A stretch of 64,000 nt of DNA from positions 1-64,000 of the forward strand of contig NZ_JAIUGX010000012.1 of NCBI RefSeq assembly GCF_020164785.1, given 5' to 3'. Numbering within the stretch: position 1 is the first letter of the stretch; each line of letters starts with the position of its first letter. This document shows positions 1 to 64,000 of this stretch, piece by piece. This stretch comes from Mesorhizobium sp. ES1-1. GTDB lineage: Bacteria > Pseudomonadota > Alphaproteobacteria > Rhizobiales > Rhizobiaceae. Position numbers and translations under genes: made by a program. The notes below the pieces were generated by a model, which was not told the origin of the DNA, did no database searches, and saw nothing but the letters and a program-made list of their open reading frames with translations.

Positions 1-5
1 CGCGG

Positions 6-26
6 CCCCCCCCCCCCCCCCCCCCC
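6..26. repeat. 21-nt cytosine homopolymer
   Basis: An unbroken run of 21 C lies about 25 bases beyond the stop codon of the minus-strand crotonase gene. On the transcribed strand it would read as a G run. It is by far the longest homopolymer I noticed here. It could be a slippage-prone tract or an assembly artefact near a contig edge. Confidence 0.9.
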
Positions 27-51
27 GGCACTCATGGCTGGGTCCCGGCCT

Positions 52-816
52 TCAGGCCGCGAGCCGAGCTATGCGCTGCAACCGGCGCAGGGTCGTATCG
101 TCCTGGAGCGCCTGCTGGAACAGCGAAATCTCCTGGTCGATGCGATCGCACAGCTCCCCGGTGTTGCCCTTGAGCAGACCGCGCGTCTGCAGCAGGGCGG
201 CGACCGGTTTCTTGGCAAGCTGCCGAGCCCGGCCGAGGGCGGCGGCCTCGACGCTGCCCGCCGGCACGATCTCGGCGACCAGACCGAGCGCCCTGGCGTC
301 CTCGGCGCGAAGCGTGTCGCCGAGGCAGAAGAAGCGGAAAGCGCCGGCATAGCCGAGCTTTCGCGGCGCCAGGATGCTGGTTGCCGCATCCGGCACCAGG
401 CCGAAATCGACGAACGGCACCCGGAAGGTGCTTTGGTCCGACGCGATCACCATGTCGCAGTGGAACAGGATGGTGCAGCCGACGCCGACCGCATCACCAT
501 CGACACAGGCCAGGATGGGCTTGGGGAATGTCGCCAGCGTCCGGAATAGGTCGGTGACGGCGGCGATCAGCTTCTGGTGCTTGGTGGCGTCGAGGAATTC
601 AGAGAAGTCGCCGCCAAGACAGAAGCAGCCCGCCAGACCGCGCAGGACGACGACACGGACTTCGTCATCATCGGCGGCCTCGTGGAAGGTCCGGGCCAGG
701 CTTTCATAGGCTCGCCTGTCCAGCACCGGCCGGCCGTCATTGGAAGACACGGTGACGACCAGCGTGTGGTTGCGGAATTCCGGCAGCGGATGGGCCGTCA
801 TGGTCACTTCCGTCAT
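52..816 (-). CDS. Crotonase-family protein (enoyl-CoA hydratase/isomerase-like) coupled to luxI
   Basis: 254-residue crotonase fold. The oxyanion-hole motif CLGGD is near residues 66-70 and the GVGC turn near 111-114. The two glutamates used by hydratases are replaced: Thr115 stands where GGGCE is expected and Phe135 where QPE is expected, with an Asp two residues later. Simple enoyl-CoA hydration is therefore doubtful; isomerase-like chemistry or acyl binding is more likely. The start ATG shares its A with the luxI stop (TGATG), and a strong AAAGGAGGG lies just upstream; an adjacent GTG at 819 is also possible. Coupling to an AHL synthase suggests that it shapes or supplies the acyl chain of the signal. 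I recall reports of dienoyl AHLs from Mesorhizobium needing such a crotonase, but the assignment here is inference. Confidence 0.85.
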   Translation of the reverse strand: MTEVTMTAHPLPEFRNHTLVVTVSSNDGRPVLDRRAYESLARTFHEAADDDEVRVVVLRGLAGCFCLGGDFSEFLDATKHQKLIAAVTDLFRTLATFPKPILACVDGDAVGVGCTILFHCDMVIASDQSTFRVPFVDFGLVPDAATSILAPRKLGYAGAFRFFCLGDTLRAEDARALGLVAEIVPAGSVEAAALGRARQLAKKPVAALLQTRGLLKGNTGELCDRIDQEISLFQQALQDDTTLRRLQRIARLAA

Positions 817-1454
817 CACGACGCCCTCCTTTGGCCGAGCATGTCAGGAAATCCCCTGGCCAGCACGGGGGCATGATGGTTGCGGCGCGACCGCACCACG
901 TCGAGCGTGTGTTCGTCGAAGGTAAGCAGTGTCGCCACGACCTGCTGGTTGCCGTATGTGCGTTGGTAACCCAGCGGCGTCGCCAGGAAATGCAATTGCA
1001 AGGCGCGCAGGACCCACATAGGTTCGAACTCGATGATCATCTGGTTGACGCCGCGCTTCAGCCCCCACTCGACGAAGCCCGCGATCAGTTCGGTGCCCAC
1101 GGTCGATACGCCGCGGCGGCCGTCGCGGTAGCCGGGTGCGACCGCATAACGGGTCAACTCGAAGATATGCGGTCCCGAGGGAGGCGTTCCCTCATAGAGG
1201 TCGGTCAGCACCTCTGTCAGGAGATGCCCACGCGTTGTCGGCAGGAGCCTCTGGTAACCGGCGACTTCGTCGCCCCTGATGACGATCTGATGGATGGCCT
1301 CGTCATGGTCGAATTGATCGCGTTCCAGACCGTCCGGACGCCTGAGGTCATCCCATCCCATCTCCTCGACAAATATCTTATAGCGCAACCGATGGACGGC
1401 CTCCCAAAGGTCGGGACGTTCCATCAATTCCTGGGTTGTTAAAGAAAAAAGCAT
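816..1454 (-). CDS. LuxI-family acyl-homoserine-lactone synthase
   Basis: 212-residue autoinducer synthase that joins an acyl group to S-adenosylmethionine to make an N-acyl-homoserine lactone in the cytoplasm. The invariant residues of the family are present: Arg24, Phe28 and Trp34 in the LRYKIFVEEMGW stretch, Asp46 and Asp49, Arg69 in GYQRLLP, and Glu99 and Arg102 in FELTRYAV. I chose the ATG at 1454 because AGGAGA lies 8 bases upstream; a TTG at 1475 would add seven residues and run over that site. A perfect palindrome lies 54 bases upstream, a likely LuxR target. The gene sits between luxR and the crotonase on one strand. The acyl specificity cannot be read from sequence. Confidence 0.93.
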   Translation of the reverse strand: MLFSLTTQELMERPDLWEAVHRLRYKIFVEEMGWDDLRRPDGLERDQFDHDEAIHQIVIRGDEVAGYQRLLPTTRGHLLTEVLTDLYEGTPPSGPHIFELTRYAVAPGYRDGRRGVSTVGTELIAGFVEWGLKRGVNQMIIEFEPMWVLRALQLHFLATPLGYQRTYGNQQVVATLLTFDEHTLDVVRSRRNHHAPVLARGFPDMLGQRRAS

Positions 1455-1507
1455 TCCGCCGTCTCCTGGGTTCAAAGGAAGATACGGCCGTGCCTCGATG
1501 ACAAAAT

Positions 1508-1521
1508 TGCGTGATCACGCA
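1508..1521. promoter_or_regulatory. Candidate lux box upstream of luxI
   Basis: TGCGTGATCACGCA is a perfect 14-bp palindrome in the 97-bp luxR-luxI gap. Its position suits a LuxR-type activator of luxI. It is nested between 10-bp inverted arms at 1485-1494 and 1540-1549. Assignment as a lux box is inferred from symmetry and position. Confidence 0.55.
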
Positions 1522-1551
1522 GGGGAGAATTTCTCAGTCGGCACGGCCGAC

Positions 1552-2283
1552 CTAACTAATGTAGCCGCGCCTTATCGCTTCGGCGACGGCCTGAACCCGG
1601 TTGACGGCACCGAGTTTGCTTTTGGCGTTAAGAAGATGTTTCTCCGAGGTGTGTTCGGAGATTCCAAGGATTTGCGAGATCTCCCATTCGGACTTGCCGA
1701 CGGCGGCCCACTGCAGGCATTCGCGTTCGCGCGGAGTCAGTTCGATATGGTCGATAGTCTTTTCAGCCATGGTGTGGAGCTGCATGGCGCGGCCGACCGC
1801 GTAGGTCGATACAAGCGATACGAGGCCGAAGTCGGCCGGGGACAATTCGACGGCCTCACCGCCCAGCGACACCATGACGATCTGGCCGTCGAGCGTGATC
1901 AGCGGGAAGGCCAACCCGTCGCGCAATTTGTACGCCCCGGCATCGCCCATCACTTCGCCGCCGCTCTTGTCGGCACCGCCCCCCCGAGACGCATCGCGCC
2001 ACTGGAAAGGCGCCTGCAGCTGTTTCATATGGCTGACGACGGGATCATGATCGACATAGTTGCGGGCGACATAACGCTCCAGCCACTCGCCGGGCCAATC
2101 GCACAGAAGCACATGCTGTTTCTGCTGGCCGGTCGGCGTGCCTGGCTGCGGTACGGTTCCCGCCATAAGCGCGGTGAGACCGAAGCCGGACGTTATGCCG
2201 AGAAGCTGCTGACAGACCGCGGCCGCCGTCCCAGCGTGCTGCAGCTGATCTATGAATTCCAGCGTGCGATCGAACTGACCCAT
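1552..2283 (-). CDS. LuxR-family quorum-sensing transcriptional regulator
   Basis: 243 residues. The N-terminal autoinducer-binding domain keeps the six-residue signature: Trp67, Tyr71, Asp80, Pro81, Trp95, and a glycine near 123. The C-terminal LuxR helix-turn-helix spans about 180-243 (LTPRERECLQW, then ISEHTSEKHL). Such proteins bind AHL and then activate or repress at lux-box palindromes. It lies just upstream of luxI on the same strand, which makes it the probable cognate receptor. No strong ribosome-binding site precedes the ATG. Confidence 0.93.
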   Translation of the reverse strand: MGQFDRTLEFIDQLQHAGTAAAVCQQLLGITSGFGLTALMAGTVPQPGTPTGQQKQHVLLCDWPGEWLERYVARNYVDHDPVVSHMKQLQAPFQWRDASRGGGADKSGGEVMGDAGAYKLRDGLAFPLITLDGQIVMVSLGGEAVELSPADFGLVSLVSTYAVGRAMQLHTMAEKTIDHIELTPRERECLQWAAVGKSEWEISQILGISEHTSEKHLLNAKSKLGAVNRVQAVAEAIRRGYIS

Positions 2284-2448
2284 CGCAACGTCAATCCCAT
2301 GTTGTCTTACGCATTGTGATCGTTGGTCGGTACTCGCCTTGCACCCGGCCTACGACCACGTGCTGCAAACCACCCGCTTGCCCCTGTGGCGGCCGACGTC
2401 TGTCCTCCAACCGAGTCGGCGCTGCTGCTTGCAGACACACTAAATCAT

Positions 2449-2464
2449 ATCCCGAATTTGGGAT
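2449..2464. promoter_or_regulatory. Imperfect palindrome in the luxR upstream region
   Basis: ATCCCGAATTTGGGAT is a 16-bp inverted repeat with one mismatched pair, between luxR and the divergent binding-protein gene. It could be an operator for either gene. There is no direct evidence of which protein binds. Confidence 0.3.
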
Positions 2465-2542
2465 GTTGAAATCAAAAACCATTGTACCTGCCCCATTTTC
2501 GTACCAATACCCGGTGGAATACGCGTGTGGCGGAGGTTTATC

Positions 2543-3400
2543 GTGGCGTTCCCGTGGAGGTCCCTCCTCATTGCGTTGACGCTGGTCTCGGCAGCGGGGC
2601 TTGCGGGCGGCGCGCGCGCCACCAGCGCCAAGCCTCAGGTCCCGGTGCTCTGGGACGCCAAGGAGCGACTGCCGAAGCCGGATCTCTCGACGCTGCCTCG
2701 GCTGAGATTCCTCACCACGACGGATTTTCCGCCCTTCAATTTCATCGACGGTACCGGAAAGCTGGCCGGTTTCCATATCGATCTGGCGCGCGCCATCTGC
2801 GCCGAACTTGGCATCGTCGACAAATGCCAGGTCCAGGCCCTGCCCTGGGCCGAACTGGAAGGCGCATTGGAGAAAGGCGAAGGCGAAGCGATCATCGCCG
2901 GCATCGCGGCCACGCCGCAATCGCGCCAGACATATCTTTTTTCGCGTTCCTACCTGCAATTCCCGGCGCGTTTCGTCATGCCGAGGAGTACCGCGCTTGC
3001 CGAACCCCTCTTCGACAAGCTGCGCGGCAAGCGCGTGGGCGTGATATCGGGCTCGGCGCATGAGCGCATGCTGCGCGACTACTTCAACAGCGTTCAGGTC
3101 GTCCCTTTCGACAGGCCGGAAGACCTCCATGCCGCCCTCAAGGCCGGCAAGCTCGACGCGGTCTTCGGCGACGGCATGCGCCTGGCCTTCTGGCTGGGCG
3201 GCTCGGACGCGGCGGACTGCTGTCGCTTCGCCGGCGGGCCCTATCTGGCGCCGGAATATCTGGGCACCGGGATGGCCATCGCCACCCGACTGAACGATCC
3301 GGTACTGGCCGCGGCACTCGACTACGCGCTGCAGGAGATTTCGATGAAGGGCACGTTCGCCGAACTCTATTTGCGCTATTTCCCGGTCAGTTTTTACTGA
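2543..3400 (+). CDS. Periplasmic substrate-binding protein, bacterial family 3
   Basis: 285 residues. An N-terminal signal peptide of about 27 residues ends near GGARA. The mature part resembles amino-acid-type binding proteins (SBP_bac_3): LRFLTTTDFPPFNFIDGTGKLAGFHIDLARAI is typical of the first lobe, and the GKRVGVISGS and LDAVFGDG blocks of the second. I chose the GTG at 2543 because GGAGG lies 6 bases before it; a GTG at 2525 would put that site inside the gene. No permease or ATPase gene is adjacent, so it may serve a distant ABC transporter or act as an orphan sensor. The ligand is unknown. It is transcribed away from luxR. Confidence 0.85.
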   Translation: MAFPWRSLLIALTLVSAAGLAGGARATSAKPQVPVLWDAKERLPKPDLSTLPRLRFLTTTDFPPFNFIDGTGKLAGFHIDLARAICAELGIVDKCQVQALPWAELEGALEKGEGEAIIAGIAATPQSRQTYLFSRSYLQFPARFVMPRSTALAEPLFDKLRGKRVGVISGSAHERMLRDYFNSVQVVPFDRPEDLHAALKAGKLDAVFGDGMRLAFWLGGSDAADCCRFAGGPYLAPEYLGTGMAIATRLNDPVLAAALDYALQEISMKGTFAELYLRYFPVSFY

Positions 3401-3445
3401 TCAGTCCCGATCAGCCCATTCAGGCGCAGGGAATATCGGCCAGCT

Positions 3446-3853
3446 CTAAGTCAATGTGCGCAGCCGTGCCTTGGCGGCGCGGGCGATGGCGGCTACGGTT
3501 AGCGTATCGAGATCGAGTTCGCGGCGGATAAGTTGCAGCACGCGCACTTCCTCCAACCGCATTTCGAGGTCGACCGCGGCCACCTCGAAGGCGGCGGCAT
3601 AGGCAGTGTCGCGCAAGCGCTCAGGCACGGCTTCCGCGACGCGCGCGAGAACGCCTTCCAGCCCGCCTTCCTCATGCAGCATCTTCTGGCAGGACTGGGC
3701 GACGCCCACCAGCCGATCTTGATTGAAATCCTCGAACACCGGCCATGAGCGGACGACATCGCCGATCCGCGCCAGTTCGAGATCGGTCATGTCGCTGTCG
3801 GAGGCGGAGGTGATGACCATCAGGTAGATCAGCGCTTCATGCGGTGTCGGCAA
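3446..3853 (-). CDS. TerB-like (tellurite-resistance family) protein
   Basis: 135-residue, largely helical acidic protein resembling the TerB/DjlA N-domain family: an opening helix followed by ITSASDSDMTDLELARIGDVV, then long amphipathic helices. Rhizobial members are usually annotated as tellurite-resistance TerB family without proven function. I start it at the TTG at 3853 because AAGGAG lies 5 bases upstream; the frame stays open to 4021 but that extension is low complexity and overlaps the lysK start region. It is divergent from lysK. No other ter genes are nearby, so a role in tellurite resistance is doubtful. Confidence 0.75.
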   Translation of the reverse strand: MPTPHEALIYLMVITSASDSDMTDLELARIGDVVRSWPVFEDFNQDRLVGVAQSCQKMLHEEGGLEGVLARVAEAVPERLRDTAYAAAFEVAAVDLEMRLEEVRVLQLIRRELDLDTLTVAAIARAAKARLRTLT

Positions 3854-4008
3854 ACTCTTCTCCTTGAACCGGACCCGAAGGTAGGAACGCGCTATTGACG
3901 CCGCAAGGAAAAAGCGTCGCACGCGTTGACGCTCCGGCCACGCACGCCTAGAGACCGGCTGAACTCCACCTTCCGGCCAGGCCGGCGAATGATTTGGAAG
4001 ACGTTGAT

Positions 4009-5655
4009 ATGGCGGGATCAAACCTCATCGATCTCAATCCCGAATTGCTTGCGGCAGCGGCCGACAGCAAGGCGTGGCCCTTCGAGGAAGCCAGAAAGAT
4101 CATTGCGCGCTACAAAGGCACCGATTTCCCCCAAACCATCCTGTTCGAGACCGGCTATGGTCCATCCGGCCTGCCGCATATCGGCACGTTCGGCGAAGTG
4201 GCGCGGACCTCGATGGTGCGGCATGCCTTCCGCGTGCTGACTGAGGACAAGGTCGCGACCAGGCTGCTGTGCTTTTCTGACGACATGGACGGCATGCGCA
4301 AGATACCTGACAACGTGCCGGACCGCGCGGCGCTGGAGCCTTTCCTGCACATGCCGCTCTCGTCGGTTCCCAACCCGTTCGGTGGCGACTTCGAAAGCTT
4401 TGCCGACCACAACAATGCGATGCTCTGCCGCTTCCTGGACACGTTCGGCTTCGACTATGAATTCGCCAGCGCGACCCAATATTACAAGACGGGCCGCTTC
4501 GACGCGATGCTGCTGCGCGCCGCCGAGCGCTATGAAAAAATCATGTCCGTGATGCTGCCGACGCTTGGCGCCGAGCGGCAGGCGACATACAGCCCCTTCC
4601 TGCCGATTTCGCCGAAGAGCGGCCGGGTGCTTTACGTGCCGATGAAGCATGTCGACGCCAAGGCCGGCACCATCACCTTCGACGATGAGGGAACGGAGAC
4701 GACGCTGCCGGTGACCGGCGGCCGCGTCAAGCTGCAATGGAAGCCGGATTTCGGCATGCGCTGGGCGGCGTTGGGCGTCGATTTCGAAATGTTCGGCAAG
4801 GACCACCAGACCAACGCGGTGGTCTATGACCGCATTTGCGAGATTCTGGGCGGCCGGGCACCGGAACACTTCGTCTACGAGTTGTTCCTGGACGAAAACG
4901 GCCAGAAGATCTCGAAGTCGAAGGGCAACGGGCTGACCATCGACGAGTGGCTGACCTATGCACCGACCGAGAGCCTCGGGCTCTATATGTACCAGCGGCC
5001 CCGGCAGGCCAAAAAGCTCTATTTCGATGTCATCCCCAGGGCGGTGGACGAATATTATGCCTTCCTGGCCGCGTTTCCACGGCAGGACTGGAAGGAGCGG
5101 CTAGGCAATCCGGTCTGGCATATGCATGACGGCAACCCACCGGCGATCGACATGCCGGTGCCGTTCTCGCTGCTGCTCAATCTGGTCAGCGCCTCGAACG
5201 CGCAGAACAAGGACGTGCTGTGGGGCTTCATCTCGCGCCATGCGCAGGGCGTGACGCCGAAGACGCACCCGGAGCTAGACAAGCTGGTCGGCCATGCCAT
5301 CCGCTATTTCGACGATTTCGTGAAGCCGGCGAAAACCTTCCGTCCGGCTGACGACGTCGAGCGCGAAGCGCTGGAAGCCCTCGACAAGGCGCTTGGCGAA
5401 TTGCCGCCGGACGCCAATGGCGAGGCCATCCAGAACGCTTCGCTCAACGCCGCGCGCAGGATCGAACGCTATCAGGATCATTCCAAGCAGAGTCCCGAAG
5501 GCGGCCCCGGTGTATCCGGCGCCTTCTTCCAGATGATCTACCAAGTGCTGATCGGACAGGAGCGCGGACCGCGTTTCGGGTCCTTCGCTGCGCTCTATGG
5601 CATTGCCGAAACTCGGGCCCTCATTGGGCGGGCGCTGGCGGGTCAGCTGGTTTAA
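4009..5655 (+). CDS. lysK: Lysyl-tRNA synthetase, class I
   Basis: 548 residues. It charges tRNA-Lys with lysine, using ATP, in the cytoplasm. The class I signatures are clear: [10 protein letters not shown] (HIGH-like) near residues 52-61 and KISKSKG (KMSKS-like) near 300. Alphaproteobacteria commonly use this archaeal-type class I enzyme instead of class II LysS. I chose the ATG at 4009; an in-frame TTG at 3994 is less likely. The last 35 bases overlap the convergent SNase-like gene. Confidence 0.95.
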
Positions 5656-6472
5656 GGGCGCCATCGACATCCTCCAGGATCGAACTCGGCGCTTGAGGCG
5701 CCGGGCTCGTTGCCGCCGGCATCGCCGGCATGCCCGACAGGTCCGGAGCCGCCCCGAAAATCCCCTTCTTGGCGGTGCGCGCCTTGTCGCCGGCCTCGAC
5801 ATAGGGACCGCTCTTGGCGGCCCGCGCCCAGCCGTTTTCGACCAGCCATTGACCGACGTCCTGCTTGCCGATCCTGCATTCGGCGGCGATGAGGTCACGG
5901 CCACCCTCGGGCGGCACCGTGCAGACAACCGCGCGCCCCCTCAGGAACGCGCGAAAGGCCGACCGTGCCCGCGCACCGCATGGCCATGGCTTGCCATCGG
6001 CGTCGCAGGTCTCGTCCTGGCTGACGATGTCGACGCCGGATACTGCGACGGAATAGCCCTTAGCCTCGAGCAGCCCGGCGGCCGGCGCCATCGGCTGGAA
6101 CAGTTTGGTGCCCTTCCAGTCGTCGGGCATTTTCGGCTTAGGCGGCACGGCCAGCGCCAGCTTGCTCAGCGGCGCGCGCGGTTCGACGCGTTGAAGCCCC
6201 TCGGCGGGCAGTTGGGGCGGCGCGACGACCTCCGGGTCGATCGCCCTCGAAGGCACCGTCGGTGCCGGGGACTCTTGAGCCCCTATGGCGGCGGTGGCTG
6301 GTTGTTCAGCAACCGTGTCTGCACTTTCCCCGGCGGCCTCGTCGGCGATCGGGTCGATCTGGTCCACCGCGATGACGCTATCCCCGCCCTTCACGGTGCG
6401 GCCGCCAGCGATCACCATGGCCGCCATCACGGGCACCATAAGGACCGCCAGGGCAAGATGAGGGAGCCGCAT
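5621..6472 (-). CDS. SNase-like (thermonuclease-family) secreted or anchored protein, degenerate
   Basis: 283 residues. A hydrophobic N-terminal signal or anchor (about residues 5-25) is followed by a low-complexity Pro/Ala/Glu-rich linker to about 90. The SNase-like domain spans about 115-240, with [20 protein letters not shown], then [21 protein letters not shown]. The usual IDAPE and DRYGR stretches with catalytic Arg/Glu residues are not recognisable: VDIVSQDE and PEGGRD stand there. Nuclease activity is therefore uncertain. It starts 8 bases after the stop of the S24-type repressor gene, so the two are probably co-transcribed. Its 3' end overlaps lysK on the other strand. Confidence 0.75.
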
Positions 6473-6480
6473 CGGCGGAC

Positions 6481-7128
6481 CTACTGGCTTGCCCAGACGA
6501 TCCGTGCCACCCATTCGACATCGCGCATGGGGATGTCGCGGTCCGGATGATCGGGATTGAGCGAGACCAGGGCGATTGACCTTGTCGTCTGGCGGTCGAG
6601 CACCTTGGCCATCACCTCACCGGCGATGGTCTTTACGACGACACGGTCGCCCTTGCGGGTCGTTGCGCCAGGCTCGACGATCAGGACGTCGCCATTACGG
6701 TACAGCGGCAGCATCGAATCGCCCTGCACCTGAAGGGCATAGGAGCTTTCGGTGGATTGCGCGGGCAATTCAACCAAGTCCCAGCCCTGGCCGACGGGAA
6801 AACCGGCATCGTCGAAAAATCCACCAGCGCCGGCCTGAGCGAAGCCGAGCAAAGGCACAGAGCGTCTGGGGCTGGCCGATGCGGCATCGGCGGAGGCCCG
6901 GCCTTCGATGAGACCGGCGAATTCTTCGAGCGAAGCGCCTGTCGCCTCGATGATTTTGGCTAGTGACTCGGTCGATGGCCAGCGCGGCCGGCCATCGGAT
7001 GACAGACGTTTCGACTTGTTGAAGGCAGTCGAATCGAGCCCGGCGCGCTTGGCCAGCCCAGAAGCCGAAAGCGAATAGCGCTCAGCAAGAGCGTCTATAG
7101 CGGCCCAGACTCGGTCGTGCGAGAGCAT
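6481..7128 (-). CDS. Helix-turn-helix repressor with S24 (LexA/CI-type) self-cleavage domain
   Basis: 215 residues. The N-terminal helix-turn-helix spans about 1-75. A hinge with an Ala-Gly cleavage site follows (GFAQAGAGGF, about 95-104), then an S24 peptidase domain with catalytic Ser138 (GDSML) and Lys166 (VVVKT). This is the arrangement of LexA, phage CI and related repressors that cleave themselves when stimulated. AAGGAG lies 7 bases before the ATG. No phage genes surround it, so it looks like a chromosomal regulator rather than a prophage remnant. Its nearest likely target is its own promoter and the SNase-like gene 8 bases downstream. Confidence 0.88.
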   Translation of the reverse strand: MLSHDRVWAAIDALAERYSLSASGLAKRAGLDSTAFNKSKRLSSDGRPRWPSTESLAKIIEATGASLEEFAGLIEGRASADAASASPRRSVPLLGFAQAGAGGFFDDAGFPVGQGWDLVELPAQSTESSYALQVQGDSMLPLYRNGDVLIVEPGATTRKGDRVVVKTIAGEVMAKVLDRQTTRSIALVSLNPDHPDRDIPMRDVEWVARIVWASQ

Positions 7129-7252
7129 GCGTGCTCTCCTTCGATGCAGGAAAAAATACCTCTTTTGCTTCTAGTGCGCCGATACGGGTTTGTCCACCGC
7201 CAACGCTGCCAAGCTGTAACGTTCTTGTCAGCCAGGAAAGTGGTTAGCGCCC

Positions 7253-7798
7253 TCAATACCCGCCCTTGGCCAAGCCGCGAAGGCCATGGTGCGATGTCAT
7301 GAAATCCTGCTCCGCCCGCGTCAGCGTTCGTGGCGTCGACGTGCTGCCCAGGGTCGCGACGACCTCGTCAATGTCGATGAAGCGGCGCGCCTTGCGGTCA
7401 TAGACGCCGGCGGTCGTCAGGATCAGGGCCGCCGTCTCGCCATTCTCGAGAACGAAGCGGTGGCTGCCTATCACCTGCGTGCCCTCCCAGGTTTGGATCG
7501 AAGAGACCACTTCGAAGCGGCGCCACAGTCTGATCTCGCGCGCGTAAACCGACTGCAGCCCTCCCATCATTGGCGCCCAACCGTTCTTGCGCGCCAGCGT
7601 GATGAGGCCGGCACGAAAGAACAGGTCGATGCGGCCGAGATCGGCCAGCATCATATAGCGCGCATTGTTGAGATGGATGTTGAAATCGATGTCGGTCGGC
7701 AGGCAGCGGAAGGCCAGCCGGCCTTCATCGCCCATCGAATAGGGGCCACGGCTTCGGGCCGTGGCAAGCATGCGCGCCATGCGCGCCCAGACATACAT
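7253..7798 (-). CDS. Acyl-CoA thioesterase-like protein (hotdog fold, THEM6/4HBT type)
   Basis: 181 residues. The stretch DIDFNIHLNNARYMMLADLGRIDLFFRAG is the hallmark of THEM6/4HBT hotdog thioesterases, with Asp and Asn in the active-site helix. The C-terminal part continues the sheet (VVSSIQTWEGTQVIGSHRFVLENG). It probably hydrolyses an acyl-CoA thioester. It lies just downstream of, and on the same strand as, the beta-oxidation operon, but an inverted repeat at 7810-7836 separates them, so it may have its own promoter. The substrate is unknown. Confidence 0.8.
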   Translation of the reverse strand: MYVWARMARMLATARSRGPYSMGDEGRLAFRCLPTDIDFNIHLNNARYMMLADLGRIDLFFRAGLITLARKNGWAPMMGGLQSVYAREIRLWRRFEVVSSIQTWEGTQVIGSHRFVLENGETAALILTTAGVYDRKARRFIDIDEVVATLGSTSTPRTLTRAEQDFMTSHHGLRGLAKGGY

Positions 7799-7809
7799 TA
7801 CGACCCCGC

Positions 7810-7836
7810 GCGTCCTTTTGAACGCGCAAAGGACGC
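7810..7836 (-). terminator. Inverted repeat after the beta-oxidation operon
   Basis: Arms GCGTCCTTT (7810-7818) and AAAGGACGC (7828-7836) form a 9-bp stem, 28 bases beyond the fadJ-like stop codon. No T run follows on the minus strand, so it could be a transcript-end stabiliser or a weak terminator. Confidence 0.45.
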
Positions 7837-7863
7837 TGTGGCACTTTCGACTCCATCCATGCC

Positions 7864-10083
7864 TCAGGCTGCCTGCTTCACGTCGCCCTTGGGATAGGGA
7901 TCGAAGCGCTCATAGAAGGTTTCGTCCTTTTCGGCCATGTCGAGCAGCAGCCTGGGCGCCTTGAATTCGGCGCCGTACTTCTTCCGCAGGCTCTTGGCGA
8001 TCTTGACGAACGCCTTGGCGCCGATGCCGTCGATGTAGGACAACACGCCGCCGGTATAAGGCGCGAAGCCAAAGGCCAGGATCGAGCCGACATCGGCCTC
8101 GCGCGGATCGGTGACAATACCTTCTTCCATTACCCGCACCGCCTCCAGCGCGATGGTGACGAGCAACCGCTGCTGGAGTTCCTCATAGTCCACCTTCTCG
8201 GGCTTGAGCTGTGGGTAAAGATCCCTGAGACCCGGCCAAAGCTTCTTCTTGGCCGGCTTGGCGGGATAATCGTAAAAGCCCTTGCCGTTCTTGCGGCCGA
8301 AGCGTCCATGCCCGTCGACCATGGTGTTGATCAGCGCCATCTGCCTGGGGTCGACCGCACTGTCGCCGAGATCCCTGATCGTCTGCTTCATGATCTTCTG
8401 GGCGAGGTCGATGGCCGTTTCGTCGGTGAGGGCCAGCGGGCCAACCGGCATGCCCGCGGCCTTTGCCGCATTCTCGATCATCGGCGCCGGCACGCCTTCG
8501 ATCAGCATCTTGTAGGCTTCCGACATGTAGCGAAGCACGCAGCGATTGACGTAGAAGCCGCGCGTGTCATTGACCACGATCGGCGTCTTCTTGATGGCGC
8601 GCACGAAATCGATCGCGGTCGCCAGCGCCTTGTCGCCCGTCTTCTTGCCCAGGATGATTTCGACCAGCATCATCTTGTCGACCGGCGAGAAGAAATGAAT
8701 GCCGATGAAGTTCTTCGGCCGCGCCGAATTCTTCGCCAGGTCCGTGATCGGGATGGTGGAAGTGTTGGACGCAAAGATCGCCGATGCCTTCAGCACCGCC
8801 TCCGCCTGTTCGGTGGCGCTCTTCTTCACCCCGGAATCCTCGAAAACCGCCTCGACCACGAGATCGCAACCGGCGAGGTCGGCATAGTCTGCTGTCGGCG
8901 TGATCAGCGACAGCAGCTTTTCTTTCTCCTCGGGCCTGGCGCGGCCCTTCTTCACCTGATCCGAGATCAGCCCGTCGGAATGCGCCTTGCCCTTGGTAGC
9001 CGATTCCACGTCACGATCGAGCAGCACCACCGGGATGCCAGCCTTGGCCGTGACATAGGCGATGCCGGCGCCCATGAAGCCGGCGCCGAGAATGCCGATC
9101 TTCTTGAACCTGGTTTCGGGCACGCCTGCCGGGCGGCGCGCGCCCTTGTTCAGTTCCTGCAGCGAGATGAACAGCGAGCGGATCATCGCCGCCGCCTCGC
9201 TGGTCCGCATGATCTCCGTGAAATAGCGCTGCTCGATGCGCAGGCCGGTATCGAAGGGCACCAGCAACCCTTCATAGACGCATTTGAGGATCGCGGCGGC
9301 TGCCGGATAATTGCCGTGGGTCTCGCGGCGCAGGATGGCTATGGCCGGCGGCCAGAGATTGAACCCGGCCGGCGAATAAATCTGGCCCCCAGGCAGCTTG
9401 AAACCCTTCTCGTCCCAAGGCTGGACGGCCTTCAGACCATTCCTGATCATTGCCTTGGCGGTCTCGACCAGTTTGGCCGGTTCGGCGATCTCGTGGATGA
9501 GACCCATCGACTTGGCCTTTTGCGGCGACAGCGTCTGGCCGGAGGTCAGCATCTGCAGCGCCTGCTGCTGGTCGGTAAGCCGCGGCACGCGCTGCGTGCC
9601 GCCAGCGCCGGGGAAAATGCCGATCTTCACTTCGGGAAGCGCCATGCGGACCTTGTCGCTGTCGGCAGCGACACGGCCGTGGCAGGAAAGCGACAGTTCG
9701 AAAGCGCCGCCCATGCAGGTGCCGTTGATCGCCGATACCCAGGGCTTGCCGGACGTTTCAAGCTTGCGAAACAGGCCGGTCATGATGCCGGCATTGTCGA
9801 AAAGCGCCTTGGTGGCCTTCTCGACATCCTGGTCCTTTTCGGCGGCGAAGGCGGTCAGCATCTTCTGCAGCATGCTGATGTCGGCGCCGCCCGAAAACGT
9901 ATCCTTGCCGGAGGTGATCACCGCGCCCTTGATGGCGGCGTCGCCCACGACCTGGTCGACGATGCTGTCGAGTTCGCGCATCACCTCTTCGGTGAAGACG
10001 TTCATCGAACGGCCCGGCATGTCCCAAGTGACCAGGGCAATGCCGTCGGCGTCGGTGTCGAAGGTGAAATTGGTGTAGCTCAT
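7864..10083 (-). CDS. fadJ: Bifunctional enoyl-CoA hydratase / 3-hydroxyacyl-CoA dehydrogenase (FadB/FadJ type)
   Basis: 739 residues. It hydrates enoyl-CoA and then oxidises 3-hydroxyacyl-CoA with NAD in fatty-acid beta-oxidation. The crotonase half (about 1-300) keeps both catalytic glutamates (GGAFELSL and ALPEVKIG). The dehydrogenase half begins with the Rossmann motif [15 protein letters not shown] near 330, has the catalytic histidine in [10 protein letters not shown], and ends with two C-terminal helical domains. GGAG lies 7 bases before the ATG at 10083. It is the last gene of the four-gene operon, 14 bases after the thiolase. FadB and FadJ cannot be told apart confidently from sequence alone. 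Confidence 0.93.
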
Positions 10084-10097
10084 GGTTTCTCTCCCCC

Positions 10098-11306
<1,209 letters not shown>

Positions 11307-11337
11307 TATCTTGCTCCCTGGGTTTATCGGACGCTGC

Positions 11338-12510
11338 TCAGAGCGAGCGTCCGATCAGCAATTTCATGATCTCGTTGGTGCCGCCATAAATGCGCTGGAC
11401 GCGGGCGTCGCGGAACATGCGGGCGATCGGATATTCATTCATGTAGCCATAGCCGCCATGCAATTGAAGGCATTCGTCGACGACTTTTCCCTGCAGGTCG
11501 CTGAGCCAGTACTTGGCCATAGACGCCGTCGCCGGGTCGAGCCCGCCAGCGATGTGGCGAGCGACGCAGTCATTGTAGAAGACACGGCCGACGGTGGCCT
11601 CGGTCTTGAGCTCGGCCAGCTTGAACTGGGTGTTCTGGAAATCGATGATCGCCTTGCCGAAGGCCTTGCGCTGCTTGACGTAGTCGAGGGTGAGAGCGAG
11701 AGCCCGCTCGATCATGGCGACGGCGCCGGTGCCGATCTGCAGCCGCTCCTGCGGCAATTGCTGCATCAGTTGCACGAAACCCTGGCCTTCCTCGTGGCCG
11801 AGCAGGTTCGAAGTCGGCACGCGCGCATCGTTGAAGAAAAGTTCTGATGTGTCGTTGGCCTTGAGGCCGATCTTGTCGAGGTTGCGGCCGCGCTCAAAGC
11901 CCTCGACATCGTCGGTCTCGACGACGAGCAGGGAAATGCCCTTCGCCCCCTTGTCAGGGTCGGTCTTGGTCACGACGATGATGAGATTGGCAAGCTGGCC
12001 GTTGGTGATGAAGGTCTTGGAGCCGTTGATCTTGTAGTGGTTGCCGTCCTTCTCGGCCCGGGTCCTCACTCCCTGCAGGTCGGAGCCGGCGCCGGGCTCG
12101 GTCATGGCGATGGCGCCGATCAGTTCCCCCGTCGCCAGTCTCGGGAGCCATCTCTTCTTCTGCTCCTCCGAGCCATAGTGAAGGATGTAGGGAGCCACGA
12201 TCGCATTGTGCAGGCCAATGCCGAAGCCGTCGACGCCGACATGGCCAATGGCCTCGATGATGGCGCTCTCATGCGCGAAAGTGCCGCCGGAGCCGCCATA
12301 TTCTTCCGGCATGGAAGCGCAAAGCAGGCCGGCGGCCCCGGCCTTCAGCCAGCTTTCGCGGTCGACCATCTCGTTCTTTTCGAACTCGTCATAGCGCGGC
12401 GCGATTTCCTCGGACATGAAGCGGTGCGCCATGTCGTAGAGCATGCCGACCTCGTCCGCCGCCCAGGCGGGCTTGGGCAAGGAGAGTACTTCGGCGGGAT
12501 TTGTCGCCAC
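11338..12510 (-). CDS. Acyl-CoA dehydrogenase (short/medium-chain type)
   Basis: 390-residue flavoprotein that introduces the trans-2 double bond into acyl-CoA and passes electrons to ETF. Family blocks include IGAIAMTEPGAGSDLQGVRTRA (FAD and substrate binding), the KTFITNG loop, and the C-terminal QLHGGYGYMNEYPIARMFRDARVQRIYGGTNEIMK signature with the catalytic-region glycine-rich turn. It is the second gene of the operon, 51 bases after the fadE-like gene. Chain-length preference is not predictable here. Confidence 0.94.
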   Translation of the reverse strand: MATNPAEVLSLPKPAWAADEVGMLYDMAHRFMSEEIAPRYDEFEKNEMVDRESWLKAGAAGLLCASMPEEYGGSGGTFAHESAIIEAIGHVGVDGFGIGLHNAIVAPYILHYGSEEQKKRWLPRLATGELIGAIAMTEPGAGSDLQGVRTRAEKDGNHYKINGSKTFITNGQLANLIIVVTKTDPDKGAKGISLLVVETDDVEGFERGRNLDKIGLKANDTSELFFNDARVPTSNLLGHEEGQGFVQLMQQLPQERLQIGTGAVAMIERALALTLDYVKQRKAFGKAIIDFQNTQFKLAELKTEATVGRVFYNDCVARHIAGGLDPATASMAKYWLSDLQGKVVDECLQLHGGYGYMNEYPIARMFRDARVQRIYGGTNEIMKLLIGRSL

Positions 12511-12561
12511 GATTTCCTCCGCATATCGACGAACAGGCTACGGCAGTGCCGGCGTGCGACC

Positions 12562-14370
12562 CTAGAACGCTTCCGCCGGCAGTGCCATCAAGGTCTCGGC
12601 GCCGCTCGAAATTCGGGCGAGATGAGCGCCGGTCTCCGGCATGATCCGCTCCATGAAAAAGCGTGCGGTCACCACTTTGTTGGCATAGAAAGCCGCATTG
12701 TCTTCGGAGGATTGGGCGCCGTTGGCGCCGGTCTTGTCGAGTGCCGCCCTGGCCATCTGCCCCCACATATAGCCCAGCGCTACAAGGCCGAAGAGATGCA
12801 TGTAGTCGGTCGAGGCGGCGCCGGCATTGTCGGGCTTGGCCATGCCGTTCTGCAGCAGCCACATGGTCGCTGCCTGAAGGTCGTTGAGCCCCTTCTTCAA
12901 GGCTTTTGTGAACGGCGCCATCCGTTCGTCGGAACGGTTCTCCTCACAGAACTCACCGACGTCCTTGAAGAATGCCTGCACGGCGCGACCGCCGTTCAGG
13001 CCGAGCTTGCGGCCGACGAGGTCGAGCGCCTGGATGCCGTTGGCGCCTTCATAGATCATGGCAATGCGTGCATCGCGCACGAACTGGCTCATGCCGTGCT
13101 CCTCGATGTAGCCGTGGCCGCCGAACACCTGCTGCGCCATGACGGCGTGATCAAAACCCTTGTCGGTGAGCACGCCCTTGACCACCGGTGTCAGCAGGCC
13201 GGTGTAGTCGTCGGCCGCCTGACGGTCCTTGTCGTCGCCCGACCGGTGAGCGATGTCCGACTTTATCGCGGTCCATAGCGCCAGCGCGCGCCCGGCTTCA
13301 TTGAAGGCCTTCATGGTCATCAGCCCGCGGCGGATGTCGGGGTGGACGATGATCGGGTCCGCCTTCTTGTCCGGCGCCTTGGGCCCCGACAGCGCGCGGC
13401 CCTGCAATCGGTCCTTGGCGTAGGCGACAGCGTTCTGGTAGGCGATTTCCGACAGGGACAGTCCTTGCAGGCCGACGCCGAGGCGGGCTTCGTTCATCAT
13501 GGTGAACATGGCTTTCAGGCCGCCATTCGCCTCCCCCAGCAAAGTGCCTTCGGCCTCGTCATAATTCATGACGCAGGTCGCATTGCCGTGGATCCCCATC
13601 TTCTCCTCGATCGAACCGCAGGAGACGGCATTCCTCTCCCCCGGATTGCCTGATGCATCGAGCTTGAGCTTTGGTACGATGAACAGAGAAATGCCCTTGG
13701 TGCCTTCGGGAGCGCCCTCGATGCGGGCCAGCACCAAATGGACGATGTTGTCGGCCATGTCGTGCTCGCCGGCCGAGATGAATATCTTCTGGCCTGAAAT
13801 CCTGTAGGTGCCGTCACCGTTCGGTACAGCCTTGGTGCGCAAGAGGCCGAGGTCGGTGCCGCAATGCGGCTCGGTCAGGTTCATCGTGCCGGTCCAGGCA
13901 CCCTCGACCATCCTGGGTAGCCACTTGGCCTTCTGCTCGTCGGTGCCGTGGGTGATGATCGCCGCGATCGCCCCCTGCGTCAGGCCCGGATACATCATCA
14001 GCGACATGTTGGCCGACACCATATATTCGGCGACCGCCGTGTGCACCGCGTAAGGCAGGCCCTGCCCCCCGAACTCGACCGGCGCGGCCAGTCCCATCCA
14101 ACCGCCCTCGCGATACTGGTCGAAGGCTTCCTTGAAACCCTTGGGAGTCGTCACCGAGCCGTCGTCGTGGCGCAGGCAACCTTCCATATCGCCAACGCGG
14201 TTGAGCGGATGCATCACGTTTTCAGCGAGCTTGGCGCCCTCCGCGAGAATCGCTTCCAGCACATCCGGGGTTGCATCGGCAAATCCGGGAAGGTTCGAAT
14301 AGCGCTGATAGCCCAGAACCTCATTAAGCACGAACAGCGTGTCCTGGACGGGCGCCCTGTAGATCGTCAT
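12562..14370 (-). CDS. Acyl-CoA dehydrogenase, large type with C-terminal extension (FadE-like)
   Basis: 602 residues, longer than classical acyl-CoA dehydrogenases because of an extra C-terminal helical domain. The N terminus ([20 protein letters not shown]) and the blocks [20 protein letters not shown] and [41 protein letters not shown] are typical of this group. GGAGG lies 5 bases before the ATG at 14370. It is the first gene of the beta-oxidation operon and lies 78 bases downstream of a perfect 12-bp-armed inverted repeat, the presumed MerR operator. Confidence 0.93.
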
Positions 14371-14448
14371 GCGTTTCCTCCACGAATGCGGATTGGCCAC
14401 AAATCCAGCCAGGACGGCAAGCGGGGCCATGTCGAGGTCCGATAGCAA

Positions 14449-14476
14449 GAATTGACGTTTGCGTAAACGTCAATTC
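14449..14476. promoter_or_regulatory. MerR-type operator of the beta-oxidation operon
   Basis: The arms GAATTGACGTTT and AAACGTCAATTC are perfectly inverted around a 4-base spacer. The site lies 78 bases upstream of the fadE-like start. A variant of the same site lies upstream of the adjacent merR gene, which ties the two together. The sequence resembles my recollection of LiuR (MerR-family) sites in proteobacterial acyl-CoA and branched-chain catabolism regulons. Confidence 0.7.
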
Positions 14477-14588
14477 TTTGTGCCGAGGAGGAATTTAACT
14501 GAGTTTATGAATGATTTTCGCAAGCGACGGTTCGCACCCGGAAGAAGAGTGATTTACCCGCTGTCCGCCGCCAGCGCTGCGGCAACAG

Positions 14589-14620
14589 AAAAAAGCCGCC
14601 GGGGCAGCGGCCACGCGGCT
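14589..14620 (-). terminator. Rho-independent terminator of merR
   Basis: On the minus strand the stem AGCCGC / GCGGCT, with a GC-rich loop, is followed by six T. It lies about 22 bases beyond the merR stop codon and separates merR from the beta-oxidation operon, which therefore has its own promoter. Confidence 0.75.
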
Positions 14621-14642
14621 CCATTCGATCGAAAGCGGAACC

Positions 14643-15104
14643 TTAGCTCGCGGCGCTGGCCTGCGGCGCCGAACGCTCGCTGAGCATCTGGCGCACGGCC
14701 GTCATCGAGCCGCCGAGCTCGTTGATCGCGTCGTCGATCAGCGCCCGTTGCTTCTGCAGCCGGGCAAGCTGCTTTTCCGACTTTTCCAGCGCCAGCCTCA
14801 GCTGCTTGGTATTGGAGCCGGTCGGATCGTAGAGATCCATCATCTGCTTGACGTCGCGCAGCGAGAACCCGACCTTTCGGCCGAGCAAGATCAGCTTCAG
14901 CCGCGCCTTGTCGCGCCGTGTGTAGAGGCGGGTGGCGCCGTCGCGCAACGGGTTGAGCAGGCCCTTGTCTTCGTAGAAACGCAACGTGCGTAGCGTCACC
15001 CCGTATTTCTTGGCCATCTCGCCGATGCGGACAAGGTCCTCGCCGGCTTCCACGGGTGAATTGTTTGTATTGGCCGGGGTCTCGCCGGCCGAGTTGAGCG
15101 TCAT
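14643..15104 (-). CDS. MerR-family transcriptional regulator (LiuR-like), putative regulator of the downstream beta-oxidation operon
   Basis: 153 residues. The MerR winged helix-turn-helix spans about 24-95 (VRIGEMAKKYGVTLRTLRFYEDKGLLNP, then RLYTRRDKARLKLILLGRKVGFSL). It is followed by a dimerising coiled coil (about 105-140). There is no cysteine-based metal site near the C terminus, so an organic ligand such as an acyl-CoA is more likely than a metal. I chose the ATG at 15104; the frame is open to an ATG at 15221, but that overlaps the operator and likely transcription start. It is predicted to be autoregulated through the site at 15222-15246. Confidence 0.88.
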   Translation of the reverse strand: MTLNSAGETPANTNNSPVEAGEDLVRIGEMAKKYGVTLRTLRFYEDKGLLNPLRDGATRLYTRRDKARLKLILLGRKVGFSLRDVKQMMDLYDPTGSNTKQLRLALEKSEKQLARLQKQRALIDDAINELGGSMTAVRQMLSERSAPQASAAS

Positions 15105-15221
15105 GGTCACTGGCTTTCCCCGTTTGGTGGCGTCGCGGTCGTTGACCGTCCGTCGCCTGACTGGAAGCGGGGGAGTGCCGCCAGTCGTGGTTTCAACACA
15201 AATCGCAACAGCACACTCCAT

Positions 15222-15273
15222 GCGCCGTTTACGTTTACGTCAATTCTATATCGAGAGCAGCCTCAGGGCGCAA
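15222..15273 (-). promoter_or_regulatory. merR promoter with an overlapping variant operator
   Basis: On the minus strand a possible -35 TTGCGC (15268-15273) and -10 TATAGA (15245-15250) are 17 bases apart. Just downstream is GAATTGACGT, identical to one half of the operator at 14449-14476, with a diverged second half reaching about 15222. This suits repression by occlusion of its own promoter. The promoter elements are weak matches. Confidence 0.45.
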
Positions 15274-15339
15274 GGAAGTTTTGCGGGCCGAACGTTATGC
15301 CGCACCACCAGGCGGTCGCTCGAACATCGATGCAACTTC

Positions 15340-15354
15340 TTAAGTTTGGTTAAC
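15340..15354 (+). promoter_or_regulatory. CtrA-like half-site pair upstream of podJ
   Basis: TTAA, 6 bases, TTAAC is one base short of the alphaproteobacterial CtrA consensus TTAA-N7-TTAAC. It lies about 200 bases before the podJ-like start. Cell-cycle control of podJ is known in Caulobacter; its relevance here is inference. Confidence 0.35.
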
Positions 15355-15553
15355 GCGTTGTTTACCACGTTGGGGGAAATGTGGGCGTGTCGGCTACCCG
15401 TGTCTATCCTGTATCGAATTTTTCACGGTTTTTCGGAGCGCGGGCAAAGCCCGGGAAGCTCGTCTTCCACTGCGTAAAGCCGCAGGCGCCTTCGTTCCGG
15501 CAGAGACCTGGGGACTGGCCGTAAGCCAGCCATTCTGAAAGACGGACGCACCG

Positions 15554-18500
15554 ATGAACAGCAAGCGCTCCTATCTCGATACTCTAAACGCCGGCAGGCA
15601 GCGCAGGCCGCAGACCACGCTCGAGCAGTTGAACCGCTCGCTGGAAACCCTGGAACAGCGCCTGGAGCGCACGCGCGAAGACACGATGGGACGTCCCGAC
15701 GCCCGCCGCCAGGGCGCCGACGCGCATCCCGCCGCCGGCCCGTCCGCACAGCAGCGCTGGTACGAAGATCCGCAAACCGAGTCTCGCCCGAACAACCCGA
15801 TGCGGCCGGCGGCTGCTTTCGAACAGAATTACCAGGCGCTCGCCCGCGACATCGATCGCGTGCGCGGTCAGGAAGACGGCGTTGCCATGGTGGGCAAGAT
15901 CGCCGGAGAGTTGCGCGGCATGCGCGAGGAGCTGCGCCACCAGATGACCGCGGGGCTGCAGCGGGAGTTTGAAACGCTGCGCAAGGATATCGAACGTGCG
16001 TTGAGGGCGAATGCGACGCCCGGTGCGCAGGGCAAGGGCAGCGCCGAGCTCGCCCTTGAATTCGAGCGGCTTTCCGGCGCCATCCACACTCTGGCCGAAA
16101 AGAGCGACGACCGAAGTGTCAACATGCTGCGCCTCGAGCTCGAGCAGGTCAAAGCCGCGCTCGACACGCTGGCCCGCGAGGAGAGCGTGCAGAAGGTCGA
16201 CCGTCGCTGGGACGACTTCGACCGCCGCTGGGCGGCCTTCGAGGATCGCGTCGACGCCGACCAGCGCAAGCGCTCGGATGACCCCGGCCTCTCCATGCTT
16301 ACCGACCGGCTGGAGCAGATCAGCAACGCCGTCAACAATCTGCCGGAATCCCTGTCGCTGCGCTCGCTGGAAGACAAGGTCCGCACGCTTGCCAGCGCCG
16401 TCGATCACTTCGCCGGCCAGCAGGCCAACCGCGGTAGCGATACGCTTGGCATGATCGATGAGCGACTGGACGAAATCTCCCGCGCCATCGTCGCGTCGAC
16501 CGTCGCGGTGCAGGCGAATGCGTTCGACAACGAGGCTTTCGAACGCATCGAAAAGCGCATCGATTCGCTTGCCCAGCAGATCGAGGAAGTGGCGGATGAC
16601 AGGCCGATCAATCAGGTCGTCGACCGGCTGAGCATGTTGTCAGGCCGGGTCGATGAGCTTGCCGGCCGTGCCGATGTACCGCAACAGGCAATCGAGCGTC
16701 TCAGCAGGCAGATCGCGATGATTGCTGACAAGATCGACCAGGCACCCGCTTTGCCCGACGCAGACTATATCTTCCAGGGGCTGGAGCAGCGCTTCGACGT
16801 GCTGTCCGGCATGATGGAACGCCGGCAGGGTGACGCTCTCGAACAGGGCAACATGCTGTTCCGCGATCTTGAGCGCCGGCTGGACGAGGTTGCCGACAGG
16901 TTGGACCAGCGCATGCCCCAGGTCGACAGCGCGGGCCTGATGGACGCCATCGACGCGCGCTTTTCCGCCTTGGCCAAGCGCATCGAAACACGTGTGCCCG
17001 ATCCCGCGGGCGAAGCGGCCATCCGTGGCCTTGAAAGCCGGCTCGATGACATCTCGACCCGGCTCGATGCTTCGGCCGCACAGGTGGCGGGCATCGATCC
17101 GGCGCTGATCCGCAGCCTGGAGGCGCAGGTCGCCGGCCTGTCGGCGCATCTGTCGAAGCCCAGCACGCCTTTGCCGGAATTCGAGGACATCAGCCCGCGC
17201 CTCGACGAGATCGAGAAGTCGCTGGCCGGAACCCGGGATTCCATCCTCGGGGCGGCTCGCGAAGCGGCCGAGAACGCAGTGCGTTCGCTCGCCGGGTCGA
17301 GCGCCAATATGAGCGCCGTTTCCGGCCTCGCCCAGGATCTGAAGACGCTGGAAACACTGACGCGCCGTTCCGACGAGCGCAATTCGAGAACATTCGAGGC
17401 CATTCACGACACGCTGCTCAAGATCGTCGACCGGCTGGGTTCGTTGGAACCGGACGACTCCAATGATGCGGTCAGCGAGCTTTTGGCGGCGGCGCCGGTC
17501 GAACCGGGCAGCTGGCGCGGCGTGCGTCGGCCGAAGATGACCGTGAATGCGCCGTCGATGGACATCGACGAGCCAATGCCGATGACCGGAGACATGGCCG
17601 ATCTCGACAGCCGTGCGGCCGCCATCATGCGCGACGAACCGGGCGCGCCGGGGGGCCAGGGCACGATAGGCGACCAGGGCACGATAGGCGGCCAGGGCAC
17701 GCTCGGCGGCCAGGGCACGTTGGGCGGTCCAAATACGCGCACGCCGGCCGAGGCAGCGGCGGCGGCGGCGATGGCCGCGCTCGGATCCGACACGATCACC
17801 GACAGCCGCAAACCGGAGGAGCGCCGCGGATCGATGTTCAGCGGCCTGGCTCGCGCACTCAAGGGCAAGAAGGCTGCCGAGACGCCGAAGCTGCCTGGAT
17901 CGGCGCCGATCGCGTCCATACCCAGCGTTGCCCTCGACGAACCGCTGGATCCGAAGATCGCGAACAGGCCGCTCGAACCCGGCTCCGGCGCACCTGACCT
18001 CAATGCGATCATGAAGCGCGTTCGCGACGAGCGCGGGCAACCGGCCAAGACCGGCGACACCGACGCTTCGAAATCGGATTTCATCGCCGCTGCACGGCGT
18101 GCGGCGCAAGCCGCGGCCGCCGAGGCCGAAGCGCTGAAGCGCCAGTCGACCTTGGGCGGCCCTGTGCGCGCGCTACGGATCGGCGATCTGCTCAAGGCGC
18201 GACGCAAGCCGATCCTGATGGCCTCGACCGCGATCCTGCTGGCGCTCGCGGGCTTGCAACTGGGCAAGGCCTTCTTCGCCGATCCCGTGCAGGTGGCGAG
18301 CACAGACGATGCCCCTCTCGTGGCCCCGCAGCCGGAGAAATCGGCATCGCTTGACACTGCAGGCCCATCGAAAGAGGACGCACAGCCTCCGGCAATGGAG
18401 AGCGCGCCGGCCAGCCCCGTCAGGCAGGCCGAGCCGTCCGAGCCGGTAACCACCGACGAGATAGCGACCCAATCCACAATCGCGCCAGGCCTCGAGCCGT

Positions 18501-19585
18501 CGGCGAATGCCGAACAGGCTCCGGCGCCCGCCGCCGCGCCCGCCGATCAGGGCTCCGCCCCGGCCGCTTTCACAGCCTCGGCTGCGCCGGTCATGGCTGC
18601 CCCGATGGCCCCCGCCACGCCAGCAACGGACGCCGACACCCAGCCGACGGCGACTGCGCCGAACACCTCCAAGGACACCACCGGCTCGGTTCCACCCGCG
18701 GATGACGCCGTGGTGGCGACCTCGGCGAAGATCGACATTCCGGACGATGTCGGCCCCGCCGCGCTGCGCGACGCCGCCGCCAATGGCGACGCCAAGGCGC
18801 TGTTCGAGATCGGCTCGCGCTACGCGGAGTCACGCGGCGTCAAGGAAGACATGGTGGCGGCCGCGAAGTTTTATACCAAGGCGGCAGAGCTCGGCTTTGC
18901 GCCGGCGGAGTACCGGATCGGCAATTTCTACGAGAAGGGTATCGGCGTCGCGCGCGAAATCAAGAAGTCGAAGACCTGGTACCAGCTTGCGGCCGAACAG
19001 GGCAACGCCAGCGCCATGCACAACCTGGCCGTTCTGTTCGCCATGGCGGCAGATGGCGTGACCGACAATGAATCGGCCGCGCACTGGTTTCAGGCGGCGG
19101 CCGATCTCGGCGTCAAGGACAGCCAGTTCAACCTCGGCATCCTCGCCGCCAAGGGCGTCGGGATGAAGCAGAACCTCGAGGAATCCTACAAATGGTTCGC
19201 CCTCGTCGCCAAGACCGGCGACAAGGACGCGGCCGCCAAGCGCGACGAGATCGCCAATGCGCTGAGGCCCGAGCAGCTCGAACGCGCCCGCGCCGCGGCC
19301 GAATTGTGGAAGGCCAAGCCGCTGGATGCGGCGGCCAATTCAGCCGATATCCCCGAATCCTGGCAGACTGACAAGCCGCAGACGACAGCCAGCGTCGACA
19401 TGACCAAGGCCATCCAGAATATCCAGCGCATCCTCAACAAGAATGGCTACGATGCGGGAGGCGCCGACGGCAAGATCGGCCAGAAGACCAAGACGGCGAT
19501 CAAGGCGTTCCAGGGCGACAACAAGATGCCGGCGACCGGCGAGATAGACGAGAAGCTGGTCAAGGCCCTGCTGGCGCGCAAATAG
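15554..19585 (+). CDS. podJ: PodJ-like polar localization factor with Sel1 repeats and peptidoglycan-binding domain
   Basis: 1343 residues in the order known for Caulobacter PodJ. A long cytoplasmic coiled-coil region (about 1-640) with many short heptad-like helices is followed by a low-complexity linker and one membrane segment (about 883-903, ILMASTAILLALAGLQL). A Pro/Ala/Thr-rich periplasmic spacer leads to Sel1-type repeats (about 1065-1235). The C terminus is a peptidoglycan-binding domain (about 1283-1340, IQRILNKNGYDAGGADGKIG). Such proteins mark a cell pole and recruit pilus, holdfast or division regulators. The linker has four copies of a six-residue GQGT(I/L)G repeat at about 700-724. 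It is monocistronic. The Tad pilus locus lies 15 kb to the right. Confidence 0.88.
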   Translation: MNSKRSYLDTLNAGRQRRPQTTLEQLNRSLETLEQRLERTREDTMGRPDARRQGADAHPAAGPSAQQRWYEDPQTESRPNNPMRPAAAFEQNYQALARDIDRVRGQEDGVAMVGKIAGELRGMREELRHQMTAGLQREFETLRKDIERALRANATPGAQGKGSAELALEFERLSGAIHTLAEKSDDRSVNMLRLELEQVKAALDTLAREESVQKVDRRWDDFDRRWAAFEDRVDADQRKRSDDPGLSMLTDRLEQISNAVNNLPESLSLRSLEDKVRTLASAVDHFAGQQANRGSDTLGMIDERLDEISRAIVASTVAVQANAFDNEAFERIEKRIDSLAQQIEEVADDRPINQVVDRLSMLSGRVDELAGRADVPQQAIERLSRQIAMIADKIDQAPALPDADYIFQGLEQRFDVLSGMMERRQGDALEQGNMLFRDLERRLDEVADRLDQRMPQVDSAGLMDAIDARFSALAKRIETRVPDPAGEAAIRGLESRLDDISTRLDASAAQVAGIDPALIRSLEAQVAGLSAHLSKPSTPLPEFEDISPRLDEIEKSLAGTRDSILGAAREAAENAVRSLAGSSANMSAVSGLAQDLKTLETLTRRSDERNSRTFEAIHDTLLKIVDRLGSLEPDDSNDAVSELLAAAPVEPGSWRGVRRPKMTVNAPSMDIDEPMPMTGDMADLDSRAAAIMRDEPGAPGGQGTIGDQGTIGGQGTLGGQGTLGGPNTRTPAEAAAAAAMAALGSDTITDSRKPEERRGSMFSGLARALKGKKAAETPKLPGSAPIASIPSVALDEPLDPKIANRPLEPGSGAPDLNAIMKRVRDERGQPAKTGDTDASKSDFIAAARRAAQAAAAEAEALKRQSTLGGPVRALRIGDLLKARRKPILMASTAILLALAGLQLGKAFFADPVQVASTDDAPLVAPQPEKSASLDTAGPSKEDAQPPAMESAPASPVRQAEPSEPVTTDEIATQSTIAPGLEPSANAEQAPAPAAAPADQGSAPAAFTASAAPVMAAPMAPATPATDADTQPTATAPNTSKDTTGSVPPADDAVVATSAKIDIPDDVGPAALRDAAANGDAKALFEIGSRYAESRGVKEDMVAAAKFYTKAAELGFAPAEYRIGNFYEKGIGVAREIKKSKTWYQLAAEQGNASAMHNLAVLFAMAADGVTDNESAAHWFQAAADLGVKDSQFNLGILAAKGVGMKQNLEESYKWFALVAKTGDKDAAAKRDEIANALRPEQLERARAAAELWKAKPLDAAANSADIPESWQTDKPQTTASVDMTKAIQNIQRILNKNGYDAGGADGKIGQKTKTAIKAFQGDNKMPATGEIDEKLVKALLARK
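17654..17725 (+). repeat. Four-copy 18-bp tandem repeat inside podJ
   Basis: The core CCAGGGCACG recurs at 17656, 17674, 17692 and 17710, exactly 18 bases apart. It encodes about four copies of GQGT(I/L)G in the linker before the membrane segment. In-frame copy-number change would alter linker length without breaking the protein. Confidence 0.9.
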
Positions 19586-19777
19586 CAGCAGAGGCGTCGC
19601 TTCCACGACGTCCCTGCCACACATTTGCCTGTTAACTGATTGAGATGTTTTTTGTTTCGGCGGCGCGGCCTGGTTTGACTTTGCAGCACCTCCGGCGCAA
19701 GACCAAATGTGCCTGCCGGGGCAAGATGCCCGCAACGGTTGCATTCACCGACAGGCGGAACTGATCGAGACAGACGG

Positions 19778-20701
19778 GTGGGCATCTATCTCCCGATCGC
19801 GGAAATTTCCGTCAATGTCTTCGTGCTGCTGGCCATGGGCGCGGCGGTGGGTTTCCTGTCGGGCATGTTCGGCGTGGGCGGTGGCTTCCTCATCACACCG
19901 CTGCTGATCTTCTACAACATCCCCCCGGCGATCGCGGTCGCCACCGGCGCCAATCAGGTCATCGCCTCTTCCGTTTCCGGCGTCCTTTCGCACATGAAAC
20001 GAGGCACGCTCGATTTCAAACTGGGCGGCGTGCTTCTGGCCGGCGGCATCGTCGGTTCCACGGGCGGCATCTATGTCTTCGCCTTCCTGCGCCGGCTCGG
20101 CCAGCTCGACCTGTTCATCTCGCTGCTCTACGTCGTGCTGCTCGGCACGGTCGGCGGGTTGATGCTGGTGGAAAGCGTCAATGCGCTGCGCGCCACGCGC
20201 GGCGGTGCGGCGCCGGTGTTGAAGAGATCCGGCCAGCACAACTGGATCCACCGCTTGCCGCTGAAGATGCGGTTCAGGGCCTCGAAACTGTTTGTCAGCG
20301 TCATCCCGGTGCTTGGGCTGGGCGCCGGCATCGGCTTCCTGTCGTCGATCATGGGCGTCGGCGGCGGTTTCATCATGGTGCCGGCGCTCATCTATCTCCT
20401 CAAGGTGCCGACCAACGTCGTCATCGGAACCTCGCTGTTCCAGATCATCTTCACTTCGGCCTACACGACGCTGGTCCACGCGACCACCAACCAGACCGTC
20501 GATGTGGTACTGGCTTTCCTGCTCATGGCGGGTGGCGTTGCCGGCGCGCAATATGGCGCCAAGGCGGGCCAGAGGCTTCGCGGCGAGCAGCTGAGGGCAT
20601 TGCTGGCGCTGCTGGTTCTGGCGGTGGCGATCCGACTGGCCATCGATCTGTTTGTCACTCCGCCCAATCTCTATTCGCTGTCCGGCGCGGGCCTCAACTG
20701 A
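19778..20701 (+). CDS. TauE/SafE-family sulfite/organosulfonate exporter
   Basis: 307-residue integral membrane protein with about eight hydrophobic segments. The two internally repeated family blocks are present: GAAVGFLSGMFGVGGGFLITPLL near the N terminus and GLGAGIGFLSSIMGVGGGFIMVPALIYL in the second half. Family members export sulfite or sulfonate-derived anions across the inner membrane. I chose the GTG at 19778; the frame stays open upstream but that part is not membrane-like. The stop codon overlaps the next gene's start (TGATG), so the two are translationally coupled. Export of sulfite fits the soeABC genes 3.4 kb downstream. Confidence 0.88.
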   Translation: MGIYLPIAEISVNVFVLLAMGAAVGFLSGMFGVGGGFLITPLLIFYNIPPAIAVATGANQVIASSVSGVLSHMKRGTLDFKLGGVLLAGGIVGSTGGIYVFAFLRRLGQLDLFISLLYVVLLGTVGGLMLVESVNALRATRGGAAPVLKRSGQHNWIHRLPLKMRFRASKLFVSVIPVLGLGAGIGFLSSIMGVGGGFIMVPALIYLLKVPTNVVIGTSLFQIIFTSAYTTLVHATTNQTVDVVLAFLLMAGGVAGAQYGAKAGQRLRGEQLRALLALLVLAVAIRLAIDLFVTPPNLYSLSGAGLN

Positions 20702-21492
20702 TGGGCTGCCCAAAGGCACTCTCGACCCTCATCATGCTGTGCCTGCTTGCGGCCGCCGTGCCGTCCAGGGCACAGGTTCCCCTGACCGAGGGCATACAGA
20801 TCGGGCTCTCGACCGACAATGTGTCGATCACGGCCGGCTTTTCCGGCGCGGACCTGACCATCTTCGGTTCATTGGAAAACCCCGACCCGCTGGTTGCACG
20901 CCAAGGTCGCTATGACGTGATCGTCGTGCTGGAGGGACCGCCGCGACCGGTTGTGGTGCGCCGTAAGGACAGGGTGCTGGGCGTTTGGATCAATCTGGAT
21001 TCCGAAGCCTTCGAGAACGTGCCGATGTCCTATTCGGTGGCGACGACGCGGCCGCTGCAGGACATCACGGACCCGAACAGCTACAGGCAGTTGTCGCTCG
21101 GCGCTTCCAATCTCTACATGCAGCCCGCCGATGCTGGCGACAGCCCGGCGACTATCGAGGAATTCACGGCGGCGCTGCGCGAGCGGAAAGCAGCGACCGG
21201 CCTTTACAGTGAGAATGTCGGCGGCGTGCAGTTCCTGTCGCAGAATCTGTTCCGCGCAACGGTCAGGTTGGCGCCGAATGTTCCGGTGGGCACACACAAG
21301 GCACGAGCCTTCCTGTTCAAGAGCGGCCTCTTCATCAAGGAAAGCTCGGCCCAACTCGAAATCCGCAAATCCGGTTTCGAACAGTCCATCTTTCGCGTCG
21401 CCCACAATTATTCCTTCCTCTACGGCATCTTCGCCATCTCGCTGGCGATGCTGACGGGCTGGCTTGGACGGTTGGTCTTCCGAAAAGACTAG
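20701..21492 (+). CDS. TIGR02186-family conserved membrane-anchored protein
   Basis: 263 residues: a signal peptide (about 1-24, ending PSRAQ), a large periplasmic domain, and one C-terminal membrane segment (about 239-258). It resembles the TIGR02186 family of alphaproteobacterial proteins of unknown function, usually next to TauE/SafE genes. Here it overlaps the TauE/SafE stop by one base. It probably works with the exporter on the periplasmic side. No catalytic motif is visible. Confidence 0.8.
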   Translation: MGCPKALSTLIMLCLLAAAVPSRAQVPLTEGIQIGLSTDNVSITAGFSGADLTIFGSLENPDPLVARQGRYDVIVVLEGPPRPVVVRRKDRVLGVWINLDSEAFENVPMSYSVATTRPLQDITDPNSYRQLSLGASNLYMQPADAGDSPATIEEFTAALRERKAATGLYSENVGGVQFLSQNLFRATVRLAPNVPVGTHKARAFLFKSGLFIKESSAQLEIRKSGFEQSIFRVAHNYSFLYGIFAISLAMLTGWLGRLVFRKD

Positions 21493-21661
21493 TTCCATCG
21501 CCACAGGGGTTTTCCTTTCCCAGGGCATGCGTTAGACCGCCGCCTCCGGACGCGGCCCACGCGCGCGATAACTCAGTTTGGCAGGACGATCCGGTCATCC
21601 CGGACCACGGCGTGCGTGCGAAGACGCCGATCCGCTGCCCATGGCATGACAGGAAATGATG

Positions 21662-22918
21662 ATGCGACCAGCATTCGGCGGCATCGATTTCGGCACTTCG
21701 AATTCCACCGTCGGCGTGGTCCGCGACGGCCAGCCGCGGCTGGTCCCTCTCGAGGATGGCCAGGTCACGCTGCCAAGCGCCGTGTTCTTCAATTTCGAGG
21801 ACAACCGAACCTGTTTCGGCCGCGACGCTATCGCCAATTACACCGACAGCGTCGAGGGCCGGCTGATGCGCTCGCTCAAGAGCGTGCTCGGCAGTTCGCT
21901 GGCCCATGAGAAAACGCGCATCAAGTCGCGATCGATCGGTTTCATGGAGATCGTCGGCATGTTCCTCGGCCATCTCAGGAAGAGGTTGGAAGCCGATGCA
22001 GGCGGAACGGTTGAGACCGTGGTTCTCGGCCGGCCGGTGCAATTTGTCGACGACGATGCGGAGGCCGACGCGAAGGCGCAAGACGAGCTCGAAAGCGCGG
22101 CACTCGCGCAAGGCTTCAAGCATATCGCCTTCCAGTTCGAGCCGATCGCCGCGGCGCTCGACTACGAGCGCAAGGTGACCCGGGAGGAACTGGCGCTGAT
22201 CATCGACATGGGTGGCGGCACATCCGACTTTTCGGTGGTGCGCGTCTCGCCCCAGCGCGCCCGATCGCCGGACCGCAAGGACGACATCCTGGCCAGCCGT
22301 GGCATTCATATTGGCGGCACGGATTTCGACCGGCTGCTGAGCATCGCCCATGTAATGCCGCAACTCGGCTATCTCTCCCCGACCAAGGACGGCAAGCGCA
22401 ATCTCCCGGCAAGCTACTTCATCGATCTTGCGACATGGCAGCGTATCAACCTGGTCTACACCGCCAAGGCGATGACGCACCTTCGACAGATCCGTTACGA
22501 GGCCCAGCTCCCCGACCTTGTCGACCGCTTCATCCGCATCGTCGAACATCGCTACGGGCACGCCCTTGCCGCATTGGTCGAGAAAGCAAAGATCGAACTG
22601 ACCGGCCAAGCATCCGCTGAAGTAGCGGTGAAGCTGCCGGGCGCGGACTTCTCGGCCGAAATCACGCGCGCCGGGCTGGAAGCCACGATTGCCAAGGACA
22701 TTGAGCGGATCACGGCAACGGTGGGAGAAACCATCCGAAACGCACAGGTGAAACCTTCCGACATTACCGCAGTGTTCCTGACCGGCGGCTCGACGGCGAT
22801 CCCTTTGGCGAGGCGCGAAATCCTGTCGATGGTACCGCGCGCATCCGTCATCGAGGGCGACATGTTCGGCTCGGTCGGGCTCGGCCTGGCGTTGGACGCC
22901 GAGCGCAAGTTCGGCTGA
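21662..22918 (+). CDS. Short Hsp70-family protein (YegD-like)
   Basis: 418 residues, against about 640 for DnaK. The actin/Hsp70 ATPase motifs are clear: FGGIDFGTSNSTVGV at the N terminus, LIIDMGGGTSDFSVV, and AVFLTGGSTAIPLAR near the end. The protein stops after the nucleotide-binding domain, so the peptide-binding domain is absent, as in E. coli YegD. Three ATG codons run in a row from 21656; AGGA lies 7 bases before the third, which I chose. Clients are unknown. It lies between the sulfite exporter pair and the LysR gene, but a role in sulfite metabolism is not shown. Confidence 0.88.
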   Translation: MRPAFGGIDFGTSNSTVGVVRDGQPRLVPLEDGQVTLPSAVFFNFEDNRTCFGRDAIANYTDSVEGRLMRSLKSVLGSSLAHEKTRIKSRSIGFMEIVGMFLGHLRKRLEADAGGTVETVVLGRPVQFVDDDAEADAKAQDELESAALAQGFKHIAFQFEPIAAALDYERKVTREELALIIDMGGGTSDFSVVRVSPQRARSPDRKDDILASRGIHIGGTDFDRLLSIAHVMPQLGYLSPTKDGKRNLPASYFIDLATWQRINLVYTAKAMTHLRQIRYEAQLPDLVDRFIRIVEHRYGHALAALVEKAKIELTGQASAEVAVKLPGADFSAEITRAGLEATIAKDIERITATVGETIRNAQVKPSDITAVFLTGGSTAIPLARREILSMVPRASVIEGDMFGSVGLGLALDAERKFG

Positions 22919-22938
22919 CGCCGCGCGACCTCCACCGA

Positions 22939-23847
22939 TTATTGCTCCCTTGAGGCGGAGCCTTCGACCCCCGCGATCAGATGCGCCTTCAGTGCCATCT
23001 GGGCGAGGCTTGCCTGCCGATCACGGTGGGTGATCATGGCGAAGTCGCGTTTGGGCAAGTCGAGCGGCACCGTCCGGAGGCTGCCTTCGGCGACGGCCCG
23101 CGCCACGACGAGTTGCGAGATGATGGTTGCGCCGGCGCCCGCTTCGACAGCCTGGCGAATGGCCTCATTGCTTGGCAGGACCAGGAAGATCTGCAGGTCG
23201 GCGAGAGAAATGCCATCCCGGCGCGCCAGGTCTTCCAGCACCTCACGCGTGCCAGACCCGCCCTCGCGGATGATCCAGCGCAAGTTCTTTATATCAGGCC
23301 GGCCGGTCGCGACTTCGGCGATAGCGGGATGGGAGTTGGCGACGACCAGCATCAGCGCGTCGGTGTCAACCTTGGCGCGCCGCAATATGTCGGACTCGGT
23401 GCGTCCCTCGACCAGGCCGAGATCCGCCGCGCCATCGAGCACATTGGCCTCGACCTGCCTGGTGTTGCCGATACTGACGCTCAGCCTGACAGCGGGATAG
23501 GCTTCGTGAAAGGATGCCAGCCGGCGCGGCAACCAATAGCTTGCGATGGTCTGGCTGGCGGCAATCGATAGGCTACCGGTGACCGTCTGCGAAACATGTT
23601 CAAGCACGTTGCGCGCGGCGGCGGCACGCTCGAGCACGGCCTTCGCCTCGGGCAGGAACCGGTGACCCGTCTGGGCAAGTTCGATGTTGCGGCCAACGCG
23701 GTTGAACAGATGGACGCCGTGCTGTTCCTCAAGCGCGCGGATGGCAGCCGACGCCGCCGACTGGGAGATGCCCAGCAACGCGGCCGCCTTGGTCATGTGG
23801 CCGCGCTCGGCGACGGCGACGAAGATGCGCAACTGGTCCAGCGTCAT
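22939..23847 (-). CDS. LysR-family transcriptional regulator, divergent from soeABC
   Basis: 302 residues. The N-terminal helix-turn-helix (about 1-60, MTLDQLRIFVAVAERGHMTKAAALLGISQSAASAAIRALEE) is followed by the two-lobed effector-binding domain. It resembles the CysB/CbbR-like side of the family. The ATG at 23847 gives the canonical MTLDQLR start; a TTG at 23865 is less likely. It is divergent from soeA, with an inverted repeat between them, so it may regulate the sulfite dehydrogenase. The inducer is unknown. Confidence 0.88.
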   Translation of the reverse strand: MTLDQLRIFVAVAERGHMTKAAALLGISQSAASAAIRALEEQHGVHLFNRVGRNIELAQTGHRFLPEAKAVLERAAAARNVLEHVSQTVTGSLSIAASQTIASYWLPRRLASFHEAYPAVRLSVSIGNTRQVEANVLDGAADLGLVEGRTESDILRRAKVDTDALMLVVANSHPAIAEVATGRPDIKNLRWIIREGGSGTREVLEDLARRDGISLADLQIFLVLPSNEAIRQAVEAGAGATIISQLVVARAVAEGSLRTVPLDLPKRDFAMITHRDRQASLAQMALKAHLIAGVEGSASREQ

Positions 23848-24028
23848 ACGCCCATTAAGAACCAATATGGATCGAATTTACAAGAACAACTGATTAGACA
23901 GATCGATAGGTTTATTCTACGTTTTTAGGTGAAGTTGGAAAAAACTCGCGATCGTGGTGCAGCGAACTAGATGATCAGGCGGTTGAGATCCCTGTTGGCC
24001 CGTTGGATTGGCGGCATCCAGCGGTTTT

Positions 24029-24054
24029 TTCCCGGTGATCGCTATCACCCGGAA
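24029..24054. promoter_or_regulatory. Inverted repeat upstream of soeA, candidate LysR operator
   Basis: TTCCCGGTGAT and ATCACCCGGAA are 11-bp arms with one mismatched pair and a 4-base spacer, 72 bases upstream of the chosen soeA start. Such a site could bind the divergent LysR protein or form a hairpin. Function is inferred from position. Confidence 0.4.
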
Positions 24055-24125
24055 GCGCATTACATGCGCGGGCCGGGGCCAAGGACGCGAGCCCGATCCG
24101 CAGGTTGCGCCGACAGCTCGGGATC

Positions 24126-27056
24126 ATGATGAAGGGATCGCCGCGCGGCGCGAATTCGGCACCGTCGCAACGTCCGCTTGCCGACACAACCGCGCCTGAT
24201 GAGGGCGACGGCGTCAACACCTCGCCCAGCATTTCCGACAGCATCGCCAAGACCACCTGCTACATGTGCGCCTGCCGTTGCGGCATCGACGTGCACATCA
24301 AGGATGGCAAGGTCCGCTACATCAACGGCAACAAGGACCACCCGGTCAATCGCGGCGTAATATGCGGCAAGGGCAGTTCGGGCATCATGCAGCACTACAG
24401 CCCGGCCCGGCTGAAGAAGCCTCTTTTGCGAACCGGCCCGCGCGGCTCCGGCGAATTCCGCGAGATCGAGTGGGAGGAAGCGCTCTCCATCGCAACGGAT
24501 CGGCTTTCCGGCATCCGCAGGACGGAGCCCAAAAAGCTCGCCTTCTTCACCGGTCGGGACCAATCGCAGTCGCTAACCGGCTGGTGGGCCAACCAGTTCG
24601 GCACGCCTAACTTCGCCGCCCATGGCGGCTTCTGCTCGGTCAACATGGCGGCGGGCGGGCTCTACTCGATCGGCGGCTCGTTCTGGGAATTCGGCGAGCC
24701 CGACTGGGAAAACACAAGGTACTTTATGCTGTTCGGCGTTGCCGAAGACCACGATTCCAATCCGATCAAGATCGGTTTGGGTAAGCTCAAGGCGCGCGGC
24801 GCCAAGGTGGTGTCGGTCAATCCGTGCCGGACAGGCTATAATGCAATTGCCGATGACTGGATCGGGATCCGCCCAGGTACCGATGGCCTGTTCGTCTTCG
24901 CGCTCATCCACGAGTTGCTGAAGGCCGGCCGCGTCGATCTCGACTATTTGCTGCGCTATACCAACGCCCATCTCCTCGTCCTGCAGGAGCCTGGAGCCGC
25001 CGATGACGGGCTGTTCGTGCGCGACGCCGACGGCAACCCACTGGCATGGGACAGGGTACTGAAGACCTCCGTAGACGCAGCGAACCCGGAAGCAAAACCG
25101 GCGCTGACGGGGAGCTTCGAGATTGATGGCCGTGGCTGTACGCCGGTGTTCCAGCTGATCGCCGACCGCTACCTCGATGCCAGCTATGCGCCAGATGCGG
25201 TGGCGGAGCGTTGCGGCATCAGCGCCGATACGATCCGCCGGATCGCCGCCGAACTCGCCCATGTCGCCTTCGAACAGACGATCGAGTTGCCGGTGCCGTG
25301 GACCGACTGGGCCGGGCGTCGGCACGAGACGATCAAGGGCCGGCCGGTTTCAATGCATGCCATGCGCGGCATCTCCGCTCATTCGAACGGCTTTCACACC
25401 TGCCGCGCCATTCATCTGCTCCAGGTGCTGCTCGGCACCGTGGATGTTCCCGGCGGCTTTCGTTTCAAGCCGCCCTATCCCCGGTCGGCGCCGCCGGGGC
25501 CCAAGCCCGCCGGCAAGAGCGTCAAGCCGATGACGCCGCTGGGCGGCATGCCGCTCGGCTTCGTTTGCGGGCCGGACGATCTGCTCGTCGACGAAGCCGG
25601 TACGGCGCTTCGCATCGACAAGGCCTATTCCTGGGACGCGCCGCTGGCGGCGCACGGCCTGATGCACACCGTTATCCGCAATGCCTGGGCCGCCGATCCT
25701 TATCCCATCGATACGCTGATGATGTACATGTCGAACATGGCATGGAATTCCTCGATGAATACCGTCGAGACGATCGCGATGCTGACCGACCGGGACGAGG
25801 CCGGCAACTACAAGATCCCGTTCATCATCTATTCGGACGCCTATTATTCCGAGACCGTGCCGTTCGCCGATCTCGTGCTGCCGGACACCACTTATCTCGA
25901 GCGCCATGACTGCATCAGCCTGCTCGACCGGCCGATAAGCCATGCGGACGGTCCAGGCGACGCCATTCGCCACCCCGTCGTCAAACCAGATCGCGATGTG
26001 CGGCCGTTCCAGTCTGTGCTGATCGAGCTTGGCGCGCGCCTCGGCCTGCCCGGCTTCGCCAATGAGGACGGCTCGGCTAAATATGCCGATTACGCCGATT
26101 ACATCGTCAACCATGAGCGCACGCCCGGCATCGGCCCCCTCGCCGGCTGGCGCGGCAAGGACGGTGCCTCGATCGGCAAGGGAGAGCCCAATCCGGACCA
26201 GTTGCAGCGCTATATCGACAATGGCGGCTTCTGGCATCACGACTTCGCCCCTGACCAACGCTACTACAAGATGGCCAACCGCTCCTATCTCGACCTTGCG
26301 GTGCAGATGGGCTTCATCCCGAAGGCGGAGCCGATCGTCTTCCAGCTCTATTCCGAGCCCTTGCAGCGCTTCCGGCTGGCCGCTCGCGGCCATGGCAGCG
26401 TGGTGCCGCCGAACAGCGAGCGCCAGCGCATCGAAACTTACATGGATCCGCTGCCGTTCTGGTACGTGCCGTTCGAGGAAGCGGCCGTAGACCTTGAAAA
26501 ATATCCGCTGCACGCGCTGACACAACGGCCGATGCACATGTACCATTCCTGGGGTTCGCAGAACGCGTGGCTGCGGCAGATCACCAGCCAGAACCGGCTG
26601 TTCGTGCATCATCGAACCGGCGCCCGTCTCGGCCTCGCCGATGACGACTGGGTTTGGATCGAGAGCATCAACGGCAGGGTGAAGGGGCAGATCAAGCTCG
26701 TCGACGGGGTGAACGAAAGCACGGTGTGGACCTGGAATGCGATCGGCAAGAGGCGCGGCAGCTGGGGACTGAAGGATGACGCAGCCGAGAGCAACCGCGG
26801 CTTCCTGCTCAACCATATCATCGGCGACCAGACCAAGGCGGACACGCACGGTAGGCGCTATTCGAACTCCGATCCTGTGACTGGCCAGGCGGCATGGTTC
26901 GACCTGCGAGTGCGCATCGTTAAATGCGCGGCCGAAGAAGCCGGTTTCACGGAGCCGCAATTCGAGCGCTTCCATGAACCGCCGCAACACCAACCCGCGC
27001 CCGAAATCCTTCGCTTCGGCGCGGAATTCGGCTCGAACCGGGAAGCCGCCGAATGA
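24126..27056 (+). CDS. soeA: Sulfite dehydrogenase, molybdopterin catalytic subunit (SoeA-type)
   Basis: 976 residues, DMSO-reductase superfamily. An N-terminal [4Fe-4S] motif, CxxCxxxC with a fourth cysteine (about residues 45, 48, 52 and 80), precedes the molybdopterin domains. A probable molybdenum-ligand cysteine is near 170 (GGFCSVNM). The C-terminal domain binds the second guanine dinucleotide. There is no usable Tat signal, so it acts in the cytoplasm, as SoeA does in sulfite oxidation to sulfate. The start is uncertain: ATG 24126, ATG 24129 and TTG 24105 are open, with no strong ribosome-binding site. The stop overlaps soeB by 4 bases (ATGA). Formate or polysulfide enzymes are alternatives, but the soeABC layout beside a sulfite exporter favours sulfite. 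Confidence 0.83.
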   Translation: MMKGSPRGANSAPSQRPLADTTAPDEGDGVNTSPSISDSIAKTTCYMCACRCGIDVHIKDGKVRYINGNKDHPVNRGVICGKGSSGIMQHYSPARLKKPLLRTGPRGSGEFREIEWEEALSIATDRLSGIRRTEPKKLAFFTGRDQSQSLTGWWANQFGTPNFAAHGGFCSVNMAAGGLYSIGGSFWEFGEPDWENTRYFMLFGVAEDHDSNPIKIGLGKLKARGAKVVSVNPCRTGYNAIADDWIGIRPGTDGLFVFALIHELLKAGRVDLDYLLRYTNAHLLVLQEPGAADDGLFVRDADGNPLAWDRVLKTSVDAANPEAKPALTGSFEIDGRGCTPVFQLIADRYLDASYAPDAVAERCGISADTIRRIAAELAHVAFEQTIELPVPWTDWAGRRHETIKGRPVSMHAMRGISAHSNGFHTCRAIHLLQVLLGTVDVPGGFRFKPPYPRSAPPGPKPAGKSVKPMTPLGGMPLGFVCGPDDLLVDEAGTALRIDKAYSWDAPLAAHGLMHTVIRNAWAADPYPIDTLMMYMSNMAWNSSMNTVETIAMLTDRDEAGNYKIPFIIYSDAYYSETVPFADLVLPDTTYLERHDCISLLDRPISHADGPGDAIRHPVVKPDRDVRPFQSVLIELGARLGLPGFANEDGSAKYADYADYIVNHERTPGIGPLAGWRGKDGASIGKGEPNPDQLQRYIDNGGFWHHDFAPDQRYYKMANRSYLDLAVQMGFIPKAEPIVFQLYSEPLQRFRLAARGHGSVVPPNSERQRIETYMDPLPFWYVPFEEAAVDLEKYPLHALTQRPMHMYHSWGSQNAWLRQITSQNRLFVHHRTGARLGLADDDWVWIESINGRVKGQIKLVDGVNESTVWTWNAIGKRRGSWGLKDDAAESNRGFLLNHIIGDQTKADTHGRRYSNSDPVTGQAAWFDLRVRIVKCAAEEAGFTEPQFERFHEPPQHQPAPEILRFGAEFGSNREAAE

Positions 27057-27787
27057 CCTGCCTCCCCGCCCACACAAACAAGAAGCTCGGCCTGGTCATC
27101 GACCTCGACACCTGCGTCGGCTGCCAGGCCTGCGTCACCGCCTGCAAGGAATGGAATACCGGCGGCCACATGGCGCCGCTGACCGACATCGATCCGTATG
27201 GCGGCCATGTCGATGGCGTCTGGTTCAACCGTGTGCACTCTTACGAGCACATTACCGAAATGGGGGGGCGCACGGTAAATTTCCCGCGCTCGTGCCTGCA
27301 CTGCGAAACGCCGGCCTGCGTCACCGTCTGCCCGACCGGCGCCTCCTACAAGCGCGCCTCGGACGGCATCGTGCTGATCGACGAGGACAAGTGCATCGGC
27401 TGCAAATTGTGCAGCTGGGCCTGCCCCTATGGGGCGCGCGAATTCGACACCGATGTCGGTGTGATGAAGAAGTGCACGCTCTGCGTGGACCGCATCTACA
27501 ATGACAATCTGGCCGAGGAAGACCGTGTGCCGGCCTGCGTCGCCGCCTGCCCGACCAGCGCGCGGCATTTCGGCGATCTAGGTGACCCACTGTCCGCAGT
27601 CTCGCAACTGGTGGCGGAGCGTGGCGGCGTCGATCTGATGCCGGAGCTTGGCTATCGCCCGACCAACAAATATCTGCCGCCTCGCGCCCACACGCAGCGC
27701 GCCGCGTCGGTGCCCGCGACGGCACTGGAGCCGGTGCGGGCCGAGGGCGGCTTCCTCGGTTGGGTCGACCGCATGCTCTCGAACTGA
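27053..27787 (+). CDS. soeB: Sulfite dehydrogenase iron-sulfur subunit (SoeB-type)
   Basis: 244 residues, electron-transfer subunit related to DmsB/NrfC. Several cysteine clusters hold up to four [4Fe-4S] centres: CVGCQACVTAC, CLHCETPACVTVC, CIGCKLCSWAC and CTLC with CVAAC. It passes electrons from the molybdopterin subunit to the membrane subunit. The ATG overlaps the soeA stop, which indicates translational coupling, and soeC starts 5 bases after it. The histidine- and tryptophan-rich stretch between clusters 1 and 2 is longer than in a minimal ferredoxin. Confidence 0.88.
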   Translation: MTCLPAHTNKKLGLVIDLDTCVGCQACVTACKEWNTGGHMAPLTDIDPYGGHVDGVWFNRVHSYEHITEMGGRTVNFPRSCLHCETPACVTVCPTGASYKRASDGIVLIDEDKCIGCKLCSWACPYGAREFDTDVGVMKKCTLCVDRIYNDNLAEEDRVPACVAACPTSARHFGDLGDPLSAVSQLVAERGGVDLMPELGYRPTNKYLPPRAHTQRAASVPATALEPVRAEGGFLGWVDRMLSN

Positions 27788-27792
27788 CATCC

Positions 27793-28728
27793 ATGCATCC
27801 TGCCTTCTCCGTCGTCTTCTTCACCACCGCCACCGGCGCCGGCTACGGCCTGCTGGCGCTGCTCGGTTTACTGGGCGGGTTCCAGGTCATCCCACCAGAC
27901 TTCTGGCTGGGATTAATCGGCCTGGGGCTGGCTCTCGGGCTAATCGCGGCCGGACTGCTGTCCTCGACCGGTCACCTCGGCCGGCCGGAACGCGCCTGGC
28001 GGGCATTCTCGCAATGGCGCAGTTCGTGGTTGTCGCGCGAAGGAGTGTCGTCGGTCATCACTTTCATCCCCGCCGGGCTCTTCGGCATCGGCTGGGTGTT
28101 GTTCGGCCGCATGGACGGCTGGATCGCCGTGACCGGTTTTCTGGCAGCTGTCGGCGCGGTGATCACCGTCTGCACCACCGGCATGATCTATGCCTCGCTG
28201 AAACCGATCGCGCAGTGGCACAGCCGCTACACCCTGCCCGGCTACCTCATCTTTTCGGCAATGACCGGCAGCGTGCTGTTGAACGCGTTGCTGCAAGGTT
28301 TTGCGCTTGGCTCCAAGTTGCTCGTGGCGGCGGCCGTGCTGGTCACGGGGCTCGGCTGGGGCTGGAAGCTCGCCACCTGGCGCCACAATGACCATCTCGA
28401 AATGCCTGCCACGGCCAACAGCGCGACCGGACTTGCCGGCGGCACCGTGCGGACCCTCGAATGGCCCCACACCGAAGAAAACTACCTGCTCAAGGAAATG
28501 GGCTTCCGCATCGCGCGCAAGCACAGAGTGCGGCTGCGCCAGATCACGCAATTGCTGGCCTTCGGCCTGCCGGTCTTGTTGCTGATCGCGGCTTTCGCGT
28601 TGCCTTGGCCGTTCGCAGCCGTGCTGTCAGCGCTCGCCGCCGTCGCCCAGTTCGCCGGCATGTTGGTCGAGCGCTGGCTGTTCTTCGCCGTAGCGAAGCA
28701 CACCGTCATGCTTTATTACGGCAGATAG
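27793..28728 (+). CDS. soeC: Sulfite dehydrogenase membrane anchor subunit (SoeC, DmsC family)
   Basis: 311 residues with about eight hydrophobic segments, typical of DmsC-type quinone-reactive anchors (MHPAFSVVFFTTATGAGYGLLAL at the start). STGHLGRPERAWRAFSQWRSSWLSREG between helices 2 and 3 is characteristic of the family. It would pass electrons from SoeB to ubiquinone in the inner membrane. ATG 27793 follows soeB by 5 bases. Together soeABC would be a cytoplasm-facing sulfite:quinone oxidoreductase. Confidence 0.87.
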   Translation: MHPAFSVVFFTTATGAGYGLLALLGLLGGFQVIPPDFWLGLIGLGLALGLIAAGLLSSTGHLGRPERAWRAFSQWRSSWLSREGVSSVITFIPAGLFGIGWVLFGRMDGWIAVTGFLAAVGAVITVCTTGMIYASLKPIAQWHSRYTLPGYLIFSAMTGSVLLNALLQGFALGSKLLVAAAVLVTGLGWGWKLATWRHNDHLEMPATANSATGLAGGTVRTLEWPHTEENYLLKEMGFRIARKHRVRLRQITQLLAFGLPVLLLIAAFALPWPFAAVLSALAAVAQFAGMLVERWLFFAVAKHTVMLYYGR

Positions 28729-28733
28729 GTATT

Positions 28734-29450
28734 TCAGCCGGGTCGCAGCATCGAACCCGAGATCGCGAACACGCGCTGGGTGCCCATCATATATGCCATC
28801 AGCGATTCCAGCCGAAACAATCCGGCATAGGCGCGATCGAGCACGTTGAGCGAGCCGGTATAGGCTCCGAAGGCAGGCATGATCATGCGGCCGCCATCGC
28901 CGGCGAAGCAGCGCCGCCGCACCGAGCGGCCTTGCTGCACGATGCGGGCACAGGGGTGCAGGTGGCCCGAAATTTCCCCCTCGACGCGCACCTTGGACGG
29001 CTCGTGCCGGAACACCAGCGAGCCAATGGCCAGCTCGCGCACCGTCTCGCCCGGCAGGCCGGCCGGCGCTTCCGGATCGTGGTTGCCGGCGACCCAGAAC
29101 CAGTCGCGACCGGCCATCAACGCTTCCAGCCTTTCGCGGAAACTTGCGTGCATGCGCCCGGCGCCGCCGCCGTCGTGAAAACTGTCGCCGAGACTGATGA
29201 CGATCGCCGGCTGGTAATCAGCGATCACCTCCTGCAATCGGATGAGGGTCGCACCCGTATCGTAAGGGGGGATCAGCGATCCGCGCCTTGCCAGCGACGA
29301 GCCTTTCTCCAAATGCAGATCGGAAACGGCCAGCAGCCGCAGCCCTGGAAAATAAAGGACCCCGCGCGGATCGCAAACCGCGCGCTCGCCCGCGATGCCG
29401 ATCGCATCGGCCTCGGCGATCCGCGATGCGCGCGCCAGCGAAAAACTCAT
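28734..29450 (-). CDS. pdeM: Ligase-associated DNA damage response metallophosphoesterase PdeM
   Basis: 238 residues, calcineurin-like fold with the metal-binding motifs in order: VSDLHLEKG, GDSFHDGG, GNHDPE and GHLHP. Family members accompany the Lhr-type helicase, and often a DNA ligase and an exonuclease, in a DNA-repair gene set. Its ATG overlaps the helicase stop by 4 bases (ATGA). Its stop lies 5 bases from the convergent soeC stop. Confidence 0.9.
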   Translation of the reverse strand: MSFSLARASRIAEADAIGIAGERAVCDPRGVLYFPGLRLLAVSDLHLEKGSSLARRGSLIPPYDTGATLIRLQEVIADYQPAIVISLGDSFHDGGGAGRMHASFRERLEALMAGRDWFWVAGNHDPEAPAGLPGETVRELAIGSLVFRHEPSKVRVEGEISGHLHPCARIVQQGRSVRRRCFAGDGGRMIMPAFGAYTGSLNVLDRAYAGLFRLESLMAYMMGTQRVFAISGSMLRPG

Positions 29451-31984
29451 TCCTCGATTCCCGGACCCATGGCTTCCTCGACCAGAGTGGCCGCATCCAT
29501 CAACAGCGTTTCGTCGGCTTCGCCATTCACCGGCATCTTGCCGATCTCGAGCATGATCGGCACGGCTAGGGGCGAAATCTGTTCGAGGTGCTTATGCATG
29601 ATTCGACCCTGGATGCGCGAGAGCATGTCGGCAAGTCTACTGACATCGAGCAGGCCGGTCGCCGCATCGGCGCGCGTCGCCTGCAGCAGGATGTGGTCGG
29701 GTTCGTGGCTGCGCAGGACGTCGTAGACGAGGTCAGTCGAGACCGTCACCTGCCGGCCGCTCTTCTCCTGGCCGGGATGCCGTTTCTCGATCAGCCCCGA
29801 TATCAGCGCGCAGTTGCGGAACGTGCGCTTGAGTAGCCAACTGTCGGCCAGCCAGGCTTCGAGATCGTCGCCGAGCATGTCTTGGTCAAACAGCGAACCC
29901 AGCGACGGTTTCCTTGCCTTGAACATCGCCCCCATGTCGGCAAGCGACCAGATGGCCAGCGCATAGTCGGTGGCGACAAAGCCGAGCGGCTTTGCGCCCG
30001 TCCTGTCGAGCCGGCGGGTCAGCAACATGCCCAACGTCTGGTGCGCCGCCCTGCCCTCGAAGGGATAGGCCACCAGATAGTGGCGATTGCCGCGCGGAAA
30101 GGTCTCGATCAGCAGATCACCGCGCTTGGGCAGGACCGACTTGTCGGCTTGGAACCGCAGCCAGTCCGCCACCTGTTCCGGCAGTTGGTTCCATCGCCGC
30201 TGATCGTCGAGCATGATGCGGACCTGTTCGGCGAGGTAGGTCGACAACGGAAATTTGCCGCCGCCATAATAGGGCACCTTGGCCTCGCTTCCCGGCGCAT
30301 TGGAGACGAAGCATTCATTTTCGCGGATGCCTTCGAAACGCAGCACCTTGCCGGCGAACATGAACGTGTCGCCATACGTCAGCGTCTCGAGGAAAGCCTC
30401 TTCGATCTTGCCCAGGGGGCGGCCTCCGCGTGAAGCGGCGCCCCTGCTGCCCGCCTGCACGTAGCGCACGTTGAGTGCAGGCACCTCGATGATGGTGCCG
30501 ACATTCAACCTGTATTGCTGGGCGACACGCGGATTGGAGACGCGCCACAATCCATCCTTGTTCAGGCGGATGCGGGCGTAACGTTCATAGTTCTTCAGCG
30601 CATAGCCACCGGTCGCTACGAAATCGATGACGCGGTCGAAAGTCGTCCGGTCGAGACTTGCGTAAGGCGCCGCCGTGCGTACCTCTTCGAACAAATCATC
30701 GGCTCGAAACGGTGCACCGCAAGCGCAGCCCAGCACATGCTGAGCCAGCACGTCGAGCCCGCCATCGACCAGGGGCGGCGTGTCCTGCGCGCCAAGATAA
30801 TTGGCGTCCAGCGCCGCCCTGCATTCCAAGACCTCGAAACGGTTGGCGGGGATCAGAATTGCCTTGGATGGCTCGTCCATTCGGTGGTTGGCGCGGCCGA
30901 TGCGCTGCGCAAGCCGACTGGCGCCCTTCGGCGCGCCGACATGCACGACGAGGTCGACGTCGCCCCAGTCGATGCCGAGGTCGAGCGTCGAAGTGGCGAC
31001 GATGGCGCGCAGCGCGTTTTCCCCCATCGCCTTCTCCACCCGCCGGCGCTGGGCAACGTCCAGGGAGCCGTGATGGAGAGCGATCGGCAAGGTGTCCTCG
31101 TTGACACGCCATAGCTCCTGGAACAGCAATTCCGCCTGGCTGCGGGTGTTGACGAACAGCAGGGTGGTCTTGTGGCGCTTGATCTCGCGGTAGATTTCCG
31201 GCGTGGCGTAGCGCGCCGAATGTCCTGCCCACGGCACGCGCTCTTCGGAATCGAGAATGGAGATTTCGGGTTTTGCACCGCCCGTCACGACGATCAGTTC
31301 CGACATTCCGCCCGGTGGATTCTGGCCGACCAGCCAGCGCCGCAACTCGTCGGGCTCTGCCACAGTCGCCGACAGGCCGATCGTCTGCAGGCCCGGGACA
31401 TAGGTCCGCAGCCGCGCCAGGCCGAGCGCCAGAAGATGGCCGCGCTTCGACGTCACCAGCGAATGCAGTTCATCGAGCACCACAAAGCGCAGATCCTGGA
31501 AGAAGCGTTTTGCATCGCCTGCCGCGATCAGCAGCGCCAGTTGCTCGGGCGTGGTGAGCAGGATGTCGGGCGGCACAAGCTTCTGGCGCTGGCGCTTGTG
31601 CGCCGGCGTGTCGCCCGTTCGCGTCTCGATGGTGACAGGCAGGCCGATCTCCTCGACGGGCTTGCCCAGATTGCGTTCGATGTCGACGGCCAGAGCCTTC
31701 AGCGGCGAAATGTAAAGCGTATGGATACCGCGCCGCGCCTGTCCCGGCTTTCGTTTCGGCCGATCGGCCAGTTCGGTCAATGACGGCATGAATCCGGCGA
31801 GCGTCTTGCCCGCCCCGGTTGGCGCGATCAGCAGCACAGACTGTCCACCTTGAGCCTTTGCCAGGAGCTCAAGCTGATGGGCGCGCGGCGACCAGCCCTT
31901 CTCGCCAAACCATCTGAGGAATGGTTCGGGCAGGATCACGGTGGCATTCTGGTCGGGAAGGCGCGGCTGCTCTGTCACCCGCAA
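29447..31984 (-). CDS. Ligase-associated DEXH-box helicase (Lhr family)
   Basis: 845 residues. Superfamily 2 helicase: Walker A APTGAGKT near residue 55, motif II DELH, then LSAT, then the second RecA lobe (VATSTLDLGIDWGDVD and RIGRANHR), followed by the long Lhr C-terminal region. It is associated with repair of DNA damage alongside PdeM. No ATG is available near the start; TTG 31984 or GTG 31978 must be used, and neither has a clear ribosome-binding site. The usual ligase and exonuclease partners are not adjacent. Confidence 0.88.
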   Translation of the reverse strand: MRVTEQPRLPDQNATVILPEPFLRWFGEKGWSPRAHQLELLAKAQGGQSVLLIAPTGAGKTLAGFMPSLTELADRPKRKPGQARRGIHTLYISPLKALAVDIERNLGKPVEEIGLPVTIETRTGDTPAHKRQRQKLVPPDILLTTPEQLALLIAAGDAKRFFQDLRFVVLDELHSLVTSKRGHLLALGLARLRTYVPGLQTIGLSATVAEPDELRRWLVGQNPPGGMSELIVVTGGAKPEISILDSEERVPWAGHSARYATPEIYREIKRHKTTLLFVNTRSQAELLFQELWRVNEDTLPIALHHGSLDVAQRRRVEKAMGENALRAIVATSTLDLGIDWGDVDLVVHVGAPKGASRLAQRIGRANHRMDEPSKAILIPANRFEVLECRAALDANYLGAQDTPPLVDGGLDVLAQHVLGCACGAPFRADDLFEEVRTAAPYASLDRTTFDRVIDFVATGGYALKNYERYARIRLNKDGLWRVSNPRVAQQYRLNVGTIIEVPALNVRYVQAGSRGAASRGGRPLGKIEEAFLETLTYGDTFMFAGKVLRFEGIRENECFVSNAPGSEAKVPYYGGGKFPLSTYLAEQVRIMLDDQRRWNQLPEQVADWLRFQADKSVLPKRGDLLIETFPRGNRHYLVAYPFEGRAAHQTLGMLLTRRLDRTGAKPLGFVATDYALAIWSLADMGAMFKARKPSLGSLFDQDMLGDDLEAWLADSWLLKRTFRNCALISGLIEKRHPGQEKSGRQVTVSTDLVYDVLRSHEPDHILLQATRADAATGLLDVSRLADMLSRIQGRIMHKHLEQISPLAVPIMLEIGKMPVNGEADETLLMDAATLVEEAMGPGIEE

Positions 31985-32065
31985 GAGGTAGCGCGGCGAA
32001 AGACAATCGCCAAGGAGAATCGGAACAAAAGGGGATCGGAACGTCGGTCGCCCCGTTGCGGGTCA

Positions 32066-32926
32066 TCAGGGTCGGCGAAATCCCGTTGGACCGCCGTAGA
32101 GATAGCCGATCCGTGCGATCGCATCCTCCAACCCTTCGCGCGATACCAGCATGGTATGGCCATTGGCGTGGATCATCGTCTCGCTATCGGTCATGATGGC
32201 GACATGGCCCTTCCAGAATACCAGATCGCCTCGCCGGAGCCCGGCATGGTGCGGCCCTGGATCGAGCGGCTCGCCGAGGGTCGCCGCCTGCATGTCGGAA
32301 TCGCGCAGCACGTCCCTTCCGGCCATGCGCATCGACAATTGCACGAGGCCCGAACAGTCGATGCCGAAGCCGGAAACCCCACCCCACAGATAGGGCGTGC
32401 CAATGAACATCTCAGCCATCGAGACGTAGTCGTCGGGCAAATCAGCAAGCGGCCGCAGGTGACCAGCTATGACCGCCTCTCCGGACTGCAGGATGGCATA
32501 GTGCGTGCCGCGCGTTTCGGCGGAGTCCACCACTGTCACGGTCGATCCCATGGACAATTGCCCGCCGATCGGGAAGCGCAGGTCAGGCCCCGGATAGAGA
32601 AAGGTCCGGGGCACCGAAACGATATGGGTTGGTTCATGATCGCGCCCGCCCAGCGCGGTATCGGCGACATAGCCGACATAGCCATCGCGCTCTGCCTGAA
32701 CCCAGGCCCAGCCTTCGGCGACTTCGAACACCAGCACGTCATCCCCGAACAGCAGTTGCGTGTTGACGCCGGCATCCGGGCGCGGCGCCTTGCGCATGTC
32801 GGCCACGGACGCGCCGATCCGCGCCGGCCTGCCGGAGACGAACCGGTCGGCGATAATTTCGCCCTTCAGCCTAACGTCGGCAAGATCGGAGCGGAAGGCG
32901 TGAAGGCGGGCATCCCTGGCGGTCAA
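32066..32926 (-). CDS. NlpC/P60-family peptidoglycan hydrolase with SH3-type N-terminal region
   Basis: 286 residues. An N-terminal SH3-like region (about 45-150) leads to a C-terminal NlpC/P60 cysteine peptidase domain (about 165-286). The catalytic cysteine is in FGIDCSGLVQ, the histidine in KGHVAIM, and a third polar residue in the ANGHT stretch. It cleaves peptide stems of peptidoglycan. There is no signal peptide, so it may act on recycled muropeptides in the cytoplasm or be exported otherwise. The start is a TTG with GGAG 5 bases upstream. It lies 26 bases after marR, in the same direction. Confidence 0.88.
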   Translation of the reverse strand: MTARDARLHAFRSDLADVRLKGEIIADRFVSGRPARIGASVADMRKAPRPDAGVNTQLLFGDDVLVFEVAEGWAWVQAERDGYVGYVADTALGGRDHEPTHIVSVPRTFLYPGPDLRFPIGGQLSMGSTVTVVDSAETRGTHYAILQSGEAVIAGHLRPLADLPDDYVSMAEMFIGTPYLWGGVSGFGIDCSGLVQLSMRMAGRDVLRDSDMQAATLGEPLDPGPHHAGLRRGDLVFWKGHVAIMTDSETMIHANGHTMLVSREGLEDAIARIGYLYGGPTGFRRP

Positions 32927-32952
32927 ATCGGCTCCGTCAAATGGCTAGTGGG

Positions 32953-33306
32953 TCAGGTCGGCAGTTCGCTGGCTCTGGCGATGATACCATCGCCGAAGCG
33001 CTCGACAAAGAGCGCGCCCTCGACGGTGCGCCGGATCAGCACATTGCGCTTGTCGAGTTCATCGCGGTGGCGCGACACCAGTTTCAACGCGCCCATCGTG
33101 TCGAGGGCCCGGGTGATCACCGGCTTGGTGACGTTGAGGCGGGCAGCGAGCCCGCGCACCGTATGCGGCGGCGCGTCGAGATAGATGGTGAACAGGATCG
33201 CCGTCTGGCGCATGGTCAGATCGGGTTCGTTATTGCGCACCTGCGACAGCATCACCTGCTGCCACAGTCGCAAGGCCTGGCTTGGGCGCATAGCAATCGG
33301 CATCAC
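32953..33306 (-). CDS. MarR-family transcriptional regulator
   Basis: 117 residues, shorter than the usual 140-150. The winged helix-turn-helix is intact (TMRQTAILFTIYLDAPPHTVRGLAARLNVTKPVITRALDTMGALKLVSRHRDELDKRNVLI); dimerisation helices are short at both ends. ATG 33303 or an adjacent GTG at 33306 would serve as start. It lies 26 bases before the NlpC/P60 gene, its most likely operon partner. Ligand unknown. Confidence 0.85.
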   Translation of the reverse strand: MMPIAMRPSQALRLWQQVMLSQVRNNEPDLTMRQTAILFTIYLDAPPHTVRGLAARLNVTKPVITRALDTMGALKLVSRHRDELDKRNVLIRRTVEGALFVERFGDGIIARASELPT

Positions 33307-33370
33307 GCCAGTATGACGGCAAATTGTTTCGGTTCCGTTTCAGTCTCGGCGATCTGGATTCTGCGCGTTA

Positions 33371-34741
33371 TCAGCCGAAGCGCGTCGAGATGATCCGTTC
33401 CAGTGCCCGGATGCCCTGCGCTTCGCCGCCGGCGGGAGCGTGCGGACGGTCCAACGGATTCCACGCGAAGATGTCGAAATGCGCCCAGCTCACGGTCCTT
33501 TCGACAAAGCGTTTGAGAAACAAAGCCGCCGTGATCGACCCCGCGAAGCCGTCGGTAGTGACATTGTTGATGTCGGCGATCCTCGACGACAGTTTGGCGT
33601 CATACGGCCGCCATAGCGGCATGCGCCAAAGCGGATCCCCGACCGCCAGCGATGCCGCCGCCAGGTCCGAAGCCAGCCCATCGTCGCCTGTGTAAAATGG
33701 CGGCAGGTCGGGGCCGAGGGCGACGCGCGCGGCGCCGGTCAGCGTCGCCATATCAACAAGAAGCTGCGGCTCCTCGGCGTCGGCCAGAGCCAAGGCGTCG
33801 GCGAGAACCAGCCTTCCTTCAGCATCCGTGTTGCCGATCTCCACAGTGATCCCTTTGCGGCTTGTCAGCACGTCACCGGGGCGGAATGCGTTGCCTGCAA
33901 TAGAGTTCTCGACGGCGGGAATGAGCACGCGCAACCGCACGTTCAGCCCCGACGCCATGATTATGGAGGCCAGGCCAAGGACATTGGCCGCCCCGCCCAT
34001 GTCCTTCTTCATCAACAGCATGCCGGACGACGGTTTGATGTCGAGGCCTCCCGTGTCGAAGCAGACGCCCTTGCCGACCAAGGTCACCTTAGGGGCGCCT
34101 TCCTGCCCCCAACTCATGTCGATCAGGCGCGGCGCCTGCGCCGACGCACGGCCGACAGCGTGGATCATGGGGAAGTTCTGTGTGAGCAGTTCGTCGCCCG
34201 TGATGACGGAGATTTCGGCTCGATGAGGCCCGGCCAAGCGCCACACCGCTTGTTCGAGGTCGTCCGGCCCCATGTCGTTGGTCGGCGTGTTGACCAGGTC
34301 GCGCGTCAGGCAGACACCCTCGATGATGCGGCCAACGCGTTTTGCGTCAACGCCGGACGGCAATTCGAAGCGCAGGGCCTTGCCCGGCTTCTTGCCATAG
34401 CGGGAAAAAACATAGCCGCCGAGGCCCAAGGCGATGGCCGCCAGTTCAGGTTCGTCCGGCGCGGAGGCGAAAAACCATTCGCCCTCCGGCAGGGATTTCG
34501 CCAGCGTGCCGATGGCCAGGGCCTCCTCGTCTTCGCGGTCGCCAACACCGAACAACGCGCCGCCGAGCCCGCCGCTCTCCGCGGGTATGATCAGTGTCCT
34601 GCCCGTCTCGCCGGAGAAGCCGTTGGCGCCCGCCCATGCCAGGGCAGCGGCCGGTAGACCCAGCGTGCCAAGGCCATTTTTCGCCACCAGGTAAATTGGC
34701 AGGGCGGCGTTCGATTTTTCCTTGACGAGTTCGACGGACAT
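33371..34741 (-). CDS. M17 leucyl aminopeptidase family protein
   Basis: 456-residue cytosolic metallo-aminopeptidase. The M17 signature NTDAEGRLVLADAL is intact, and the metal-binding Lys and Asp occur in VGKGVCFDTGGLDIKPSSGMLLMKKDMGG. It removes N-terminal residues from peptides using two divalent metals. I chose the ATG at 34741, with GGAG 8 bases upstream. It is on the same strand as, and 64 bases before, marR. Confidence 0.93.
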   Translation of the reverse strand: MSVELVKEKSNAALPIYLVAKNGLGTLGLPAAALAWAGANGFSGETGRTLIIPAESGGLGGALFGVGDREDEEALAIGTLAKSLPEGEWFFASAPDEPELAAIALGLGGYVFSRYGKKPGKALRFELPSGVDAKRVGRIIEGVCLTRDLVNTPTNDMGPDDLEQAVWRLAGPHRAEISVITGDELLTQNFPMIHAVGRASAQAPRLIDMSWGQEGAPKVTLVGKGVCFDTGGLDIKPSSGMLLMKKDMGGAANVLGLASIIMASGLNVRLRVLIPAVENSIAGNAFRPGDVLTSRKGITVEIGNTDAEGRLVLADALALADAEEPQLLVDMATLTGAARVALGPDLPPFYTGDDGLASDLAAASLAVGDPLWRMPLWRPYDAKLSSRIADINNVTTDGFAGSITAALFLKRFVERTVSWAHFDIFAWNPLDRPHAPAGGEAQGIRALERIISTRFG

Positions 34742-34922
34742 TTGGCGATCTCCAATTCGCGCACTGCGCCGCGGCAGTGGCCATTGCGGCACGGCAGGCA
34801 CGCTTAGTTACAGCAATGCTTCCACGATGGCACCTATTCACAAGACCTCTCAGGCCTTGCGGCGACTCCGGGCGGGATGTCCTAGATCCGGCTTATTCGG
34901 CAGGCGCACTCGCTTAACAATT

Positions 34923-34937
34923 TTAACGATCCGTTAG
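34923..34937 (+). promoter_or_regulatory. CtrA-like site upstream of tadD
   Basis: TTAA, 7 bases, TTAG differs from TTAA-N7-TTAA by one base; it lies about 76 bases before the tadD start. Further TTAAC motifs are on either side (34914 and 34939 areas). Cell-cycle control of Tad pili is plausible by analogy with Caulobacter pilA, but this is inference. Confidence 0.35.
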
Positions 34938-35012
34938 GGTTAACAGAATATTTCTGCGGGAGGAAAGATGGCCACGCAATGGTCACGCGCATGAATGGAG
35001 GCCTAGGTACTT

Positions 35013-35834
35013 ATGGCGACCAACCGCACGATCGACGCCAGGGGAAAACGGCTCGTCACCACCGCCTTCATGCTGGCACTCGCCGCAAGCGTCGCCGGTT
35101 GCGGAACCAGCAAAATGACCACCGGCTCCATCGGACGCACCAGCGGCAAGCCGCTTGAAACGATGTCGGCGGGCGAATTGCACAACGCCACCGCCACACT
35201 TGGCCAGTCCTACTCCAAGAACCCCAACGACAAGCGGATCGCGACAAACTACGCGGCCGCGCTGCAGATGGATGGCGACGCCGACCAGTCACTTGCCGTG
35301 ATGCGCAAGCTGGCGATCGCGTTGCCAAAGGACCGCGACGTGCTCGCGTCCTATGGCAAGGCCTTGGCCGCCAACGGCCAGTTCGATGCCGCCCTCGACG
35401 CCGTGCGCCGCGCGCAGACGCCGGAATATCCGGACTGGCGATTGGTCTCGGCCGAAGCGGCAATCCTCGACCAACTCGGCCAGAAGGACGATGCGCGGCA
35501 GCTCTACCGCAAGGCGCTCGAACTCAAGCCAAATGAGCCCTCGGTGCTTTCCAATCTCGGCATGTCCTATGTGCTGGAGGGCGACTTGCGCACTGCAGAA
35601 ACCTATATGCGTTCGGCCGCGCAACAACCGAACGCGGACAGCCGGGTGCGCCAGAACCTGGCCCTGGTGGTCGGGCTGCAAGGCCGTTTCGACGAAGCCG
35701 AGAAAATCGCCTCGCAGGAACTTTCCCCCGAACAGGCTCAAGCCAACGTTACCTATCTGCGCCAAATGCTCGCCCAGCAGAATGCCTGGAGCCAGCTCAA
35801 GGATCAGGACAAGCCGAAGTCCGCAACGAACTGA
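35013..35834 (+). CDS. tadD: TadD-like tetratricopeptide-repeat lipoprotein of the Tad pilus system
   Basis: 273 residues. The signal sequence ends in the lipobox VAGC (Cys30), so the protein is probably lipidated and kept in the outer membrane or periplasm. Tetratricopeptide-like helix pairs fill about 55-255 (KRIATNYAAALQMDGDADQSLAVMRKLA, then ALELKPNEPSVLSNLGMSYVLEGDLRTAETYMRSAA). TadD proteins help secretin assembly. It is transcribed toward, and separated by a large hairpin from, the tadC-tadB-cpaF operon. Confidence 0.88.
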   Translation: MATNRTIDARGKRLVTTAFMLALAASVAGCGTSKMTTGSIGRTSGKPLETMSAGELHNATATLGQSYSKNPNDKRIATNYAAALQMDGDADQSLAVMRKLAIALPKDRDVLASYGKALAANGQFDAALDAVRRAQTPEYPDWRLVSAEAAILDQLGQKDDARQLYRKALELKPNEPSVLSNLGMSYVLEGDLRTAETYMRSAAQQPNADSRVRQNLALVVGLQGRFDEAEKIASQELSPEQAQANVTYLRQMLAQQNAWSQLKDQDKPKSATN

Positions 35835-35844
35835 CGCTGGCGTC

Positions 35845-35890
35845 AACGAAGAAGGGCCGTGCTGGCAACAGCGCGGCCCTTCTTCGTTGA
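35845..35890. terminator. Bidirectional terminator-like hairpin between tadD and tadC
   Basis: A 16-bp perfect outer stem (35845-35860 with 35875-35890) continues through 5 more pairs to a GCAA tetraloop, about 21 bp in all. It sits between converging genes, 10 bases after the tadD stop and 20 bases before the tadC stop, and can form in both transcripts. Confidence 0.8.
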
Positions 35891-35909
35891 TGCGAGATTC
35901 GCCGCGCCG

Positions 35910-36935
35910 TTACTGGCTGTTCGAAGACGCTCCGCCATTGGCGCCAAAGATGCCGCCACGCTGGCTGACCTGGATGCCGGCGGGTCCAAGGATGATGGCG
36001 AATAGGACTGGCAGGAAGAACAGGATCATCGGCACAGTCAGCTTGGGCGGCAAGGCGGCGGCCTTCTTTTCGGCGATATTCATGCGCATGTCGCGGCTCT
36101 CGGCGGCGAGCACGCGCAACGCGTGCGCAACCGGCGTGCCGTAGCGCTCGGCCTGGACGAGAGCCTGCGTTACCGATTTGACCGATTCCAGGCCGGTACG
36201 GAGCGCGAGGTTCTCATAGGCCTGCTTGCGCTCCTGAAGATAGGAAAGCTCGGCGTTGGTCAGAATGAATTCTTCCGCCAGCGCCACCGATTGCGCGCCG
36301 ATTTCGTCGGCGACCTTGCGCAGCGCCGCTTCCACCGACATGCCCGATTCGACGCAGATCAGCATCAGGTCGAGGGCGTCCGGCCAGGCCTTCTGGATGG
36401 ACTGTTTGCGCTTGGTGGCGCGGTTGTTGACGTACAAAACCGGTGCGTAGAAACCGGCATAGGCCACAACGATGCACACGAAGAACTTGATGGCCATCGG
36501 TCTGTCGGCCATCCCGCCGAGCACGAACAGATAGATCAGCGCCAGGCCGAAGCTGATGAACGGCAAGACCAGGCGGAAGAAGAGGAACCGCGTCAACGGA
36601 TTCTGTCCCCGGAAGCCGGCGACCTTGAGCTTCTGCAATGTGCCTTCGTCGGCCAGCGCGCGGCGGAGATCCAGCCTTTCGACGATGTTGCGCATGCCGA
36701 TCGACTGCTCCTCGCGCAGGCCCTTGCGACGACGATCCGCCTCGACGGCAAGCCTCGCGCGCTGCTTGGCGCGCAGTTCGTCACGTTCCAGCGCGACAGA
36801 TTTCATGCGCGACTTGAGCTGGTTCCCGCTAAATGCCGGCAGCAGGGTGAACATTGTCGCGAACACGGCGATGCCAACAAGCAACGCGATCAGGAAGGTC
36901 GGATCGGTCAGCGACTTGATGACATTGTCGGTCAT
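35910..36935 (-). CDS. tadC: Tad pilus inner-membrane platform protein TadC
   Basis: 341 residues with the type II secretion F-domain (about 180-310) and hydrophobic segments near the start, the middle and the end (LTVPMILFFLPVLFAIILGPAGIQV). With TadB it forms the membrane platform that couples the CpaF ATPase to Flp pilin assembly. It is the last gene of the minus-strand operon, 18 bases after tadB. Confidence 0.9.
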   Translation of the reverse strand: MTDNVIKSLTDPTFLIALLVGIAVFATMFTLLPAFSGNQLKSRMKSVALERDELRAKQRARLAVEADRRRKGLREEQSIGMRNIVERLDLRRALADEGTLQKLKVAGFRGQNPLTRFLFFRLVLPFISFGLALIYLFVLGGMADRPMAIKFFVCIVVAYAGFYAPVLYVNNRATKRKQSIQKAWPDALDLMLICVESGMSVEAALRKVADEIGAQSVALAEEFILTNAELSYLQERKQAYENLALRTGLESVKSVTQALVQAERYGTPVAHALRVLAAESRDMRMNIAEKKAAALPPKLTVPMILFFLPVLFAIILGPAGIQVSQRGGIFGANGGASSNSQ

Positions 36936-36953
36936 GGGTAGGTCCCGAATTCT

Positions 36954-37967
36954 CTAGACATCGAAGTTCATCATCTTGCGCATCACCATGATGCCGATCG
37001 ACATCCAGACGGCGGAGCAACCAAGGACAAGATGTCCGACGCTGGTGGTAAACAGCGGCATGAGGTAGCTCGGGCTCGACAGATAGACGAGGAACGCAAC
37101 GATGAAGGGCAGCGCGCCGATAATGGCCGCGGATGCCTTTGCCTCCATCGACAAGGCCTGCACCTTCGCCTTCATCTTCTTGCGATCGCGCAGCACGCGG
37201 GACAAATTGCCCAATGCTTCCGATAGATTGCCGCCGGCCTGGGCCTGGATCTGGATGACGATTCCGAAGAAGCTGGCCTCCGTACAGGGCATGGTTTCGG
37301 ACATGCGCAAGGCCGCGTCGGGGATCGACAGTCCCATCTGTTGGGAATCCACGATGCGCCTGAATTCCGTCTTCACGGGCTCGGGAGATTCGTTAGCAAT
37401 CAGCCGCACGGCGTCGTTCAGCGGCAGGCCGGACTTGACCGCGCGCACGATGATATCGAGGGCGTTCGGAAATTCGTTGAGAAATGCCTTGACCCTTCGG
37501 TTGCGTCTGAATGAGACGAACCAGCGCGGCAGCCCAAGGCCACCCGCCAGCAGCACGCCGGGCAACACGATCATTGGCGCGCCCACCACAAACGCCACGA
37601 TTGTCAGAGCGAGACCACAAACGACGGAATAGATATAAAAGCGCTCGATGGTGACCACCATGCCCGCCTGACGCAGTTGCGCTTTCAGCGGAGGCTTCTT
37701 GACGAGCAAGTCTTTGGATTTCTGCTTGTCATCCAGTTCCTTCAGCGAATCCTGAACCGACTTTCGCCGCTTGGCCGCCTCGGCGACACGGTCGCGCGAG
37801 GCCTTGACGACGGACCGATCCGTCTCCGCGAACTTGATCGTTTCAAGCCGCTTGCCGACCTGTCTCTCGTTGCTCATGCGGGTGAACAGGAACGCATAGG
37901 CGACCGCGCCGGCGCTGAAGCCGGCGAGTACGACAAACGCCAATATGGTGCCGTCAATTCCAAACAT
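36954..37967 (-). CDS. tadB: Tad pilus inner-membrane platform protein TadB
   Basis: 337 residues, GspF/TadB family: a first membrane helix (about 7-27), a cytoplasmic helical region, paired membrane helices, then the F-domain with AVKSGLPLNDAVRLIANESPEPVKTEF and AQAGGNLSEALGNLSRVLRDRKKMKAKVQALS, and two C-terminal helices. It is the partner of TadC in the pilus motor platform and is 20 bases after cpaF. Confidence 0.92.
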   Translation of the reverse strand: MFGIDGTILAFVVLAGFSAGAVAYAFLFTRMSNERQVGKRLETIKFAETDRSVVKASRDRVAEAAKRRKSVQDSLKELDDKQKSKDLLVKKPPLKAQLRQAGMVVTIERFYIYSVVCGLALTIVAFVVGAPMIVLPGVLLAGGLGLPRWFVSFRRNRRVKAFLNEFPNALDIIVRAVKSGLPLNDAVRLIANESPEPVKTEFRRIVDSQQMGLSIPDAALRMSETMPCTEASFFGIVIQIQAQAGGNLSEALGNLSRVLRDRKKMKAKVQALSMEAKASAAIIGALPFIVAFLVYLSSPSYLMPLFTTSVGHLVLGCSAVWMSIGIMVMRKMMNFDV

Positions 37968-37987
37968 TGGCCAGAACCCCCGCGCCG

Positions 37988-39487
37988 TCAGTCAGCGCGT
38001 TTCTCCATCGCCTCAAGCGCCACGGCAAGACGCTGCTCCTCGCCGTAGTACCGGGCCCGCTCCCAGAAATGGGGCCGACCGATGCCGGTCGACACATGCT
38101 CACCCATGAGCCTGCCATTCGCATCCTCGCCCTTGATGTTGTAGAGGACGATATCCTGCGTAATGATCACATCGCCCTCCATGCCGATCACCTCGGTGAT
38201 GTGGGTGATGCGGCGTGACCCGTCGCGCAGACGCGCCGCCTGGATGATCACGTCGATGGATCCGACCACAATTTCGCGCACGGTCTTCTGCGGCAGGGAA
38301 TAGCCCCCCATGGCGATCATGGACTCGATACGGTTCAGGCATTCGCGGGGACTGTTCGAGTGGATCGTGCCCATCGAGCCGTCGTGACCCGTGTTCATAG
38401 CCTGCAGAAGGTCGAAAACCTCGGGTCCGCGGACTTCGCCGACGATGATGCGCTCGGGCCGCATGCGCAGGCAGTTCTTGACCAGATCGCGCATCGTTAT
38501 CTCGCCCTCTCCCTCAAGATTAGGCGGGCGGGTCTCGAGACGCACGACATGCGGTTGCTGCAGTTGCAACTCCGCGGAGTCCTCGCAGGTGATGACGCGC
38601 TCCTCGCGATCAATATAGTTAGTCAGGCAATTGAGAAGCGTCGTCTTGCCCGAGCCGGTGCCGCCCGAGATGACGATGTTGCAGCGAACACGGCTGATGA
38701 TTTTGAGCACCTCGGCGCCCTGCGGCGAGATGGCGCCGAACTTGACCAGCTGGTCGAGCGTCAGCTTATCCTTCTTGAATTTTCGGATGGTGAGCGTGGC
38801 GCCATCGATGGAAAGCGGCGGCGCGATGACATTGACGCGTGAACCGTCGGGAAGGCGCGCGTCGCAGATCGGGCTCGATTCATCCACGCGACGGCCAACC
38901 TGGCTGACGATGCGCTGGCAGATGTTAAGGAGCTGCTGGTTGTCGCGAAAGCGGATGCCGGTCTGTTCGACCTTGCCATTGACTTCGATGTAGACGTTCT
39001 TGGAGCCGTTGACCATGATGTCGGCGATGTCGTCGCGTGCCAGCAACGGTTCGAGCGGCCCATAGCCAAGCACGTCGTTGCAGATATCATCGAGCAGTTC
39101 TTCCTGCTCGGCGATCGTCATCGCGAAATTCTTTATAGCGATGATATCGTTGACGATGTCGCGGATTTCCTCGCGCGCGCTGTCGGCATCGAGCTTGGCA
39201 AGCTGCGACAGATCGATCGTATCGATGAGCGCGGAGAAAACCTGGCTCTTGGTGTCGTAGTAACTTTCGCTTTTCTCACGCGTGCCCCGCTTGGGCTCGG
39301 GTGCCAATGGCGGCGCCTCGACCGTGCGGCGGGCCGGCGGTGCGACGGGCGAGCCCGACGCACTTCCGGCCTGTCTGGCAAGAACCGCCGTATCGGCGGT
39401 CGCCGCTGGTGCAACGGCGGCTGGTGTTGGCTGACGGAATTCCGGCGTGAACCGATTACCGTCGTCGCTGCCTCTTTTACCAAACAT
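37988..39487 (-). CDS. cpaF: Tad pilus assembly ATPase CpaF/TadA
   Basis: 499 residues, secretion ATPase of the VirB11/GspE superfamily. The Walker A is [13 protein letters not shown] near residue 280. Walker B and His-box regions follow ([39 protein letters not shown]). It powers pilin extension, and probably retraction, at the inner membrane. The N-terminal 100 residues are Ala/Pro-rich and poorly conserved. It is 29 bases after cpaE. Confidence 0.95.
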
Positions 39488-39516
39488 GATCGGTTACCGA
39501 TTCCACAGCTGAAGGG

Positions 39517-40806
39517 TTACTTCTTGCCACGCGAGAGCTTGCCAAGCAGGTTGCCAAGCCCGGGCTTCTTCTTCGCTTTGATTTCGCTGCGCCCGGTTAG
39601 CACGTGCGCGATCTCGTTGATCATGGCGACAACCGGGTTCTTGGCATCCATTTCGCCGAGCATGCGCCCATTGTTGGCGGCATTGCCAAACAACAGCGGA
39701 TCGAAACCGATGACCGACATGGGCGACAGGCCAAGCGGTTCAGCAAAATCGGATGGTGCGATCTCTGGACGCTTGGGGACGCCGGCCTGGTTGATGATCA
39801 GCTTGGGTGGCGGATCGTTGGGGCGAAGCCGCTTCAACATGTCGAGAAGGTTCTTGGTGTTGCGCAGATTGGCCAGTTCGGGGGTCGCCGTGATGACAAT
39901 CTCATCCGCCTTGACCAAGGTGTTCTTTGCCCAGCCTGTCCAGATGTGGGGAATATCGAGCACAAGCAGCGGCACACTGCGCTGGGCGGTGTCGATGAGC
40001 TGGGTGAAAGCCTCCGGATCGAAATCGTAGACGCGGTCCAGGGTCGACGGTGCCGCCAGCAGCGACAAGTGCTCGGCGCACTGCGTCAGCAGCCGATCGA
40101 GATAGACCTCGTCGATGCGTTCCGGCGAGAACACGGCCTCGGCGATGCCTTGTGCCGGATCCTGGTCGAAATTGATGTTGGCCGTGCCGAATGCAAGATC
40201 GAGATCGGCGACGACCACTTCGGACTTGAACAGCGCGGACATCGCCCACGCCACATTGTGGGCCATCGTCGAGGAGCCGACCCCGCCCTTGGCTCCGATA
40301 AAGGCGATCGAACGGCCGAGCGGTTCGGCTTCCGGATCGACAAAGATCGACGACACCACGCTGATGATGTCGGCCATCGACACCGGTGCGATGACATATT
40401 CGGAAATACCGTTGCGGATGAGTTCGCGGTAGAGACCGACATCATTGTAATGGCCGATCACCACTACTTTGGAGCTCGGATCGCAATATTCCGACAGGTG
40501 CGCGAGTTGCTCAAGCAGTTGCTTCGGCTCGCTTCGCGATTCCAGCAGGATCAGATTGGGCGTCGGGGCCGTCTGGTAGAATTCGATCGCGGTCGGCACG
40601 CCACCCATATGCACTTTGAGATGCGCTTTCGACATGCGCCGATCCTCGCCGGCGCGTTCGACCGGATTGGCAACGCCCTCGGTCTCGCAGAATGCCTGGA
40701 TCGAGATGCGCGGAATTGGCCGCAATGCGTGCATCGCAGCCAGGTCCTGCTGCGAGGCGTCGCTGCCGTCAACGGGGGCATCGTAGGCAAGGTTGCTCAT
40801 GGTCAT
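39517..40806 (-). CDS. cpaE: Pilus assembly protein CpaE/TadZ (MinD-like, receiver-like N domain)
   Basis: 429 residues. The N-terminal part (about 50-150) resembles a degenerate response-regulator receiver. The C-terminal part is a ParA/MinD-type ATPase with deviant Walker A AFIGAKGGVGSSTMAHN near residue 168; the usual KGGVGKT lysine at the last position is replaced by Ser. TadZ/CpaE proteins localise the Tad machinery to a cell pole. ATG 40806 and ATG 40800 are both possible starts. Confidence 0.9.
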   Translation of the reverse strand: MTMSNLAYDAPVDGSDASQQDLAAMHALRPIPRISIQAFCETEGVANPVERAGEDRRMSKAHLKVHMGGVPTAIEFYQTAPTPNLILLESRSEPKQLLEQLAHLSEYCDPSSKVVVIGHYNDVGLYRELIRNGISEYVIAPVSMADIISVVSSIFVDPEAEPLGRSIAFIGAKGGVGSSTMAHNVAWAMSALFKSEVVVADLDLAFGTANINFDQDPAQGIAEAVFSPERIDEVYLDRLLTQCAEHLSLLAAPSTLDRVYDFDPEAFTQLIDTAQRSVPLLVLDIPHIWTGWAKNTLVKADEIVITATPELANLRNTKNLLDMLKRLRPNDPPPKLIINQAGVPKRPEIAPSDFAEPLGLSPMSVIGFDPLLFGNAANNGRMLGEMDAKNPVVAMINEIAHVLTGRSEIKAKKKPGLGNLLGKLSRGKK

Positions 40807-40842
40807 GCTCTTTCCCGTGACTTCTCTTCCTAAAGACGCGGC

Positions 40843-41577
40843 TTAGTACGTCACTTCCGAATTGCCGAGGAACTCGTCCGAGATGCCTCTCGAACGGTAG
40901 ACATCGATCACCTCGCCGCGATTTTCCGCGTCAATGGTGGTTTGCTTGCGCGGACCGAGCAGATCGTTGGGATTGGCCATCTGCGCAGCCAGGTTGTTCT
41001 GATAGGAGCAGCCGAAATCGGCGTAGTGCTTGTTCTCAGAGGTATCGCCCAGGTCGGCGGGCCAACGTCCGCATTTGCCGGTTTGGGCCCGCACAGTGAT
41101 GTAGGCGACGCGCACCGGCGAGGATATCTCGCTGGACGCCGCCTGATAGGATGTGACGACAATCCGGCCCCGCTTGATGCCGCTGGCGATGGCGAGCCTG
41201 GCAAAATCGCGCGCGGCGGCCGTCGCGGCGACCTCGTTGGCCGACCCGCTCGGAACCTGGATCGTCAGCGTGGGGGCGGCACTCCTGTCATATCCGTCCA
41301 GAAAGCCGAGCAGCGTATCCCGCTGCGAACGGGTCATGCCGCGGTCACCGGCGCCGACAGCCAGGTCGATCTTCTGGTTCTTTTCGGCGATCACGATCGG
41401 ATGGTTGGTGCGATAGTCATCGGGGATGGCCCCTACAGTAATGCTATCGCGCTGGGCACAGCCGGCCAGTAGCGCGGCAACCGCAACGGCCAGCAGAGAG
41501 ACAGCTTGCCGATGGATCCGCGAACGGCCGGACCGCATCGTGGCGATGGTCCTTGCCTTCAATACTGACTGAGACAT
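40843..41577 (-). CDS. cpaD: CpaD-family pilus biogenesis lipoprotein
   Basis: 244 residues. The signal peptide ends in the lipobox LLAGC near residue 40; the mature part shows the CpaD pattern (ITVGAIPDDYRTNHPIVIAEKNQKIDLAVG, then CGRWPADLGDTSENKHYADFGCSYQNNLAAQMANPNDLLGPR). It is a periplasmic or outer-membrane lipoprotein of the Tad secretin complex. It lies between the secretin and cpaE, with gaps of 14 and 36 bases. Confidence 0.92.
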   Translation of the reverse strand: MSQSVLKARTIATMRSGRSRIHRQAVSLLAVAVAALLAGCAQRDSITVGAIPDDYRTNHPIVIAEKNQKIDLAVGAGDRGMTRSQRDTLLGFLDGYDRSAAPTLTIQVPSGSANEVAATAAARDFARLAIASGIKRGRIVVTSYQAASSEISSPVRVAYITVRAQTGKCGRWPADLGDTSENKHYADFGCSYQNNLAAQMANPNDLLGPRKQTTIDAENRGEVIDVYRSRGISDEFLGNSEVTY

Positions 41578-41591
41578 GTCCGTTTCCCCGC

Positions 41592-43124
41592 TTACTTGTA
41601 GATGAAGCCGACAACGCCGTGGTAGCGGCCGTTGGGCTTGTTCGTCTGCATGGTGCCGTAGACCCGATTGACGCGGCCAAGGAACATTCCGGCGCCGTCG
41701 CTCGGGGCGTTGAAATTGTCGTCGGGCTTGGCAAGCTCGTTGCGCGCCACCGGCTTCACTAGATAGGGCGTGATGATGATGACGAGTTCGCTTTCGTTGC
41801 GCACGAAATCCTTGCTGCGGAACAGCGTTCCGAGCACAGGTATCTTGGTGAGACCAGGCAGTCCCGCAACGGCTTGGCGAATATCGTCGCGGACAAGTCC
41901 CGCAATCATCATCGAGCCACCCGACGGCAACTCGACGGTGGTGTCGGCAAGCCGTTTGCGGATAGACAATATCGACATCCCCTGCAGGCCCAGATTACTC
42001 TGGCCTCCAGCTTCCAACGTGCCTGAACCCTCGGTGGTTGGCTCCGAGACGGAGGTTCGCACCTTAAGACTGATCCGGCCTGCCGACAGAACCACGGGCT
42101 GAAATTCAAGGCCTATGCCATATTCGACTTTGTCAAAGGTGTATGTGGTGTTGCCTGTCTTGTTGTCGTCCGACACGTTGCCTGAGCGCCCGGAGACCAG
42201 ATTGAACTCGCCACCGACCTTGAACGTTGCCTTTTCACCCGAAACAGCCGTGAGAGTCGGTTCGGCAAGCGTCTTCATGACGCCGCTCTGTTCCATGGCG
42301 TTGATGTAGGATTGAAGACCAGAAGTCGCGAACCCCAAGCCGGATGTCGATGAAAGGGGCTTGCCCAACCCGAAGCTGGGCGAACTCTGCGCGCCGTAGC
42401 TGATGCCGTTGCTGCCGCCGCTCCCTACCATGTTGACGCCGAGCTGCTTCATCACCGAGCGGCTGACCTCGGCGACAGTCACCTTGAGCGTTACCTGGTC
42501 GTCGCCAGTGATCTGGAGCAGGTTGACGATCCTGCTGGTGCGGCGTTCCTGATCGGGGTTGTTGATGTCGACACCGCTCTGGGTGGAACCGCCGGATGCC
42601 GTCTGTGAATATTGTCCCGTCGTCGCTTCACCGCCGGAGACGAAGATCGTGGCCAGATCGACCGCCCGCTTCGCGTCCAGCGGCGTGTCGACCATGCCGG
42701 TCAGGACGACGTTGTCGTTGAGCAGTTCGACCTTGACCTCGGAGGTTGGAATGAAGCGCTTGATATAGTCCTCGAGGCCGGCAACGTCTCGTTCGATGGC
42801 AAGGTCGAGGCTGACGATCTGTTCGCCATTCGGGCCGAAGACGAAGATGTTTGTTTCGCCGACCGCCTTTCCGAACAGATAGATGCGTCTCGCGGTGCGC
42901 GTCACCGCGTCCGCCACCGCCGGATTGGCGACAAGGATATCGTAGGCGTCGCTGGGCAGATCGATCACCACCGATTTGTTGAGCCCAAGCTTGACGCGCT
43001 GGGTGGCCGTCGAAGCCCTCACTTGCGCATTCTTTGCCTCGACGACGCCTTGCACGTTTGTTCCGACGAGCAGCAGGCCCAATGCCGCGGCCACAACCGC
43101 CGGCAGTCTACCATTTAGCCTCAT
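41592..43124 (-). CDS. cpaC: Tad outer-membrane secretin CpaC/RcpA
   Basis: 510 residues. It has a signal peptide, an N-terminal pilus domain (about 35-120, RVKLGLNKSVVIDLPSDAYDILVANPAVADAVTRTARRIYLFGKAVGETNIFVFG), a BON-like segment, and the C-terminal secretin domain (about 245-460) that forms the outer-membrane ring. The start overlaps the cpaB stop by 4 bases (ATGA). Confidence 0.94.
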   Translation of the reverse strand: MRLNGRLPAVVAAALGLLLVGTNVQGVVEAKNAQVRASTATQRVKLGLNKSVVIDLPSDAYDILVANPAVADAVTRTARRIYLFGKAVGETNIFVFGPNGEQIVSLDLAIERDVAGLEDYIKRFIPTSEVKVELLNDNVVLTGMVDTPLDAKRAVDLATIFVSGGEATTGQYSQTASGGSTQSGVDINNPDQERRTSRIVNLLQITGDDQVTLKVTVAEVSRSVMKQLGVNMVGSGGSNGISYGAQSSPSFGLGKPLSSTSGLGFATSGLQSYINAMEQSGVMKTLAEPTLTAVSGEKATFKVGGEFNLVSGRSGNVSDDNKTGNTTYTFDKVEYGIGLEFQPVVLSAGRISLKVRTSVSEPTTEGSGTLEAGGQSNLGLQGMSILSIRKRLADTTVELPSGGSMMIAGLVRDDIRQAVAGLPGLTKIPVLGTLFRSKDFVRNESELVIIITPYLVKPVARNELAKPDDNFNAPSDGAGMFLGRVNRVYGTMQTNKPNGRYHGVVGFIYK

Positions 43125-43933
43125 TTCCTTGCCCCTACTTCGGAAACTTCGCCCGACTTGATCAGTCTCACCGTGCCGCCGCGGCCATTGCCGGAGACGA
43201 GATAGTCGGCCTGGTCCAGGTTCTTTTCCTGGGTGTCCGATATCGCCCGCAGCGACAGCGTCAGGCGATCGGCCATCTGTTGGGCAACCGTGATGATTTC
43301 GGCCTGCTGCGGCGTCAATTCCAGCGTGGCGGTCTGGCCGACTTTGGTTTTCTTGCCTTCCTCGTCTTCCTGGATGGTCTGGTCGATCGCCAGGACGCGG
43401 ATGTTCTTGAGGATGGTTTCGGTGTTGAAGCCCGTGCCACCCGTGGTGGCGTCGGCCCTACGTGTCATGATGACGTCGACAAAATCGTTTGGCAGAATGA
43501 AGCCGCCGGCCGAGGTATCGGCGGATATGGCGGTGGCCACCGCCCGCATGCCGGAAGGGAGGATCGAGGACATGAAGGTCTGCCCTTCACCGATTAGCTT
43601 TGAGCGGCGCAGCGGCTCCCCGGTATACATCGCCATGCGGGCAACCGAGCCCTTCAGCTTCTCCAGGGCATCGGGCTCGGCGGCGCGGGTAATGAAATTG
43701 GCGTTGATCCCATCGGCCGGCCAGGATTGCCAGGCGATGTTGTTCTCCAGCGGCATGCCCATGGGGACGTCTCCCGACAGCACGAGGACGTCCTGAAGGG
43801 CAACCGCAGGCGCCTTGGGACCGGAATCAACGACGATCTGGGGTGGTGGTACCACCATCTTCTTGGCGACATAGCCGGCGCCACCCGCCGCGGCCACCGC
43901 CACGCTCAGAATAATCAATCGGGATGCTGGCAT
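43121..43933 (-). CDS. cpaB: Flp pilus assembly protein CpaB/RcpC
   Basis: 270 residues. The N-terminal membrane segment (RLIILSVAVAAAGGAGYV) is followed by an SAF-type domain (about 45-110) and the RcpC/CpaB domain (QTFMSSILPSGMRAVATAISADTSAGGFILPNDFVDVIMTRRA). It links the secretin to the periplasm. I chose ATG 43933 because it puts the signal segment at the N terminus; the frame is open to 43990. It is the first gene of the cpaB-tadC operon. Confidence 0.92.
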   Translation of the reverse strand: MPASRLIILSVAVAAAGGAGYVAKKMVVPPPQIVVDSGPKAPAVALQDVLVLSGDVPMGMPLENNIAWQSWPADGINANFITRAAEPDALEKLKGSVARMAMYTGEPLRRSKLIGEGQTFMSSILPSGMRAVATAISADTSAGGFILPNDFVDVIMTRRADATTGGTGFNTETILKNIRVLAIDQTIQEDEEGKKTKVGQTATLELTPQQAEIITVAQQMADRLTLSLRAISDTQEKNLDQADYLVSGNGRGGTVRLIKSGEVSEVGARK

Positions 43934-44144
43934 CTGTCCGAACCTCGCCCTTGGCAAACCACCTAGCCAGGCCGGACTTTGCAGCGGCAATCGTCAAAAC
44001 AAGGTTAATGCAATGCTTACGATCGTGATTAATTTAAGGTTTACATAAATTGGGTGGACATCGCCGTGGACTACTCGATGTGCAGCATCTTGCCAGCGTT
44101 CAAGACGGCATAGCAACAGATCAACTAAGCGGCTTCGACCGAAC

Positions 44145-44663
44145 TCAGCTTGCCAGTCTGGCAAGCGCCCAAACCATCAATGGGGAATCGGGGTAGGTCA
44201 GCAACCCGCCAAGGCCCAACGCTATGCCGTAGGGGACGCCGGCTTTCTGATCGGCGAGATGGCGAAGAAACGGGTTTCCGCTCGTGACGGTCGCAAGCGG
44301 CGATTTACGGTAGATAAGAATAGCAATGGTCAACAGGCCGCCGATGAACGTAGCGGCAACGAGATATTCTGCGAGGTGGATATTTAGCCCCATCCACACG
44401 GCAGTGGCGGCAAGCAGCTTGGCGTCGCCGCCACCCATGCCGCCCAAGGCGAACAGGCCGAATGTGCAGGCGAGGACGACGGCGCCGGCGGCGAAATGTC
44501 CGCCATATGTCGCCCATGGCATGCCGGTCAGCGGAGCAACCACCGCGAAAACGACAAGAAGCAACACCGGCACGCGATTGGCGATCGTCATCGACAGCAT
44601 GTCGGAGATCGCCGCAAAAAGCATGCAGAATGGGAAAACCACAAAGATCAGGGCTTCAAGCAT
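44145..44663 (-). CDS. cpaA: Prepilin peptidase, A24 family (CpaA/TadV)
   Basis: 172 residues with about six hydrophobic segments. The two catalytic aspartates of the A24 family are recognisable: one in AISDMLSM near residue 21 and one in the GGGDAKLLAA motif near 78. It cleaves, and may methylate, the Flp prepilin. It lies downstream of the flp gene on the same strand, past a terminator. Confidence 0.92.
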   Translation of the reverse strand: MLEALIFVVFPFCMLFAAISDMLSMTIANRVPVLLLVVFAVVAPLTGMPWATYGGHFAAGAVVLACTFGLFALGGMGGGDAKLLAATAVWMGLNIHLAEYLVAATFIGGLLTIAILIYRKSPLATVTSGNPFLRHLADQKAGVPYGIALGLGGLLTYPDSPLMVWALARLAS

Positions 44664-44753
44664 CGGCTCCGCGCCTATGTTCAAATTTACCAGCCCCGGA
44701 CCATGGGCCGGCAGGATTAATTCTTGATGAGTCCAGGAAACGAAAAGCGCCTC

Positions 44754-44791
44754 CCAAAAGCAACAAGGGCCGCCGGCCGGCAGCCCTTGTT
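44754..44791 (-). terminator. Terminator after the flp pilin gene
   Basis: The arms at 44762-44770 (AACAAGGGC) and 44783-44791 (GCCCTTGTT) form a 9-bp stem with a GC-rich loop, followed by TGCTTTT on the minus strand. It lies 24 bases beyond the flp stop and before cpaA. It probably ends most pilin transcripts. Confidence 0.65.
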
Positions 44792-44814
44792 TACAAGACG
44801 ATCGGCTAGTTCGA

Positions 44815-44979
44815 TTAGTTGATCGAGGTCGAGATCGTGGTGAACTTGGCGTTCAGGGCATTGCCGAGAGCGGTGGCGCCGGTGATGATGGCGAGCGCGA
44901 TCAGAGCAGCGATCAGGCCATATTCAATAGCGGTCGCGCCGGATTCGTCCTTCACAAAGCGTGCGATAAGGTTAGACAT
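44815..44979 (-). CDS. Flp-type type IVb pilin
   Basis: 54 residues. The Flp motif SGATAIEYGLIAALIALAIITG shows the cleavage point after Gly, with Glu at position +5 and Tyr at +6, followed by the hydrophobic helix. GGAG lies 7 bases before the ATG; the frame extends upstream but that part is not pilin-like. It is the major pilus subunit, alone on its transcript by the position of its terminator, with a long divergent promoter region. Confidence 0.93.
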   Translation of the reverse strand: MSNLIARFVKDESGATAIEYGLIAALIALAIITGATALGNALNAKFTTISTSIN

Positions 44980-45297
44980 TTGAGAGCTCCTACTCCACGT
45001 GTTACAGCACTCCGTCAACTTCTGTGTTGGTTGATCGGATATCGCTAATCTAAGGAGAAGCTCTTTCGATCGGCTTAAGAAACAGCCTTACCGATTCCTT
45101 TCGCGAATCGAACATATTGCATGGTTAACTCGGGACTAAATTGCGGTGTGGCCGGCGTGTAACCGGGTATCTCCAACAACCCATGCGCTTACAAGTGAGA
45201 GCCGTCGGCGATGCCGTTTCAAGAAGGCCGGCTTAACCGTTGGTTCACCAATCCCGTTCATAATCTATTGAACAATCTGCTTGCGTGGAGCGCTCCA
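44980..45297. promoter_or_regulatory. Divergent promoter region of the pilin gene
   Basis: 318 bases without a gene. On the minus strand a CtrA-like TTAG-N7-TTAAC lies at 45124-45139. Two GANTC sites (45093-45097 and 45105-45109) form an inverted repeat CGATTC / GAATCG at 45092-45110. Both types of site are used in alphaproteobacterial cell-cycle control. Assignment is inferred. Confidence 0.45.
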
Positions 45298-45720
45298 ATG
45301 GTCGAACCGAGATCGTCATATCTGATTGCCGCGCTTCTTGCGGTTACGACGCTCGCCACGCCTGCCATGGCCGGCGCCGGCATTGAGGTGACGATGAATC
45401 AGGCCAAGATCGTGAAGCTGTCGCGCCCGGCCGATACCATCGTGGTCGGCAACCCGGCAATCGCCGACGCTTCCGTGCAGGATGCCTCGACCATCGTTCT
45501 CACCGGCAAGGGCTTTGGGGTCACAAATCTCGTCATCCTCGATCCTGCCGGCAAGCCGATCATCGATGAGCAGGTTACCGTGGTGCGCCAGGATGCCTCC
45601 TCGGTGCGCATCTATCGGCGCGCCGAAATACAGACCATGTCTTGTACGCCCTATTGCGAAAGCTCCTACAAGAGCGATGCGGAGAAGTCGTCGGAAGCAG
45701 AGATGAGCATCGGCCGCTAG
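45298..45720 (+). CDS. Stand-alone pilus-assembly N-terminal domain protein (CpaC N-domain-like)
   Basis: 140 residues: a signal peptide (about 1-28) and then one copy of the domain found at the N terminus of Tad secretins (VTMNQAKIVKLSRPADTIVVGNPAIADASVQDASTIVLTGKGFGVTNLVILDPAGKPI). Two cysteines occur near the end (MSCTPYC). It is about one quarter of CpaC in length and has no secretin barrel. GGAG lies 7 bases before ATG 45298. It is divergent from flp. It may sit in the periplasm as an accessory to the secretin complex. Confidence 0.85.
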   Translation: MVEPRSSYLIAALLAVTTLATPAMAGAGIEVTMNQAKIVKLSRPADTIVVGNPAIADASVQDASTIVLTGKGFGVTNLVILDPAGKPIIDEQVTVVRQDASSVRIYRRAEIQTMSCTPYCESSYKSDAEKSSEAEMSIGR

Positions 45721-45857
45721 ACCCGGCCGCAGCGTTCGGCCCGAGTTACCATCCGGTTAAAGCGCCCGCGCCGACTTTATCGATCATTCAAACCGGACCT
45801 AAATTGGTTTCCGCTAATGCTCCATGCGAGACCGCATAGAGATCGGCAGGACCAGGC

Positions 45858-46448
45858 ATGGGCATGGAATTCCACCTTACAGGCGAGCGGATGGCACGGC
45901 GCCCGAGGGCGCTCACTCGCTTCTTTCGCGACCGCCGCGGCAGCACGGCATTGGAATTCGCCATTCTCGCGTTGCCGTTCGCGCTGCTTGTCTTTGCCAT
46001 TCTGGAAAGCTGCATTTCCTTTGCCGGCCAGGAAGTGATGGCCAACATTACCGACGATATCGCGCGCCAGTTGCGCACCGGCCAGTTGAAGCCCCCCGAC
46101 GTCGCCGGCACCAAGCTAAGAGACAAGATCTGCAGCAGGCTGGAGATCATCGTCTCCCAGGATTGCCCCAATCTGCTGCTGGTGGACCTTCGCCAATACG
46201 CGACCTTCGCAGACGCCGCTTCGGCGAGCTTTCAGATCAAGAACGGCGAGGTCGTGCTGATGCAGGGCGCCAACCCCCAGCCCTTCGCGATCGCGCCGGG
46301 CTTAGCGGAAACCAAGAATATGCTGCGGGTCTTCTACAAATGGCCTGTCATGACCGACCTGATGGCTAAATCAATGGCCAATTTGAATGGCGGCAAGACC
46401 CTGCACTTCGCATCGGTCACCTGGCAGAACGAGCCGTTCGACAACTGA
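45858..46448 (+). CDS. tadE: TadE-family pseudopilin-like protein
   Basis: 196 residues. The N-terminal part has the TadE pattern RRGSTALEFAILALPFALLVFAILESCISFAGQ, with a glycine before the hydrophobic helix and a glutamate at +5, as in pilin precursors. The rest is a globular periplasmic domain. It is probably a minor pilus or surface component processed by CpaA. It lies 38 bases before the second such gene. Confidence 0.85.
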   Translation: MGMEFHLTGERMARRPRALTRFFRDRRGSTALEFAILALPFALLVFAILESCISFAGQEVMANITDDIARQLRTGQLKPPDVAGTKLRDKICSRLEIIVSQDCPNLLLVDLRQYATFADAASASFQIKNGEVVLMQGANPQPFAIAPGLAETKNMLRVFYKWPVMTDLMAKSMANLNGGKTLHFASVTWQNEPFDN

Positions 46449-46486
46449 ATCCGCTGCAGAAGTACAATAAGAAAAAGGGCAATGGC

Positions 46487-47107
46487 ATGATGCGTGCGGG
46501 GGCACATTCTGGAATTATGAAAGTCTTGCAGAAAGCGGCCCGGTTCTGTTCCGATCGAAGCGGCGTCGCGGCGGTCGAATTCGCCTTTATCGTGCCGATC
46601 CTTCTGATCATGTATTTCGTGACCATGGAGGCCTCGCAAGCCGTCGAGACGAGCAAGAAGGTCAGTCGCATCGGCAGCATGGTCGCCGATCTCGTCACCC
46701 AGCAGCCGAACATCACGAGGGCGGATCTCGATGCCATCATGAAGATCGGGACATCCGCTCTTCAACCCTATAATCGTTCACTGCCGAACATCACCATCAC
46801 GGCAATACAGGTTACGACCGATGCGACGCCGAAGGTAAACGTGGTATGGTCGCGCAAGGTGGTCAATGGCGTCTACAGCACCCCCATCACCCTGCCCGCA
46901 ACAACCACGGTACCGACATCGCTCAAGGTCGCCGGCACCTTTCTTGTCCGCGTGGAAAGCCAGCTCGGATACAGGCCGGTCATTACTTGGGCTGCGGGTA
47001 GCCAGCAAAGTCTTGGCCTGACCTCGGCTTTCAACAGCATATCAATGGACGAAACCTACTATCTGCGTCCTCGCAGAAGCCTGACAATCCCCTGCGGCGA
47101 TTGCTGA
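46487..47107 (+). CDS. TadE/TadF-family pseudopilin-like protein
   Basis: 206 residues. The hydrophobic helix SGVAAVEFAFIVPILLIMYFVTMEASQAVE again shows a small residue then Glu at +5. The periplasmic domain is beta-rich and ends with a CGDC motif. It follows the first TadE-like gene by 38 bases, in an operon. No TadG (large von Willebrand-type) gene is nearby; it may be elsewhere on the genome. Confidence 0.82.
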   Translation: MMRAGAHSGIMKVLQKAARFCSDRSGVAAVEFAFIVPILLIMYFVTMEASQAVETSKKVSRIGSMVADLVTQQPNITRADLDAIMKIGTSALQPYNRSLPNITITAIQVTTDATPKVNVVWSRKVVNGVYSTPITLPATTTVPTSLKVAGTFLVRVESQLGYRPVITWAAGSQQSLGLTSAFNSISMDETYYLRPRRSLTIPCGDC

Positions 47108-47384
47108 CGGGGCTCATGGCCGCACGCCGCCGTTCGAAACACGACCACAGCGGCCATTGTGTCAACAGGAACCGCACAAGCGGTCCGGGCGGATCCCAGG
47201 GTAGGTCGGTCCGTATTCTGGACTCAATCCCAAGCCCGGCATCATCGCTTCGCAAGCGCATCATGGAAACGGATCAATACGGAGCCCCGGTTTTCCACGA
47301 TAAGCCAATACCGTCTGGCTTGCGAATTGCCATTGCGGCCGAGGGACCCTATGTCTGCTCGTCCAAACTGGCTACAACCCGCTC

Positions 47385-48626
47385 ATGGCCCGCGCTTTCC
47401 TCCTTGTCCTGGATTCCTTCGGCATCGGCGGCGCGGCTGACGCCGAGCGCTATGGCGATGCCGGCGCCAACACATTCGCACATATCGCGGAAGCCTGCGT
47501 GGAGGGCCGGGCCGACCGCGAGGGGCTGCGCAGCGGGCCGCTATTTGTCCCTCACATGGCCTCGCTGGGGCTAGGCAAGGCCGTCGAGACGGCGACGGGG
47601 CTGGGCTTCGACACCAGCGGGACGCATCTGCTCGCGACGGCCTTCCATGGGGCGGCTCAGGAGGTTTCCAGCGGCAAGGACACGCCATCGGGCCATTGGG
47701 AAATCGCCGGCCTGCCGGTTCGTCTCGATTGGGGCTATTTTCCGGACACGGTTCCCGCTTTTCCGGAAGCGCTGACAGAGGCGATCATCCGCGAGGGCAA
47801 GGTGCCGGGCATCCTCGGCAACTGCCACGCATCGGGCACCGAGATCATCGAGCGGTTCGGCGAGGAGCATATCCGTACCGGCAAACCGATCTGCTACACC
47901 TCGGTGGATTCGGTGCTGCAGATCGCCGCCCACGAGGTCCATTTCGGGCTGGAGCGGCTTTACGAATTCTGCCGGGTCGTGCGCGCACTGGTTGACCCGC
48001 TGAGGATCGGAAGGGTAATCGCGCGGCCGTTCTTGGGCGAGACCGCGGCGACGTTCGAGCGGACGTACAACCGCCATGACTACGCCGTGCCGCCGCCCGA
48101 GCCGACCTTGCTCGACCGGCTGACAGCACGTGGAAGCCGCGTCATCGCGGTCGGCAAGATCGGCGACATCTTCGCTCATCGCGGTATCTCGAAGATACGC
48201 AAGGCCGCCGGAAACATGGCCATGTTCGATGAGGCGCTGAGTGCGATGGATGAAGCCGGCGACGGCGATCTCGTCTTCGCCAATTTTGTCGATTTCGACA
48301 CCGAGTTCGGCCACCGCCGCGACGTCGCGGGATATGCGGCGGCGCTCGAGGCCTTCGACCTGCGGCTGCCGGAGGCGTTTGCCAGACTGAAGCAGGGCGA
48401 TCTTCTCATCTTGACCGCCGACCATGGAAACGACCCGACTTGGCGCGGGACCGACCACACGCGCGAACGCATTCCGGTCATTGGAACCGGGCCTGGTTTG
48501 AAGGGCGGCGACATAGGACTCAGGACGACATTCGCCGACATCGGAGAAACCGTGGCCGAGCATCTTGGGCTGACGGCCGGCCGCTACGGTTCTTCTTTCC
48601 TTGCGATGATCAGCAAACATGCCTGA
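47385..48626 (+). CDS. deoB: Phosphopentomutase
   Basis: 413 residues, alkaline-phosphatase superfamily. It interconverts ribose- or deoxyribose-1-phosphate and the 5-phosphates in nucleoside salvage. Metal and phosphate residues occur in [22 protein letters not shown] at the N terminus and [20 protein letters not shown] near the C terminus. The gap to the left (47108-47384) shows no gene. The stop overlaps mutM by 8 bases. Confidence 0.95.
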
Positions 48627-49509
48627 ACTGCCGGAGGTCGAAACGGTCAGGCGTGGACTGCAGCCGGTGCTGGAAGGCGCCACCATCATGCGCGTCGAAG
48701 CGCGACGGGCGGACCTGCGCTTTCCCTTCCCGGACAAGTTTTCGCTGCGGCTGACGGGCAAGACCATCACCACGCTCGGCCGCCGAGCCAAATATCTGAC
48801 GTTGGACCTGGAAGGCGGGCCGGTGTTGATCTGCCATCTCGGCATGTCGGGATCATTCCGCATCGAGACGGAGGATGACAGCCACATGCCCGGCATCTTT
48901 CATCATGACCGCTCGAAGAGTTCCAGTCACGACCATGTGGTCTTCCACGTCGCCTCGCCTGCCGGCGCGCGATCCCGCGTCATCTTCAACGATCCGCGCC
49001 GCTTCGGTTTCATGCTGTTCGCCGAAGGCGCGGCGGAGGACCATCCGATGCTGGCCGGGCTCGGGGTCGAGCCGACCGGAAACCGACTGGACGGGGCGCT
49101 GCTCGCGTCCTTGATGAAGGGGCGGCGATCACCGCTGAAGGCAGCGCTTCTCGACCAGAGAGTGATCGCCGGGCTGGGCAATATCTATGTCTCGGAAGCC
49201 CTGTGGCGTTCCAGCCTGTCGCCATTGCGGGAGGCGGGTACGATCGCCAAGCCTGGAAAGAAGGCCAAGGCCCAGAGCGAAGGGCTGGCCGAAGCCATAC
49301 GGGCGGTCATAGCGGACGCCATCGCGGCCGGCGGCTCCTCACTTCGGGACTACATGCAGACCGACGGTTCTCTGGGCTACTTCCAGCATTCCTTCGCCGT
49401 CTACGACCGCGAAGGCGAGCCTTGCCCGAAGCCCGGCTGTGGCGGCCACATTGAGCGCATCGTGCAGAGCGGACGATCGACCTTCTATTGCCGGACCTGT
49501 CAGCGGTGA
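48619..49509 (+). CDS. mutM: Formamidopyrimidine-DNA glycosylase (MutM/Fpg)
   Basis: 296 residues. The N-terminal [13 protein letters not shown] carries the catalytic proline. A conserved lysine is in GRRAKYL, ILFNDPRR-type contacts are in [10 protein letters not shown], and the C-terminal zinc finger is CPKPGC / CRTC. It removes oxidised purines such as 8-oxoguanine from DNA and nicks the strand. It overlaps deoB by 8 bases. The block mutM / enoyl-CoA hydratase / rpsT / dnaA is typical of Rhizobiales. Confidence 0.97.
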
Positions 49510-49541
49510 GCTAGACGAGGATCGAGCGAGGAGAAGCAACC

Positions 49542-50315
49542 ATGGCCTATGAAACGATCATCACCGAGACACGCGGCAAGGTTGGTTTGGTCACGCTGAA
49601 CAGGCCGCAGGCGCTCAACGCCTTGAACTCGCGCGTTCTCACCGAACTGGTGGCGGCGGTGAAGGATTTCGGCGCCGACCCGAATATCGGCGCCATGGTC
49701 ATCACCGGCTCAGAAAAGGCCTTCGCCGCAGGCGCAGACATCAAGGAGATGCAGTCGATCTCCTATGTCGATGCTTACGCCCAAGATTTCTTTGTCGGCT
49801 GGGAAGAACTGACACGTGCGCGAAAGCCGATCATAGCCGCCGTTGCCGGCTATGCGCTTGGCGGGGGCTGCGAGCTGGCCATGATGTGCGATTTCATCAT
49901 CGCGGCCGACACCGCGAAATTCGGGCAGCCGGAGATCACGCTTGGTGTGATCCCGGGCATGGGTGGATCGCAAAGGTTGACCCGCTTCGTGGGAAAGTCG
50001 AAAGCGATGGACATGTGCCTGACCGGGCGGATGATGGATGCGGCCGAAGCCGAGCGTTCGGGCCTGGTCTCACGCGTGGTGCCCGCGGGCGCGCTGGTCG
50101 AGGAGGCGGTCAAGGCTGCGGCCAAAATCGCCGATTTGTCGCTGCCGTCGGTGATGATGGCAAAGGAGGCCGTCAATCGTGCCTATGAGACGACGCTGAC
50201 CGAAGGCTTGCGCTTCGAGCGGCGGCTGTTTCATTCGCTGTTCGCGCTCGAGGACCAGAAGGAGGGCATGGCGGCCTTCGCCGAGAAACGGAAACCCAAT
50301 TTCACCAACCGCTGA
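49542..50315 (+). CDS. Enoyl-CoA hydratase
   Basis: 257 residues with both catalytic glutamates: [11 protein letters not shown] near residue 109 and [16 protein letters not shown] near 129-130; the oxyanion-hole glycine is in AAGADIKEM. It adds water to trans-2-enoyl-CoA. It lies between mutM and rpsT on the same strand. The contrast with the crotonase next to luxI, which lacks these residues, is clear. Confidence 0.95.
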
Positions 50316-50363
50316 AGTGTGAAGCCAAGCTCGCCGAGCGGTCAAAAAGAAGGGCGGGCGGCG

Positions 50364-50392
50364 TTGACGCGCCGGAAAAGCTGAACTATAAG
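50364..50392 (+). promoter_or_regulatory. Promoter of rpsT
   Basis: TTGACG (50364-50369) and TATAAG (50387-50392) are exactly 17 bases apart, a near-consensus housekeeping promoter, and lie about 92 bases before the rpsT start. Confidence 0.75.
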
Positions 50393-50484
50393 CCGCACCA
50401 ACCGAGGCGGCCCCGTTGCTGCCCGTTTGTTTTTTGCGCCCTGCGGCACCCCGCATGCGCTCACCAGATCAGAAGAGAGGCATC

Positions 50485-50751
50485 ATGGCCAATACATCCT
50501 CGGCCAAAAAGGCAACGCGCAAGATCGTCCGCCGTGCGGCGATCAACAAGAACCGCCGTTCGCGTGTCCGTACCTACATCCGCCAGGTCGAAGAGGCGCT
50601 TGCCTCCGGCGACAAGGCCGCCGCGCAGGCCGCCTTCAAGGTTGCAGAGCCGGAATTGATGCGCGCCGCGACCAAGGGCGTGATCCACAAGAACACAGCG
50701 TCCCGCAAGGTGTCGCGTCTAGCCCAGCGGCTCAGGGTGCTGTCGGCCTGA
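50485..50751 (+). CDS. rpsT: 30S ribosomal protein S20
   Basis: 88 residues, highly basic. [39 protein letters not shown] is diagnostic of S20, which binds 16S rRNA in the small subunit. The ATG follows GAGAGG. The frame extends upstream but without S20 similarity. It has its own promoter and a terminator. Confidence 0.98.
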
Positions 50752-50781
50752 TAACGTCTTCCTGGACTACCTTTCTGAAAG

Positions 50782-50806
50782 CCCGGCCGATTGCGCCGGG
50801 TTTTTT
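50782..50806 (+). terminator. Rho-independent terminator of rpsT
   Basis: A CCCGGC / GCCGGG stem with a 7-base loop is followed by six T, 30 bases after the rpsT stop. Confidence 0.9.
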
Positions 50807-50985
50807 CGTTTGCCGGCAAGTACTTAAAATGAATGCTCGGAAATGTCTCCGGCCTCGGATTTCGGCATCCGAAATGCTTTGCCGGCACAACCGCTGTCGG
50901 TGATCGCCAAATAGCCCTGAACCAGGCTCGCGCGAAAAACCCGTCCCTCAGCAATAGTCCATGTTTTTCAGACAGTTACGGATGG

Positions 50986-51211
50986 TCATCCACAGCCTGT
51001 CCACATCCAGCCGGGGCGATCGGGGACAAGTCGCTGTCAAGCGAATTATTTCAGAAAATTTCGCCGCGCGCCGACGTTTTCATATTCGCCGGAAAAGGGT
51101 TTGAATCCCAATGGCTTTGTCAGAATGTACCCTTGGGACATGTCATGACAAGCTGCGTTCAGGAAGCAGATTCCTTAAAAATCGGTTAGGGGTGGCCTTG
51201 CCCTATCCACA
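50986..51211. promoter_or_regulatory. Cluster of DnaA-box-like sites
   Basis: TCATCCACA (50986-50994), CTGTCCACA (50997-51005) and CTATCCACA (51203-51211) differ from TTATCCACA by one, two and one base. They lie 385-610 bases before the dnaA start. They may serve autoregulation. Confidence 0.45.
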
Positions 51212-51595
51212 GCGATTTCGGTAATGTCGGTCTATCGAAAGGGACGGGCCTGAGGCCCTTAACCCAACCTGAACTGGCCAGCTTAAATTGGCGGGAGTTG
51301 CAACGCGGATCAAGTCCGCGAACGGGTTTGGTTTGTCTTTTTCGGTACGGTAGGGGACTGGCGTAACAAGACATGGCAGGTAGGCAGCGCGCCGGCGCTT
51401 TTCGCCGGAAGGCTTTGTATTGCCCTGACATACGCGATGCGGACTGGCCCACCGGCCGGCACCGGCTCCCCCATATTGGCGATGGCGTTTGTCGGCGGCG
51501 GCAAGGGACATCGTAGCGAAGACGAAGTTGCCGGAACAAGGATGCTGGAGGCGCATCCCCGGCGCGAAACTGGTACGGAAAGGCAAGGAAGAACC

Positions 51596-53140
51596 ATGCA
51601 GAGCGGCATTGAAAGGGAGCTTACGGGCGACCTCCCATTTCCTGGAACCTTGATCGGAGCAAATGACATGATGGTCTCCAGCGACGCAGAACAGAAGTTC
51701 GACAGGGTCAAGGCCCAGTTGAAGGCGCGTCTGGGCACAGAGGTCTATTCGAGCTGGTTTGGCCGCATGAAGGTCGCCGAGGCTTCCAAGGGCATCGTCC
51801 GCATCTCGGTGCCCACCGCTTTCCTGCGCTCATGGATCAACGGTCATTATCTCGACCTCATGTCGGAGCTTTGGAAGCAGGAAGACGCCAATCTGCTCAA
51901 GATCGAGATCGTCGTTCGCACCGCGACCCGCCAGGGGCGCGGCCAGCCGGAGCCTGACCTGGCACCAGCACGCAAGATGACACGGCAAACGCAGACAGCG
52001 CTTGCCGCCGGCACCGTCAGCCCCGGCCGCGCCGAGCGGACGCCGCCTCCGCGCCCGGGCGCGCCGGTAGAGACAGAGTTCCGGCACAATGTGCTCGGCT
52101 CCCCGCTTGACCCGCGCTACACATTTGGCTCCTTCATCGAGGGACCGTCCAACAGGGTGGCCTTCGCTGCCGCCAAGGCCGTAGCGGAATCGCAGTCGAG
52201 CGCGGTGCGCTTCAACCCGCTTTTCCTTCACGCGACCGTCGGGCTGGGCAAGACTCACCTGCTGCAGGCGATCGCGGCGGAATCGCTGAAACAGAATCCC
52301 AAGTCGCGCGTCGTCTATCTCACGGCCGAATATTTCATGTGGCGCTTCGCCACCGCGATCCGCGACAACAATGCGCTGACGCTCAAGGAGCAGTTGCGCG
52401 ACATCGACCTTTTGATCATCGACGACATGCAGTTCCTGCAGGGCAAGTCGATTCAGCATGAATTCTGCCATCTGATCAACATGCTGCTCGACAGCGCCAA
52501 GCAGGTGGTCGTTGCCGCCGACCGGCCGCCTTCCGAACTGGAGTCGCTCGAGCCACGTGTGCGCTCGCGCCTCAATGGCGGCGTCGCACTCGAAATGTCG
52601 GCGCCCGATTTCGTCATGCGCCTCGGCATGCTCAAACTGCGCCTCGCCACGGCCAGGGTCGACGACGCCTCGCTGGACATTTCCGAAGAAATTCTCAACC
52701 ACGTCGCCCGAACCGTTACCGGAAGCGGTCGCGAGCTCGAAGGCGCCTTCAACCAATTGCTTTTCCGCCAGTCCTTCGAGCCGCAGATCACCATCGACCG
52801 TATCGACGAGATCCTCGGCCATATCTACCGGACAGGCGAGCCCAAGCGGGTGCGGATCGAGGATATCCAGCGCATCGTGGCGCGCCATTACAACGTGTCT
52901 AAGACCGAATTGCTGTCCAACCGGCGCACGCGCACCATCGTCAAGCCGCGGCAGGTCGCCATGTACCTCTCGAAGGTCATGACGCCGCGTTCGCTGCCCG
53001 AGATCGGACGGCGCTTTGGTGGTCGCGACCACACCACCGTGCTGCACGCCGTGCGCAAGATCGAGGACCTCTCCGGCAATGACAACACGCTGGCGCAGGA
53101 ACTCGAGCTGTTGAGACGGCTGATCAACGACCAGGCCTGA
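51596..53140 (+). CDS. dnaA: Chromosomal replication initiator protein DnaA
   Basis: 514 residues. Domain I is at about 30-110, followed by a Pro/Ala-rich linker. The AAA+ domain has Walker [14 protein letters not shown] near 212-222 and Walker [12 protein letters not shown]. The C-terminal DNA-binding domain ends in [15 protein letters not shown]. It unwinds the origin and regulates genes through DnaA boxes. AAGGA lies 7 bases before ATG 51596; longer in-frame starts lack support. Confidence 0.97.
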
Positions 53141-53442
53141 TCGCTTCGGAAAGCTGACCCGGAAGGCTTTTGGAAATCAGCGGGTTGCCTGTGCGGCCTG
53201 GAGGGCCGCACGGACCTGTTCGACCCCTTGCGGGCGGCCCGGAATCGGGATTGATCAGCCGGGCACGTGGACTTCGTGCTCTTTATCCCCAGAAAGCCCG
53301 GGGAGCCGGCCCGAACCGAGCGCGCGGGCTTGCGTTTGCTGGTTTTTTCCTGTCAGTTTAGGCAGATTCTGAGCCTGTCAGACCTTTCGCGGGACGCCGA
53401 TCGCCGGAGCCCCGTCATTCATTCAAGCGAGCCTGTTTCGTC
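53141..53442. other. Intergenic region between dnaA and dnaN
   Basis: 302 bases. It contains an 8-bp perfect hairpin (GTGCGGCC / GGCCGCAC, 53191-53211) soon after dnaA and a T-rich stretch near 53340. No gene is visible. It probably ends dnaA transcription and starts that of dnaN. Confidence 0.5.
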
Positions 53443-54561
53443 ATGCGTGTTATCCTGGAACGGTCAAATCTCCTGAAGTCGCTCAACCACGTCCACCGCG
53501 TGGTCGAACGACGCAACACCATTCCGATCCTGTCCAATGTGCTGCTCAGTGCCGAGGGCGCCAGCCTCGAAATGAAGGCCACTGACCTCGACCTCGAGGT
53601 GACGGAAGCGACGCCGGCCAAGGTGGAGCGCGGCGGAGCGACGACGGTTCCCGCGCATCTGCTCTATGACATCGTGCGCAAGCTCGCCGACGGCGCCGAG
53701 GTGATGCTAAAGACCGATGAGGACGGCAATGCCATGACAGTGGCGTCCGGCCGGTCCAGCTTCCGTCTCCAGTGCCTGCCGCAGTCGGACTTTCCAGAGC
53801 TGTCGGCCGGGTCGTTCTCGCATATCTTCCGGCTCGACTCGGTTGCCCTTAGGGGCCTGATCGAGAAGACCCAATTCGCCATCTCCACCGAAGAGACGCG
53901 CTATTATCTGAACGGCATCTATCTGCACACGCATGAGGTTGGGGGCAAGCTGAAGCTGCGCTCGGTGGCCACCGACGGGCACCGCCTGGCGCGCGCCGAG
54001 ATCGACGCGCCGGCGGGCTCGGAAGGCATGCCTGGGATCATCATTCCGCGGAAGACGGTGAGCGAGCTGCAGAAGCTGGTCGACGATCCGGACGTTCCCG
54101 TGACCACTGAATTGTCCGACACCAAGATCCGCTTCACCATCGGCAGCGTGGTCCTGACCTCGAAGTTGATCGACGGCACCTTCCCGGACTATCAGCGGGT
54201 CATTCCGACTGGCAATGACAAGAAGCTGATCATCGACCGCCAGAGTTTTGCCGCTGCCGTCGACCGCGTTTCCACCATTTCCTCGGAACGGGGCCGCGCG
54301 GTGAAGCTTTCGATCAGCGACGGCCAGGTGACGCTTGCGGTCAACAACCCGGACTCCGGCAGCGCCACCGAGGAACTGGCCGCCGACTACTCGTCTGACC
54401 CGATCGAGATCGGCTTCAACGCCAAATACCTGCTCGATGTCGCCGCGCAGCTGACCGGTACGGAAGCCAAGTTCATGCTGGCGGATGCCGGTTCACCGAC
54501 GCTGATCCATGACATGGCCGATGAGACAGCGCTTTACGTGCTGATGCCAATGCGGGTGTAG
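53443..54561 (+). CDS. dnaN: DNA polymerase III beta subunit (sliding clamp)
   Basis: 372 residues. The three-domain clamp begins MRVILERSNLLKSLNHVHRVVERRNTIPILSNVLL and ends with the conserved ALYVLMPMRV. It encircles DNA and tethers polymerase III and repair enzymes. It is followed by recF in the same direction. Confidence 0.98.
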   Translation: MRVILERSNLLKSLNHVHRVVERRNTIPILSNVLLSAEGASLEMKATDLDLEVTEATPAKVERGGATTVPAHLLYDIVRKLADGAEVMLKTDEDGNAMTVASGRSSFRLQCLPQSDFPELSAGSFSHIFRLDSVALRGLIEKTQFAISTEETRYYLNGIYLHTHEVGGKLKLRSVATDGHRLARAEIDAPAGSEGMPGIIIPRKTVSELQKLVDDPDVPVTTELSDTKIRFTIGSVVLTSKLIDGTFPDYQRVIPTGNDKKLIIDRQSFAAAVDRVSTISSERGRAVKLSISDGQVTLAVNNPDSGSATEELAADYSSDPIEIGFNAKYLLDVAAQLTGTEAKFMLADAGSPTLIHDMADETALYVLMPMRV

Positions 54562-54634
54562 CGCGGCGTCGTCGGCAGAGCCCGGCGGCGAGACCGGCAG
54601 CGGAACAATGGCGACTTCTACAGGCGGATAGCGG

Positions 54635-55774
54635 TTGCCGGCACAGACCCATATAAGTAAGCTTATACTTACCAATTTTCGTAACTATGCGACATTGGCG
54701 GTCGATCTCGCCCCCGGCGCCGTGGTATTTTCCGGGGATAACGGGGCAGGGAAGACGAATCTCCTGGAAGCGATCTCCTTACTGACTCCGGGCCGCGGTC
54801 TGCGCCGCGCGCCTTACGCCGATGTCGCCCGAGAGGGTGGCGACGGCGGCTTTGCACTACACGCCCGGCTCGATGGGCCCGAGGGTCAGATCGAGATCGG
54901 CACAGGCGTTTCAGTTGCAGACGGCGAAGGCGGCAGACGCGTTCGCATCAATGGCGCCGCAGCCCGATCGGCCGATGACATGCTTGAGTGGCTGCGTGTG
55001 GTGTGGCTGACTCCGGCCATGGACGCGCTCTTCACCGGTCCGGCGGCCGACCGCAGACGCTTTCTCGACCGGCTGGTCCTGGCGATCGATCCCGGACACG
55101 GCCAGCGGGCCCTGGACTACGAAAAAGCCATGCGAGGCCGTAACCGTCTACTTACCGAAGGCACGCGAGACGATCGCTGGTTCGAGGCGATCGAAACACA
55201 GATGGCCGAAACTGGCGTTGCCATTGCGGCGGCGCGCGCCGAATTGGTGCGTCTGCTCGCCGCCATGATCGATCGACTGCCCGAAACAGGTACGTTCCCG
55301 CAAGCCGATATCAGTCTCGCGGGGGATCTGGAAAACGAGGTTTCCACCGCGCCGGCAGTTGATGTGGAGGAGCGGTTTCGCAGGGCGCTTGCTGATGGCC
55401 GTGACCGTGATCGTGCCGCTGGACGGACGCTCGAAGGCCCGCACCGCTCCGACCTCGTTGTCCGGCACCGTCCCAAGGCAATGCCGGCCGAGCTTTGTTC
55501 GACAGGCGAACAGAAGGCGCTACTGGTCGGCATCGTCGTGTCGCACGCCCGGCTGACCGGTGAAATGTCGGGCATGACTCCGATCCTGCTTCTCGACGAA
55601 ATCGCGGCCCATCTGGACGGCGGCAGGCGTGCGGCATTGTTCTCGATCCTGGAGGAACTGAACTGTCAGGCGTTCATGACGGGAACCGACGCGGCGCTGT
55701 TTTCCAGTCTCAAGGGACGTGCCCAATTCCTCACCGTCGACCATGGCAAGGTCGAGCCGACCGAAGACTCCTGA
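54635..55774 (+). CDS. recF: DNA replication/repair protein RecF
   Basis: 379 residues, SMC-like ATPase: Walker A FSGDNGAGKTNLLEAI near 33-47, a signature region in LCSTGEQKALLVGIV, and Walker B TPILLLDEIAAHLD. It loads RecA at gaps. No ATG precedes the fold, so the TTG at 54635 appears to be the start (MPAQTHISKLILTNFRNY); its ribosome-binding site is weak. Confidence 0.93.
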   Translation: MPAQTHISKLILTNFRNYATLAVDLAPGAVVFSGDNGAGKTNLLEAISLLTPGRGLRRAPYADVAREGGDGGFALHARLDGPEGQIEIGTGVSVADGEGGRRVRINGAAARSADDMLEWLRVVWLTPAMDALFTGPAADRRRFLDRLVLAIDPGHGQRALDYEKAMRGRNRLLTEGTRDDRWFEAIETQMAETGVAIAAARAELVRLLAAMIDRLPETGTFPQADISLAGDLENEVSTAPAVDVEERFRRALADGRDRDRAAGRTLEGPHRSDLVVRHRPKAMPAELCSTGEQKALLVGIVVSHARLTGEMSGMTPILLLDEIAAHLDGGRRAALFSILEELNCQAFMTGTDAALFSSLKGRAQFLTVDHGKVEPTEDS

Positions 55775-55805
55775 CAAGGGTACCCGGTCACTATATGATC
55801 CGACT

Positions 55806-56564
55806 ATGACCTCAGCCGCCCTGACCGAAGACGAAATCGAACGTTATGCCCGCCACATCGTCTTGCCGGAGATTGGCGGCGCCGGCCAGCAAAAACTGAA
55901 GCAGGCGCGGGTGCTGGTCATCGGCGCGGGTGGGCTGGGTGCGCCGGTTCTGGAATATCTGGCCGCCGCCGGCGTCGGCACGCTCGGCGTGGTTGACGAC
56001 GACACCGTGTCGCTCTCCAACCTGCAGCGCCAGGTCATTCACGGGACCGACAATTTGGGCATGCTGAAAACCGAAAGCGCCAAGGCGGCCCTCGCCCGCA
56101 TCAATCCGAACGCCAGCGTCGAGGCGCACACCATGCGGCTGACGGAGGGCAACGCTCCCACCCTGGTAGCCCGCTATGACATCGTCATCGACGGCTCGGA
56201 CAATTTCGATACCCGCTATGCGGTTGCGGACGCCTGCGAGCGCGAAAAGAGGCCATTGGTGCACGCCGCCGTCGGCCGCTTCGACGGCTCCATCACGGTG
56301 TTGAAGCCATTCGAGGACGGCAAGGACGGCAAGCCCAACCCGAGCTATCGCGACCTTTTTCCAGAACCGCCGCCGGCTGGCCTTGTCCCGTCTTGCGCCG
56401 AAGCCGGGGTGCTTGGCGCGCTGACCGGCGTCATAGGCACCCTGCAGGCCATGGAGGCGATCAAATTGATCACTGGCATCGGCGAGCCACTCATCGGCCG
56501 CCTGCTGCTCTATGATGCGCTCGCCGCCCGCTTCGACACGATCCGGTACAAGTCCAGGGAATAG
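55806..56564 (+). CDS. moeB: MoeB/ThiF-family adenylyltransferase lacking zinc cysteines
   Basis: 252 residues. The E1-like fold has VIGAGGLGAPVLEYLAAAGVGTLGVVDDDTV, SNLQRQVIHG and DIVIDGSDNFDTRY for ATP and substrate. It would adenylate the C terminus of MoaD or ThiS in molybdopterin or thiamine synthesis. The two CxxC zinc motifs of E. coli MoeB are missing: PSYRDLF (Ser180, Asp183) replaces PCYRCLF and the C terminus stops at RYKSRE. The catalytic-type Cys197 (VPSCAEAG) remains. It is on the recF strand, 31 bases after it. Confidence 0.85.
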   Translation: MTSAALTEDEIERYARHIVLPEIGGAGQQKLKQARVLVIGAGGLGAPVLEYLAAAGVGTLGVVDDDTVSLSNLQRQVIHGTDNLGMLKTESAKAALARINPNASVEAHTMRLTEGNAPTLVARYDIVIDGSDNFDTRYAVADACEREKRPLVHAAVGRFDGSITVLKPFEDGKDGKPNPSYRDLFPEPPPAGLVPSCAEAGVLGALTGVIGTLQAMEAIKLITGIGEPLIGRLLLYDALAARFDTIRYKSRE

Positions 56565-56622
56565 GCTGTAGACCGTAGGGATTAGGACGTCCGCCTGTTC
56601 GCCGCTGCCTGATGTCTGCTCG

Positions 56623-57624
56623 CTAAACTCTGGCCGGCAGCACGCGATCAGGGGGCCGGTGGCCGTCGACGAAGGCGCGAATGTTGATGATGACCTTCTC
56701 GCCCATGTCAATGCGCCCCTCGAGCGTCGCAGAGCCCATATGCGGCAGCAGCACGACCTTGTTCCTGGCGGCAAGCTTGAGCAGCTTGCCGTTCAGCGCC
56801 GGTTCGTGTTCGTACACATCCAGTCCAGCTCCGGCGATCTTGCCGTCCTGGATCAGCTTGACCAGAGCCTCTTCGTCGATGATGTCGCCACGCGCCGTGT
56901 TGACGATATAGGCTGTAGGCTGCAGCAGAGCCAGCCGCCGAGCCGAAAGCAGATGGAAAGTGGCGGGCGTCGACGGGCAGTTGACCGAGATGATGTCCAT
57001 GCGCGCCAGCATCTGATCGAGGCTTTCCCAATAGGTCGCCTCCAGACTGTCCTCAACCGCCGGCAGCACGCGATGGCGGTTGTGATAATGAATCGACAGG
57101 CCGAAAGCCTTGGCCCGTCTAGCCACAGCGGTACCGATGCGGCCCATGCCGACAATGCCGAGCCGTTTGCCCCAAATGCGGCGCCCGAGCATCCAGGTGG
57201 GCGACCAGCCGGCCCATTTCTTGTCCCCGGTGAGCACGTTGGCCCCCTCAGCCAGCCGCCGCGGCACCGCCAATAGCAGCGCCATGGTCATATCGGCCGT
57301 ATCCTCGGTCAGCACATTCGGCGTGTTGGTGACGGTGATGCCTTTCTTAGCTGCAGCGGCGACGTCGATCTTGTCGACGCCATTGCCGAAATTGGCGATC
57401 AGCTTGAAGTTGTCACCGGCCTGGGCGATGAGGGCCGCGTCGATCCGGTCGGTGACCGTAGGGACAAGAACGTCGGCCTCCTTGACCGCGGCGACCAGTT
57501 CCGGTTGCGTCATCGGCCTGTCCTCTACATTCAGCCGGGCATCGAAAAGCTCGCGCAGGCGGGTCTCGACCGGGTCGGGAAGCTTTCGCGTGATGACCAC
57601 GAGAGGCTTTTTTTTGCCTGCCAT
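56623..57624 (-). CDS. D-2-hydroxyacid dehydrogenase (glyoxylate/hydroxypyruvate reductase-like)
   Basis: 333 residues. The NAD(P) Rossmann motif is GIVGMGRIGTAVARRAKAFG near 154-173. The catalytic Arg is in NTARGDIIDE, the Glu in the YEHEPALNG region and the His in LLPHMGSAT. It reduces 2-ketoacids such as glyoxylate or hydroxypyruvate. I chose the ATG at 57624, with GAGG 6 bases upstream; the frame continues upstream to 57813, overlapping the divergent SH3 gene. Substrate unknown. Confidence 0.9.
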   Translation of the reverse strand: MAGKKKPLVVITRKLPDPVETRLRELFDARLNVEDRPMTQPELVAAVKEADVLVPTVTDRIDAALIAQAGDNFKLIANFGNGVDKIDVAAAAKKGITVTNTPNVLTEDTADMTMALLLAVPRRLAEGANVLTGDKKWAGWSPTWMLGRRIWGKRLGIVGMGRIGTAVARRAKAFGLSIHYHNRHRVLPAVEDSLEATYWESLDQMLARMDIISVNCPSTPATFHLLSARRLALLQPTAYIVNTARGDIIDEEALVKLIQDGKIAGAGLDVYEHEPALNGKLLKLAARNKVVLLPHMGSATLEGRIDMGEKVIINIRAFVDGHRPPDRVLPARV

Positions 57625-57770
57625 TGTTTCCCTCGTTGAGACCTCTTTAACCAAGACCGGCGAAACTGAAAGCCGGTCGCGGTGCCGATTATCCATGTAA
57701 CAAGCGGTGCCGCCGAAGACAAAGAAAAAGGGGCGCCGACGCCGGCAGGCAAGCGCCGAAAGGAACGAAA

Positions 57771-58331
57771 GTGTCTGGTTTCGCGTCGCTTCGCCTGACC
57801 CTGAGCGCGGCATTTCTCGGCGCTCTCCTCCATTCCCCGCTAGCGGCGGCGCAGAGCGCGGCGGCTCCTGCGCAAAGCGTCGTCACGCTGGGGCCGAGCG
57901 GCTTGCCGCTGCCACGATTCGTCAGCCTGAAATCCGGCCGCGTCAATTCCCGGGTCGGCCCGGGCGCCAACTACTCGGTCGACTGGATGTACATGAAGGC
58001 AGGCTTGCCCATGGAGGTCATCCAGGAATTCGATACATGGCGCCGGGTGCGCGATGCCGAGGGTTCCGAGGGCTGGATCAACCAGTCGCTGCTTTCGGGC
58101 CGGCGCACCGCCATCATCGCCCCATGGCAACGCGGCAAGGGCGCCCAGATCAATCTTCTGCGCAGTCCCGACAAGGATGCCAGCGTGGTGGCGATCGTCG
58201 AGCCCGGCGCCATGGGCACGATCAAGGCCTGCGACGGCCAGTGGTGCGAAATGACGCTCGACGGTCAAACTGGATGGCTTGCCCAGTCAGCTGTGTGGGG
58301 CGCCTATCCGGGCGAGCGGGTCAAGAACTGA
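57771..58331 (+). CDS. SH3-domain secreted protein
   Basis: 186 residues. A signal peptide (about 1-27, ending AAAQ) is followed by two bacterial SH3-like segments: VSLKSGRVNSRVGPGANYSVDWMYMKAGLPMEVIQEFDTWRRVRDAEGSEGWINQSLL and INLLRSPDKDASVVAIVEPGAMGTIKACDGQWCEMTLDGQTGWL. It is probably periplasmic and binds cell-wall material. The GTG start has AAGGA 6 bases before it. It is divergent from the hydroxyacid dehydrogenase. Confidence 0.85.
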   Translation: MSGFASLRLTLSAAFLGALLHSPLAAAQSAAAPAQSVVTLGPSGLPLPRFVSLKSGRVNSRVGPGANYSVDWMYMKAGLPMEVIQEFDTWRRVRDAEGSEGWINQSLLSGRRTAIIAPWQRGKGAQINLLRSPDKDASVVAIVEPGAMGTIKACDGQWCEMTLDGQTGWLAQSAVWGAYPGERVKN

Positions 58332-58384
58332 TCCTACCATCCGTCTGACCACGGCTGCGTCGAGCCTGCAGGACCGTTCGTGGC

Positions 58385-58702
58385 TCAGCGCCCGATACGA
58401 CCGAGGTGAGTGTCCTGAAAGCCGCTCGGCAGCTTCAGGCCATAGCCCAGCGCGCGGTCGATGGCGATGTGCGCGATCCATATCAACGCGACCGCGATTG
58501 CTACGACATGGCCGGACAGATGGCCGAAGAGCAGCAGCAGCAGCGGCACGATCAGGATATGGAAGGCATTGTAGGCAATGGCGCCGATGCGCCGCCCAGC
58601 TAGGTAACCCAACATCGACACATCCGGCGCGAGGATGAGTGCCGCGAAAAGCCACCACGAAACGCCGGTCGATCCATAGAAAGCAAAGGCAGCGACCGCC
58701 AA
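58385..58702 (-). CDS. DUF4260-family membrane protein, start disrupted by an apparent 1-nt frameshift
   Basis: 105 residues from a TTG, with three or four hydrophobic segments. The DUF4260 pattern is clear: SWWLFAALILAPDVSMLGYLAGRRIGAIAYNAFHIL, then WIAHIAIDRALGYGLKLPSGFQDTHLG. The expected start is the ATG at 58739, which overlaps the irr stop (ATGA), but it is one base out of frame with the body. Dropping one A from the AAA at 58731-58733 would give a natural N terminus MTKLTILLEWSVLAV. Either this is a real frameshift, a sequence error, or translation starts at a weaker CTG or TTG. Function unknown. Confidence 0.7.
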   Translation of the reverse strand: MAVAAFAFYGSTGVSWWLFAALILAPDVSMLGYLAGRRIGAIAYNAFHILIVPLLLLLFGHLSGHVVAIAVALIWIAHIAIDRALGYGLKLPSGFQDTHLGRIGR

Positions 58703-58735
58703 GACGCTCCATTCGAGCAGGATCGTCAGCTTTGG

Positions 58736-59167
58736 TCATTCAGGACGTTTGGGGCGCAACCTCACCACGATGTCGACATTAGCGATCTCCATCCCCTCGG
58801 GCGGTTCCGGCAGGTTGGTCACCGTGACTGGCCCATTGGCGATGTCGAATATTCGGTTCTCGCCTTCTATGAAGAAATGATGATGGTCCGATGTGTTGGT
58901 GTCGAAATAGGTTTTCGCGCCCTCTACGGCGAGGATGCGCAGCAAGCCGGCCTGGGTGAACTGGTGAAGGGCGTTGTAGACGGTCGCCAGCGACACCGGC
59001 ACACCGGCGGCGAGCGCTTCCTCGTGCAGTTCCTCGGCCGACAGATGGCGGTCGCCCTTGGCAAAAAGCAGGTCAGCCAGTGCGATACGCTGACGCGTCG
59101 GCCTCAGGCCGGCTTCACGCACCCGCTTGTCCACAGCGACATTTTCCTTCCGGCAGCCCAGGTCCAT
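58736..59167 (-). CDS. irr: Fur-family iron response regulator Irr
   Basis: 143 residues. Winged-helix domain (about 15-85, RPTRQRIALADLLFAKGDRHLSAEELHEEA and SLATVYNALHQFTQAGLLRIL) and a dimerisation domain with the histidine cluster DHHHF (95-97), the heme/metal-sensing region of Irr. It controls iron and heme genes under iron limitation. I chose ATG 59167; a TTG at 59197 is less likely. It is divergent from fabA, an arrangement common in rhizobia, and probably in one transcript with the DUF4260 gene. Confidence 0.9.
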   Translation of the reverse strand: MDLGCRKENVAVDKRVREAGLRPTRQRIALADLLFAKGDRHLSAEELHEEALAAGVPVSLATVYNALHQFTQAGLLRILAVEGAKTYFDTNTSDHHHFFIEGENRIFDIANGPVTVTNLPEPPEGMEIANVDIVVRLRPKRPE

Positions 59168-59410
59168 CTCTTCGTCCAAGCCCACAGTTCCGCCCAATGG
59201 CGCGCGCAGGACGGCAAAAAAATGAATGCCCGCCCAAACCAGAGCCTCGCCGACATATATTCTGTCGTCCGAATGCGATCAATAGCGCGCATTGACCCAG
59301 GCAGACTGGCGGGTTAAGCGCAAACGCCGGTTTCCGGCCTGAAACGGATTGTGTTAGGAAGCCAGCGGGAAGGGCGCATGATTGCCCAGGACGACGTGGG
59401 GACGAGATTG

Positions 59411-59929
59411 ATGGCAGGTTCGAAATCCAGCTACGACTATGAAGACTTGCTGGCCTGCGCCCGCGGCGAACTGTTCGGACCGGGCAATGCCCAATTGCCG
59501 TACCCGCCCATGCTGATGTTCGACCGGATCACCGAGATCAGCGAGACAGGCGGCGCCTTCGACAAGGGCTTCATCCGTGCTGAATTCGACATCAAGCCGG
59601 ACCTGTGGTTCTTCGCTTGCCATTTCATCGGCAATCCGATCATGCCGGGGTGCCTAGGCCTCGACGCCATGTGGCAGTTGACCGGGTTCTATCTCGGCTG
59701 GCTGGGCGAGCCGGGCAAGGGAATGGCGCTGTCGACCGGCGAGGTCAAGTTCAAGGGCATGGTGACGCCTGCGGTGAAGAAGGTCGAATATGGCATCGAC
59801 TTCAAGCGCGTGATGCGCGGCAGGTTAGTGCTCGGCATCGCCGATGGCTGGCTGAAAGCGGATGGCGAACCCATATACGCGGCAACCGATTTGAAGGTCG
59901 GTCTGTCCAAGCAGTCGGCGGTCGCTTGA
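59411..59929 (+). CDS. fabA: 3-hydroxydecanoyl-ACP dehydratase/isomerase FabA
   Basis: 172 residues, the same length as E. coli FabA. The active-site histidine is in [28 protein letters not shown], with the aspartate a few residues later. It makes trans-2-decenoyl-ACP and isomerises it to the cis-3 form, the branch point for unsaturated fatty acids. ATG 59411 gives the family length; the frame is open to 59351. It is followed by fabB and fabI. Confidence 0.95.
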
Positions 59930-59969
59930 TCGCGGGCCTTCTGGCCAGCATCCCTGGAAGGAGTTGCGA

Positions 59970-61190
59970 ATGAGACGTGTCGTAGTCACAGGCCTCGGCA
60001 TCGTGTCGTCGATTGGCAACAATGCCAACGAGGTGCAAGCCTCGCTTCATGATGCCAAATCGGGCATCAGCTTTTCCGATTCCTTCGCCGAGCATGGTTT
60101 CCGGTGCCAGGTCTGGGGCGCGCCGACGCTCGACCCGTCGGGCATGATCGATCGCCGTGCGATGCGCTTCCTGTCGCAGGGGGCCGCCTGGAACCACGTC
60201 GCGATGGACCAGGCGATCGCGGATGCCGGGCTCGGCGAAAGCGATATCACCAATGAGCGGACCGGCATCGTCATGGGATCGGGCGGACCTTCCACCCGCA
60301 CCATCGTCGAGGCTGCCGAAACCACGCAGAAGAACGGCAGTCCAAAGCGCATTGGCCCGTTCGCGGTGCCGAAAGCAATGTCGTCGACGGCCTCGGCGAC
60401 GCTTGCCACGTGGTTCAAGATCCACGGCGTCAATTATTCGATCTCGTCGGCCTGCTCGACCTCGGCGCATTGCATCGGCAATGGTTATGAACTGATCCAA
60501 TGGGGCAAGCAGGACATTGTCTTTGCCGGTGGCCATGAGGATCTCGACTGGACCATGTCGGACCTGTTCGACGCCATGGGCGCCATGTCGTCGAAGTTCA
60601 ATGATAAGGCATCGACCGCCTCGCGCGCTTATGACGCCAATCGCGACGGATTTGTCATCGCGGGCGGGGCTGGCGTGCTGGTGCTTGAGGAGCTTGAGCA
60701 CGCCAAGGCACGCGGCGCCAAGATCTATGCCGAGATCGTCGGCTACGGCGCGACTTCGGATGGCTACGACATGGTAGCCCCATCGGGCGAAGGTGCGATC
60801 CGCTGCATGCGCCAGGCGATGGCCACGGTTTCCGCGCCGATCGATTACATCAACACCCACGGCACCTCGACGCCAGTCGGCGACTCCAAGGAGATGGGTG
60901 CCATCCGCGAGGTGTTCGGCGAGAAGATGCCTTTCATCACTTCGACGAAATCGCTGACCGGCCATTCGCTCGGTGCAGCCGGCGTCCAGGAGTCCATCTA
61001 CTCGATCCTGATGATGCAAGGCGGCTTTATCGGCGAAAGCGCCCATATCGAGACCCTCGATCCCGAGTTCGAGGGCATGCCGATCGTGCGAAAGCGCATC
61101 GACAACGCCACGATCGACACTGTTTTGTCGAATTCGTTCGGTTTCGGTGGCACCAACGCAACGCTGATTTTCCAGCGCTACTCCGCATAA
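59970..61190 (+). CDS. fabB: 3-oxoacyl-ACP synthase I FabB
   Basis: 406 residues. The nucleophile is in [16 protein letters not shown]; histidines are in [11 protein letters not shown] and [11 protein letters not shown]. It elongates the cis-unsaturated acyl-ACP made by FabA. AAGGAG lies 6 bases before ATG 59970. It is the second gene of the fabA-fabB-fabI operon. Confidence 0.96.
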
Positions 61191-61218
61191 GGCCGGCCTT
61201 TTTAACAGGATTGCCAAC

Positions 61219-62031
61219 ATGGACGGATTGATGAAGGGCAAGCGCGGGCTTGTCATGGGTGTCGCCAACGACCACTCGATCGCCTGGGGCATCGCCCGTA
61301 AATTGGCCGAACACGGGGCTGAACTCGCTTTCACCTATCAGGGCGACGCCTTTGGTCGTCGCGTCAAGCCGCTTGCCGACAAGCTCGGCGCCGATCTGGT
61401 CGTGCCGTGCGACGTGGAGGATAGTGCTTCGGTCGCCGCCACCTTCGAGAGCCTCGGCGCCGCCTGGGGCGGGCTGGATTTCGTCGTCCACGCCATCGGC
61501 TTTTCCGACAAGAATGAGCTGAAAGGCCTTTATGCCGACACCAGCCGGGACAATTTCGTCCGCACCATGGTGATCTCCTGTTTTTCCTTTACCGAGGTCG
61601 CCCGTCACGCCGCCGGCCTGATGAAGAATGGCGGCTCGATGATCACCCTGACCTATGCGGGCTCCGTCCGCGTCATGCCCAATTACAATGTCATGGGGGT
61701 TGCAAAGGCCGGTCTTGAGGCCAGCGTGCGCTATCTCGCCAATGATTACGGTCCGCGCGGCATCAGGGTGAATGGCCTTTCGGCCGGACCGGTCCGCACC
61801 CTGGCGGGGGCCGGCATTTCGGATGCGCGTCACATGTTCTCCTACCAGCAGCGCAACTCGCCGCTGCGCCGCACCGTGACCATAGACGAAGTCGGCGGCT
61901 CGGCCCTTTACCTGCTGTCCGATCTTTCCTCCGGCGTCACCGGCGAAATCCATTACGTCGATTCCGGCTATCATATCGTGTCCATGCCGACCCTTGACGA
62001 GTTGAAGCAGACCGACAGCGCCCGGGAATAA
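61219..62031 (+). CDS. fabI: Enoyl-ACP reductase FabI
   Basis: 270 residues. The NADH-dependent enoyl reductase has GVANDHSIAWGIA near the start and the Tyr-x6-Lys pair in the NYNVMGVAKAGLEASVRY stretch. It completes each fatty-acid elongation cycle. It follows fabB by 28 bases. Confidence 0.95.
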   Translation: MDGLMKGKRGLVMGVANDHSIAWGIARKLAEHGAELAFTYQGDAFGRRVKPLADKLGADLVVPCDVEDSASVAATFESLGAAWGGLDFVVHAIGFSDKNELKGLYADTSRDNFVRTMVISCFSFTEVARHAAGLMKNGGSMITLTYAGSVRVMPNYNVMGVAKAGLEASVRYLANDYGPRGIRVNGLSAGPVRTLAGAGISDARHMFSYQQRNSPLRRTVTIDEVGGSALYLLSDLSSGVTGEIHYVDSGYHIVSMPTLDELKQTDSARE

Positions 62032-62117
62032 GGCTTCCGGTAAAATTGGATGCATTGGCGGAAACCCATTTTAAGGAGGTGTCCGCTAGAAGGACCCCTA
62101 CCCTTGGGGACCTTTGA

Positions 62118-63662
62118 ATGGCAGCAGTCAGCAACCCGAAGCGCACGCCGGCGTTCAGGCTGCTCACCATCGCCAGTTCAGGCGTCGGCGGTTTCGTTCT
62201 CGGACTGTGGGCCCTCAAGCTCCATATCGGCGAGGGGCTTGCCGGCATATCGATAAGCACGACCTTCGCGATCACGGCCGCGCTCTGCGCGCTGGCCGCC
62301 TCCGGAGCGGCGATGTCTTTCTTTGCCGGCGTCGACGAATCGACCGAATTCGTCTTCAACGAAACCCGTTTCGACAAGCTGACCGGCCTGTTGGCGCGAC
62401 CGGCGATGGTCGACACGATCGCCGAAGCGGCACGCACGACAATCCGGACCGGCGACCCAATGTTTCTGATCGACATCGACATCGACCGGTTCAAGCAGAT
62501 CAACGATGCGATCGGCTACAGCCAGGGCGACGAATTGATCCGCGCTTTTGCCCAGCGGCTGAAGGCGTGCGTGCCCACGCGCGCGGTGATCGGGCGCATC
62601 GGGGCGGGCGAATTCGCGGTGCTGCTGCCAGACAATCAGGTCAGCGGATCGTTGGAGAGTGCCGTCGAGACGCTGATCGAAGAGATGATGGAGCCCTATG
62701 AACTCAGCACCCATCTGCAATCGGTCAATATGTCGGTGGGCATCGTCGCGATCCCGAAGGACGGCCTCGATCCGGTCCTGATCCTGCGTCGCTCCAATCT
62801 GGCGCTGCAGGATGCCCGGGCCAGCGGAGTCGGCAACTGGTCATTCTTCCAAGCTGAAATGGGCAGGCGCGCCGACCATCGCCAGTGGGTCGAATCGGAG
62901 TTGAAGACTGCGCTGGAGCGTGGCGACTTCGATCTGCACTACCAGCAGCAATTCGACCTTCGAACCGGGCGCGTGGTTGGGTATGAGGCGCTGATCCGCT
63001 GGCTGCACCCGGAACGCGGCATGATCGCGCCGGTTGAATTCATTCCGATGGCCGAGGAAACGGGGATGATCGGTCCGATCGGCGAATGGGTGCTTCGCAG
63101 GGCCTGCCACGATGCCCGGCATCTGCCAGATGAGTCGTTTGTCGCGATCAATATTTCCCCCATGCAGTTCATGACCAAGGACTTCGTCGGCATCGTGCGA
63201 GACACGATCATCGCCACCGGCATAAAGCCGTCGAGGCTGGAATTGGAGGTGACCGAGTCGGCGATGATGCAGGATCATGAGCGCGCCGCTTCCATCCTGC
63301 GGGAGCTTTCCGAGATGGGCATCTGCGTCGTCATCGACGATTTCGGCACCGGCTATTCCAACCTCAGTTACCTCATCGATTTCCCATTCGGCAAACTCAA
63401 GATCGACCGCTCCTTCGTCAACCGCCTGGATACCGATTCCAGCTGCAGCGCGGTAGTCTCGACCATCGTCGGGCTCTCACGCGCGCTCGGCGTCGGCATC
63501 ATTGCCGAGGGCGTAGAGACGGACAGCCAGGCAACGCTGCTTCGGGCAGCCGGCTGCGAAGTCGTTCAAGGCGATCTTTTCGGCCGGCCCGCGCCGCTCC
63601 GGATCCGGTCTGACGACCGGCATTCCGACGACAATATGCTGCGCCTCGCCGCTTCGCATTGA
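62118..63662 (+). CDS. Membrane-anchored GGDEF-EAL protein with a degenerate GGDEF site
   Basis: 514 residues: two N-terminal hydrophobic segments (about 15-35 and 42-70), a GGDEF domain (about 85-240) and an EAL domain (about 255-500). The cyclase signature is GAGEF rather than GGDEF (RIGAGEFAVLL, about 163-169), losing the metal-binding Asp. The EAL motif is kept (YEALIRW near 289) with the downstream DDFGTGYSNLSYL. It is therefore more likely a c-di-GMP phosphodiesterase or sensor than a cyclase. Confidence 0.92.
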   Translation: MAAVSNPKRTPAFRLLTIASSGVGGFVLGLWALKLHIGEGLAGISISTTFAITAALCALAASGAAMSFFAGVDESTEFVFNETRFDKLTGLLARPAMVDTIAEAARTTIRTGDPMFLIDIDIDRFKQINDAIGYSQGDELIRAFAQRLKACVPTRAVIGRIGAGEFAVLLPDNQVSGSLESAVETLIEEMMEPYELSTHLQSVNMSVGIVAIPKDGLDPVLILRRSNLALQDARASGVGNWSFFQAEMGRRADHRQWVESELKTALERGDFDLHYQQQFDLRTGRVVGYEALIRWLHPERGMIAPVEFIPMAEETGMIGPIGEWVLRRACHDARHLPDESFVAINISPMQFMTKDFVGIVRDTIIATGIKPSRLELEVTESAMMQDHERAASILRELSEMGICVVIDDFGTGYSNLSYLIDFPFGKLKIDRSFVNRLDTDSSCSAVVSTIVGLSRALGVGIIAEGVETDSQATLLRAAGCEVVQGDLFGRPAPLRIRSDDRHSDDNMLRLAASH

Positions 63663-63692
63663 GGGCCTACAATGGCCCTTTAGGGACATGCC

Positions 63693-64000
63693 CTACCGAC
63701 GCGCTGACAGGACCTTGAACATGCCGTCACGGGCGAGTTCGGCGAAGCTGGAGAAGGCAGCCGACAGGATCTTCTCATAGGGAAGTTGGCGGTTCGCCAC
63801 CATGAACAGCCGGCCGCCGGGCTTCAAGGCCTTGGCCGCGGCGCGGATCATGCCGGCGCCGATCTCCGGTTCGGCTGCACGACTGCGGTGGAATGGCGGG
63901 TTCATGACGATAGCGTCATAGCGGCGCTCGACGGCTTCGCTCAGCAGGTCGGTCCAGAAGAAACGCGGCTTCGCCGTGGTGGCGGCGCCGAGATTGGGCT
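63693..64000 (-). CDS. rsmC: RsmC-like class I SAM-dependent methyltransferase, N terminus beyond the window
   Basis: The 3' end is in the window, and the open frame continues through 64000. The catalytic NPPFH motif is visible (YDAIVMNPPFHRSRAAEPEIGAGMIRAAAKALKPGGRLFMVANRQLPYEKIL), followed by the RsmC-type C-terminal block. Such enzymes methylate guanine N2 of 16S rRNA. The stop lies 30 bases from the convergent GGDEF-EAL stop. Confidence 0.85.
   Translation of the reverse strand, partial: PNLGAATTAKPRFFWTDLLSEAVERRYDAIVMNPPFHRSRAAEPEIGAGMIRAAAKALKPGGRLFMVANRQLPYEKILSAAFSSFAELARDGMFKVLSARR

Follow-up and report, generated by a model that had tools for sequence, protein, structure and literature searches.

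The window analysed here, a stretch of 64,000 nt that to judge by its sequence is Mesorhizobium DNA or next to it, carries luxR-type, luxI-type and crotonase genes side by side on the minus strand (Table 1), and we firmly identify this set as the R1-I1-crotonase cassette of Mesorhizobium, a kind that has already been published. While such cassettes are known and common in the genus, what is new here is the assignment of the crotonase active site, a route to the signal precursor, and a second class of luxI-crotonase cassette. As the best explanation, held with moderate confidence, the crotonase would be a single-acid isomerase giving 2E,4E-C12:2-CoA for LuxI.

Table 1. Positions of the cassette genes, active-site codons and lux-box-like palindrome in the window
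Feature	Coordinates	Strand	Basis
Crotonase-superfamily gene	52..816 (or 52-801)	-	ORF; PF00378, 135.1 bits (cut-off 27); position is that of mlr5639 in M. japonicum
luxI-type AHL synthase gene, I1 type	816..1454 (819-1454 plus stop 816-818)	-	PF00765, 58.8 bits (cut-off 24)
luxR-type regulator gene, R1 type	1552..2283	-	PF03472, 82.6 bits (cut-off 23); PF00196, 59 bits
Thr115 codon (first hydratase Glu position)	472..474	-	Alignment
Phe135 codon (second hydratase Glu position)	412..414	-	Alignment
Asp143 codon, proposed catalytic acid/base	388..390	-	Alignment and conservation
Lux-box-like palindrome CTGCGTGATCACGCAA	1507..1522	-	68 nt before the luxI ATG

The cassette and the published Mesorhizobium circuit

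The circuit was described in M. japonicum MAFF 303099 (mlr5638-mlr5639), where I1 makes, and R1 responds to, 2E,4E-C12:2-HSL, a signal also made by two other strains; upon deletion of the crotonase gene mlr5639 little of it was left, complementation worked, and cells with the complementation plasmid grew slowly (PMC10470506, in the portion available). According to the same portion, R1-I1 homologues occur in ~90% of nearly 500 Mesorhizobium genomes, and AHLs with a double bond at 2,3 can escape mass spectrometry screens that depend on the m/z 102 fragment; the contribution of the crotonase to the signal is a question that the circuit's authors raise and, in that portion, leave unanswered. The crotonase-dependent dienoyl AHLs which the initial annotation had mentioned from Mesorhizobium are thus real published work that covers a gene of this kind, and among the open-licence papers listed in our searches this was the only one on luxI-linked crotonases.

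Compared with the published description of mlr5638-mlr5639, the window showed no difference of substance: the order is luxR, luxI, crotonase on one strand in both, and the genus is the same by sequence. The window LuxI is probably of the acyl-CoA-using subgroup. Its closest solved relatives are 5w8c and 5w8a (autoinducer synthase) and 6wn0 (4-coumaroyl-HSL synthase), with LasI (1ro5) behind, and it is 93-95% identical to the top Mesorhizobium rows. The gap between luxI and the crotonase gene is 14 nt here, taking the conserved start, versus 8 bp reported for M. japonicum.

Three starts are possible for the crotonase ORF (52-819), namely GTG 819-817, ATG 816-814 and ATG 801-799. The column of the third is occupied by Met in 81 of 90 relatives, that of window residue 1 in 1 of 90; ATG 801-799, 14 nt past the luxI stop, is probably the conserved start, as far as relatives can tell. 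An overlap of the two genes in TGATG had been read as a sign of joint production. TGATG is present, yet relatives conserve the ATG that follows as their start; the coupling itself stands, the genes being tightly coupled whichever start is used. Residue numbers given here count from ATG 816 (from ATG 801, Thr115, Phe135 and Asp143 become Thr110, Phe130 and Asp138). Base 1 of the window is also base 1 of the contig, so that the genome shows nothing downstream of the crotonase gene. A run of about 20 C residues at 7-26, where the contig begins, is probably a sequencing or assembly edge.

A search for luxI-crotonase pairs in other genomes, as had been suggested, found the crotonase gene directly after luxI in 23/23 loci whose LuxI is ~70% or more identical (window included), and adjoining luxI in 80/80 kept contig loci, the best 80 of 124 obtained with the luxI query (LuxI identity 82-95%; 78/80 labelled Mesorhizobium). 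Kept in all 23 and all 80 loci, the pairing is most unlikely to have come about by chance. Below 50% LuxI identity, one of seven fetched loci (L032) had a crotonase neighbour. The luxR gene, too, adjoins luxI in related loci, save where the locus ends early. Across 297 genomes sampled from the family, 31 matched LuxI at E 1e-40 or better. Not every member of the genus has the pair: of eight same-genus genomes, counting the window's own, two (G537 and G554) yielded no hit to the window crotonase at E 1e-45 and none to the LuxI of locus L136 at E 1e-50. In the crotonase tree, one same-genus genome and M. ciceri WSM1271 have identical crotonases. A same-genus genome (G155, contig C31) carries a second, more distant luxI with one in-frame TGA (L168).

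By reading of ORFs in two loci (L046 and L103), the conserved neighbours resemble a solute-binding protein, class I lysyl-tRNA synthetase, a PPK2-like protein, a sensor kinase, PhoU and a CorA-like protein, none with an obvious role in AHL synthesis. Nor did an acyl-CoA dehydrogenase or other AHL gene stand out beside the cassette in the ORF reading, which we count against the isomerase reading.

By itself, the palindrome CTGCGTGATCACGCAA is not significant, as 202 of 2000 base shuffles score equally well. The 90 loci of the Asp type defined below include 74 with a matching pattern 67-73 nt upstream of luxI, and in all 788,606 bases of these 90 loci the pattern yields only 79 counts on both strands, with self-complementary matches counted twice. 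LuxR with its AHL would drive luxI and the crotonase gene as one unit. A second palindrome, similar in sequence to GGTCGGCCGTGCCGACC, lies at about 1535-1551 at the end of luxR, and many Mesorhizobium loci have it ~97-99 nt upstream of luxI; it is possibly a terminator or a second regulator site.

The crotonase active site

Alignment with the hydratase PaaF of E. coli, whose residues at the three columns considered here are E/E/G, bears out the initial annotation in that Thr115 and Phe135 replace the two hydratase glutamates, and the ordinary hydratase at about 49.5-50.3 kb of the window (L173) indeed keeps both (E/E/G). The glutamate pair of an enoyl-CoA hydratase is therefore absent from the cassette crotonase. 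The suggestion that these losses point to a distinct chemistry did not hold up: Thr and Phe also occupy the hydratase columns in the best five PDB sequence matches (4nek, 6lvo, 7bor, 5ve2 and 3fdu), among them 6lvo, titled enoyl-CoA isomerase, while 5ve2 and 3fdu are titled hydratase/isomerase. All five carry Glu eight residues after the Phe. A dead or distinct active site was rejected, Thr and Phe being common to these five and to 22/22 nearest unlinked homologues among the matches listed.

As read from the alignments, the active site is not lost and has one acid, at the third column. Asp143 falls in the column of the PaaG Asp (E. coli PaaG, aligned here, is T/F/D), which is Asp136 of T. thermophilus PaaG (3hrx); a structure of the D136N mutant exists (6sla). 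In PaaG, a delta3,delta2-isomerase homologue, this Asp is the catalytic residue and mediates proton transfer between C2 and C4, according to the part of PMC7497051 at hand. A review, in the part available, credits PaaG with one catalytic glutamate (PMC4498308), which is not borne out by the E. coli and T. thermophilus sequences, both of which have Asp. The catalytic acids of human ECH1 are given as D177, E197 and D205 in the accessible text of PMC10709515, and a gapless alignment by eye of human ECH1 (8sk6) places them onto T115, F135 and D143. Because of the PaaG and ECH1 D205 alignments, the single acid stands at a known catalytic column. The initial annotation had named glutamates elsewhere in the active site as grounds for giving up its reading; an acid is indeed placed elsewhere, though it is Asp instead of Glu.

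T115, F135 and D143 thus form the pattern of a one-acid enoyl-CoA isomerase, with no Glu pair and an acid at the third column. While the crotonase shares with ECH1 the Asp205 column and, as predicted, the product class, a 2,4-dienoyl-CoA, the ECH1 residues Asp177 and Glu197 have Thr and Phe as their counterparts. With one of the three acids kept, a canonical delta3,5-delta2,4-dienoyl-CoA isomerase was rejected.

Three roles had been offered for the protein, namely to isomerise an acyl thioester, to bind it or to hand it over to LuxI, and of these the first is favoured. A non-catalytic protein that binds acyl-CoA or hands it over to LuxI would agree with the loss of both hydratase glutamates and with the tight gene coupling, but the acid at the PaaG/ECH1 catalytic column is kept in 90/90 close luxI-linked relatives, with C114, V133 and T146 fixed alongside. 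This conservation of Asp143 speaks against a role in binding or transfer alone, which we regard as very unlikely.

In the crotonase fold, hydration and dehydration use a glutamate pair, and 4-chlorobenzoyl-CoA dehalogenase has, in role and column, a nucleophilic Asp. Another crotonase reaction, either dehydration of a 3-hydroxy-4-enoyl-CoA, which would likewise give a 2,4-diene, or use of the Asp as a nucleophile as in the dehalogenase, seems unlikely, given that the pair needed for hydration or dehydration is absent here and that the known product needs no dehalogenase-type chemistry. What speaks for such a reaction is the mechanistic diversity of the superfamily, as stated in the available part of PMC1431709.

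Counting rows within 1 Z as tied, the AlphaFold2 model of the crotonase (pLDDT 87.2, pTM 0.86) has as its top fold matches, among the matches listed, CDY (Z 32.5), OdaA (7bor, 32.2) and BoECI (6lvo, 32.0), followed by human ECI2 (2f6q, Z 31.6; 4u19, Z 31.5), with the hydratase-titled 3q1t (Z 29.8) and PaaG (3hrx, Z 27.7) lower. Rat and human dienoyl-CoA isomerase structures are absent among the 50 fold matches listed, which excludes nothing. The modelled fold fits the isomerase-like branch and cannot decide function; the top place of CDY, the hydratase-titled entries close behind and the lower rank of PaaG count against the isomerase reading.

Known one-acid isomerases resemble the window crotonase to different degrees. 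In BoECI and in the nearest paralogue of the window's own genome, Thr and Phe likewise fill the hydratase columns and a lone acid the third, and 6lvo is close by fold, but this acid is Glu in both and Asp here, with C114, V133 and T146 changed too. Human ECI2 presumably shares the arrangement of Thr, Phe and one acid. PaaG, the 1,2-epoxyphenylacetyl-CoA isomerase, has one Asp in the same column and T/F at the other two; it differs in its aromatic ring substrate, its distant place in the tree and its lower fold score. For the Bosea enoyl-CoA isomerase, a literature search found no paper.

Asp-type and Glu-type cassettes

Among 125 crotonases that remained once rows identical over about residues 31-200 had been dropped, the triad was T/F/D in 90 luxI-linked proteins, T/F/E in 8 luxI-linked and 22 unlinked ones, and other in 5. 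The 90 (Asp type) are the linked rows more than 50% identical to the window crotonase, left from 110 linked T/F/D rows by the same filter, window included; the 22 are the nearest unlinked homologues among the matches listed plus the own-genome paralogue, and five distant own-genome crotonases outside the 22 have E/E/D, E/E/T, E/E/G, I/F/D and Q/G/S. The third column is accordingly Asp in 90/90 close linked proteins and Glu in 8/8 divergent linked and 22/22 nearest unlinked ones. Further positions, among them C114, V133, T146 and F162, are invariant in Asp-type proteins and seldom seen in others.

On these sequences, the Glu type is a second class of luxI-crotonase cassette in other genera. Its eight divergent loci (L032, L130, L134, L136, L150, L152, L165 and L167) come from four families other than the window's, with one genome from the window's own family besides. 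In two of them (L032 and L134) about 190-200 nt separate the luxI stop from the base aligned with query crotonase residue 1, and L152 ends at a contig end. To our knowledge, no AHL has been identified for a Glu-type cassette. A class-wide search with the Glu-type crotonase at E 1e-48 gave 0/385, which excludes nothing, since even the window's own copy fell short of this threshold. The Glu-type pair of L032 (1447-2109 and 433-1257) lies beside transposase-like ORFs (2300-2965 and 3004-3411) and may be mobile. Methylopila M107 (Fig. 5A of PMC10470506, as available) could be of either type.

In a crotonase tree of a chosen subset, with 22 of the 90 Asp rows (window included), all luxI-linked rows form one clade (support 100/99) apart from the unlinked ones, with the Asp rows as a subclade (100/98). 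Both groupings persist without columns 114, 133 and 143 (linked 100/99, Asp 99/97), in a tree of 15 Asp rows from which L032, L152, L165 and the unlinked L126, L132 and L133 were left out, among others; this tree has one change of linkage and one change between Asp and Glu, and L134 groups with the Asp rows at weak support (85/49). The LuxI tree agrees, with the crotonase-linked LuxIs in one clade (100/100) and the Asp type as a subclade (100/100). One of ten LuxIs that have no crotonase neighbour, that of a luxR-luxI locus (L154/L170, 5608-7062), also falls in the linked clade; the 14 kb fetched around it held no crotonase match. We infer that the pairing arose once with Glu and that Asp was gained later in the Mesorhizobium lineage, a direction that is itself inferential because the trees are midpoint-rooted. 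As one evolutionary change separates Asp and Glu, any link between this residue and the product has a single event behind it.

The same comparison bears on whether the crotonase is instead a housekeeping delta3,delta2-enoyl-CoA isomerase of beta-oxidation, in the operon by chance and with an indirect AHL effect. Within NCBIfam it scores best against PRK06023, to which the unlinked T/F/E paralogue belongs, and ECI2 is among the close folds. However, it scores 197 bits, below the curated cut-off of 282, as does the Glu-type linked crotonase of L136 (180 bits), while the own paralogue passes with 429 bits; the linked proteins form their own clade, and the pairing is kept in 23/23 and 80/80 loci. 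We consider the housekeeping role quite unlikely. The paralogue itself, a full PRK06023 member at about 78929-79684 of contig C1 (genome G000; L002, 1462-2214), lies directly downstream of an ORF that reads as acyl-CoA dehydrogenase-like and is a candidate housekeeping enoyl-CoA isomerase.

A proposed route to the signal precursor

The present analysis establishes gene order, conservation, residue positions, predicted fold and phylogeny, and earlier work in M. japonicum established the product and the need for the crotonase; co-regulation in this strain, isomerase activity, the substrate and the precursor route are our inference. Three rounds of beta-oxidation turn cis-vaccenate (18:1 delta-11) into 5Z-C12:1-CoA, the likely precursor, whose dehydrogenation would give 2E,5Z-C12:2-CoA. 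The crotonase, as a dedicated isomerase with a 2,5- or 3,5-C12-dienoyl-CoA from beta-oxidation as its substrate, would use Asp143 to move a proton along the C12 dienoyl-CoA chain, forming 2E,4E-C12:2-CoA from the 2E,5Z compound in one C4-to-C6 proton transfer or in two steps through 3E,5Z. LuxI, as a synthase probably of the CoA type, would then join 2E,4E-C12:2-CoA to S-adenosylmethionine. Such a C2/C4-to-C6 shuttle by one Asp is putative because the canonical dienoyl-CoA isomerase has two further acids.

In M. koreense, summed feature 8 (18:1 omega-7c and omega-6c, unseparated), in which cis-vaccenate is counted, makes up 49.2% of the fatty acids (PMC11473501, portion available). Roseobacters make 2E,5Z-C12:2-HSL and a 3E,5Z isomer, and a shift to 2E,4E was considered by the authors of that work (PMC6356624, likewise in part). 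In the window's genome no canonical dienoyl-CoA isomerase was seen, given that none of the 11 PF00378 proteins found has the D/E/D triad, and a search for a FadH-like reductase gave a best match of 30% over 489 residues. If the 2E,4E signal derives from beta-oxidation precursors, the crotonase would divert a beta-oxidation intermediate to the signal; the slow growth of cells with the mlr5639 plasmid fits such a drain and does not prove it.

More tentatively, the luxI-linked crotonases may be a separate group of AHL-tailoring isomerases, in which the Asp type would conjugate 2E,5Z-C12:2-CoA directly with one carboxylate and the Glu types would make undescribed unsaturated AHLs. If so, a single enzyme would carry out a reaction that otherwise takes two, an enoyl-CoA isomerase together with a three-acid dienoyl-CoA isomerase, and the third column, Asp or Glu, would predict signal chemistry. 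With Asp143 assigned and a precursor proposed from a main membrane fatty acid, the question of the crotonase's role becomes simply testable, and the Glu-type cassettes would provide a list of places to seek new AHLs.
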